Source of the DNA: Gelidibacter mesophilus DSM 14095
GTDB lineage: Bacteria > Bacteroidota > Bacteroidia > Flavobacteriales > Flavobacteriaceae
Length of the DNA stretch: 36,249 nucleotides
Direction: 5' to 3'
Assembly: GCF_000423005.1 (NCBI RefSeq)
Contig: NZ_AUHD01000020.1
Location: 1 to 36,249, forward strand
The notes below the pieces were generated by a model. The model made no database searches. It was not told the DNA's origin and saw only the letters and a program-made list of their open reading frames with translations. A program made the translations under genes and the position numbers. This document shows, piece after piece, positions 1 through 36,249 of this stretch; the first letter of the stretch is position 1, and each line of letters opens with the position of its first letter.

Positions 1-2
1 AA

Positions 3-245
3 ATAGCGTATACCAAACTGGCACATTGGTACAAAGATGTAGAGAATACAGGATTTAGAGCGTTCAACACAATTGCGAACACGATAACACTCAATTATAG
101 ATCAATACTGAACTATTTTATAAACAGAAGTACAAATGCCTCAGCAGAATCATTCAATGCAAAGATCAAAGCCTTTAGAGCACAGTTTAGAGGAGTCAAA
201 AATGTAGAATTCTTCCTTTATAGATTAACCACAATCTTTGCATAA
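3..245 (+). mobile_element. C-terminal end of an ISAon1/ISL3-type IS transposase, cut by the window edge
   Basis: An open frame enters from the left edge and ends with TAA at 243-245, giving about 80 residues. The tail contains the motif SAESFNAKIKAFRAQFRG followed by VEFFLYRL, which I recognise as the conserved C-terminus of DDE transposases of the ISL3 superfamily (the ISAon1 group common in Bacteroidota), including the late catalytic Glu region (AESFN). The catalytic N-terminal part and left end of the element lie outside the window. The bases after the stop, to about 275 (CAATTGGGCTTGATCC), probably hold the right terminal inverted repeat, but its exact limit cannot be set from one end. 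The element points toward the tRNA-His terminator. Confidence 0.8.
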
Positions 246-318
246 ACACAACAATTGGGCTTGATCCGCTCTTTTTTTAAACCATCACGGAGATATGAAT
301 TATTATTAAATGTGAGGT

Positions 319-351
319 ACAAAAAAAGCCCTCAAATTTATTTGAAGGCTT
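319..351 (-). terminator. Rho-independent terminator downstream of tRNA-His
   Basis: Read on the minus strand, AAGCC, one mismatched base, TCAAAT, two loop bases, ATTTGA, one mismatched base and GGCTT form a hairpin followed by seven T (positions 327 down to 321). It starts 8 bases after the tRNA 3' end, as expected for the end of a short tRNA transcript. The IS end lies just beyond it. Confidence 0.8.
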
Positions 352-359
352 ATATTTTG

Positions 360-434
360 GGTGGAAGACCGGGCTCGAACCGGCGACCCTCGGTACCACA
401 AACCGATGCTCTAACCAACTGAGCTACAACCACC
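360..434 (-). tRNA. tRNA-His (anticodon GTG)
   Basis: The minus strand folds as a cloverleaf. It has a D-arm (AGCTCAGTTGGTTAGAGC), an anticodon arm TCGGT-TTGTGGT-ACCGA with anticodon GTG, a variable loop and a T-arm around GGTTCGAGC. An extra 5' G (position 434, G-1) sits opposite discriminator C73 (position 360), the hallmark of tRNA-His recognised by histidyl-tRNA synthetase. CCA is not fully encoded; the bases after C73 are C then A-rich. One oddity is that the acceptor arms are GTGGTTG and CTTCCAC, so the fifth and sixth pairs are T-T mismatches. It has its own promoter (484-514) and terminator (319-351) and is probably monocistronic. Confidence 0.95.
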
Positions 435-441
435 ATGTAGC

Positions 442-481
442 CGCATTTTAAAATGCGTTCCTGCCCATTCGGACAAGCAGG
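442..481 (-). other. Hairpins in the tRNA-His 5' leader
   Basis: Between the promoter and the mature tRNA lie a perfect 16-base palindrome, CGCATTTTAAAATGCG (442-457), and a stem CCTGC/GCAGG (460-464 with 477-481) closing a 12-base loop. On the transcript the CCTGC/GCAGG stem would sit at the very 5' end of the pre-tRNA and the palindrome just before the mature end at 434. They may protect the precursor or help RNase P processing; that role is inference. Confidence 0.5.
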
Positions 482-483
482 TG

Positions 484-514
484 CAAATGTAATTTATTTA
501 CTAATGTTTACAAA
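484..514 (-). promoter_or_regulatory. Consensus Bacteroidota sigma promoter for tRNA-His
   Basis: On the minus strand TTTG (514-511) is followed by exactly 19 bases and then TACATTTG (491-484). This matches the established Bacteroidota promoter TTTG-N19-TAnnTTTG at every specified position. Transcription would start near 478, leaving a leader of about 43 bases before the tRNA. It is the cleanest promoter in the window. Confidence 0.85.
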
Positions 515-531
515 GCCTTTTTGAAAAAAAA

Positions 532-1248
532 TTATACTAAATCAAATAAACTTTTTACAGCAGCATAACGCTCTACCGTAAAACCTTCAGCGTGTTCAGT
601 TCCTATCAATCTTCCTAAATCTCGCGCTCTGTAATCAATACTGTCTGTAAAATTTTTACTACTGATTGGTGTTTGAGGTGCTTTACTTTCAGGATCAAAG
701 AATTGCGTTTTATAAGCCGCTACAGCTTCCATTTTTTTATCCATAAATCCTGACACATCCACTACAATATCCGGTTCAATATTTTTCCATTGAATATAAT
801 GGTACACGTGCTTTGGTCGCCATTGCTGTTGTGCTTCGCCGTCCCATTCTGTTTCAATTTTCATCAGTCCGCTTAAAAAACAAGCGTCACTTACCAATTG
901 ACTCGCTTTGCTATGATCGATATGACGGTCATCAATAGCATTGCATAACACCATTTCTGGCTGGTATTTTCTAATCATTGCAATAAGCTGCAGTTGATGT
1001 GCTTTATCATTTATGAAAAATCCATCTGCAAAACCCATGTTTTCCCTTACCGAAACGCCTAAAATTCGAGCGCCATCTTCAGCTTCAGATTTTCGGGTTT
1101 CCGCAGTTCCGCGAGTCCCTAATTCACCACGGGTAAGGTCAATAATCCCCACCTTTTTACCATGATGGACTTCTTTTGCAATGGTAGCACCACAACCTAA
1201 TTCTATGTCATCAGGATGCGCACCAATGGCCAAAATATCTAATTTCAT
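532..1248 (-). CDS. bshB1: Bacillithiol biosynthesis deacetylase BshB1
   Basis: A 238-residue PIG-L/LmbE-family zinc deacetylase. The family removes the acetyl group from GlcNAc-malate to give GlcN-malate, the second step of bacillithiol synthesis, in the cytoplasm. The zinc motif AHPDD is at residues 10-14, and the later motif DDRHIDH (about residues 106-112) supplies the third histidine. The segment TRGELGTRG is typical of BshB1, and the length matches the family. There is no signal peptide, unlike the large PIG-L protein at 15697. It lies 4 bases downstream of rlmF on the same strand, so the two are probably co-transcribed. A sister deacetylase, BshB2, would be the main alternative, but the overall pattern fits BshB1. 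Confidence 0.92.
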   Translation of the reverse strand: MKLDILAIGAHPDDIELGCGATIAKEVHHGKKVGIIDLTRGELGTRGTAETRKSEAEDGARILGVSVRENMGFADGFFINDKAHQLQLIAMIRKYQPEMVLCNAIDDRHIDHSKASQLVSDACFLSGLMKIETEWDGEAQQQWRPKHVYHYIQWKNIEPDIVVDVSGFMDKKMEAVAAYKTQFFDPESKAPQTPISSKNFTDSIDYRARDLGRLIGTEHAEGFTVERYAAVKSLFDLV

Positions 1249-1252
1249 CTGT

Positions 1253-2146
1253 TTATTTTTTATTCCATTCGTTTTGTTCGGCTTTGGTCAAAAACGACCA
1301 AGCCACTATTCTACTCACTTTATTGCCTTGAATCATTTCCAATACTTGAAATTCAGTAGCGCCCAATTTCTTTAAAGATGCTTCCATTGATTGCACATGA
1401 CCAATGTTGGACACTAAGCTCGTGTACCAAAAACATTGCTGTTTAAATTGTGAGCTTTCGTAAAGATAATTATGTACAAAGGCTTTTTCGCCTCCTGCAT
1501 AACATAACTCCTTTGGAGTACCACTAAAATTTCTTACTACTTTGTCAGCTCTGTTGCCTAAACCTTTCAGCTTAGTTTTTGTGGCATCAAGAGCATCGGC
1601 CTGACTTTTAAAAAATGGTGGATTGCAAACAGAAGCGGTAAATTTATCAGAAGGCTTTATAATTCCTTTTAAAATCTGCTGATAATCCTTTTGATGGCGT
1701 AATTCAATCACGGTTCCCAAATTGTTTTTGTCAATGATGGTTTGGGCCACCTGAAGTGACTTTTCATCAATATCAGCACCGACAAATTCCCAATTAAACA
1801 GGGCATTTCCCAATAAAGGATAGATACAACTTGCACCTACCCCCACATCCAATACTGAAATAGGATTTTCCTGACCATTTCGTCTTAATAAATCGGACAA
1901 ATGGTGCATATAATCGGCACGACTTGGGATGGGTGGGCAAAGATTTTCGTCAGGGAATTGCCAGAATTTTATATGATAATGCGTCAACAAAAGGGCAGTA
2001 TTTAACGCTTTTACGGCCTCAGGATTTGCAAAATCTATCGTTTGGGTTTGATATTCATTAACATAAACATGAGGCTTTAAAGCCTCGTGGTTTGCTGTTA
2101 GCAGATCAAAATCGTACTTTTTATGGTGCAGAGAGTTCTTATGCAA
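1253..2146 (-). CDS. rlmF: 23S rRNA (adenine(1618)-N(6))-methyltransferase RlmF
   Basis: A 297-residue SAM-dependent methyltransferase that methylates N6 of A1618 in 23S rRNA. The start region HHKKYDFDLL is typical of RlmF. The SAM-binding motif is LDVGVGASCIYPL at about residues 99-111, and the amino-N6 methyltransferase signature NPPF is at 175-178. The C-terminal part (KVSRIVAWSF) also matches the family, and the length is normal. It is the upstream partner of bshB1, with only 4 bases between the genes. There is no functional link to bacillithiol; the pairing looks like simple co-transcription. Confidence 0.93.
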   Translation of the reverse strand: MHKNSLHHKKYDFDLLTANHEALKPHVYVNEYQTQTIDFANPEAVKALNTALLLTHYHIKFWQFPDENLCPPIPSRADYMHHLSDLLRRNGQENPISVLDVGVGASCIYPLLGNALFNWEFVGADIDEKSLQVAQTIIDKNNLGTVIELRHQKDYQQILKGIIKPSDKFTASVCNPPFFKSQADALDATKTKLKGLGNRADKVVRNFSGTPKELCYAGGEKAFVHNYLYESSQFKQQCFWYTSLVSNIGHVQSMEASLKKLGATEFQVLEMIQGNKVSRIVAWSFLTKAEQNEWNKK

Positions 2147-2162
2147 AATGCTTATTTATATA

Positions 2163-2747
2163 CTAATGAGACTGATGTTTTAATTTATTCTCTATCCGTC
2201 TATCAGGAATCAACCATAGAATAGCGACCAAGATAAAAACAGCACCGCTAATCCATACATTGATAAATGCGCCTGCAATACCACAGATATATAAAGGTGG
2301 TGAGATTTTGCCTTTAATATCATTTCCTAAAGCTGCAGCCAGTATAGAATCTTTACCTTGATTTTTTATAATTGAGGTTTGTAAAATAAAATAGGCGACG
2401 GCAGCACAAAGCAGCACGACACCATATAAGGACACTGATGCCGTTGTAAACTCATTTTCGCCCATCCAACCAGTTACAAAAGGAATCAATGACAACCAAA
2501 AAAGCAAATGGATATTGGCCCACAAAATGGATCCTGACACCTCTTTTACAGTTTGCAGCATATGATGATGGTTATTCCAATAAATGGCCACATATATAAA
2601 ACTCAATACATAACTGCCAAAAACCGGCAGTACCGTATGCAAATCCTTAAATTCTCCCCCGTGAGGCACTTTTAGCTCTAAAACCATAATGGTAATAATA
2701 ATTGCTAAAACACCATCAGTGAATGCTTCCAATCTGCCTTTGTTCAT
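2163..2747 (-). CDS. TMEM175-family (DUF1211) potassium channel-like membrane protein
   Basis: A 194-residue integral membrane protein with about six hydrophobic helices. The N-terminal motif RLEAFTDGVLAI matches the RxxxF(S/T)D signature of the first helix of TMEM175 channels, in which this helix lines the pore. Bacterial members have one six-helix repeat and assemble as tetramers, and the length fits. The physiological role in bacteria is not settled. It lies 16 bases upstream of rlmF on the same strand. The family assignment is secure; potassium conduction is inferred from the family. Confidence 0.85.
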   Translation of the reverse strand: MNKGRLEAFTDGVLAIIITIMVLELKVPHGGEFKDLHTVLPVFGSYVLSFIYVAIYWNNHHHMLQTVKEVSGSILWANIHLLFWLSLIPFVTGWMGENEFTTASVSLYGVVLLCAAVAYFILQTSIIKNQGKDSILAAALGNDIKGKISPPLYICGIAGAFINVWISGAVFILVAILWLIPDRRIENKLKHQSH

Positions 2748-2783
2748 AATCTTTATAATTGGGATATCCTGCGTCTAAAACTT

Positions 2784-3959
2784 TTAATTCTGATTTTGAA
2801 GTTGAGACGTTTTTACTTTACTTATGGCTTGTTCAATATCGGCAATCAAATCTTTTTTCGATTCTATTCCTACTGAAAAGCGAATCAAATTATCGCTCAC
2901 CCCAATAGTATCACGCTCTTCTTGAGTCAACAAAGCATGAGAGGTTTTGTGTGGTGACAGCATCGTGCTCTCTACCCCTGCCAAGCTCATGGACGATTTG
3001 ATCAGCTTTAATTCCTTTTGAAATGCCATAGCATCCAATGCGTCTACCAATTCAAAAGACAGCATGCCACCAAACCCTTTCATTTGCGCTTTGGCCAAAT
3101 CATATTGTGGATGGCTTTTAAGTCCTGGATAAAAAACCTGCTTCACATCTTCGTGATTGGATAGAAACTTTGCCAGTTTTTTGGCGTTTTTGTTTTGAGC
3201 TTTGACGCGTAAGTTCAGTGTTTTCATACTGCGTTCCAACATCCATACGGTCATATCACTTAAACTGCCCCCTAAATTTTTAGCCACATTGAATATGGTA
3301 TCCATATGTGCATTATTACAAGCTACCGCACCGGCTAGAATATCAGAATGTCCTCCCAAATATTTTGTGGCCGAGTGCATGACGACGTCAATCCCGAAAT
3401 CAATTGGGGTTTGATTGATTGGACTTGCAAAAGTGTTATCAATTGTAGAGATCAAGTTTTTGGATTTTGCCAAATCAGCCACCCCTTTGATATCGGTAAT
3501 GGTCAATAACGGATTGGAAGGGGTTTCAATGTGGATCACCTTTGTGTTTGGACGAATAGCAGCTTCAAAATCAGCAACCTCATAGCCATCCGTAAAGGTG
3601 AATTCAATGCCGTATTTTGGAAACTCTTCCCTAATAAAATTACTGGTCCCGCCATATAATGTGTTCTGAACGACAATATGATCGCCTTGTTTTAAAAAGG
3701 CCAAAAATACGGTACTGATGGCGGCCATGCCGCTTCCAAAAATCATTCCTGCATCGGCATGCTCGAGCGCTGCAATTTTTTTAGATAAATACTCTTGGTT
3801 TGGTGTGTTAAAATATCGGGGATAACGTTTAACTGCTACATCATCAAATTCATAAGAGGTAGACATATATATAGGCGATACCGCCCCTTTAAATTGTTCA
3901 TCCTTGATTTCACCTACGTGGGTGCAAATGGTATTTAAACCGTATTTTGATTTTGACAT
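2784..3959 (-). CDS. Trans-sulfuration enzyme (cystathionine gamma-synthase / beta-lyase family, PLP-dependent)
   Basis: A 391-residue Cys/Met-metabolism PLP enzyme. Visible landmarks are YPRYFNTPN (residues 46-54), the GSGMAA loop (75-80), LYGG (101-104, the Tyr that stacks on PLP), the Asp of STIDNTFASP (D174) and the PLP lysine K199 in SATKYLGG. The C-terminal VESTMLSPHKTSH segment binds the substrate carboxylate. The family includes MetB, MetC and methionine gamma-lyase, and sequence alone does not separate them. I would call it MetB-like by resemblance to Bacteroidota annotations, without a firm symbol. It is the first gene of a minus-strand run, 36 bases upstream of the TMEM175 gene. 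No SAM riboswitch was seen upstream. Confidence 0.88.
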   Translation of the reverse strand: MSKSKYGLNTICTHVGEIKDEQFKGAVSPIYMSTSYEFDDVAVKRYPRYFNTPNQEYLSKKIAALEHADAGMIFGSGMAAISTVFLAFLKQGDHIVVQNTLYGGTSNFIREEFPKYGIEFTFTDGYEVADFEAAIRPNTKVIHIETPSNPLLTITDIKGVADLAKSKNLISTIDNTFASPINQTPIDFGIDVVMHSATKYLGGHSDILAGAVACNNAHMDTIFNVAKNLGGSLSDMTVWMLERSMKTLNLRVKAQNKNAKKLAKFLSNHEDVKQVFYPGLKSHPQYDLAKAQMKGFGGMLSFELVDALDAMAFQKELKLIKSSMSLAGVESTMLSPHKTSHALLTQEERDTIGVSDNLIRFSVGIESKKDLIADIEQAISKVKTSQLQNQN

Positions 3960-4230
3960 GTTTTCTAAAATTTAGATGGATAAAATTACGAATAATTGGT
4001 TATACATCGATAGATAATAGGACTGCATTTTTGAACTAGGAAAAATTTAAGGGCATCCTACTCATCGCAACGCGGATAAAGTCGTTATATGTTATCATGC
4101 TTTCTGTAAATCTGCAAGTAGCTCAATAAAATGTGGTTAACTTAAAAAAAACCAAAACTTCAAATCCATTTTTAGGCATTGTAACTCATTTCACTTATAT
4201 TCGTGACGCTATTAATAAATTACTCTCTAA

Positions 4231-4908
4231 ATGCTTAAAGCCATATTATTTGACATGGACGGTGTTATCGTAAACACTGAACCATTACATCACAAATCCT
4301 TTTATAACATGTTCGACGACATCAATATTGATGTCCCAGAAAGCCTTTATGCTTCATTTACCGGACAATCTACAAAAGCAATTTGTGAAATCTTGATTGA
4401 TCGTTATGAATTGCCATTAGGTTCAGAGACTTTGGTCGACTTAAAACGTCATCATTTCAAATATTTATTTGAGAATGATCTTGAATTGGATCTTTTACCT
4501 GGAGTCTTAGACCTGATCAAAGATTATTACAAAAATGGATTGACCTTAGTTTTGGCATCTTCTGCCTCAATGGAAAATATCAACAATATTTTTGAACGTT
4601 TTGATCTGAACAAATATTTTGTGGCCAAATTGAGTGGTGCCGACTTGAAGGCGTCCAAGCCGCATCCTGAAATTTTTGAAAAAGCCGCAGAGGCCTCTGG
4701 TTATAATCGTCATGAATGTTTGGTGATAGAAGATTCAACCAACGGCATTAAAGCTGCGAAAGATGAAGGTATTTTTTGTGTAGGCTATGATAGCCTTCAT
4801 TCCCGTGATCAAGACTATTCATTGGCGGACTTGGTGGTAAGTGATTTTAAAGATATTGCCTACAGCTCCATTATTGAGCAATTTACTGCCGAACTTCAAG
4901 AAAAATAA
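4231..4908 (+). CDS. HAD-superfamily phosphatase, beta-phosphoglucomutase-like
   Basis: A 225-residue HAD hydrolase of subfamily I. Motif I is FDMDGVIVNTEP, with the nucleophile D8 and acid/base D10. A helical cap follows (about 15-85), then motif II (LASSASMENI), the motif III lysine in SKPHPEIF, and motif IV VIEDSTNGIKAA, which binds magnesium. This order is shared by beta-phosphoglucomutases and sugar-phosphate phosphatases such as GPH- and DOG-type enzymes, so the substrate cannot be read. It is transcribed alone. A weak -7-like TATATTCG (4196-4203) lies before the start. The 3' end faces the GNAT remnant and mscL. Confidence 0.88.
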   Translation: MLKAILFDMDGVIVNTEPLHHKSFYNMFDDINIDVPESLYASFTGQSTKAICEILIDRYELPLGSETLVDLKRHHFKYLFENDLELDLLPGVLDLIKDYYKNGLTLVLASSASMENINNIFERFDLNKYFVAKLSGADLKASKPHPEIFEKAAEASGYNRHECLVIEDSTNGIKAAKDEGIFCVGYDSLHSRDQDYSLADLVVSDFKDIAYSSIIEQFTAELQEK

Positions 4909-5014
4909 TAAGGTTGAGAATTCATTCTTAGGGAATGATTTAATTACATGACCCACTGTGGCTGATTAAAAAAGTCATTCTAACTATGGAAAATAATAGA
5001 CGGGCAAAAAAATA

Positions 5015-5160
5015 ATATTCTTCGAAACTGAGAGATTAGAAATTAAAAGTTTAAAACGTGCTGACAAAAATAGTTTCATTGAACTATGCTCTGACCCTAA
5101 AGTCATATTGACCCTATGGTTACATCTAAATAACAGCAAATTGTTACGCTTTGTTTTTAG
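5015..5160 (+). pseudogene. Remnant of a GNAT acetyltransferase N-terminus
   Basis: An in-frame stretch reads FFETERLEIKSLKRAD followed by FIELCSDPKV, which is the characteristic first strand and helix of RimJ/RimL-type GNAT acetyltransferases (FxTERLxIRxL...SDPEV). There is no start codon in frame next to it: the nearest ATG (4987) is in another frame and stops at once. After about residue 30 the resemblance fades, and the frame runs into the 3' end of mscL on the other strand. No acetyl-CoA binding motif is present. I read it as a decayed gene whose rest was lost. The right border is approximate. Confidence 0.65.
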
Positions 5161-5186
5161 ATACGATCCTGAAAAAGCACCTAGAA

Positions 5187-5630
5187 TTACTTTTCTTTTT
5201 TTAAGAGCTCATTTTGTTCTTTTATTAACTCTGTTAAATGGGATAGTAATTCAATATCCTTAGGTGTCTTTACGGTTTTATCTTTGGGATCTTGAGCTTT
5301 ATTTTTTAAACTATTCAAGAACTTAACCACGATAAAGACTGTAAACCCGATGATCAAGAAATCCATAAACGCTTCAAAAAGGGCACCATATCCGATGGCA
5401 ACTTCATCGGAGATCATCTCTCCAGAAGCGTCCGTTAATTTATCCCTTAAGACCAAACGCTTATCCTGAAATTTAAGACCATCAGTCATTAACGATAATG
5501 GAGGCATAAGTACTTTCTTTACGAGAACATCAATTACCTTATTAAATGATGCGCCAATAATGATCCCAATGGCCATGTCCATCATATTTCCTTTGACGGC
5601 AAACTCCTTGAATTCTTTAAAAATTCCCAT
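5187..5630 (-). CDS. mscL: Large-conductance mechanosensitive channel MscL
   Basis: A 147-residue channel that opens at high membrane tension to release solutes on osmotic downshock. The N-terminal amphipathic helix and first membrane helix are clear (FKEFAVKGNMMDMAIG followed by IIIGASFNKVIDVLV). A periplasmic loop with SLMTDG follows, then the second helix (FLIIGFTVFIVVKFLNSL) and a charged C-terminal helix (LLSHLTELIKEQNELL). Length and order are normal for a pentameric MscL. It is one of two mechanosensitive channels here; the other is the small MscS-like protein at 14992. The GNAT remnant abuts its 3' end. Confidence 0.96.
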   Translation of the reverse strand: MGIFKEFKEFAVKGNMMDMAIGIIIGASFNKVIDVLVKKVLMPPLSLMTDGLKFQDKRLVLRDKLTDASGEMISDEVAIGYGALFEAFMDFLIIGFTVFIVVKFLNSLKNKAQDPKDKTVKTPKDIELLSHLTELIKEQNELLKKEK

Positions 5631-5674
5631 TTCTATTTACGGTTTATTGTTAATGTAAAAATTGTAAATAGCAA

Positions 5675-5700
5675 CAGCCATAAACAAATGTTTATGGCTG
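5675..5700 (-). terminator. Perfect 12-bp stem hairpin after ccsBA
   Basis: CAGCCATAAACA (5675-5686), two bases, then TGTTTATGGCTG (5689-5700) form a perfect 12-bp inverted repeat. It lies 25 bases after the ccsBA stop and 44 bases before the mscL start. On the minus strand it is followed by TTGCTATTT rather than a pure T-run. It is therefore terminator-like but could also be a processing hairpin or an operator for mscL. Confidence 0.6.
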
Positions 5701-5725
5701 AAGTACTATCCAATAGGTTCAGTTC

Positions 5726-8700
5726 TTATTTTTTATAATATATAACATATTTACGGTAGGCAAAAATGGCTAAGACTGCTACAATTGCAACAGTAATAAG
5801 GATAAATTTCAAACTTACAATCTGGTCGCCACTGGCATAGGCATGCAATCCAGAAAGGTAAAAATTCACTCCAAAATACGTCATCATGATACTTGCAAAC
5901 GCAATGATGGCAGCCAAATTAAAACCAAAACGTCCACGAAGTCCTGGTACCAATCTCATGTGAACCACAAAGGCATATACCATAATACTGATCAAAGCCC
6001 ATGTTTCTTTAGGGTCCCACCCCCAATAACGGCCCCAACTTTCATTTGCCCACATTCCTCCTAAAAAGTTTCCAATAGTCAACAATACCAAACCAGTTGT
6101 CAATGCCATTTCATTGATAATGGTCAACTCCTTGATGTTGAGCAACATCTTTTGCTTATTCTTTTTGTTAGTGAAAATCATCAAAATCAGAGAAACTGTT
6201 CCTAAAATCATTCCCAAGGTAAATGGTCCATAACTCATGACAATTACGGCTACGTGAATCATTAACCAGTAACTATCTAATACAGGTTCTAAAGTGGAAA
6301 TGGCAGGATCCATCCAGTTCCAATGTGCTACCATTAAAATCATGGCCGTCACAAACGCTGTTGATGCAATGGTCAGATCACTTTTTCTTCCGAAAGCTAA
6401 TCCGAAGAACATGGTGGCCCATGCAACGTAAATCATAGATTCATAAGCATCACTCCAAGGCGCATGCCCTGAAAGGTACCAACGTACACCTAGACCTAAA
6501 GTGTGTAGAATAAATAACCCTAAGAGAATAAATCCAAACACCTTAACACTAACATTCACAAACTTATTGTTACCGTTGAAAATCTGTATAATCAACAATA
6601 CGAACATGAGCGTTCCCGCGTATAGGTACCAACTATATAGATTTTTAAAGATATCGTATTTGTTATATGCAATCTCTGTTTCTATCTTTTTATCCGATAG
6701 CATAACGGCACTTCCATATTTTTCCTGAGTCTTCTTTATCCCGTTCAATACGGCATCTGCTCTGGAAAAATCGCCATCTTGCTTTGCGCTATTTAGGGTT
6801 AATAAATAAGCGCTAAAACCGTTATTCATGAAATTCGCCAAAAGTGAATCGCTTATTTTTTCACGATACCCACCATCTCTAAATTCTTTTGAAGAAATCC
6901 ATTTATTATTATCATCTTCAGGCACTGGGAAAATTTTCATGGCCCGACCTTCTAAAGCATTGTGCATTAAATTAACCCGTTGATCAGCTTCTTTAAATTC
7001 TTTTTGTGAACCGTTTGGAATGGCCGCTCTATAGGCACTTTCTAAATAAGGTTCTAACTTATAGGTGCCATTTTCAGTAAAGAAATCAATAAAGGCCACG
7101 AATTTTTGATCTAACGGGGTGCCAATGATCTTTCTAATGGTATCTGCTTTTTTTGGAGCCAAATAAATAATTGGAACGTTATACCACAACAATGGACTTT
7201 CTTGAATGGATAACATTACCTGATTGGCATCAAACCCTTCGTAAGTATCATGTTTACTAAGTTTACGCAACACTTCAGATGCATAAGTATCCATTGGCAT
7301 CATACGGCCGCTATAATCCTGAACTACCAAATGTGCAAATTTATCAGCATGTTCTTTTGGGGTGATGTTTGCCTTCAGCACAGAATCAATTTGTGCTTTT
7401 GTCGGTCTGCCGTGGTCATGACCATCATCTGGAGAATGGGTTTGAGAAAAACCTATCGTAGAAAACAGCAAAAGTAAAATGGTGGCAAGGTTTCGTTTTT
7501 GTTTTTTAACTTTTTCAAGCATCCGATTCAAGTCTGCAAATCGTGTGTTTTTGTCAAACCAAATGGCCATAAGTCCTATATACAACAGGAAATATCCGAT
7601 ATAAGTTATCCAAGTACCCCAAAAATCGTGGTTGACAGAAAGGATTGTTCCTTTTTCGTCAGGATCAAAGCTGGCCTGAAAAAAGCGATAACCTCTATGG
7701 TCCAAAATATTATTCATATAAATATGGTAATCAAAATCACCATGTTCTTTATCTAAAACAGTCACCTTACTTTCATAAGACGAATAACTTTTCTCAGTTC
7801 CTGGATACTTTTGAGCGATAAAATCGTTGAGTTTCACTTCAAAAGGCAGCGCCATTAATTTGGAACCATACTTAAGCGCTATTTCCAAGTCTCCAAACTT
7901 GACTTGCTCAAACGGATTGTTTTTAAATGGACCACCCAATAGATTTACGCGCTTGGTCTCGCCATTCACTGTCACTTTTAAAACCACGCCATCTTCATCA
8001 CCTTTAAGCATTTCAGGTTTTTTGACCACGTCAAATACACCTTTTACGATCGGTTTAGGAAATACCATTGACATGTTGCCTATGGCATAACGTGAACGCA
8101 ATACCAACGGCTGTACACTGTCTTTCACGACAGTTCCTGTGGCGCGTGTGGCCATTGTCATATAGGATCCTTCGTAAGGAGATTCAATCGTTAGCCCTCC
8201 GTCTGGAGTAGAGGTAATATTGATCGCGCCAGGAGTTGGTTTATCTAAGGCCACCAAAACATTATGTAAATTTTGAACCTCTCCCACTTTTAAATAGTGG
8301 TTATGTGGCTGGCCTTCTCCGGCTTCAACCAGCTTAAGATAGGATTCTCCTGACTCATCAGGAATAATATCTGTTTCTGCCCCTTTGATATATTTCTCTA
8401 GTTCTATAGTAACAGGAATATTATTATATTCCGTTTTTACGTCAAATTTATTGTTCAATCGGTAGGAAAAATCGACCTCACGTTCTATTATTTTACGTTG
8501 CGCAACACCGTTTACCATATAATCACCGTCAATGTAAGTAGTGATATAGGTTTTTTGTGATAAAAATTGACTTTCAGATTCGCCTTCTCTAATATGCATC
8601 ATTCCTTCAAACCCAACATATCTCGTAATGAATGCTCCAAAAATTACTAAAACAAAAGACAAATGGAGTGTTAAGGTGGCCCATTTTTCTTTTCTCAGCA

Positions 8701-8920
8701 ATCGGTAACGAAACATGTTACCGAAAAAATTGATCATAAAAATCCCCATGATCGCTTCAAACCACCACGCATTGTAAATTAAATGTCGGGTGTAGGGAGT
8801 TGGAGAGGTTTCTTGATTAGCATCTAAAAATGTTCCGATTGCCATAGCTGCGGCAAATACAACAAATAAAATAGCGGTTAAACGGGTGGAAAAAAAAATA
8901 TTAGCGAGTCTTTTTTGCAT
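5726..8920 (-). CDS. ccsA: Fused ResB/CcsA cytochrome c biogenesis protein (CcsBA)
   Basis: A 1064-residue membrane protein of the system II cytochrome c maturation pathway, which exports haem and attaches it to apocytochromes outside the membrane. The N-terminal half is ResB-like: membrane helices near 12-30, 52-70 and 80-97, a large extracytoplasmic domain, and a further helix near 440-460. A hydrophobic stretch near 480 is followed by a His/Asp-rich segment (HSPDDGHDHGRP). The C-terminal third is CcsA: several helices, HAPWSDAYES, and the haem-binding WGRYWGWD motif at 962-969. Such fusions are usual in Bacteroidota. It is transcribed alone, from a good -7 element (8961-8968) to the hairpin at 5675-5700. 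Confidence 0.93.
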   Translation of the reverse strand: MQKRLANIFFSTRLTAILFVVFAAAMAIGTFLDANQETSPTPYTRHLIYNAWWFEAIMGIFMINFFGNMFRYRLLRKEKWATLTLHLSFVLVIFGAFITRYVGFEGMMHIREGESESQFLSQKTYITTYIDGDYMVNGVAQRKIIEREVDFSYRLNNKFDVKTEYNNIPVTIELEKYIKGAETDIIPDESGESYLKLVEAGEGQPHNHYLKVGEVQNLHNVLVALDKPTPGAINITSTPDGGLTIESPYEGSYMTMATRATGTVVKDSVQPLVLRSRYAIGNMSMVFPKPIVKGVFDVVKKPEMLKGDEDGVVLKVTVNGETKRVNLLGGPFKNNPFEQVKFGDLEIALKYGSKLMALPFEVKLNDFIAQKYPGTEKSYSSYESKVTVLDKEHGDFDYHIYMNNILDHRGYRFFQASFDPDEKGTILSVNHDFWGTWITYIGYFLLYIGLMAIWFDKNTRFADLNRMLEKVKKQKRNLATILLLLFSTIGFSQTHSPDDGHDHGRPTKAQIDSVLKANITPKEHADKFAHLVVQDYSGRMMPMDTYASEVLRKLSKHDTYEGFDANQVMLSIQESPLLWYNVPIIYLAPKKADTIRKIIGTPLDQKFVAFIDFFTENGTYKLEPYLESAYRAAIPNGSQKEFKEADQRVNLMHNALEGRAMKIFPVPEDDNNKWISSKEFRDGGYREKISDSLLANFMNNGFSAYLLTLNSAKQDGDFSRADAVLNGIKKTQEKYGSAVMLSDKKIETEIAYNKYDIFKNLYSWYLYAGTLMFVLLIIQIFNGNNKFVNVSVKVFGFILLGLFILHTLGLGVRWYLSGHAPWSDAYESMIYVAWATMFFGLAFGRKSDLTIASTAFVTAMILMVAHWNWMDPAISTLEPVLDSYWLMIHVAVIVMSYGPFTLGMILGTVSLILMIFTNKKNKQKMLLNIKELTIINEMALTTGLVLLTIGNFLGGMWANESWGRYWGWDPKETWALISIMVYAFVVHMRLVPGLRGRFGFNLAAIIAFASIMMTYFGVNFYLSGLHAYASGDQIVSLKFILITVAIVAVLAIFAYRKYVIYYKK

Positions 8921-8960
8921 GATAGAAGAACTAAAAATTTGCGCGTTAATTTAAGCAGTG

Positions 8961-8968
8961 CAAATTTA
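8961..8968 (-). promoter_or_regulatory. -7 promoter element for ccsBA
   Basis: The minus strand reads TAAATTTG, a full match to the Bacteroidota -7 consensus TAnnTTTG, 40 bases before the ccsBA start codon. No clear TTTG is seen 19 bases further upstream, so the -33 part is weak. This implies a leader of about 35 bases. Confidence 0.55.
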
Positions 8969-9261
8969 ACCTTTTTAGTTGATTTGTTAAGGATTAAAAG
9001 ATGTTAAAATTGAAGGACAGCAGTCCCAAGGAAAAAGTGATGAACATCATGAAAATTTTATTCACTATATGGGAGCTTTAGGAGTATAAAACCATGAAAA
9101 CACATAAAATGCACACCAGATGACGACGGCAAGACATTATAAACTGCTTCAATCAAAAAGCTGGTCACAACCATTATTTTTCGAGGAGCCACTCAAGCAA
9201 CCTTTTTTTTTGTAAAAACAGCTATAATTGAGACTTAGAGAGGATGCGAATGGTCAAGAAT
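8969..9261. other. Non-coding stretch between ccsBA and the haemoglobin gene
   Basis: The whole gap from 8921 to 9261 (341 bases) has no recognisable gene. Short open frames exist (for example 9058-9174 on the minus strand, 38 codons), but none matches a family I know. There is no clear hairpin terminator for the haemoglobin gene. A T-run lies at 9202-9210. Confidence 0.6.
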
Positions 9262-9663
9262 TTAACCTTGTCTCGCTTGAAAAATATTCAAATACATAAA
9301 CGACCCCATTTTACGAGCGCGATTTTTGGCATTTTCAGCATATTCACCTTCAAAAAGTTCATCGAGCGTTGCAAACCACAGATTCATCCATAACCCAAAA
9401 TGCATCTCAGTAATGGTATTATCGTTTTCTTGATCCACCTCAATATGGACTTGCAAAGGATTTCCATGATACCTCTTCTCTAGTTTTCTGGTCATAAATA
9501 AACTCGTTTCCCAGAACGTAGTTAAACGCTCAATGTGAGCATCCCAGTCGGTTATGACGCGATTGAAAAACGGTCCTAAAACAGCATCTTTTCTTACTTT
9601 TGTATAAAATTCTGAGACGAGCAGAAATACGTCCTCCCTATTTTGAATATCTTTTTTTCCCAT
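9262..9663 (-). CDS. Group III truncated haemoglobin
   Basis: A 133-residue single-domain globin of the trHb3 (group III) class, which binds oxygen or nitric oxide through haem in the cytoplasm. Family marks include FYTKVRKDAVLGPFF at the N-terminus, FWETSLF, YHGNPLQVH in the distal region, and the proximal-histidine motif HFxxW with H88 (MHFGLWMNLW). The C-terminal helix (NRARKMGSFMY) also fits. It is the second gene of a minus-strand pair, 6 bases after the small membrane protein, and is divergent from a Crp/Fnr gene. That setting suggests a response to low oxygen or nitrosative stress. The family is secure; the physiological ligand is inference. Confidence 0.92.
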   Translation of the reverse strand: MGKKDIQNREDVFLLVSEFYTKVRKDAVLGPFFNRVITDWDAHIERLTTFWETSLFMTRKLEKRYHGNPLQVHIEVDQENDNTITEMHFGLWMNLWFATLDELFEGEYAENAKNRARKMGSFMYLNIFQARQG

Positions 9664-9669
9664 TATGAT

Positions 9670-9960
9670 CTATACCAAACGTACCATGTTAATAATTAAG
9701 AACGTGGTATGCACTATGATTGTTGCAATCAATAAATTGTAGATGACTTTTGGCTTCATCTGCGCATACAACGCCCCATTATAGGCCATTGCAAAGCTAA
9801 CAACTAAAGTCAAGTCTAGAAAATGAAAGTTTGGATGACTGTTCTTAAGGATAAACATGGCGGCAATAGAGCCTAAGCAGCTTTGAAAAATAATACTTAA
9901 CGGAACATATAAAGTTAAATGTTCTTTAAAATCCTCAAATCCTTTAGTGTAAATTGTCAT
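9670..9960 (-). CDS. Small membrane protein of unknown function, paired with truncated haemoglobin
   Basis: A 96-residue protein with about three hydrophobic segments: residues 17-37 (LYVPLSIIFQSCLGSIAAMF), 47-66 and 75-95. There is no signal peptide and no motif I recognise. It is the first gene of the pair with the truncated haemoglobin (6-base gap), so the two are almost surely co-expressed. The start codon lies 73 bases from the divergent Crp/Fnr start. A role near the membrane in respiration or NO handling is a guess from context only. On the minus strand, GAACTTTG (9992-9985) is a one-mismatch -7 element. Confidence 0.75.
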   Translation of the reverse strand: MTIYTKGFEDFKEHLTLYVPLSIIFQSCLGSIAAMFILKNSHPNFHFLDLTLVVSFAMAYNGALYAQMKPKVIYNLLIATIIVHTTFLIINMVRLV

Positions 9961-9980
9961 AATTCTAATTTTTAGTGTTA

Positions 9981-10009
9981 GTACAAAGTTCCTAAACCTT
10001 TCTTTGTAC
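9981..10009. promoter_or_regulatory. 8-bp inverted repeat in the divergent promoter
   Basis: GTACAAAG (9981-9988), 13 bases, then CTTTGTAC (10002-10009) form a perfect inverted repeat in the 73-base gap between the membrane-protein gene and the Crp/Fnr gene. The two CTTTG arms coincide with possible -7 elements in both directions (TTTCTTTG at 9999-10006 on the plus strand, GAACTTTG on the minus strand). The symmetry may therefore be two back-to-back promoters, an operator, or both. Confidence 0.5.
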
Positions 10010-10012
10010 TTT

Positions 10013-10028
10013 TATGATTCAAATCATA
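10013..10028. promoter_or_regulatory. FNR-like operator (TGAT-N4-ATCA core)
   Basis: TATGATTCAAATCATA is a 7+7-bp inverted repeat around two bases. Aligned to the known FNR box TTGAT-N4-ATCAA it gives ATGAT-TCAA-ATCAT, matching the core TGAT/ATCA fully and differing symmetrically at the outer base. It ends 5 bases before the Crp/Fnr start codon at 10034, so binding would block that promoter or leader: autorepression, or control of the divergent haemoglobin pair. Confidence 0.55.
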
Positions 10029-10033
10029 AGACC

Positions 10034-10576
10034 ATGATTCCTGAAGATATTATCCAATCTTTTGATGGGAGTTTAAAAAACTATTCCAAAGATCGACCTC
10101 TCTTTCATGAAGGAGAATTAGCCGATTTCTATTATCAGATAAAAACTGGACGCGTGAAGATGTTTAATCTTACAGAGGACGGAAAAGAATTTGTTCAAGG
10201 TTTCTTTAAAGCAGGTGATTCTTTTGGAGAACCCCCATTGTTTGGGGCATTCAAATATCCTGCGACGGCGATGGTCCTTGAAGCTTCCAAAATTTATGTC
10301 CTACCAAAAGCATCCTTTTTTAAGCTCCTAAAGAAACATCCAGACATCCATTTGAAGTTCACAAAATTGATTTGTAAACGTATGATCTATAAAGCGAAGA
10401 TAATTAGGGAAGTATCAATCTATCCTCCAGAGCACCGTATTCTAACCTTATTGCACCATCTCAAGGGCAACAGTAAAACGGATAGTAGCTTTGAAGTTCC
10501 TTTGACACGGCAACAAATTTCAGAATTGACGGGCATGCGGGTTGAAACGGTTATTAGAGCTATTAAGAAACTGTAA
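10034..10576 (+). CDS. Crp/Fnr-family transcription regulator, C-terminus cut by a nonsense codon
   Basis: A 180-residue regulator with an N-terminal cyclic-nucleotide-like sensory domain (about 10-110) and a C-terminal winged helix (about 135-180). I chose the ATG at 10034, since the earlier ATG at 10004 overlaps operator sequence. The recognition helix VETVIRAIKKL keeps the Glu (E171) and Arg (R175) that contact TGAT half-sites in FNR. There is one Cys only, so no FNR-type iron-sulfur cluster. A TAA at 10574-10576 stops the frame inside the DNA-binding domain, yet the same frame continues as KSEALVIIDRKVFI to a second stop at 10619-10621, exactly the usual end of this family. It is likely a recent nonsense mutation. 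It diverges from the haemoglobin pair. Confidence 0.85.
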   Translation: MIPEDIIQSFDGSLKNYSKDRPLFHEGELADFYYQIKTGRVKMFNLTEDGKEFVQGFFKAGDSFGEPPLFGAFKYPATAMVLEASKIYVLPKASFFKLLKKHPDIHLKFTKLICKRMIYKAKIIREVSIYPPEHRILTLLHHLKGNSKTDSSFEVPLTRQQISELTGMRVETVIRAIKKL

Positions 10577-10698
10577 AAATCAGAAGCTTTAGTCATTATT
10601 GATCGGAAAGTATTTATTTAAAAATAATCCACATAACCTAAGGGTCAATACAGGCCACACCTACCTTACTAAGCTGATATTCTAAAAATTTCAAAAAT

Positions 10699-10726
10699 CT
10701 TAATTCTTAATTCTTAATTCTTCATT
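10699..10726. repeat. Four-unit 7-bp tandem repeat before the DUF2520 gene
   Basis: CTTAATT occurs three times in tandem (10699-10719), followed by a variant CTTCATT (10720-10726). It directly precedes a -7-like TAATTTAG (10726-10733), and the start codon is at 10738. Unit number could vary between strains and shift promoter spacing; that effect is inference. Confidence 0.7.
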
Positions 10727-10737
10727 AATTTAGCAGC

Positions 10738-11532
10738 ATGATTTCAGTCGTAATTCTTGGCGCAGGTAATGTCGCAACCCATTTATATAAAACTTTCAAT
10801 AAGACCGATGATATTCGTGTAAACCAATGGTTTAGTAGAAAAATTTCGAGTATTAAGTCTTACAAAAATGAAGTTGATATTACTGACGATTTAACGCAAT
10901 TAAAAGAAGCCGATCTCTATTTTATTGCGGTAAGCGACGATGCCATATCTAATTTATCTTCAAAATTACCATTTGAAAATCGGTTGGTGGTCCACACCTC
11001 TGGCACCGTAAATATTCATGATCTCGATAAAAAAAACCGACGGGGTGTGTTCTATCCCCTGCAAACATTTAGCAAGGATGCGTCTTTAGATTTTGCCAAT
11101 GTGCCCATTTGTATTGAGGCAATAGATAGATCTGATCGTAAAATATTAAAATCACTGGCACAGGCCATAGGCAGCAACAGCCATAAAGTGAATACTGAAC
11201 AGCGCAAAGCCTTACATTTGGCAGCTGTATTTGTCAATAATTTCACGAATCAGATGTACCGCATCGCACATGAAATTACCGAAGCTGAAGGCGTTGAGTT
11301 TGATATTTTAAAACCTCTAATTTTGGAGACTGCAAAAAAGATTCAGAGCCTCTCCCCTTATATGGCACAAACAGGTCCTGCAAAACGTAACGATAAAAAA
11401 ACAATACACAAACATTTAGAATTATTGAAAAACGAGCAACATAAAGCCATATATGAGCTTATGACGGCAAGTATTCAGAAAACTCAAGGTGTGGCAACAC
11501 GTCCAACTCCCAATTCTAAAAAGAACAACTAA
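10738..11532 (+). CDS. Rossmann-like and DUF2520 domain protein
   Basis: A 264-residue protein with an N-terminal NAD(P)-type Rossmann fold starting VVILGAGNVATHL (GxGxxA at residues 8-13), related to F420-dependent NADP oxidoreductases and ProC-like proteins. The C-terminal helical DUF2520 domain begins around residue 130 (LHLAAVFVNNFTNQMY). A dehydrogenase role is likely, but the substrate is unknown. The stop codon is directly followed by the ATG of the KdsC-like gene, and the order DUF2520, KdsC-like, UbiA-like, Maf is familiar from other flavobacteria. The pseudo-Tyr/Lys pair of SDRs is absent, as expected for this fold. Confidence 0.88.
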   Translation: MISVVILGAGNVATHLYKTFNKTDDIRVNQWFSRKISSIKSYKNEVDITDDLTQLKEADLYFIAVSDDAISNLSSKLPFENRLVVHTSGTVNIHDLDKKNRRGVFYPLQTFSKDASLDFANVPICIEAIDRSDRKILKSLAQAIGSNSHKVNTEQRKALHLAAVFVNNFTNQMYRIAHEITEAEGVEFDILKPLILETAKKIQSLSPYMAQTGPAKRNDKKTIHKHLELLKNEQHKAIYELMTASIQKTQGVATRPTPNSKKNN

Positions 11533-12063
11533 ATGGAAGAAAAAAGCTATAAAGAATACCTCGAACATATTACTACATTCATTTTTGACGTAGATGGCGT
11601 ACTAACCGATGGCACAATTTCATTGACCACCACGGGTGAAATGTTGCGAACTATGCATACCAAAGATGGATTTGCCATGAAAACGGCATTGGACGCTGGA
11701 TACAATTTATGCATCATTTCTGGAGGCAGTAATGAAGGGGTTCGCCAACGCTTAAAAGGTCTTGGAGTGACTGATGTTTATTTAGGGGCGCATAACAAAA
11801 CTGAACAGCTAAAAGAGTACATGGACATTCACGATATTAAACATGAAAATGTGTTGTATATGGGTGATGATATTCCGGATTATCCAGTAATGAAGCTGGT
11901 TGGTTTACCCACGTGTCCGCAAGATGCAGTACCTGAAATCAAGGCGATTTCCAAATATATTTCACATAAAAACGGCGGCCAAGGCTGTGTGCGAGATGTC
12001 ATTGAACAAGTGTTGAAGGTTCAGGGAAAATGGAATGGAAATTTTAGTGCTAAATATGATTAA
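11533..12063 (+). CDS. KdsC-like HAD phosphatase (3-deoxy-D-manno-octulosonate 8-phosphate phosphatase type)
   Basis: A 176-residue capless HAD enzyme of the KdsC/YrbI type, the tetramers that dephosphorylate KDO-8-phosphate for lipopolysaccharide core. Motif I is FDVDGVLTDGTI (about 18-29), motif II is IISGG, and motif IV is MGDDIPDYPVM (about 115-125), followed by the KdsC-typical GLPTCPQDA and NGGQGCVRDVIEQVL. Length is normal. It is translationally adjacent to the DUF2520 gene, whose stop touches this ATG. Close relatives act on N-acylneuraminate-9-phosphate, so the substrate is probable rather than certain. Confidence 0.85.
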   Translation: MEEKSYKEYLEHITTFIFDVDGVLTDGTISLTTTGEMLRTMHTKDGFAMKTALDAGYNLCIISGGSNEGVRQRLKGLGVTDVYLGAHNKTEQLKEYMDIHDIKHENVLYMGDDIPDYPVMKLVGLPTCPQDAVPEIKAISKYISHKNGGQGCVRDVIEQVLKVQGKWNGNFSAKYD

Positions 12064-12323
12064 AAGCCGGAAAACCTGAAGCACGGAGCATGAAGTCAGG
12101 TGACCGGAGACCGAGGATGTATGACTATATGATGATGTAGGATTATGAGATTTGGGGATCAGCTGGAAAATAATTGGAGAATGGTGCTTGTTGATTAAAG
12201 CGTTAGGATTTTATAGTTGTAATGGCAATATCTTTAAACCAAAAATCTCATCTCTGAACTTTGAACCTTGAGTCTTGCAATCCGAATGAGAAACTAAACC
12301 TAACCTCCAACATAATCTAACCC
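12064..12323. other. Low-complexity gap between the KdsC-like and UbiA-like genes
   Basis: This 260-base gap has no coding frame I can support. It holds purine-rich imperfect repeats (GACCGGAGACCGAGGATG near 12101) and a later stretch with near-repeats (GAACTTTGAACCTTGAG near 12257). Such degenerate short repeats occur in gaps of other flavobacterial genomes; no function is known to me. Confidence 0.5.
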
Positions 12324-13247
12324 TTGAAAATTTTAAATTTAATCCGCTGGAAAAACTTAATGATGCTTGCCTTAGTGCAATTACTCATTAAATACGCATT
12401 GTTTGAACCATTTTTAAAAACCACAGAGTTAACCATAACCTTAAACGGTTTCGGGTTTGGACTTTTATTACTTTCCACCCTTTGTATTGCTGCTGCAGGA
12501 AACATTATCAACGATATTTATGACGTTGAAACAGATTTGGTCAACAGGCCTTCAAAAGTGATCATTGGCAAGCGTCTTTCTGAAAAAACAGCTTACACTC
12601 TCTATATTATATTTAATGTCATTGGTGTTCTTCTCGGTTTCTATCTTTCAAATTTAGTGGGAAGAAGTGGTTTTTTTGCTATTTTCGTCATCATTTCAGC
12701 CCTACTTTATGTGTATGCATCGTATTTAAAACGAATGCTTTTATTGGGAAACATCGTTATTTCTATACTGGTTGGATTAAGTCTCTTAATCGTTGGCATC
12801 TTTGAATTGATTCCGGCCATAACGGCTCAAAATCAGGTTACCCAGCTGACGTTTTTTAAAATCCTTTTTGATTATGCCTTATTTGCTTTCCTTATAAACC
12901 TAGTGCGCGAAATCATCAAGGACCTAGAAGACATTGATGGCGATTATAAAATGGGAATGCACACATTACCCATTGCAATTGGGCGTGAAAGAACGTCACA
13001 AGTGGTGTTTTTTTTAATATTGTTACCGTTATTTGGTTCAATTTATTATGTTGGCAATTACCTACTCAACTATGAATTATTTATTGGGTATTTTGCGGTG
13101 ATGGTCGTTGTACCTCTCATTTATATCTCCATAAAATCATTTAATGCAAAAACGAAGAAACAATATCACCATATCAGCAATATGCTTAAATTAGTCATGC
13201 TCTTTGGAGTCTTGTCTCTGTTGCTTTATCCGATTGTTTTGAAGTAA
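12324..13247 (+). CDS. UbiA-family prenyltransferase (geranylgeranylglycerol-phosphate geranylgeranyltransferase-like)
   Basis: A 307-residue membrane prenyltransferase with about eight to nine helices. The first Asp-rich motif is NIINDIYDVETD (about 56-67) and the second is DLEDIDGD (about 199-206); both bind Mg-diphosphate. Bacteroidota members are often named geranylgeranylglycerol-phosphate geranylgeranyltransferase, but the acceptor is uncertain. The start is TTG: an in-frame TAA lies just upstream (12318-12320), and the first ATG is residue 13, inside the conserved IRWKNLMMLALVQ segment. It is part of the DUF2520-to-Maf gene group, with a 260-base gap before it. Confidence 0.85.
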   Translation: MKILNLIRWKNLMMLALVQLLIKYALFEPFLKTTELTITLNGFGFGLLLLSTLCIAAAGNIINDIYDVETDLVNRPSKVIIGKRLSEKTAYTLYIIFNVIGVLLGFYLSNLVGRSGFFAIFVIISALLYVYASYLKRMLLLGNIVISILVGLSLLIVGIFELIPAITAQNQVTQLTFFKILFDYALFAFLINLVREIIKDLEDIDGDYKMGMHTLPIAIGRERTSQVVFFLILLPLFGSIYYVGNYLLNYELFIGYFAVMVVVPLIYISIKSFNAKTKKQYHHISNMLKLVMLFGVLSLLLYPIVLK

Positions 13248-13373
13248 GCTCTCACGGTATTCGCTCTGAGAAGCGCTGAGGTGTGAAGCTGAATGTTAAG
13301 AACGGGAAGCAAAAAATCTATCAACGACATTGGTATTTTAACAACAGAAATACAACCCACTGCCTACTAAAAA

Positions 13374-13982
13374 ATGAAGATTATAGATATGCTCAACGAA
13401 AAACTAAAACACCACAACATCATTTTAGCCTCGGCATCACCAAGGCGTCAACAGTTCTTCAAAGACTTGGGATTGGAATTTGAAATCCGCTTAAAACCGG
13501 TCATTGAAGACTATCCGCAACGGCTATCCCATTTTGAAATCAGTGATTATTTGGCGCAGTTAAAAGCATTACCCTTTAAAAAGGAGCTTCAACCAAATGA
13601 TATCCTCATCACCAGTGACACGATTGTCTGGCATAATAAAAGGGCTCTGGGCAAACCAAAAGACGCCACCGAAGCTTTAGAAATTATAAAATCATTGAGC
13701 AATGTCACTCATGAAGTCATAACTTCAGTGTGTTTTACTTCCCTTTACTCCGAAAAAACCATAAATGCGGTTACGAAAGTGACTTTTAAAAATTTGACGG
13801 ATGAAGAAATCAACCATTATATCGCTACCTGTAAACCCTTTGATAAAGCGGGTGCCTATGGTATTCAAGAATGGATTGGACAAATTGGCGTTACCAAAAT
13901 TGAAGGTTCTTATTTTAATGTCATGGGATTGCCAACACATCTTGTTTATGAAACCTTAAATGAGATGGCTTCTATGATTTAA
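13374..13982 (+). CDS. maf: Maf-family nucleotide pyrophosphatase
   Basis: A 202-residue Maf/Ham1-fold enzyme that hydrolyses non-canonical or selected nucleoside triphosphates to monophosphates. The family signature ILASASPRRQQFF (about 17-29) is near the start. The catalytic region SDTIV appears at about residues 80-84 (Asp as the general base), then GKPKDATEA, and the C-terminal DKAGAYGIQEWIG segment is classical. Length is normal. It follows the UbiA-like gene by 126 bases and precedes a lipoprotein gene by 28 bases. The dTTP/UTP versus CTP/m7GTP subtype cannot be fixed here. Confidence 0.92.
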   Translation: MKIIDMLNEKLKHHNIILASASPRRQQFFKDLGLEFEIRLKPVIEDYPQRLSHFEISDYLAQLKALPFKKELQPNDILITSDTIVWHNKRALGKPKDATEALEIIKSLSNVTHEVITSVCFTSLYSEKTINAVTKVTFKNLTDEEINHYIATCKPFDKAGAYGIQEWIGQIGVTKIEGSYFNVMGLPTHLVYETLNEMASMI

Positions 13983-14010
13983 TTGTGTATTTTTAATAAA
14001 ACTACATGAT

Positions 14011-14940
14011 ATGAAAGTTTCATTACGTATTGCTGTTGCATCATCTCTCCTTATAATGCTATTTTCTTGCAAGAAAGAGCCAGAAGAAACTCAAAAGAAT
14101 CACGATGTTCCAGAGCTGACGGAAGCCGTTGTAAAAAAATACCAACCTTTATCCGATGAATTTAAAGTCTATTGGTTTGCCAATGAGGCCGAAATTACCG
14201 CTTATAAATTAGAACAGGCGCGTTATGGTGAAATCCGTGAGGGCAATGCAGTTTTGGTTTTTGTGACCGAGCAATTTTTGAGCGAAGAACAAGTAAAAGC
14301 TGATCGGTCATCATCCGAAAACATTCCTGTCCTGAAATTAAATGCCACAAAAAATTTCAATACCGGTATCTATCCGTATAGCATCATGCAAAGCGTTTTT
14401 TACCCTTTGGCTAACAATCAACACGCTTTAAAAATCTCATGTTCCGTCCAAGAATGGTGCGGCCATATGTATAGCCAACTCAATAACCGTTCAGATTTTG
14501 AAGTGGTGTCCCATTCCTATTTTGAGGGTGAAGCCGATGAGAATTTTAGTCTGACTAAAGCCATTCTAGAAAATGAATTATGGACGCAATTACGCATTAA
14601 TCCTAAAAGCTTGCCAATTGGTAATATCGAAATAATCCCCTCTATGGAGTTTTTACGTTTAAAACATGTACCGTTTAAGGCTTATCCCGCTTCCGCAGAA
14701 TTGTTAGAAGGCACCTATACGCTCAATTATCCAGAATTGAACAGAAGTCTTTCCATCAATTTCAATCCGCAATTCCCTTTTGACATTATTTCTTGGGAAG
14801 AAACCTTCATTAGTGGTTATGGTGAAAACACCAAACCACTGACCACCAAAGCGACAAAAATAAACACCATAAAATCGGACTACTGGACTAAGACCAAAAA
14901 TGATGATTCTTCTTTTAGAGAAAGCCTTGGTTTAGATTAA
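14011..14940 (+). CDS. Lipoprotein of unknown function
   Basis: A 309-residue protein with a lipoprotein signal peptide: KVSLRIAVASSLLIMLF then the lipobox LFSC, with the lipidated Cys at residue 20, followed by a charged KKEPEE tether. The rest is soluble (for example VQEWCGHMYSQLNNR near residue 150) and matches no domain I know. Orthologues sit after Maf in other flavobacteria and are sometimes mislabelled as Maf-related because of that position. There are 28 bases from Maf, so an operon is likely. It is probably anchored in the outer or inner membrane facing the periplasm. Confidence 0.8.
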   Translation: MKVSLRIAVASSLLIMLFSCKKEPEETQKNHDVPELTEAVVKKYQPLSDEFKVYWFANEAEITAYKLEQARYGEIREGNAVLVFVTEQFLSEEQVKADRSSSENIPVLKLNATKNFNTGIYPYSIMQSVFYPLANNQHALKISCSVQEWCGHMYSQLNNRSDFEVVSHSYFEGEADENFSLTKAILENELWTQLRINPKSLPIGNIEIIPSMEFLRLKHVPFKAYPASAELLEGTYTLNYPELNRSLSINFNPQFPFDIISWEETFISGYGENTKPLTTKATKINTIKSDYWTKTKNDDSSFRESLGLD

Positions 14941-14958
14941 ATTCATCACTTTTCTATG

Positions 14959-14966
14959 TATCTTTG
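14959..14966 (+). promoter_or_regulatory. -7 promoter element for the small MscS-like channel
   Basis: TATCTTTG matches the Bacteroidota -7 consensus TAnnTTTG in full, 25 bases before the ATG at 14992. No TTTG is found at the ideal 19-base spacing, so the -33 part is weak. Confidence 0.55.
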
Positions 14967-14991
14967 CGACTAATTTTACATTCAAAGATCT

Positions 14992-15534
14992 ATGTTTTTT
15001 CAGAACTTTCAGAAAGAATTCATTTATACAGGATTTATCCTTCTCTTTTTACTCGTTGCCCGGTATTTTATCAACGCACTTATTGGAAAAATATCAAGAA
15101 GAAATGGCATTAATATCGCGCGGACTCATTTAATGCAACGTTATGTGAGCGTGGCTTTGCTTTTGCTCGCATTTTTGATCATCCCTATTATTTTTGGAAC
15201 GCGTGCTGAGGACTTTATAGTACTTTTTTCTTCCGTTTTTGCGGTCATCGGGATTGGTCTTTTCGCCATTTGGTCCATCTTGAGCAATATCACGTCAGGA
15301 ATCATAATGTTTTTATCTTTTCCTTACAAAGTAGGAGATAAAATAAAGATTCACGATCATGATTTTCCATTGGAAGGAATTATTGAGGATATTAGAGCCT
15401 TCCAATTACATCTGCGTATTGAAAATGGCGATTTGATTACCTATCCCAACAACTTAATGCTTCAAAAACCGGTGACTCTAATCCAAAAGGATGCAATTGA
15501 TAAGGTTTTTGAGGATGGTACCGATTTGATATAG
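14992..15534 (+). CDS. Small MscS-like mechanosensitive channel domain protein
   Basis: A 180-residue membrane protein with three helices (about 10-28, 50-70 and 75-100). A MscS-type pore-lining helix (FAIWSILSNITSGIIMFLSFP) leads into the beta domain (YKVGDKIKIHDHDFPLEGIIEDI), and LITYPNNLMLQKPV marks the conserved YPN loop. It ends right after the beta domain, so the C-terminal alpha/beta cage of classical MscS (about 286 residues) is missing. Short forms of this kind occur in Bacteroidota. Tension gating is inferred from the family. It has its own -7 element. Confidence 0.85.
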   Translation: MFFQNFQKEFIYTGFILLFLLVARYFINALIGKISRRNGINIARTHLMQRYVSVALLLLAFLIIPIIFGTRAEDFIVLFSSVFAVIGIGLFAIWSILSNITSGIIMFLSFPYKVGDKIKIHDHDFPLEGIIEDIRAFQLHLRIENGDLITYPNNLMLQKPVTLIQKDAIDKVFEDGTDLI

Positions 15535-15665
15535 GTGTTATGATTATTTTGAATTTTAAAAAAGCAGGTGTCAGAGGCAGAGTTCATATCTCGTTTTGAT
15601 AATTAAAAGTGTCACCAATTTGAGTTAAAAAAACGCTAAAACCGACAATTGCGGTGCTTCTTTTT

Positions 15666-15673
15666 TATATTTG
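15666..15673 (+). promoter_or_regulatory. -7 promoter element for the PIG-L gene
   Basis: TATATTTG fully matches the Bacteroidota -7 consensus. Transcription would begin near 15679, after the upstream ATG at 15649, which supports translation from the ATG at 15697. Confidence 0.6.
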
Positions 15674-15696
15674 AAGCTAAAGCTAATGACCACAAA

Positions 15697-18222
15697 ATGT
15701 TCAGACCTTATTTCTTCCTAATCCTCACATTATTTTATTGTTTTTCCGCTCAAGCACAACAGCCTAAAAAACCAACAAGTTCCGAAATTTACCAAGCCAT
15801 TGAAAAGCTGAATTTTTTAGGTTCCGTACTTTATCTTGCCGCCCACCCAGATGACGAAAACACACGACTCATCTCGCACATGGCCAACGCGGTAAAAGCA
15901 AGAACAGCCTACCTTTCATTAACCCGAGGAGACGGCGGGCAAAACCTGATAGGACCAGAATTAAGAGAGCTTTTAGGAGTGATTAGAACTCAAGAATTGG
16001 TGGCAGCACGCAAGATTGATGGCGGGGAACAGCTATTTACGAGAGCCAACGATTTTGGATATTCAAAACACCCTGACGAAACTTTGGCGATTTGGAATAA
16101 AAACGAGGTTTTGAGTGATGTCGTTTGGGCCATTCGTAAATTCCAACCAGATGTGATCATCAACCGTTTTGACCATAGAAGTCCAGGAACGACACATGGA
16201 CATCATACAAGTTCCGCCATGTTAAGCGTAGAAGCTTTCGATATGGCGGCAGATAAAACAAAATTTCCAAATCAGTTGAAATCCGTAGACGTTTGGCAAC
16301 CACGACGTGAATTTTTCAATACGTCATGGTGGTTTTATGGAAGCAAAGAAAAATTTGATGCGGCAGATAAAACCAATCAGTTTGCCATAGACGTTGGCGC
16401 TTTTTACCCTGCTCTAGGCTTGTCAAATCCGGAAATTGCGGCATTGAGCAGAAGTTCACACAAGTCACAGGGTTTTGGAAATACAGGTACTCGGGGTAAT
16501 GATTTTGAATATTTGGAACTCATCAAAGGCGATCTGCCAAAAGACAAAAACAATATTTTTGAAGGTATCGATACCAGTTGGAACCGCGTAAAAGATGGTA
16601 AGCCAATTGGTGATTTACTTCATAAAATTCAAGAAAGCTATGATTTCACTAATCCTTCAGGGTCCATTCCAAAACTAGTTGAAGCCTATAGATTGATTCA
16701 AAACCTCGAAAGCAGCCATTGGAAAACTATAAAATCTGAAGACCTCAAAAATATTATTGCTGCATGTGCTGGATTATATCTAGAAGTTGCGGCCGAGTCC
16801 AATACCGCTACGCCAAATAGCACCATAAAATTAAACTTAGAAGCCATCAACCGGAGCCCACAAAAGATGACATTAACTTCAATTGTATTATCTGGCGGTA
16901 CCATGGTCAAAGAAAATACAGACTTAAAATTTAATGAATCCCATCGGTTCAATTCACCATTGAATATTCCTTCAGACGCCTCTTGTTCATCTCCATATTG
17001 GTTAAACTCCAAAGGCACTTTAGGGATGTATAGAGTGGATGATCAACGTTTAAATGGTTTGCCAGAAACTCCAAAAACAATTACCGCAACATTTAATGTT
17101 TTAATTAATGGAGAGATTCTATCCTACAGCAGACCAGTCATTTATAAAATAAACGATCCTGTAAAAGGTGAATATTATAAACCGTTTGAAATAGTTCCGG
17201 AAGTCGCTGCCCACATTTCCGAACCTGTTATTATTTTTGCGGATGAGGAATCCAAGGACATCCAGGTTGTAGTAAAAGCTTACCGCAATAATTTGGACGG
17301 CTTTGTTCAGTTAGCACATCCTAGAGGCTGGGAAATCTATCCTGAAAAACAAAATGTAAACATACTTCATAAAGGTGAAGAACAGACTTTGATTTTTAAG
17401 GTCACGCCTCCAAAAGATCAAAGTGAAGGCTTAATGACGCCAATGGTTCACATAGGAAAAGAGGTTTATACGAAAAAACTGGTTGAAATTAACTATGGCC
17501 ATATTCCTTTTCAATTGGTGCTGTTGCCAAGTGAAAGCAAGGTGGTGCGGTTAAACATTCATAAAAAAGGAGAAAATATAGGATATATTGAAGGTGCAGG
17601 AGACGTAGTTCCAGAAAGCCTAAGACAGATTGGTTATCATGTAGCCATCATCAAACCTGAGGATATCAATGCGGAAACCCTCAGCCGTTTTGATGCCATT
17701 GTTCTTGGAATTAGAGCTTATAATACTGTTGATGCCCTAAAATTCAAACAGAAACTCTTATTTGATTTTGTGGAGCAAGGTGGCAATCTTATAGTTCAGT
17801 ACAATACCACCGGCGGTATGGTTGTGGATGAATTGGCGCCATACCCATTGGAATTGTCAAGAGATCGCGTTACTGACGAAAATGCGGAGGTCACCTTACT
17901 AAACACGAATAGCGCATTGCTCAATTATCCAAATAAGATTACTTTAAATGATTTTGACGGCTGGGTGCAAGAACGTGGGCTCTATTTTCCTGATAAATGG
18001 TCCAAAGAATTTACGCCCGTATTATCAATGCATGACCAAGGTGAATCTCCAAAGAAAGGTAGCTTATTGGTCGCCAAATATGGAAAAGGCCATTATATTT
18101 ATACTGGGCTGAGCTTTTTTAGGGAATTCCCTGAAGGCGTTGCCGGTGCATACCGCCTATTTGCGAATATGCTCTCTATAGGCAAAGAGACCATTAATAG
18201 TAATCAATCCTTAAAAAATTAG
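15697..18222 (+). CDS. Exported PIG-L (LmbE) family deacetylase, large multidomain form
   Basis: An 841-residue protein from the ATG at 15697. An ATG 16 codons earlier lies before the -7 element and would spoil the signal peptide (MFRPYFFLILTLFYCFSAQA, then QQ). The PIG-L zinc domain follows, with AAHPDDENTR near residue 45 and the third-ligand region RSPGTTHGHHTSS. The long C-terminal part is beta-rich and ends in a ThuA/glutamine-amidotransferase-like fold (DAIVLGIRAYNTVDALKF, then KYGKGHYIYTGLSFF). Such exported forms are common in Bacteroidota and probably deacetylate N-acetyl sugars, but the substrate is unknown. It heads a run with a micro-protein, a symporter and a dehydrogenase. Confidence 0.85.
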   Translation: MFRPYFFLILTLFYCFSAQAQQPKKPTSSEIYQAIEKLNFLGSVLYLAAHPDDENTRLISHMANAVKARTAYLSLTRGDGGQNLIGPELRELLGVIRTQELVAARKIDGGEQLFTRANDFGYSKHPDETLAIWNKNEVLSDVVWAIRKFQPDVIINRFDHRSPGTTHGHHTSSAMLSVEAFDMAADKTKFPNQLKSVDVWQPRREFFNTSWWFYGSKEKFDAADKTNQFAIDVGAFYPALGLSNPEIAALSRSSHKSQGFGNTGTRGNDFEYLELIKGDLPKDKNNIFEGIDTSWNRVKDGKPIGDLLHKIQESYDFTNPSGSIPKLVEAYRLIQNLESSHWKTIKSEDLKNIIAACAGLYLEVAAESNTATPNSTIKLNLEAINRSPQKMTLTSIVLSGGTMVKENTDLKFNESHRFNSPLNIPSDASCSSPYWLNSKGTLGMYRVDDQRLNGLPETPKTITATFNVLINGEILSYSRPVIYKINDPVKGEYYKPFEIVPEVAAHISEPVIIFADEESKDIQVVVKAYRNNLDGFVQLAHPRGWEIYPEKQNVNILHKGEEQTLIFKVTPPKDQSEGLMTPMVHIGKEVYTKKLVEINYGHIPFQLVLLPSESKVVRLNIHKKGENIGYIEGAGDVVPESLRQIGYHVAIIKPEDINAETLSRFDAIVLGIRAYNTVDALKFKQKLLFDFVEQGGNLIVQYNTTGGMVVDELAPYPLELSRDRVTDENAEVTLLNTNSALLNYPNKITLNDFDGWVQERGLYFPDKWSKEFTPVLSMHDQGESPKKGSLLVAKYGKGHYIYTGLSFFREFPEGVAGAYRLFANMLSIGKETINSNQSLKN

Positions 18223-18325
18223 TCATATTTCAAAGGCCTCTATCAAATAATGGCAACGAACCCTAAGATGGACACAAGAACTGATCTTCAACATCTGATA
18301 GGTTTGTGAACAAAAAATTAAAACC

Positions 18326-18433
18326 ATGGAAAAATCACCACCAAAAGAACGTTGGAAAAAATCATACACTTTTGTATTGGTTGCCAATGCCATCTATATT
18401 GTTTTGTTCTATTTCATCATGAAAACCTTCTAA
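18326..18433 (+). CDS. 35-residue single-helix membrane micro-protein before the symporter
   Basis: An ATG at 18326 opens a 36-codon frame ending TAA at 18431-18433, one base before the symporter ATG. The product begins with a charged, Pro-containing head (MEKSPPKERWKKS) and continues as one membrane helix (YTFVLVANAIYIVLFYFIMK), with a positive-inside pattern. A basic head followed by an aromatic-rich helix, one base upstream of a transporter, looks like a translated accessory subunit. Small partner proteins are known for several sodium:solute symporters. I cannot name a family with certainty. Confidence 0.7.
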   Translation: MEKSPPKERWKKSYTFVLVANAIYIVLFYFIMKTF

Positions 18434-18434
18434 A

Positions 18435-20126
18435 ATGCTGACATTAGATTGGATTGTGCTTATTGGTACACTTGTTTTCATAGTTGCTTACGGAACTTGG
18501 AAGACCCGAGGCAGCAAGAACGTGGAAGATTACCTTAAAGGTGGCAATGAAGCCAAATGGTGGACTATTGGCTTAAGCGTTATGGCAACGCAAGCCAGCG
18601 CCATTACCTTTCTCTCAACACCTGGTCAGGCCTTTCATGATGGGATGGGTTTTGTGCAATTTTATTTTGGATTGCCAATAGCCATGATCATTATTTGCCT
18701 GGTTTTTATTCCATTGTATTACCGGCTTAAAGTCTATACGGCCTATGAGTTTTTAGAAAATAGATTTGATCTAAAGACCAGAAGTCTGACCGCAATTTTA
18801 TTCTTAATCCAACGCGGATTGGCGGCTGGAATAACCATTTATGCGCCTGCCATTATTCTGTCTGCAGTATTAGGATGGAACTTGAATTTACTCATTGTCA
18901 TCATCGGTATTTTAGTGATTATCTACACCGTTTCTGGTGGCACAAAAGCGGTCAGTATCACCCAAAAACATCAAATGGCCGTTATTTTTACGGGCATGTT
19001 TATCGCTTTCTTTTTAATCGTGAGTTACCTTCCTGAAAATATCACGTTTACGAAAGCCCTGGATATTGCTGGAGCTAGCGGAAAAATGGAAATCCTTGAC
19101 TTTTCATTCGACTTCAACAACCGCTACACTTTTTGGAGTGGCATTATTGGTGGCACGTTTTTAGCACTCTCCTATTTTGGAACTGATCAAAGTCAGGTGC
19201 AACGCTATCTTTCAGGGAAATCCGTAAAGGAAATGCAAATGGGGTTGATTTTTAATGGTCTATTGAAGGTGCCTATGCAGTTCTTCATCTTATTGGTTGG
19301 GGTGATGGTTTTTGTGTTTTATCAATTTAATACCTCACCTATCAACTTTAACCCCGCAGCTACGGATACCGTAATGAATTCTTCATACGCCAAAGAATAT
19401 CAACAATTACAATCCAAACAAGATCAAATTTTTACAAAGAAAAAAGAATTGATGCACGCCTACGCCAGTACAAAAAACGAAGCGATTGCAGATCAAATTG
19501 CAACTTATAATAAAGACGATAGAGCAAACAGAGAGGCTGCCAAAGCCTTAATTGCCAAAGCAAATAGTGAACGCACGCTTTCTGTGGAAACCAACGATAA
19601 AGACTATGTGTTCATCCATTTTATTTTAAACAATTTACCACGTGGTTTAATCGGTTTGCTTTTGGCTGTAATTTTAAGTGCAGCCATGTCAAGTACGGCC
19701 AGTGAACTCAATGCCTTGGCGTCCACCACAACCATGGATCTTTATAAGCGCAGTTATGATGAGCAGGATAAAGATGACATCCACTATTTAAAAGCTTCCA
19801 AATGGTTTACTTTAGTATGGGGAATTTTGGCTATTTTTATAGCGTCTGTGGCTTATTTAGCTGACAATCTGATTCAATTGGTGAATATCATCGGCTCCAT
19901 TTTTTATGGGAATGTTCTTGGGATATTCCTGTTGGCATTCTTCTTTAAATATGTAAAGGGCAATGCTGTTTTTTTGGCCGCTTTAATTACTCAAGCGATA
20001 GTTATTATGGGCTGGTGGCTCGATTGGATGCCTTATCTTTGGCTGAATTTATTTGGCTGCGCACTCGTGATAGGGCTTGCTTTTATACTTCAAACTATTA
20101 ATTCATTAAAAAATGAATACGCCTAA
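18435..20126 (+). CDS. Sodium:solute symporter family transporter
   Basis: A 563-residue SSS-family (LeuT-fold) transporter with about 13 helices. Landmarks are LSVMATQASAITFLSTPG (about 48-65), the core TVSGGTKAVSITQKHQ (about 168-183) and SYFGTDQSQVQRYLSGKS (about 244-261). An insertion of about 80 hydrophilic, helical residues (about 315-395, rich in Gln, Lys and Ala) sits between two late helices, as in other Bacteroidota members. The substrate is unknown; the neighbours (deacetylase, Gfo/Idh dehydrogenase) point to a sugar or sugar derivative. It follows the micro-protein by 1 base and overlaps the next gene by 14 bases, so translation is coupled. Confidence 0.9.
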   Translation: MLTLDWIVLIGTLVFIVAYGTWKTRGSKNVEDYLKGGNEAKWWTIGLSVMATQASAITFLSTPGQAFHDGMGFVQFYFGLPIAMIIICLVFIPLYYRLKVYTAYEFLENRFDLKTRSLTAILFLIQRGLAAGITIYAPAIILSAVLGWNLNLLIVIIGILVIIYTVSGGTKAVSITQKHQMAVIFTGMFIAFFLIVSYLPENITFTKALDIAGASGKMEILDFSFDFNNRYTFWSGIIGGTFLALSYFGTDQSQVQRYLSGKSVKEMQMGLIFNGLLKVPMQFFILLVGVMVFVFYQFNTSPINFNPAATDTVMNSSYAKEYQQLQSKQDQIFTKKKELMHAYASTKNEAIADQIATYNKDDRANREAAKALIAKANSERTLSVETNDKDYVFIHFILNNLPRGLIGLLLAVILSAAMSSTASELNALASTTTMDLYKRSYDEQDKDDIHYLKASKWFTLVWGILAIFIASVAYLADNLIQLVNIIGSIFYGNVLGIFLLAFFFKYVKGNAVFLAALITQAIVIMGWWLDWMPYLWLNLFGCALVIGLAFILQTINSLKNEYA

Positions 20127-21090
20127 AACCATACGCTGGGGAATTATCGGACTCGGGAAGATTGCCAATAAATTTGCCAAAGATATCCAAACCATTGACC
20201 ATTGTGAACTTTATGCTGTAGCCTCTAGGCACCAAGAAAAGGCCAATTCATTTGCAAAACAGTATAATGCCACTAAGGCTTATGCCAATTATGAAAGTTT
20301 AGCTGCCGATCCTCACGTTGATGCTGTTTATATTGCAACCCCACATAGCTTTCATAAAGCGAACGCCATAATGTGCTTAAATCATAAAAAAGCTGTTTTA
20401 TGCGAAAAGCCTTTTGCTATGAACCTCCAGGAAGTTGAAGCTATGATAGCGGTGGCCAAGGCGAATAATGTCTTGTTGATGGAAGCCTTGTGGACCTATT
20501 TTTTGCCACATTACCAATTTGTTTTAAAAGAATTAAAATCTGGAAAATACGGTGCCATCACAAAATTAGAAGCCGATTTTGGATTCAAACCAAAAATCGA
20601 TATGGAGTCGCGGGTTTTTAAAAAATCTCTTGGTGGTGGAAGTTTGTTGGATATCGGCATCTATCCTATTTTCACTGCTTTATCCACTTTGGGGAAACCC
20701 GTGGATCTTGAAGCAAAAGCTACTTTTTTCGATAATGGTGTGGACGCTACCTGTGATATGATTTTCAATTATAATAACGGCGTAAAGGCATTTTTAAAAA
20801 GTACATTTTTGGAAGAAACGTCCTCAGAAGCTGTTTTTCATTGCGAAAGAGGCAGAATTAAAATCAATTCAGGGTTTCATCGCCCTTCTACGGTAACCAT
20901 TACTAATGACGGCAAACAGAGCACTCATGATTTTGAAGTTAAAACCATTGGCTATAGTTATGAAACGGCGCATTTCAATGCGCTTTTAAGAAGTCATAAA
21001 ACAGAAAGTCCGATTATGAACCACAAGTTTAGCAGAGATTTGATGTTTATATTAGATGATGTCAGGCATCTCATCAACTTAAAGTACTGA
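20113..21090 (+). CDS. Gfo/Idh/MocA-family oxidoreductase
   Basis: A 325-residue NAD(P)-dependent dehydrogenase. The N-terminal Rossmann motif is WGIIGLGKIANKFA (about 9-22), followed by the AVLCEKPFAMN motif (catalytic-region Lys of EKP near residue 100) and the C-terminal GGGSLLDIGIYPI, which carries the conserved Asp. The family oxidises or reduces sugar and inositol hydroxyls. The ATG lies inside the 3' end of the symporter gene (14-base overlap), so it belongs to the same transcript, which ends at the hairpin 21098-21121. Substrate unknown. Confidence 0.9.
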   Translation: MNTPKTIRWGIIGLGKIANKFAKDIQTIDHCELYAVASRHQEKANSFAKQYNATKAYANYESLAADPHVDAVYIATPHSFHKANAIMCLNHKKAVLCEKPFAMNLQEVEAMIAVAKANNVLLMEALWTYFLPHYQFVLKELKSGKYGAITKLEADFGFKPKIDMESRVFKKSLGGGSLLDIGIYPIFTALSTLGKPVDLEAKATFFDNGVDATCDMIFNYNNGVKAFLKSTFLEETSSEAVFHCERGRIKINSGFHRPSTVTITNDGKQSTHDFEVKTIGYSYETAHFNALLRSHKTESPIMNHKFSRDLMFILDDVRHLINLKY

Positions 21091-21097
21091 ATAAAAT

Positions 21098-21121
21098 AGC
21101 CTCACAAAATCTTGTGAGGCT
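21098..21121. terminator. Hairpin between convergent genes (10-bp perfect stem)
   Basis: AGCCTCACAA (21098-21107), four bases, then TTGTGAGGCT (21112-21121) make a perfect stem, 7 bases after the Gfo/Idh stop and 26 bases from the 3' end of the DUF2911 gene on the other strand. T-runs are short on both sides, so it probably serves both directions. Confidence 0.75.
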
Positions 21122-21147
21122 GAATATATATTTAATGTGGCATCAAT

Positions 21148-21993
21148 TTATAAGGCACCCCATTCTTTTAAAGAATCTGTATTCATTTTAACATAATCCA
21201 TATTGCCAGCTTCTTTGGATGCAGCTAAAGATTTCTTGGCAATTTCTATTGCTCCTTTTTTATCACCAGCTTTTGCATAGATCAGTGACTGTTGTCTCAA
21301 TTGATAAAATGCAGGTTTTGGCGTCATAGACATTGCTTTATCCATCCATGTTTTAGCTTGCTTAATGTCTTTTCCTTCTTGTAAATAATATGTAGCTGCG
21401 GCATAATAATCTCCAGCTCCAGGACCATTCATAACTTTATCTATACTTGCACTCACCATTTTATCAGTAGGCACTCCAATCTTTACACCGGCATAAACAT
21501 TTGACCACATCATTCCTAAAGTGGCACCATTACTTGACAAATCGTCAAATGACAATGTAAAGGTTTCAATATCCATTGGTAAAGAATAGGTTTTCGCACT
21601 TACCTTTGCAGCAATCTTTGATTCGTCCAATTCTTGCGGAGCTCCCCAATTTTCTGCACTCGAATAAAATACGATATCCCAGTTATTTTCATTTGGTATA
21701 GCAAAAAGCGCATAAGTCCCTGCTTTTAATTCTTTTCCTTCTACTGTGACATCTGTACTAAATGAAATTTTAGTATTGTTATTTGCTCCCAATCGCCATA
21801 CTTTTCCATAAGGTACCAAATCTCCAAAAATTGTACGCGCGCGCATATTTGGACGAGAATACTCTAAAGTGACATCTGTCAATCCTACTTTTTGTTCCAC
21901 TTTAGAAAACGGACTTGGTTGTGGTGCTTGAATTTGAGCGTTTGTTGCAAAGGTTATCCCTAATACAGCAAGACATAGCATAATTTTTTTCAT
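21148..21993 (-). CDS. DUF2911 domain protein, exported
   Basis: A 281-residue protein with a cleavable signal peptide (MKKIMLCLAVLGITFATNAQ, cleavage after NAQ or nearby). The DUF2911 domain spans about 25-175 (EYSRPNMRARTIFGDLVPYG and KVWRLGANNNTKI are typical). The C-terminal 90 residues are helical with a TPR-like pattern (AAATYYLQEGKDIKQAKTWM). DUF2911 has no assigned function, and proteins of this type are abundant in Bacteroidota envelopes. It is transcribed alone and convergent to the Gfo/Idh gene. A -7-like TAATTTTA lies at 22037-22030 on the minus strand. Confidence 0.88.
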   Translation of the reverse strand: MKKIMLCLAVLGITFATNAQIQAPQPSPFSKVEQKVGLTDVTLEYSRPNMRARTIFGDLVPYGKVWRLGANNNTKISFSTDVTVEGKELKAGTYALFAIPNENNWDIVFYSSAENWGAPQELDESKIAAKVSAKTYSLPMDIETFTLSFDDLSSNGATLGMMWSNVYAGVKIGVPTDKMVSASIDKVMNGPGAGDYYAAATYYLQEGKDIKQAKTWMDKAMSMTPKPAFYQLRQQSLIYAKAGDKKGAIEIAKKSLAASKEAGNMDYVKMNTDSLKEWGAL

Positions 21994-22152
21994 AATAATT
22001 TATTTTCAATGGTTAATTTTTCAATTAGGTAAAATTACAGCTTTTAAAACCTCCATTTGTTAATGAAATCTTAAAATAGAATTCCGATAATTCAAATAAC
22101 TGACTTACATTCAATTAAATCGGGATGAGCCATTTCCCTAATTGTAGTTAAA

Positions 22153-22198
22153 TTTTGTTTAATAGAACCTTAGAAATGTTAAACATATTGTATCTTTA
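22153..22198 (+). promoter_or_regulatory. Shared operator/promoter element, copy 1 (before TetR)
   Basis: TTTTGTTTAA (22153-22162), 14 bases, TGTTAAACAT (22177-22186), ATTG, then the -7 element TATCTTTA (22191-22198). The outer blocks form an inverted repeat (TGTTTAATA/TGTTAAACA) centred about where the -33 element should be, and no TTTG lies at the ideal -33 place. The same blocks with the same spacing occur at 28672-28717. Control by the adjacent TetR protein is a natural guess. Confidence 0.65.
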
Positions 22199-22214
22199 CA
22201 TCTAAATTAATATC

Positions 22215-22871
22215 ATGGCTAAAAAGAAAATTATATCAGATCAAAACATCATCTCTTATTATATGGATTATGTTTTGGAGCATGGCGAGCAACCTAAATC
22301 CGTATATATATTTGCCAAGGCAAATAATTTTGAAGAATCGAAATTCTACGAACATTTTGGATCTTTTGAAGCCATAGAAAAACACATATTGAGAGCATTT
22401 CTTGAGAATACTTTAAATATTTTGAACGACAGTGCGGACTATCAATTATTTGACGCCCGGAATAAGTTACTGAGTTTTTATTTCACTTTTTTCGAAAACT
22501 TAACGGTCAACCGCAGCTATGTCCTGTTTGCTCTTGATCAATATAAAATGCGCATGAAAGGCCTGAAGGTGTTATCTGAACTTAAAAAGGGATTTACGCA
22601 TTATATTGATAGTTTGGGTATTGAAACTTTAGACATTAGAGAAGAACGCATAAATAAGTTACAGCGCCGGGCCATGGGTGAATCGGCATGGTTACAATTA
22701 TTATTGACGCTAAAGTTTTGGATGGACGACACCTCCCCTTCTTTTGAAAAAACCGATATTCTAATTGAAAAATCAGTCAATACCAGTTTTGACATCCTCA
22801 ATATTGCCCCTTTAAAAAGCGTTATTGACCTTGGAAAATTCCTTTTCAAGGAAAAAGCGCACATGAACTAA
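22215..22871 (+). CDS. TetR-family transcription regulator
   Basis: A 218-residue regulator. The N-terminal helix-turn-helix (about 10-57) has the TetR pattern, with the second and third helices near SVYIFAKANNFEESKFYEHF and an aromatic YEHFGS turn equivalent to the usual YxHFxS. The C-terminal ligand domain (about 60-215) is helical and resembles the TetR C-terminal type seen next to AarF kinases. The stop codon touches the ATG of the kinase, so the two form one operon. The promoter carries the shared element 22153-22198, suggesting autoregulation. The ligand is unknown. Confidence 0.87.
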   Translation: MAKKKIISDQNIISYYMDYVLEHGEQPKSVYIFAKANNFEESKFYEHFGSFEAIEKHILRAFLENTLNILNDSADYQLFDARNKLLSFYFTFFENLTVNRSYVLFALDQYKMRMKGLKVLSELKKGFTHYIDSLGIETLDIREERINKLQRRAMGESAWLQLLLTLKFWMDDTSPSFEKTDILIEKSVNTSFDILNIAPLKSVIDLGKFLFKEKAHMN

Positions 22872-24182
22872 ATGAAAACGATAGATAAAATTCCCACATC
22901 AAAAATACAAAGAGCTTCAAAACTCGTTTCAACAGGTGCTAAAGTAGGTGTTAATTATCTCAAGTATTATGGAGACAAATTAACCAAGACAGAAGATGAA
23001 GCACGCTCACGATTAAATGAAAATAATGCTGACGACATCTATGATAGTTTAAAAAAGCTTAAAGGCAGCGCTCTTAAAGTTGCGCAAATGTTGAGTATGG
23101 AAAAAAGCATTATGCCGCAGGCTTATGTGGAGAAATTTTCATTGGCGCAATTTTCTGTACCACCATTATCGCCACCGTTGGTACTCAAAACTTTCAAAAC
23201 CTATTTTGGAAAATTACCCAATGAACTCTATGATACTTTCAATTCCACTTCAGTAAACGCTGCAAGTATTGGACAAGTGCACATTGCAGAAAAAGACGGC
23301 AAGACATTAGCCGTAAAAATTCAATATCCTGGAGTTGCACAAAGTATCTCTTCAGATTTGGCACTTGTGAAACCTATTGCCATGAAAATGTTCAACATCA
23401 AAGGGAAAGATTCTGACAAATATTTTAAGGAGGTGGAAGAGAAACTCATTGAAGAAACAAATTACATTTTAGAAATAGCGCAAAGCAAGGAAATTGTTGC
23501 GGCCTGCTCGCACATTCCCAATCTATTGTTTCCTCAGTATTATGAAGAGCTCTCTTCAGAACGAATCATCACCATGGATTATATGGAAGGAGAACATCTT
23601 TCAGAATTTACTGCGACAAACACCAATCAAGAGGACGCCAATACCTTAGGTCAGGCGCTTTGGGACTTTTATATGTTTCAAATCCATGAGCTAAGAAAGG
23701 TTCATGCGGACCCACATCCTGGAAATTTTTTAGTGTCTAAGGATAAACATTTAATTGCGCTGGATTTTGGCTGTATGAAAATTATTCCTGAGGATTTCTA
23801 TGCACCTTATTTTGAATTGGCACAGCCCAAAAACATTTCAAACAAAGCATTTTTTATTGAGAAATTATACCAATTGGAGATTCTTCGTGAGGATGATTCG
23901 AAGGAAGAAGCCGAGTTTTTTACTGAAATGTTCCATGAATTATTAAGTCTATTCACACAACCCTTTCATGTGGAAGAATTCGATTTTTCTGATGTTGACT
24001 TTTTCGGTAAAATTACCGAATTGGGACAACGCTACTCAAAAAGCACTGAACTCCGTAAGATGAATGGCAATAGAGGTTCCAAACATTTTATCTATATGAA
24101 CAGAACATTTTTCGGGCTGTACAACCTCATGTTTGATCTAAAAGCAAAAGACATCAAGATCAACAATTTCAAAACATTATGA
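22872..24182 (+). CDS. AarF/UbiB (ABC1/ADCK)-family atypical kinase
   Basis: A 436-residue ABC1-type protein kinase-like ATPase. Family marks are the KxGQ-equivalent K69-V-A-Q72, the Ala-rich loop in NAASIGQVHIA (129-139), the VAIK-type lysine K149 (LAVKIQYPG), the catalytic HADPHPGN (278-285) and the DFG at 298-300 (LDFGCMK). The Gly of KxGQ is Ala here, seen directly; whether that is typical of this subfamily I cannot check. Relatives support ubiquinone or other isoprenoid quinone and lipid metabolism. There is no clear membrane helix. It is co-transcribed with the TetR gene and ends at the terminator 24289-24322. Confidence 0.88.
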   Translation: MKTIDKIPTSKIQRASKLVSTGAKVGVNYLKYYGDKLTKTEDEARSRLNENNADDIYDSLKKLKGSALKVAQMLSMEKSIMPQAYVEKFSLAQFSVPPLSPPLVLKTFKTYFGKLPNELYDTFNSTSVNAASIGQVHIAEKDGKTLAVKIQYPGVAQSISSDLALVKPIAMKMFNIKGKDSDKYFKEVEEKLIEETNYILEIAQSKEIVAACSHIPNLLFPQYYEELSSERIITMDYMEGEHLSEFTATNTNQEDANTLGQALWDFYMFQIHELRKVHADPHPGNFLVSKDKHLIALDFGCMKIIPEDFYAPYFELAQPKNISNKAFFIEKLYQLEILREDDSKEEAEFFTEMFHELLSLFTQPFHVEEFDFSDVDFFGKITELGQRYSKSTELRKMNGNRGSKHFIYMNRTFFGLYNLMFDLKAKDIKINNFKTL

Positions 24183-24288
24183 TGATTAAGGACATTAAAG
24201 AACGCATTTAAAATTTAATTAATCTATGGCCATTCTCAATTAGAATTGTAATAGTCTACGAGTTAATTAAATAGGCATTCAATTCTTA

Positions 24289-24322
24289 AAAAAGCTCTTT
24301 TGAACCGCTTTTAGAGTTTTTT
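24289..24322 (+). terminator. Rho-independent terminator after the TetR-AarF operon
   Basis: AAAAAGCTCT (24289-24298) pairs with AGAGTTTTTT (24313-24322) through four strong pairs, one G-T and five A-T pairs, closing a 14-base loop and ending in six T. It lies 107 bases after the AarF stop and 47 bases before the kinase start. Confidence 0.65.
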
Positions 24323-24355
24323 CCAATTTTATATTGATAGCTAGCTTATATTAGA

Positions 24356-24363
24356 TATCTTTA
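24356..24363 (+). promoter_or_regulatory. -7 promoter element for the PAS kinase, possibly leaderless transcript
   Basis: TATCTTTA differs from TAnnTTTG only in the last base. It ends 5 bases before the TTG start at 24369. With a usual distance of 4-7 bases to the transcript start, the mRNA would begin at or next to the start codon. Confidence 0.5.
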
Positions 24364-24368
24364 CAGCA

Positions 24369-27300
24369 TTGAAACCTACCAAATTACTATTTAATTTGAT
24401 CAATTCTAAGCCCCAAACTACAGAATTTTCACTAGTTGATTCTGCAATTTTCGATTTATACAATTCAACCATTTTTGATGGTGTTTGGTATTCCAAAAAA
24501 TCACAGCCTCGAAAAATTATCATTAGTAAAAACTTCAAAGTGTTGTTGGGCTACACTCCCGAACATGAAGTTTATTGGGATACAATCCTTCATCCAGACG
24601 ACAGAAGTAAATTTATAAAACATTTATCTGCTTATAACGATAAGGGCGAAATCGGGATTCATGACGATTTAAGAATGATTCATAAATCTGGAGAAATTCT
24701 ATGGATGCAATGTCAGTTTTATTCCAAATCTAATCTTGAACAAAAACATCAATTTATTTTTGTTGCATTTAAGGATATCTCTATAAAAAAGAATGCAGAA
24801 TTAGAGTTACTGGATCGTCATAAGAGTACCCATGAAATTTTATCTCACAGCTCAATAGGCACATGGCAAAGGAATTTAATTACCGGAAAGTCAGTTTGCG
24901 ATGAGAGTTTGGCTCATATCATTGGTTATTCAGTTGAGGAACTTAATAGGTTCACTGTTGATGATTGGCATAGTCTTACACATCCTGACGATGTTAAAAA
25001 GTCACGACAATTCATAGAAGAACATATCGCGACTAAATCACCATGTTTTAATGGTGAAGGTAGGATGAAGCATAGAAACGGGAATTGGATTTGGGTTGCA
25101 ACCATAGGAAAAGTTAGTCATTATACTAGAAATAATGAACCTCAGACCCTAGAAGGTATTCTTTACGAAATTACCGATACCAAAAACAGCGAACTACAAT
25201 TACAAAAATATAAAGACCTTCTTGAAGAAGTCAACAAAGTTGCAGAAATTGGTGTTTGGGAAATTCATTTAGATAGCAACAAAGTTTACTGGAGTGCAGA
25301 AATTAAAAAAATGTTGGGTGTTTCTTCAGATTTCGAGCCATCAATTGAAGAGGCCGTGAGCTATTTTAGAGAGGGAGAAAGTCGCGAAAAAATCATTGAA
25401 TCAGTTCAAAATGCTATTGAAAAGGGACAAAATTACGATATAGAAGTAGAAGCAGTTCTCAAAAACAATAAATATATTTGGACCAGAGCCATTGGAGTTT
25501 CAGAATATTATGAAGGAAAATGCACGCGTTTATTTGGATTTTTACAAAACATTCATTGCAAAACAATAGCATCTAAAAAACTTGCATTTAAGGAAGAACT
25601 TTTTCATAGTACTTTCTCACATGCACCAGTGGGTATGGCCATCATAGATGTTAAAGGAAATATCATACAGGTCAATAAAAATTTATATGAAATTCTTGGA
25701 TACTCTAAAAAGGAGCTTTTAAATAGCAATTTTAATCGCTTTTCACATTTTGAGGACAAAAGTATATCAAATAGTTATATTAGAGAGGTTTTAGACGGTA
25801 AACGCGAAAGCTTTAAAGTGGACAAGCGCTATATTCATAAGAAGGGCTCCATTATTTGGACCCAGATATCCGTTTCTGCCGTTAAAAACGAAAGTGGTGA
25901 AATCATCCACTTTGTCGTCCAAATACAAGACATTACAGATCGTAAAAAAAATGAACTGCTATTAACCAATTATCAGGATTTATTGGAGCGTTCCAATTAT
26001 GTGGCCAAAATTGGTTCATGGGAAATTAACATTCACGATCATACTGTCACATGGAGTCCGTCTTTGCGTAAAATCTTGAAAACTCGGGACAATCTCGTTC
26101 CTAATTTTAACGATTCTATAGAATATTTCGCTGGAAACACACCACAAAAGGATGTTTTAAAATCTGTCTTTAATAAAGCTTTAAAGGAAGGCGCAAATTT
26201 TGATATCGAGATTCTCGTTTACCCTGACGGTAGAAAAAAACAGAAATGGATAAGAATGATAGGCGTTTCTGAGTTCTCAGATGGTCAGTGCAAACGCTTA
26301 TATGGTCTTATCCAGGATATTGATGACATAAAAAAAGTGCAGCTAGCTCTTGCGGCTAAAGAAGAGCAATGGCGAACCACTTTTAACCATGCCAAGGCAG
26401 GAATGGCATTGATTAATTTTGAGGGGATGGCCGATAGTGTCAATCAAAGTTTATGTGATCTGTTTGGTTACAGTATGAAGGAAATGGAACATATAAATAT
26501 CAAAAGTATCTCATTAAGCGAAGATCTAGAACTTCATATTAATTTAATGGAGAATTTGATAAACGGAAAAGCGCAAAATTTTAACGACGATTTACGATTC
26601 TTACATAAAAATGGCCATACTATTTGGGCTAATGTTTCGGTTTCAGCCGTTAAAAATGATTATGGGAAGTTCACGCATATGGTGGCGCAATTGGTCGATA
26701 TCACGGAATCAAAGACCAACCAAATCCTTTTAAATAAATATAAAGATAGTTTAGAACGCTCAAATACAATTGCAAAGATTGGATCATGGGAGTTGGATCC
26801 AGAAACGAAACACTGTTATTGGAGCGTCAATCTAGGTCGATTACTAGGAAGTAGAGATACCACCTCACTTTCTTTCAGTTATTCAATAATGAACTATGTG
26901 CCTAAAAAAAATCAAGAATATCTTACCGCCTTTATTGAAGATGCTCTTTTAAATGGCACTAACTTCGATTTAGAAATTCAATTAAAAACCGAAACAGGGT
27001 TGAGATGGATGCGTATCATAGGGATTTCTGAATTTGAAAATGGCTCATGCAAATTGTTACATGGATTGGTTCAGGATATTCACGAATTCAAAACGGCGCA
27101 GCTAGAGATTCTACTTAGGGAAGAGGAATTTAGACAAACCTTTTGGCATGCACCAATTGGGATGGGGATGATGGATTTAACCGGGAAGGTCGTAAAGGTC
27201 AACCCGAGTATGTGCGAAACATTTGGGTATACGGAGCAAGAATTAATACATATTGAAAAAAATGTTATTTCACATCCGGATGATATTGAAGCCACAAAAA

Positions 27301-28175
27301 CTTTCATACAACAAATTTTGTCTGGTGAGCGAGAAAGTTTTCAGCAAGAAAAGCGTTATTTTCACAAAAACAAAAGTCTAATTTGGGCAATTTTATCCAT
27401 ATCAGCTGTAAAAAATGACCTTGGAGAAACCACGCATTTTGTCACGCAAGTCAACGATATTACGGATAAAAAACTTATGACCGAAAGTCTAAAAGAACAT
27501 AATAATAGACTTCAAAATTATGCGCATATTGTGTCGCACAATCTCCGATCTCATACCGGAAACTTGGCCATGCTATTAGAATTAAGTGAAATAAACAATA
27601 AAAAAGGTTGCGATAATGATTTATTTGAGCACATTAAGTCAGCATCAAATAACATGAACGAAACGGTGCAGCACTTAAGTGAGATTGTAGAAATCCACAA
27701 CCTTCTGAAAGAAACTCTTGTGCCACACAATTTGAGAAAACGGGTTGATAAATCAATTGCAAGTGTCAGAGCTACATTAAATGAAATTAATGGCGAAGTG
27801 ACTTTTAATGTTGATGAAGATTATCTGGTCTATGCCGTTTCGTCCTATATGGACAGTATTTTGCACAATCTGATTACCAACGCCATAAAATACAAATCAC
27901 CCTACCGACTTTTAAAGATTAAGATGAAGGCCGGAAGAAAAAATGGAATGACATTTTTAAGTATTGCTGACAATGGTCTGGGAATTGATCTGGAGAAACA
28001 TGGCTCAAAGATTTTTGGTATGTACAAGACCTTCCATGAGCACAAAAAAGCTAAAGGTATTGGTTTGTTTATCAGTAAAAATCAAATAGAAGCCATGGGA
28101 GGCAGCATTGAAGTTGAAAGCAAACCGAATATTGGCAGTACCTTCACTATATATTTTAAGGATGAAGAAAATTAA
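24369..28175 (+). CDS. Sensor histidine kinase with eight PAS domains
   Basis: A 1268-residue soluble sensor kinase with no membrane helix. PAS/PAC units start near residues 28, 147, 281, 408, 535, 664, 791 and 917. A dimerisation helix carries the phosphoacceptor H1057 (IVSHNLRSH). The ATPase domain has N1167/N1171 (N-box), DNGLGI at 1201 and GIGLFI at 1230. The PAS units from 281 alternate two types, one with a KIGSWE-like start and one with a HAPxGM-like start, as three copies of a pair about 255 residues long. The start is TTG, because an in-frame TAG lies at 24342-24344 and the next ATG falls within PAS1. The last 14 bases overlap the response regulator gene. Confidence 0.88.
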   Translation: MKPTKLLFNLINSKPQTTEFSLVDSAIFDLYNSTIFDGVWYSKKSQPRKIIISKNFKVLLGYTPEHEVYWDTILHPDDRSKFIKHLSAYNDKGEIGIHDDLRMIHKSGEILWMQCQFYSKSNLEQKHQFIFVAFKDISIKKNAELELLDRHKSTHEILSHSSIGTWQRNLITGKSVCDESLAHIIGYSVEELNRFTVDDWHSLTHPDDVKKSRQFIEEHIATKSPCFNGEGRMKHRNGNWIWVATIGKVSHYTRNNEPQTLEGILYEITDTKNSELQLQKYKDLLEEVNKVAEIGVWEIHLDSNKVYWSAEIKKMLGVSSDFEPSIEEAVSYFREGESREKIIESVQNAIEKGQNYDIEVEAVLKNNKYIWTRAIGVSEYYEGKCTRLFGFLQNIHCKTIASKKLAFKEELFHSTFSHAPVGMAIIDVKGNIIQVNKNLYEILGYSKKELLNSNFNRFSHFEDKSISNSYIREVLDGKRESFKVDKRYIHKKGSIIWTQISVSAVKNESGEIIHFVVQIQDITDRKKNELLLTNYQDLLERSNYVAKIGSWEINIHDHTVTWSPSLRKILKTRDNLVPNFNDSIEYFAGNTPQKDVLKSVFNKALKEGANFDIEILVYPDGRKKQKWIRMIGVSEFSDGQCKRLYGLIQDIDDIKKVQLALAAKEEQWRTTFNHAKAGMALINFEGMADSVNQSLCDLFGYSMKEMEHINIKSISLSEDLELHINLMENLINGKAQNFNDDLRFLHKNGHTIWANVSVSAVKNDYGKFTHMVAQLVDITESKTNQILLNKYKDSLERSNTIAKIGSWELDPETKHCYWSVNLGRLLGSRDTTSLSFSYSIMNYVPKKNQEYLTAFIEDALLNGTNFDLEIQLKTETGLRWMRIIGISEFENGSCKLLHGLVQDIHEFKTAQLEILLREEEFRQTFWHAPIGMGMMDLTGKVVKVNPSMCETFGYTEQELIHIEKNVISHPDDIEATKTFIQQILSGERESFQQEKRYFHKNKSLIWAILSISAVKNDLGETTHFVTQVNDITDKKLMTESLKEHNNRLQNYAHIVSHNLRSHTGNLAMLLELSEINNKKGCDNDLFEHIKSASNNMNETVQHLSEIVEIHNLLKETLVPHNLRKRVDKSIASVRATLNEINGEVTFNVDEDYLVYAVSSYMDSILHNLITNAIKYKSPYRLLKIKMKAGRKNGMTFLSIADNGLGIDLEKHGSKIFGMYKTFHEHKKAKGIGLFISKNQIEAMGGSIEVESKPNIGSTFTIYFKDEEN
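25209..27488 (+). repeat. Three diverged tandem copies of a two-PAS unit inside the kinase gene
   Basis: Units begin at 25209, 25971 and 26739 (residues 281, 535 and 791), 762 and 768 bases apart. Each starts Y(K/Q)D(L/S)LE..N..AKIGSWE or close to it, passes through (T/F)RLFGF or KRLYGL, and then a second PAS ending SAVKN(D/E).G and DIT. Protein identity is moderate, so the duplication is old or selected to diverge. The third unit's end is approximate. Confidence 0.75.
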
Positions 28176-28560
28176 TACAATTTGCATTATAGACGATGAT
28201 CCCATTTTTAGATTTGGAACAAAAAAAATGATGGAAACCGTTCAGGCTTCGCTGAATTTTTTGGTCTATAAAAATGGAAAAGATGCCTTTGATAATTTAT
28301 TGCCAAATTTAAAGTTAAACACCAACCTGCCTGATGTTATTTTGTTGGACCTCAATATGCCAATCATGGATGGATGGCAATTTTTGGATGAATTTCTAAA
28401 AGTTCCTGATTCAGAAAAAATTCCAATATATATAGTCAGCTCATCAGTAGATAGTCGGGATATTGAAAGAGCAAAAACTTATAAAATGGTCGGACAATAT
28501 ATAATTAAGCCATTTTCTATCTCCAAAGTTGAAGAGCTTTTGGAAGGGTTAAAAAAATAG
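28162..28560 (+). CDS. Single-domain response regulator, partner of the PAS kinase
   Basis: A 132-residue CheY-like receiver with no output domain. The acidic pocket is IDDDP (D11-D13), the phosphoacceptor is D63 in LLDLNMPIMDG, the switch Ser is in IVSSSVD (about 92-98), and the conserved K116 is in YIIKPFS. I chose the ATG at 28162, preceded by a purine-rich AAGG; an upstream in-frame ATG at 28108 would add 18 residues that are not receiver-like. The ATG overlaps the kinase 3' end by 14 bases, so the pair is translationally coupled and surely cognate. Output must pass to another protein. Confidence 0.9.
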   Translation: MKKINTICIIDDDPIFRFGTKKMMETVQASLNFLVYKNGKDAFDNLLPNLKLNTNLPDVILLDLNMPIMDGWQFLDEFLKVPDSEKIPIYIVSSSVDSRDIERAKTYKMVGQYIIKPFSISKVEELLEGLKK

Positions 28561-28671
28561 AAATTCATTCCCAACCTCCTATTGTCATTCATCCAATAAA
28601 AAATATATTTCGTTTCTTCAGATTTCATTTATATATTAAATTTTGAGCATTTTTAAATCAAATTAGATTAT

Positions 28672-28717
28672 TTTTGTTTAACATAAGCTCTGTTTTGTTA
28701 AACATTTCGTATCTTCA
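28672..28717 (+). promoter_or_regulatory. Shared operator/promoter element, copy 2 (before the SDR-DUF2867 gene)
   Basis: TTTTGTTTAA (28672-28681), 14 bases, TGTTAAACAT (28696-28705), TTCG, then TATCTTCA (28710-28717). Both 10-base blocks, the 14-base gap, the G before the -7 element and TATCTT are identical to copy 1 at 22153. Here the inverted repeat is perfect over 9 bp (TGTTTAACA at 28675-28683, TGTTAAACA at 28696-28704). The -7 element lies 18 bases before the TTG start. Confidence 0.7.
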
Positions 28718-28735
28718 ATTTAAAATAATCTACAC

Positions 28736-30163
28736 TTGAAAATTCTCGTTACAGGTTCTACCGGCTATATAGGAAAAAGACTGATTCCTATATTGATCAA
28801 TGAAGGTCATGATGTGATATGTGCTTTGCGTGATAAATATAGGGTTGACAAAACCTATCTTGAAGATGAGCATATTTCTGTTGTTGAAGCTGATTTTCTA
28901 AAACCAGAAACGCTTCAAAATATTCCAAAAGAGATTGACGTTGCCTATTATTTGATACATTCCATGTCCAATACCTCAAAGGATTTTGAACAATTGGAAG
29001 CCAAATGTGCCGATAATTTTAGAACGTACTTTCAAACCACAAACGTAAAACAAGTCATATATTTGAGTGGCATCACCAATGATGCCTATCTGTCCAAACA
29101 TCTGCAATCCCGAAAGAATGTCGAAGAGTTATTGGAATCAGAGCACTATGGCTTAACCATTTTTAAGGCAGGAATTATTGTGGGTTCTGGAAGCTCTTCC
29201 TTCGAAATTATTCGTGACTTGGTCGAGAAATTGCCAGTGATGATTGCCCCTAAATGGCTGAACACCAAAACCCAACCTTTAGCAGTCAGGGATGTACTTT
29301 CGTTTTTATCAAAAGCGAAAGGCCGAGAAGAAGTCTACAATAAAAGCTATGACGTTTTTGGTCCTGAAGTTTTAACGTATAAGCAGATGCTGCTCCAGTT
29401 TGCGGACATTCGAGAATTAAAACGTTATATCTTGACTGTGCCAGTTATGACTCCAAAACTGTCCTCTTATTGGCTTTATTTTGTGACCTCCACATCTTAT
29501 AAGCTCGCTACTTCCCTAGTGGAAAGTATGGGCGTTGAGATTATAGGGAATAAAAGTAATATTAACGAACTGCTCGATGTGCATCCCATTAGTTATAGAG
29601 CGGCTGTAGGGTTGGCTTTCGAAAAAATTGAACAAAACAGTATCATTTCAAGCTGGAAAGATTCGATGGTAAGCAGCGGACGTCTAAAAAACAGTTTTCA
29701 TAAATATATAAATGTCCCTACATACGGCTGCTTTACGGATTACAAAGAGCGTAAAGTTGAAGATATGGATCGCACCATCAACCGGATTTGGTCTATTGGC
29801 GGATCAACAGGTTGGTATTATGGCACTTATTTATGGAAGATACGAGGGTATCTGGATAAGCTTTTTGGAGGTATTGGTCTACGACGCGGCAGAACCCATG
29901 TTTCCGAAATTAATGCCGGCGATGCTTTGGATTTTTGGCGGGTAATCTTTAGTGATAAAAAAGAACGAAAGCTATTGTTATATGCAGAAATGAAACTTCC
30001 TGGCGAAGCATGGTTGGAATTTAAAATAGAAGATGGCCTGCTCAAACAAACCGCAACATTTAGACCACGTGGATTGGCGGGACGCTTGTATTGGTATAGC
30101 GTATTGCCGTTCCACTGGTTTATTTTTAATGGAATGATCAATAAGTTGGTGGAAGTGGAATAA
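28736..30163 (+). CDS. SDR/NAD(P)-binding protein with C-terminal DUF2867
   Basis: A 475-residue protein. The N-terminal atypical SDR domain starts KILVTGSTGYIGKRLIPIL (GxTGxIG at 7-13) and runs to about residue 230, with a VIYLSG segment near 107 but no obvious Tyr-Lys pair. The DUF2867 domain follows (about 315-475: IWSIGGSTGWYYG, then LRRGRTHVSEINAGDALDFW). The start is TTG, just after the shared element. Orthologues are often found near photolyases in Bacteroidota. The substrate is unknown; it may act on a lipid or quinone. Confidence 0.82.
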   Translation: MKILVTGSTGYIGKRLIPILINEGHDVICALRDKYRVDKTYLEDEHISVVEADFLKPETLQNIPKEIDVAYYLIHSMSNTSKDFEQLEAKCADNFRTYFQTTNVKQVIYLSGITNDAYLSKHLQSRKNVEELLESEHYGLTIFKAGIIVGSGSSSFEIIRDLVEKLPVMIAPKWLNTKTQPLAVRDVLSFLSKAKGREEVYNKSYDVFGPEVLTYKQMLLQFADIRELKRYILTVPVMTPKLSSYWLYFVTSTSYKLATSLVESMGVEIIGNKSNINELLDVHPISYRAAVGLAFEKIEQNSIISSWKDSMVSSGRLKNSFHKYINVPTYGCFTDYKERKVEDMDRTINRIWSIGGSTGWYYGTYLWKIRGYLDKLFGGIGLRRGRTHVSEINAGDALDFWRVIFSDKKERKLLLYAEMKLPGEAWLEFKIEDGLLKQTATFRPRGLAGRLYWYSVLPFHWFIFNGMINKLVEVE

Positions 30164-30492
30164 ATTGCGCATCTGCAGCCCTGAAAAAATCTGATTTTTG
30201 TGAAGTGCACCACATATTAAAGATTGTCGATTCATGCTTCAAACTATTTAAGCGCACTTATGACCGGGACCCATGAACCCAATTGTCACATTCTATTTTG
30301 AACATTGAACGGTGGAGTTAGTTTCCCCAATTCTACATTCGGAATCTATAAAACAAGAATGATTGTCCTTGGTTATCCATCCTGTAAGTCCTATTGACGA
30401 TTTTAATCATAATATTGATTTTTTCAAAAAGCAGATCCCAAAATTAAGGAATTCACAAATCAAATTTCTAAATCATCTTTTCCTTAAGAAAA
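30164..30492. other. Non-coding stretch after the SDR-DUF2867 gene
   Basis: About 330 bases without a gene I can support; the whole gap to the next gene is 411 bases. AAAAATCTGATTTTT (30185-30199) is nearly palindromic but lacks a proper loop. A 51-codon open frame (30369-30524) has no recognisable family and runs through the repeat at 30493, so I take it as chance. Confidence 0.5.
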
Positions 30493-30570
30493 AAACAAAC
30501 ATAGATATGTTAATGTTTGTTTAATGTTTTGGGTAAAAATATAAACATTTGTTTAGATTACCTATATTTA
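30493..30570 (+). promoter_or_regulatory. Cluster of TGTTT/AAACA half-sites before the unknown gene, weak third copy of the shared element
   Basis: AAACAAACAT (30493-30502), 10 bases, ATGTTTGTTT (30513-30522) is a perfect 10-bp inverted repeat. Overlapping it, GTTTGTTTAA (30515-30524), 14 bases, ATATAAACAT (30539-30548) repeats the layout of the shared element, with 9 of 10 and 7 of 10 bases matching. A further TTTGTTTAG follows, and the -7 element TATATTTA is at 30563-30570. Unlike copies 1 and 2, the gap to the -7 element is 14 rather than 4 bases. Confidence 0.45.
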
Positions 30571-30574
30571 TACC

Positions 30575-31000
30575 ATGATTTTGGACACCACATATACCAA
30601 TAAAAAGCACGATAAACTTATTAATGATTTAGTGGGAAAATCCTATAGTTTGATTCAAACCATAAAAATGAAAGGGATTGGTTCTAAACGGATGATCATT
30701 GATGCGGTCAGTCCCAATTTAGAACACTATCTGAACACTGTTTCTGCAGTCAATTACGCCAATTTAGAATTACGACCTTCGGGGTTGCTGATTAGAATTA
30801 ATAAGGGGTTACAAACGTTTACATGGCCTATTCCATTTTATCAATTAGTGATTTACAAGAATGATGGCAGTAGTATCCATGCACAAGGCCTTTTTATTCA
30901 CTTTAGAAGAAATACGACCTTCAAAGAAAACAAAGCGTTTTTTGCCAAGCTTCTGGACGAAAAAATCAAATATGATGCCCAATATAATTTTCAACCATGA
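30575..31000 (+). CDS. Protein of unknown function, 141 residues
   Basis: A soluble alpha/beta protein without signal peptide or membrane helix, and no motif I recognise. Two mixed segments are visible: an N-terminal helical part (HDKLINDLVGKSYSLIQTI) and a beta-rich middle (LELRPSGLLIRINKGLQTFTWPIPFYQLVIYK) suggestive of a PH-like barrel, ending in a helix (ENKAFFAKLLDEKIKY). The ATG is 4 bases after a -7-like TATATTTA, so the transcript may be leaderless. It sits between the SDR-DUF2867 gene and folE, with a rich set of repeats upstream. The role is unknown; the stress or light link is context only. Confidence 0.75.
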   Translation: MILDTTYTNKKHDKLINDLVGKSYSLIQTIKMKGIGSKRMIIDAVSPNLEHYLNTVSAVNYANLELRPSGLLIRINKGLQTFTWPIPFYQLVIYKNDGSSIHAQGLFIHFRRNTTFKENKAFFAKLLDEKIKYDAQYNFQP

Positions 31001-31172
31001 TGTTCACTGACCATAAATTGATAGGATCATAGAAATAAGAACGGGCCACAGAACATCAAAAGTTAAGAACAACTCAAAGCGTTCTGTATAAAGGTTCTAG
31101 ACAAAAACAGATAACACACATCACGCTATCAAAGTGTTAATGTCATTTTAAGGATTAAGTTAAAAGAATTAA

Positions 31173-31871
31173 ATGTTTAAAGAAAAACAAATAAAATCAG
31201 CCCCAACTGAACACCATGAAAAAGGACTCAGTGCAATTGAACTTGGAGAAGACCATTTCTTTTCCGGATTGGAAACACCTTTAAAATCGGATGCTTTTGT
31301 ATTAACTGACCAAGAAAAGAAGCTTCGCATTGCTGGTTTATTTGAAGAAATAATGGATGTCATGGGTTTAGATTTAGCTGATGATTCATTGAAAGGCACT
31401 CCAGAGCGTGTCGCAAAAATGTATATTGAGGAGAATTTTTCCGGTTTGAATCCTGCTAATAAACCAAAAATCACTTTGTTTGATAATAAATATCAATACA
31501 ATCAGATGTTGGTTGAAAAAAACATGACACTTTACTCAAATTGTGAACATCATTTTGTTCCCATCATTGGAAAAGCCCATGTGGCCTATATCTCATCCGG
31601 CAAGGTGATAGGGTTATCAAAATTAAATAGAATTGTGCAGTATTACGCCAATCGTCCGCAGGTTCAGGAACGATTGACCAACCAAATTGCAGAAGAATTA
31701 AAACATATTTTACAAACAGAAGATGTGGCCGTAATTATTGATGCCAAGCATTTATGCGTTTCCTCTCGAGGAATTAAAGATGAATGCTCTGCAACGGTTA
31801 CCTCCTATTACGGTGGAAAATTTGGCACACCAGAGAAAATAGCCGAGTTACAAAATTATTTAAAAGATTAA
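31173..31871 (+). CDS. folE: GTP cyclohydrolase I
   Basis: A 232-residue enzyme converting GTP to 7,8-dihydroneopterin triphosphate, the first step of folate and pterin synthesis. The zinc ligands are C124 and H127 in SNCEHHFVP and C195 in KHLCVSSRG; GLSKLNRIVQYYANRPQVQERL (147-168) is the conserved core. Residues 1-45 form an extension beyond the usual domain and look unstructured. Its position in a photolyase group suggests extra pterin or folate supply, possibly for a methenyl-tetrahydrofolate antenna; that is inference. A second folE elsewhere in the genome would support this. It is 5 bases from the next gene, so they are co-transcribed. Confidence 0.94.
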   Translation: MFKEKQIKSAPTEHHEKGLSAIELGEDHFFSGLETPLKSDAFVLTDQEKKLRIAGLFEEIMDVMGLDLADDSLKGTPERVAKMYIEENFSGLNPANKPKITLFDNKYQYNQMLVEKNMTLYSNCEHHFVPIIGKAHVAYISSGKVIGLSKLNRIVQYYANRPQVQERLTNQIAEELKHILQTEDVAVIIDAKHLCVSSRGIKDECSATVTSYYGGKFGTPEKIAELQNYLKD

Positions 31872-31875
31872 GATT

Positions 31876-32100
31876 ATGGATATTATTAATGAAGCTCTCG
31901 AATTTGAACAACAAAAATTAAGGTCACTTTCTACAAGTGATAGAATTGAAATTTCAAGAAAGGCGAAATCATTGATTTTGGGCTTAAATGAAATTTATAA
32001 ACGCAAAAAAGACGAACAAATCATGGACATCATGAAGCGTTTGACTGTCATAAAAAGGAAGGTAGAAAAACGACTTAATGGCAAACCATTGGTGGCTTAA
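31876..32100 (+). CDS. Small helical protein of unknown function, 74 residues
   Basis: A charged, all-helical protein (17 or so Lys/Arg residues; EFEQQKLRSLSTSDRIEI, then KDEQIMDIMKRLTVIKRKV). It has no Cys and no membrane helix, and no known domain is recognised. It begins 4 bases after the folE stop, so it is almost certainly translated from the folE message. It could be an adaptor or a nucleic-acid-associated protein, but nothing in the sequence shows that. Confidence 0.75.
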   Translation: MDIINEALEFEQQKLRSLSTSDRIEISRKAKSLILGLNEIYKRKKDEQIMDIMKRLTVIKRKVEKRLNGKPLVA

Positions 32101-32142
32101 GCGAAAAATATAATGAATTTGGATTGTACGTTATCATGTGTT

Positions 32143-32156
32143 GCAGCCTAGGCTGC
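32143..32156. other. Perfect 14-bp GC-rich palindrome
   Basis: GCAGCCTAGGCTGC has no spacer and stands out in AT-rich DNA, 43 bases after the folE operon and 75 bases before the frameshifted SDR gene. It could be a dimer-binding operator or a fragment of a hairpin. No T-run follows, so a terminator is unlikely. Confidence 0.5.
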
Positions 32157-32230
32157 GTTCATTAGTATTGCCTTAACTCATTTTCTTTTAAAGGTGGAAA
32201 CACAGAACACTATTTTTTAACATCAAGAAA

Positions 32231-32913
32231 ATGAAAACTATAATTATTGTTGGAGGAAGTAAGGGCATTGGCAAAGCCATTGCTCTTACATTACTTCCTA
32301 ACCACTCGGTTATCAATATCAGCAGAACACCTCCTGAATACGCACACGATAATCTTACACATTATTCCTGTGATATTTTAGCAGATGCATTACCGACGAT
32401 TGAAAAAGCAGACGGACTTGTCTATTGTCCTGGAAGCTTCAATTTAAAACCTATTTCCAGATTAAGTTTGGACGATTTTAGAGCCGATTTCGAATCAACG
32501 TCATCGGTGCCGTTAAAAGCATTCAAACTTACTTGGACGTTCTAAAAAAAGGACATCAACCTGCCATCCTTTTATTTAGTACAGTAGCTACAAAGTTAGG
32601 AATGCCTTTCCACGCCAGTGTGGCAGCTTCAAAATCGGCAGTGGAAGGGCTGGTGAAATCGTTGGGTGCTGAAATGACAACCACCTTGCGTATCAATGCG
32701 ATAGCTCCTACCGTTACAGATACTGATCTCGCTTCTAAATTGCTTAGAAACGAAAAAATGATTGCCAGCATAACTGAGCGTCATCCTCTTAAAAAGTTTT
32801 TAAAACCAGAAGAAGTGGCGGATATGGCGGAATTCTTATTGTCTGAAAAATCAGCTTCCATTTCAGGACAGATCTTTAAATTGGACTATGGCCTTGTCAG
32901 CTTTAAAATGTAA
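32231..32913 (+). pseudogene. SDR-family oxidoreductase broken by a one-base frameshift
   Basis: The first frame (32231-32545) has the SDR start IIIVGGSKGIGKAIAL and stops at TAA after residue 104. The second frame (to 32913) has LLFSTVATKLGMPFHASVAA, SKSAVEGLVKSLGAE and the C-terminal SGQIFKLDYG. Adding one base after GAA at 32492-32494 gives EINVIGAVKSIQTYLDVLKK, which restores the expected NVIGA helix and joins both halves into about 227 residues. The deletion (or a sequencing error) is thus placed near 32494. The catalytic Tyr of YxxxK is Val here (VAASK), so even the intact protein would be atypical. It lies upstream of glutathione peroxidase (58 bases). Confidence 0.85.
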
Positions 32914-32971
32914 TTATAAATCCTTTTAAAACGTTTCAGTCAACCTTATCCATTTCCAAAAACCAAAACCT

Positions 32972-33451
32972 ATGGATTTAAAAAGCTTTTATGATTTAAA
33001 GATAAATGATCTAAAAGAGGATCCTATTGATCTCAGTAATTTTAAAGGAAAACATATCCTGATTGTCAACGTCGCTTCAAAATGTGGGTTTGCACCTCAG
33101 TATAAGGAGCTACAGACACTCTATGAGAATCACAAGAAACATCTTCAAGTTATTGGTGTACCCTGCAATCAGTTTGGAGGACAAGAACCAGGAGACGCAG
33201 CTGAGATAGAAGAATTTTGCCAAGTGAATTACGGCGTTGATTTTCTCATGACCGAAAAAATTGATGTGAAAGGCAAAAACCAACATCCGCTTTTTGAATG
33301 GCTCACTGAGGAAGCATTAAACGGTGTGTCCAGTTCCAAAGTTAAATGGAATTTTCAAAAGTACCTTATCGATGATCAGGGCAAACTCATTGATTATTAT
33401 TATTCTATTACTAGTCCTACAAGCAAGAAAATCTTAAAGTATCTAAAATAA
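32972..33451 (+). CDS. Glutathione peroxidase family protein (thiol peroxidase)
   Basis: A 159-residue peroxidase reducing hydrogen and lipid peroxides, often with thioredoxin rather than glutathione in bacteria. The catalytic Cys is C38 in NVASKCGFAPQY. The second signature is GVPCNQFGGQEPG (62-74), holding the catalytic Gln and the probable resolving Cys, and the Trp motif is KWNFQKYLI near residue 130. There is no signal peptide, so it is cytoplasmic. It is part of the photoprotection group. A bacillithiol-making organism (see bshB1) would use other thiols as reductant; this is inference. Confidence 0.93.
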   Translation: MDLKSFYDLKINDLKEDPIDLSNFKGKHILIVNVASKCGFAPQYKELQTLYENHKKHLQVIGVPCNQFGGQEPGDAAEIEEFCQVNYGVDFLMTEKIDVKGKNQHPLFEWLTEEALNGVSSSKVKWNFQKYLIDDQGKLIDYYYSITSPTSKKILKYLK

Positions 33452-33691
33452 AAATTAGGATTTCTTTTAGTCCTTAATAAATTAAATTTAGAAAACTTAA
33501 TACACTACAACCGATGTTTGGTTTTTTTATAAACAGGTCAGAATCAAAAAGAACCACAATTATAGTACGAAGCCTTGATGAAAAAATGGCACCGTCTTTC
33601 TGGCTCCGATTGGTCTAAAAGTGATGAAAAATATGTTGAAGCACAAAAATTTTGGATACATTAGAGGTTATGAATTCAAACATATAGTATC
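33452..33691. other. Gap between glutathione peroxidase and TspO
   Basis: 240 bases. An imperfect hairpin (ATTAGGA with TCCTTAAT, 33456-33481) may end the upstream transcript. A 28-codon frame with an ATG at 33578 (MKKWHRLSGSDWSK and on) has no known relative. TGTTTGGTTTTTTTATAAACA (33514-33534) holds TGTTT/AAACA arms but does not match the shared element. Confidence 0.4.
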
Positions 33692-34153
33692 ATGAAATTT
33701 CTTAAATTCTTTTTTATTTTTCTCGTTTTCAATTTAGGGGCCTTAGGCCTGGGCGTTTTATTAATGGGCAATGGACCAACCAGCGATTGGTACACTTCTA
33801 TGAACCAAGCCCCATGGACGCCACCTAATTGGATTTTTGGAACTGCTTGGTCCTTCATCATGCTGTGTTTTTCTTTTTACATGACCTTTCTTTATCTTAA
33901 GCACCCAACAAAGAAGGTCTTGACGCTTTTTATCATACAATTCATCTTAAATGTCGCATGGAATTATGTTTTTTTTAATCAGCATTTAATTGCTATCGGC
34001 TTGGGAACAATAATTGCATTAACCATAATTATTACTGCGTTTTTGGTCACATATTTAAAAGTAATAAAAGGCTATACCTTATTCATTCTTCCATATTTTA
34101 TTTGGATTTGCATCGCGACCTCACTCAATTTATACATTCTAATTTATAACTAA
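33692..34153 (+). CDS. Tryptophan-rich sensory protein (TspO/MBR family)
   Basis: A 153-residue membrane protein with five helices. The signature WYTSMNQAPWTPPNWIFG (about 31-48) and the Asn-rich LNVAWNYVFFNQH (about 87-99) are typical. TspO binds porphyrins and in bacteria has been tied to light, tetrapyrrole and oxidative-stress responses. The neighbours (glutathione peroxidase, SRPBCC protein, photolyase) repeat an association known in Bacteroidota. It is followed after 28 bases by the SRPBCC gene. Length and helix count are normal. Confidence 0.93.
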   Translation: MKFLKFFFIFLVFNLGALGLGVLLMGNGPTSDWYTSMNQAPWTPPNWIFGTAWSFIMLCFSFYMTFLYLKHPTKKVLTLFIIQFILNVAWNYVFFNQHLIAIGLGTIIALTIIITAFLVTYLKVIKGYTLFILPYFIWICIATSLNLYILIYN

Positions 34154-34181
34154 ACAGCTACCTACTTTCGTGGGCTCTATG

Positions 34182-34664
34182 ATGAAAATATACACGCTTC
34201 ATAAAAAGCAAAACTTGCCAATAAGTCTAGAAACGGCATGGAACTTTCTTTCAGATCCCAAAAATCTGAAGACAATTACTCCAGATTACATGGGCTTCAA
34301 TATTATAGCCGGTGCTGATCGTCCGATGTTTGCGGGACAAATCATTCAATACATTGTGACGCCTGTTTTTGGAATCAAAACGAAATGGGTCACTGAAATT
34401 ACCCATAGTGTCACCAACCATTATTTTGTGGATGAGCAGCGCTTTGGGCCGTATGCCTTATGGCATCATAAACATTTTATAAAAGCAATTGACGGTGGCG
34501 TGGAAATGGAAGATATTATCGATTATAAAGTTCCTTTTGGAATTTTAGGACAATTGATGCATCCGTTGCTTGTAAAACCCAAATTGGAAGAAATATTCGA
34601 TTTTAGAACCAAGAAATTAGAAGCCCTTTTTGGAGTTTATAACGAGAAAATTCCGGCAGGATAG
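34182..34664 (+). CDS. SRPBCC-family (START-like) ligand-binding protein
   Basis: A 160-residue protein of the SRPBCC/Bet v1-like fold, which forms a hydrophobic pocket. The N-terminal strand and helix (TAWNFLSDPKNLKTITP) and DRPMFAGQIIQYIV fit the cyclase/dehydrase type, and the C-terminal helix (PKLEEIFDFRTKKLEALF) closes the pocket. Upstream in-frame ATGs at 34170 and 34179 exist; I chose 34182 as the closest to the conserved part. It lies between tspO and the photolyase gene, a pairing common in Bacteroidota. The ligand is unknown; a carotenoid, flavin or lipid is possible. Confidence 0.85.
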   Translation: MKIYTLHKKQNLPISLETAWNFLSDPKNLKTITPDYMGFNIIAGADRPMFAGQIIQYIVTPVFGIKTKWVTEITHSVTNHYFVDEQRFGPYALWHHKHFIKAIDGGVEMEDIIDYKVPFGILGQLMHPLLVKPKLEEIFDFRTKKLEALFGVYNEKIPAG

Positions 34665-34782
34665 CTTTTTCAAAGGCAATTGAAGTTGAATTTAAAATCA
34701 CATACCTGTCTGTAATATAGAGATTTGAATTGCCAATATCAAAATATTGCTTAGATAAACTTAAAACTTGAATCCCTAAAAC

Positions 34783-36087
34783 ATGAAACAACCCCTTACC
34801 ATATTCTGGTTCCGTCGTGATTTGAGATTGGACGATAATATCGGATTTCACCAAGCCTTAAGAGCAGAGCATCCCGTACTGCCTCTCTTTATTTTCGATA
34901 CAGAAATTTTGGATCATCTTCCAGAGGACGATGCAAGAGTGAGCTTTATTTTTGAAACACTTCAGAACATGCGGCAGGTTTTACAAGATCAACATGGCAG
35001 TAGTTTGGCAATATACCATGGCAAACCATTAGACATCTACAAGCAACTTATTGCCGATTATGAGATTGCTGAAGTTTATACCAACCATGATTATGAACCT
35101 TATGCTCGAGAGCGGGATTGTAAGATCAAAGCGTTTCTTTCAGAAAAAAATATCCCTTTCAAAACCTTTAAGGATCACCTTATATTTGAAAAGGACGAAG
35201 TTGTGAAAAAAGATGGCGACCCCTATTTAGTATATACACCATATATGAAGGTTTGGAAAGCTAAATTTAAAACTATTGATTTGGAAATTTTTTATACGAA
35301 TTCCTATCTCGATAATTTGGCTAAAAACACACGCTTACCAAACTTGAGCTTATCAGATATCGGTTTTAATAAATCGTCGCAAAAAATAGCCAATTATGAT
35401 GTGACCCCTACGCTCATCCAGGACTACGAATACACTCGAAATTTTCCGGCAAAGGATAGTACATCCCGGTTAGGGCCCCACTTGCGCTTTGGAACGGTGA
35501 GCGTCCGTAAAATAATTAAAAAGGCCGTTGCTGAAAAGAATGAAGTATTTTGGCAGGAACTTATCTGGCGCGAATTTTTTGCGCAAATTTTATGGCATTT
35601 TCCAAATACCGTAAGTGAAAGTTTTAAGCCGAAATATGACCGCATTGAATGGCGCAATAACGAAGCGGAATTCAAACTTTGGTGTCAAGGACAAACTGGC
35701 TACCCTTTAGTGGATGCTGGAATGCGACAACTTAATGAAACCGGTTTTATGCACAATCGGGTGCGAATGTTGGTGGGCAGTTTTTTATGCAAACACCTTT
35801 TAATAGATTGGCGATGGGGAGAGGCCTATTTTGCCGAAAAGCTGCACGATTATGAGATGGCTAGCAATGTTGGCAATTGGCAATGGGTTGCGGGAACTGG
35901 CGTGGATGCTGCACCCTATTTCAGGATTTTTAATCCAACAACACAGATTGAAAAATTTGACAAGGATTTAAAGTACATCAAGAAATGGGTGCCGGAATTT
36001 CAAGAATTGACCTACGCCGAGAAAATGGTGGATCACAAAGAAGCCAGGGAACGCTGTCTGAAGGTCTATAAAAACGCACTGGATTAA
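34783..36087 (+). CDS. phr: Deoxyribodipyrimidine photolyase (cryptochrome/photolyase family, class I)
   Basis: A 434-residue flavoprotein that splits pyrimidine dimers using blue light. The N-terminal antenna domain begins FWFRRDLRLDDN (about 9-20). The FAD domain holds STSRLGPHLRFGTVS (about 227-241), WQELIWREF (about 258-266) and the FAD-binding GNWQWVAGTGVDAAPYFRIF (366-385), whose Asp faces the flavin N5. Length is slightly short of the E. coli enzyme (472), usual for class I in this phylum. A DASH or other cryptochrome is less likely, given the intact repair-type motifs. The IS3 element begins only 11 bases after its stop. Confidence 0.92.
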   Translation: MKQPLTIFWFRRDLRLDDNIGFHQALRAEHPVLPLFIFDTEILDHLPEDDARVSFIFETLQNMRQVLQDQHGSSLAIYHGKPLDIYKQLIADYEIAEVYTNHDYEPYARERDCKIKAFLSEKNIPFKTFKDHLIFEKDEVVKKDGDPYLVYTPYMKVWKAKFKTIDLEIFYTNSYLDNLAKNTRLPNLSLSDIGFNKSSQKIANYDVTPTLIQDYEYTRNFPAKDSTSRLGPHLRFGTVSVRKIIKKAVAEKNEVFWQELIWREFFAQILWHFPNTVSESFKPKYDRIEWRNNEAEFKLWCQGQTGYPLVDAGMRQLNETGFMHNRVRMLVGSFLCKHLLIDWRWGEAYFAEKLHDYEMASNVGNWQWVAGTGVDAAPYFRIFNPTTQIEKFDKDLKYIKKWVPEFQELTYAEKMVDHKEARERCLKVYKNALD

Positions 36088-36098
36088 TTCGATAATAT

Positions 36099-36249
36099 TG
36101 TAAGCTTCCCCTAAAACCGAACTGTTTAAAAGTAGAATAATTATCTTAATTTTAAACAGTATTATGAGAAAGAGTAAATTTTCACCACAGCAGATCGCAA
36201 AGATCCTAAAGGAGTTCGACAACGGAAAGAGCGTAGACGAGATCAGTCG
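36099..36249 (+). mobile_element. Left end of an IS3-family insertion sequence, cut by the window edge
   Basis: A likely terminal repeat begins TGTAAGCTTCCCCT at 36099, 11 bases after the photolyase stop; TG at the tip and a CCCC-containing end are usual for IS3-family elements in this phylum. Inside it lies a perfect 11-bp inverted repeat, ACTGTTTAAAA (36121-36131) and TTTTAAACAGT (36150-36160), directly before the orfA ATG, which may bear on orfA expression. The rest of the element is outside the window. Confidence 0.75.
36164..36249 (+). CDS. IS3-family transposase OrfA, N-terminal fragment
   Basis: The frame starts MRKSKFSPQQIAKILKEFD and continues GKSVDEIS to the window edge (28 full codons). 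This is the first helix-turn-helix of the OrfA of IS3-family elements of the IS407 type (M(R/K)KSKF...QI...L.E...G..V.EI). Truncation is by the window only. OrfB would be expected in the next frame, beyond the edge. Confidence 0.85.
   Translation, partial: MRKSKFSPQQIAKILKEFDNGKSVDEIS

Follow-up and report, generated by a model that had tools for sequence, protein, structure and literature searches.

The window analysed here, a 36,249-nt stretch that makes up one whole contig (C19) of the 4.43-Mb genome of Gelidibacter mesophilus, carries copies of a promoter element of the family TGTTTAA-N16-TTAAACA, with a rigid spacer. With a probability of roughly 80%, this element can be read as the operator of an AdoCbl-dependent, light-released MerR repressor of the CarH/LitR type, encoded elsewhere in the genome (contig C9, before crtI). 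A sequence-only reading of the same DNA had named a neighbouring TetR protein as the obvious candidate binder, and had kept a B12- or light-sensing MerR regulator encoded elsewhere as its alternative; it is this alternative that is now best supported, since the motif follows CarH in 60 genomes. The computed evidence comprises the motif, its recurrent neighbours, its dependence on CarH across genomes, a joint change of recognition helix and operator, and the CarH fold and cofactor motifs of the candidate protein.

A pattern scan of the window gave two exact occurrences of TTTTGTTTAA-N14-TGTTAAACAT, at 22153-22186 and 28672-28705, each followed, three bases past the block pair, by G and TATCTT (22190-22196 and 28709-28715). 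At up to three mismatches, 0.03 occurrences are expected per shuffled window, and two copies were obtained in 0 of 100 shuffles, so the earlier claim of two sites with the same spacing down to TATCTT stands. The 14 spacer bases, said to differ fully, are in fact identical at 6 of 14 positions, which is about chance level. Operator 1 (TGTTTAA-N14-TGTTAAACA, 22156..22185, exact match; this and all further features lie on the forward strand) precedes the TetR and AarF genes, and the sequence places a putative -7 element, TATCTTT, 5 bp past its right arm (22191..22197). Operator 2 (28675..28704, exact match) precedes the SDR-DUF2867 gene, with a -7-like element, TATCTTC, again 5 bp past the right arm (28710..28716). 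A third site, absent from the earlier reading, is seen with one mismatch at 30518..30547, before a 141-aa gene upstream of folE; its putative -7 element, TATATTT, lies 15 bp past the right arm (30563..30569).

Downstream of operator 1, a TetR-fold protein (TetR_C_23; 22215..22871), which Pfam, a fold model and helix analysis mark as probably regulated by operator 1 rather than regulating it, is followed by an AarF/ABC1 (UbiB-like) kinase family protein (22872..24182, profile match). Neighbourhood comparison places the multi-PAS histidine kinase (1268 aa) and response regulator at 24369..28560 as context, not as regulon core. Profile matches further identify an NAD(P)-binding SDR fused to DUF2867 (28736..30163), GTP cyclohydrolase I (FolE; 31173..31871), glutathione peroxidase (32972..33451), TspO/MBR (33692..34153) and a member of the DNA photolyase/cryptochrome family (34783..36087). 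The 141-aa protein (30575..31000) is without a Pfam match, and an SRPBCC-like protein (34170..34664) has a weak Polyketide_cyc match, below its cut-off. Reading of the open reading frames splits another SDR gene (32231..32913) into two overlapping frames of 104 and 126 aa, through either a frameshift or a sequencing error. Right after the photolyase gene, at the contig end (36164-36249), the apparent start of a transposase orfA, which we take to be of the IS3 type, is recognisable by eye.

In 14 of the 16 genomes measured, SDR-DUF2867 begins within 716 bp of the end of AarF, four pairs nearly touching and ten being separated by a gap of 622-716 bp, in which one small gene could fit. In the window, AarF and the SDR gene are kept apart by the PAS kinase and response regulator, and the detached SDR gene has its own perfect operator. 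Where AarF lies in the upstream 1.5 kb, SDR-DUF2867 has a site of its own in 0 of 15 loci (at most two of 14 mismatches, 320 bp). SDR-DUF2867 was rejected as a conserved owner of the site, which was found in just 3 of 30 loci (G000, G019 and G027; at most two of 14 mismatches, within 320 bp), the 30 having been read from among 39 genomes in which a match was present. In the case of the 141-aa gene (30 loci read out of 35 genomes; at most two mismatches of 14), a site precedes all 16 homologues with at least 50% identity, the own one included, and none of the 14 below 42% identity.

Genome-wide, TTGTTTAA-N16-TTAAACA has five exact copies in G. mesophilus, against none for the reversed control pattern. 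The first lies on contig C9, between the CarH-type MerR gene and crtI, whose product scores above NCBIfam's curated cut-off; the second and third are those before TetR-AarF and SDR-DUF2867. The fourth (C4:411009) is 48 bp before a two-domain fasciclin gene, overlapping a divergent gene start, and the fifth (C11:4732) lies between icd and a TonB-dependent receptor. Beside a one-mismatch place (C12:31460), no neighbour was recognised, nine inspected of the 12 places with two mismatches gave no convincing member, and the genome yielded no rhodopsin match. That the sites form one regulon, as already proposed from the window, is supported by the recurrence, beside the motif in other Bacteroidota, of the families found at these five exact copies.

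The candidate regulator is the 299-aa product of the MerR gene located directly before crtI on contig C9. It has an N-terminal MerR winged helix (PF13411, MerR_1, 4e-14) and a C-terminal cobalamin-binding domain (PF02607, B12-binding_2, 4.7e-12), without a match to PF02310. In its genome, PF13411 finds this protein and one other MerR of 111 aa, and PF02310 finds methylmalonyl-CoA mutase, IcmF-like and MetH-like proteins. Phmmer matches it to 3whp and to CarH 5c8d, and both the W-x9-EH capping motif and the lower-ligand ExHxxG are present in it and paired in the 3whp alignment; the nearest structure to a model of the relative L059 is CarH 5c8e. Pattern searches of 92 CarH-type loci gave W-x9-EH in 90 and ExHxx[GA] in 81, Ala being allowed for the last Gly. 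The protein is filed here as CarH-type and not as a named equivalog, because the relative L085 scores 70 bits against the NCBIfam CarH equivalog NF052513, whose cut-off is 400. As the methylmalonyl-CoA mutase of the genome is above NCBIfam's cut-off, AdoCbl is probably in use in this host. In 23 of 30 loci, though not in the own genome, the distance from the first base of TGTTTAA to the carH ATG is 23 bp.

The distribution of the motif separates CarH from TetR. At up to one mismatch, it was counted 131 times in 60 genomes of the family, the reversed control giving 9; since both strands were scanned, near-palindromic places may count twice. It is present in 36 of the 39 genomes with a close CarH homologue versus 1 of the 21 others (p=8e-12), the single exception being G025, which encodes a CarH that is less closely related but has the same residue in the helix. 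Of the genomes chosen for an exact search, all 10 in which CarH is a close homologue have exact canonical palindromes, and none of the 9 without CarH does; G025 (four places) and G007 have them too, and there the more distant CarH retains Ile. By this genome comparison, the operator does not co-occur with the TetR gene: among CarH-bearing genomes, the motif is present in 30 of 32 with TetR and is kept in 6 of 7 without it (p=0.46), and it is absent from 5 of the 6 genomes that have TetR without a close CarH. Sites directly before TetR (at most two of 16 mismatches; partial TetR of G147 left out) were found in 69 of 86 genomes with CarH versus 3 of 8 others (p=0.016); the CarH-bearing genomes lacking one number 17 of 86 at this threshold and 7 of 86 at up to three mismatches. 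G059, G014 and G040 keep TetR at 58-60% identity with no site before it. Sites where no CarH was found occur before TetR in G079 (81% complete) and before rhodopsin in G147 (73%) and G055 (86%), and 9 of 30 crtI genes beside CarH have no site at up to two of 14 mismatches.

It is thus very unlikely that both sites are bound by the TetR protein encoded at 22215 and that this protein regulates its own expression. One site does lie directly before tetR, the classic autoregulatory place, and the structure model shows a TetR fold with a helix-turn-helix. The genome counts nevertheless speak against TetR as the binder, as does the occurrence of the motif before crtI and, in relatives, before rhodopsin genes. 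The protein itself argues in the same direction: across 93 homologues (one row with an in-frame stop being removed), no conserved DNA-reading helix was found, residues 38-49 having a mean net charge of -2.0 and variable exposed positions, and Pfam TetR_N is not listed for it up to E 10, a search in which HMMER filters drop most weak matches. In the CarH-type MerR proteins, by comparison, the recognition helix is basic (+2.6) and hardly varies (0.41 bits, 74 rows). In Foldseek, the TetR model groups with TetR regulators, and human COQ9 (6awl) is its match at rank 23 (E 3.2e-3). The COQ9-COQ8 pair acts in ubiquinone synthesis, and a TetR-fold protein beside an ABC1/UbiB-like kinase is common to both arrangements. 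A COQ9-like role without DNA binding may be considered as a lead rather than a finding, as the COQ9 match stands among many TetR regulators.

A joint change of recognition helix and operator further connects the CarH-type proteins with the motif. In eight of them (K-type), Lys replaces Ile in HT[IL]R-X-WE. At their own loci, scored at up to one mismatch of 15, the variant TGTCTAA-N16-TTAGACA was found in 5, the canonical form in 0 and neither in 3, and the only exact site among the five is that of G032. The own loci of the other CarH types (n=66, same threshold) have the canonical form only in 45, the variant only in 0, a hybrid in 2 and neither in 19; 18 named loci that had been chosen by motif were excluded from this comparison. 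Genome-wide, an exact palindrome of the variant type is present in 4 of 8 K-type genomes (G032, G038, G066 and G135, the last having both CarH types) versus 0 of 21 others. The variant is absent from the whole genomes of G098 and G028 at up to one mismatch, and G028 is the one K-type genome of eight with an exact canonical palindrome, in one copy. Before TetR, G038 shows the change in both arms and G066 in one. In the tree, the K-type proteins form one clade, the sister of which is the Ile-bearing protein of G025. The Ile-to-Lys switch arose a single time in evolution, which limits the weight of this comparison, but the operator change tends towards symmetry and goes with the protein.

An exact scan of genome contigs gave at least 120 motif loci, which are to be taken as a sample. 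Among the 80 locus titles listed, 79 are Bacteroidota (names judged by eye) and one is a Clostridia MAG. The sequence-only reading had named, as support to be sought in a genome scan, hits mainly before photolyase, carotenoid, TspO, folE and TetR-AarF genes, and this holds in part: 80 of the 120 listed loci have a photoprotection or light-related relative (tblastn, E<=1e-8; queries photolyase, FolE, CarH, CrtI, rhodopsin, Blh, TetR, 141-aa, SDR-DUF2867, TspO and SRPBCC) and 40 have none. Nor is a connection with light obvious for some of the recurrent neighbours (fasciclin, TonB receptor, GLPGLI). At the 120 listed loci, the genes that start no more than 350 bp from the motif are those of ECF sigma factors (26), TetR (18), CrtI (7), 141-aa (6), DUF2452 (6), FolE (4), SRPBCC (4) and rhodopsin (3), together with fasciclin (12 and 7 for two overlapping queries); 19 of these loci lack a recurrent neighbour. 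Fasciclin genes recur beside the motif outside the own genome, and in L005 (the fifth exact copy above), L031, L044, L073 and L101 it precedes TonB-dependent receptors of a single family, for which a link to light is not evident.

The frequency of ECF sigma genes (adjacent in 26 of 120 listed loci), their place at carotenoid clusters and a rigid 16-bp spacer resembling a -35/-10 spacing could suggest that the motif is itself an ECF sigma factor promoter. This is extremely unlikely, as the arms are inverted copies, separate -7 elements are found at differing offsets, and the symmetric base change goes together with a residue of the MerR protein. A second full operator is, moreover, present in 15 of 25 ECF-type promoters, mostly 34-35 bp downstream, giving four arms. 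Such tandem full operators about 35 bp apart are seen before ECF sigma genes in L112, L114, L081, L107 and others.

Rhodopsin matches were found in 30 of 149 genomes, and 28 loci were examined, the matches of G104 and G045 being left out and G067 and G079 being scored as no site. The 22 loci in CarH-bearing genomes have a site at up to one mismatch of 14 in 13 cases, at two mismatches in 3 and none in 6; the six in genomes without CarH have a site in 2 and none in 4. In L051 and L056, the exact motif lies between the rhodopsin gene and blh (beta-carotene dioxygenase).

Promoter architecture bears on how the CarH-type protein would act. Of the arm pairs before TetR (at most one mismatch of 14), 80 have a spacer of 16 bp, and the remaining spacer lengths between 8 and 25 account for 15 in total. 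In promoters of the TetR type, TAnnTTT starts 5 bp past the right arm in 63 of 79 with a site. Of the crtI promoters, 21 of 30 have a site; there TAnnTTTG adjoins the right arm on its inner side, with the ATG directly after. The operator position relative to -7 thus differs by about 20 bp between the two, a shift more in keeping with a repressor than with an activator of the MerR type, and an operator ending 5 bp before the -7 element (TetR) or overlapping it (crtI) fits blocking. DNA binding by the CarH-type protein, with repression rather than activation, is what we infer from these sequences; AdoCbl dependence, dark repression and release by light are carried over by analogy with CarH. In the dark, the AdoCbl-bound protein would sit on the two inverted arms overlapping or abutting the promoter and would block RNA polymerase; in the light, AdoCbl would be cleaved, the oligomer would dissociate and the regulon would be turned on. 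This regulon would comprise the crt genes, TetR-AarF, SDR-DUF2867, the 141-aa/folE/photolyase group and the fasciclin protein and, in relatives, often rhodopsin.

It is improbable that the CarH-type MerR protein instead activates from the site, or that it perceives light by way of a partner, in the style of class II LitR and LOV, rather than through AdoCbl. The right arm adjoins the -7 element in TetR-type promoters, and class II LitR of Pseudomonas governs a similar gene set (accessible text of PMC9758184). Against this stand the 20-bp difference in operator placement and the retention, in the counts given above, of W-x9-EH and ExHxx[GA], signatures said to define CarH homologues in the accessible text of PMC8156234.

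The proposed CarH-type repressor resembles CarH of Thermus thermophilus, Bacillus megaterium and Myxococcus xanthus (class I LitR) in its MerR helix-turn-helix and B12-binding domain, W-x9-EH and ExHxxG, as well as in the neighbouring carotenoid genes, the promoter-overlapping operator and a TnnACA core. It differs in its dispersed regulon and in the low NCBIfam score of L085. Published CarH operators are, in the portions available, tandem direct 11-bp repeats, nAnnTnnACAn (PMC8156234); this layout was not found here, the arms being inverted, 22 bp apart centre to centre, and sharing only TnnACA. The inverted arms are new relative to the direct repeats so described. That MerR-type repressors put such genes under light control is known from CarH (PMC8156234) and Pseudomonas LitR (PMC9758184); in the accessible text of the two sources, no inverted operator of this kind is described. 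In the class II LitR regulon of Pseudomonas (PplR/PmlR), photolyase, FolE, SDR and cryptochrome genes are, as proposed here, under a MerR-type light repressor (PMC9758184, available portion). The Pseudomonas sites are T(G/A)TACA/TGTACA and PmlR2 is under a LOV partner, while in the present family the cobalamin motifs are mostly kept.

In the accessible part of the open-access literature, neither this operator nor any CarH regulon of Bacteroidota was found described. Within the accessible text of a 2013 Dokdonia study, rhodopsin expression in strain PRO95 is called constitutive, which counts against light control, and proteorhodopsin regulation in these flavobacteria is said to need further work (PMC3587595). 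A 2020 study, likewise available in part and likewise a point against, describes light-induced carotenoids in Chryseobacterium lacus, a species in which its authors detected neither car nor lit genes (PMC7064467).

A wider picture, to which we give even odds when its parts are taken jointly, would be that of a B12-sensed light regulon spanning the phylum Bacteroidota, with an operator grammar of TGTTTAAC-N14-GTTAAACA, single or tandem, also driving proteorhodopsin in many marine flavobacteria; in one clade, a single Ile-to-Lys helix change would have rewritten the two operator arms at some loci, and the 'TetR' would be a COQ9-like, non-DNA-binding partner of AarF. Knowledge of the operator makes the regulon predictable from sequence, and the Ile/Lys helix change might serve in light-controlled parts as a switch of specificity by one residue. 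With a named operator and a named candidate regulator, the questions of how proteorhodopsin and carotenoids are regulated in flavobacteria become directly testable.
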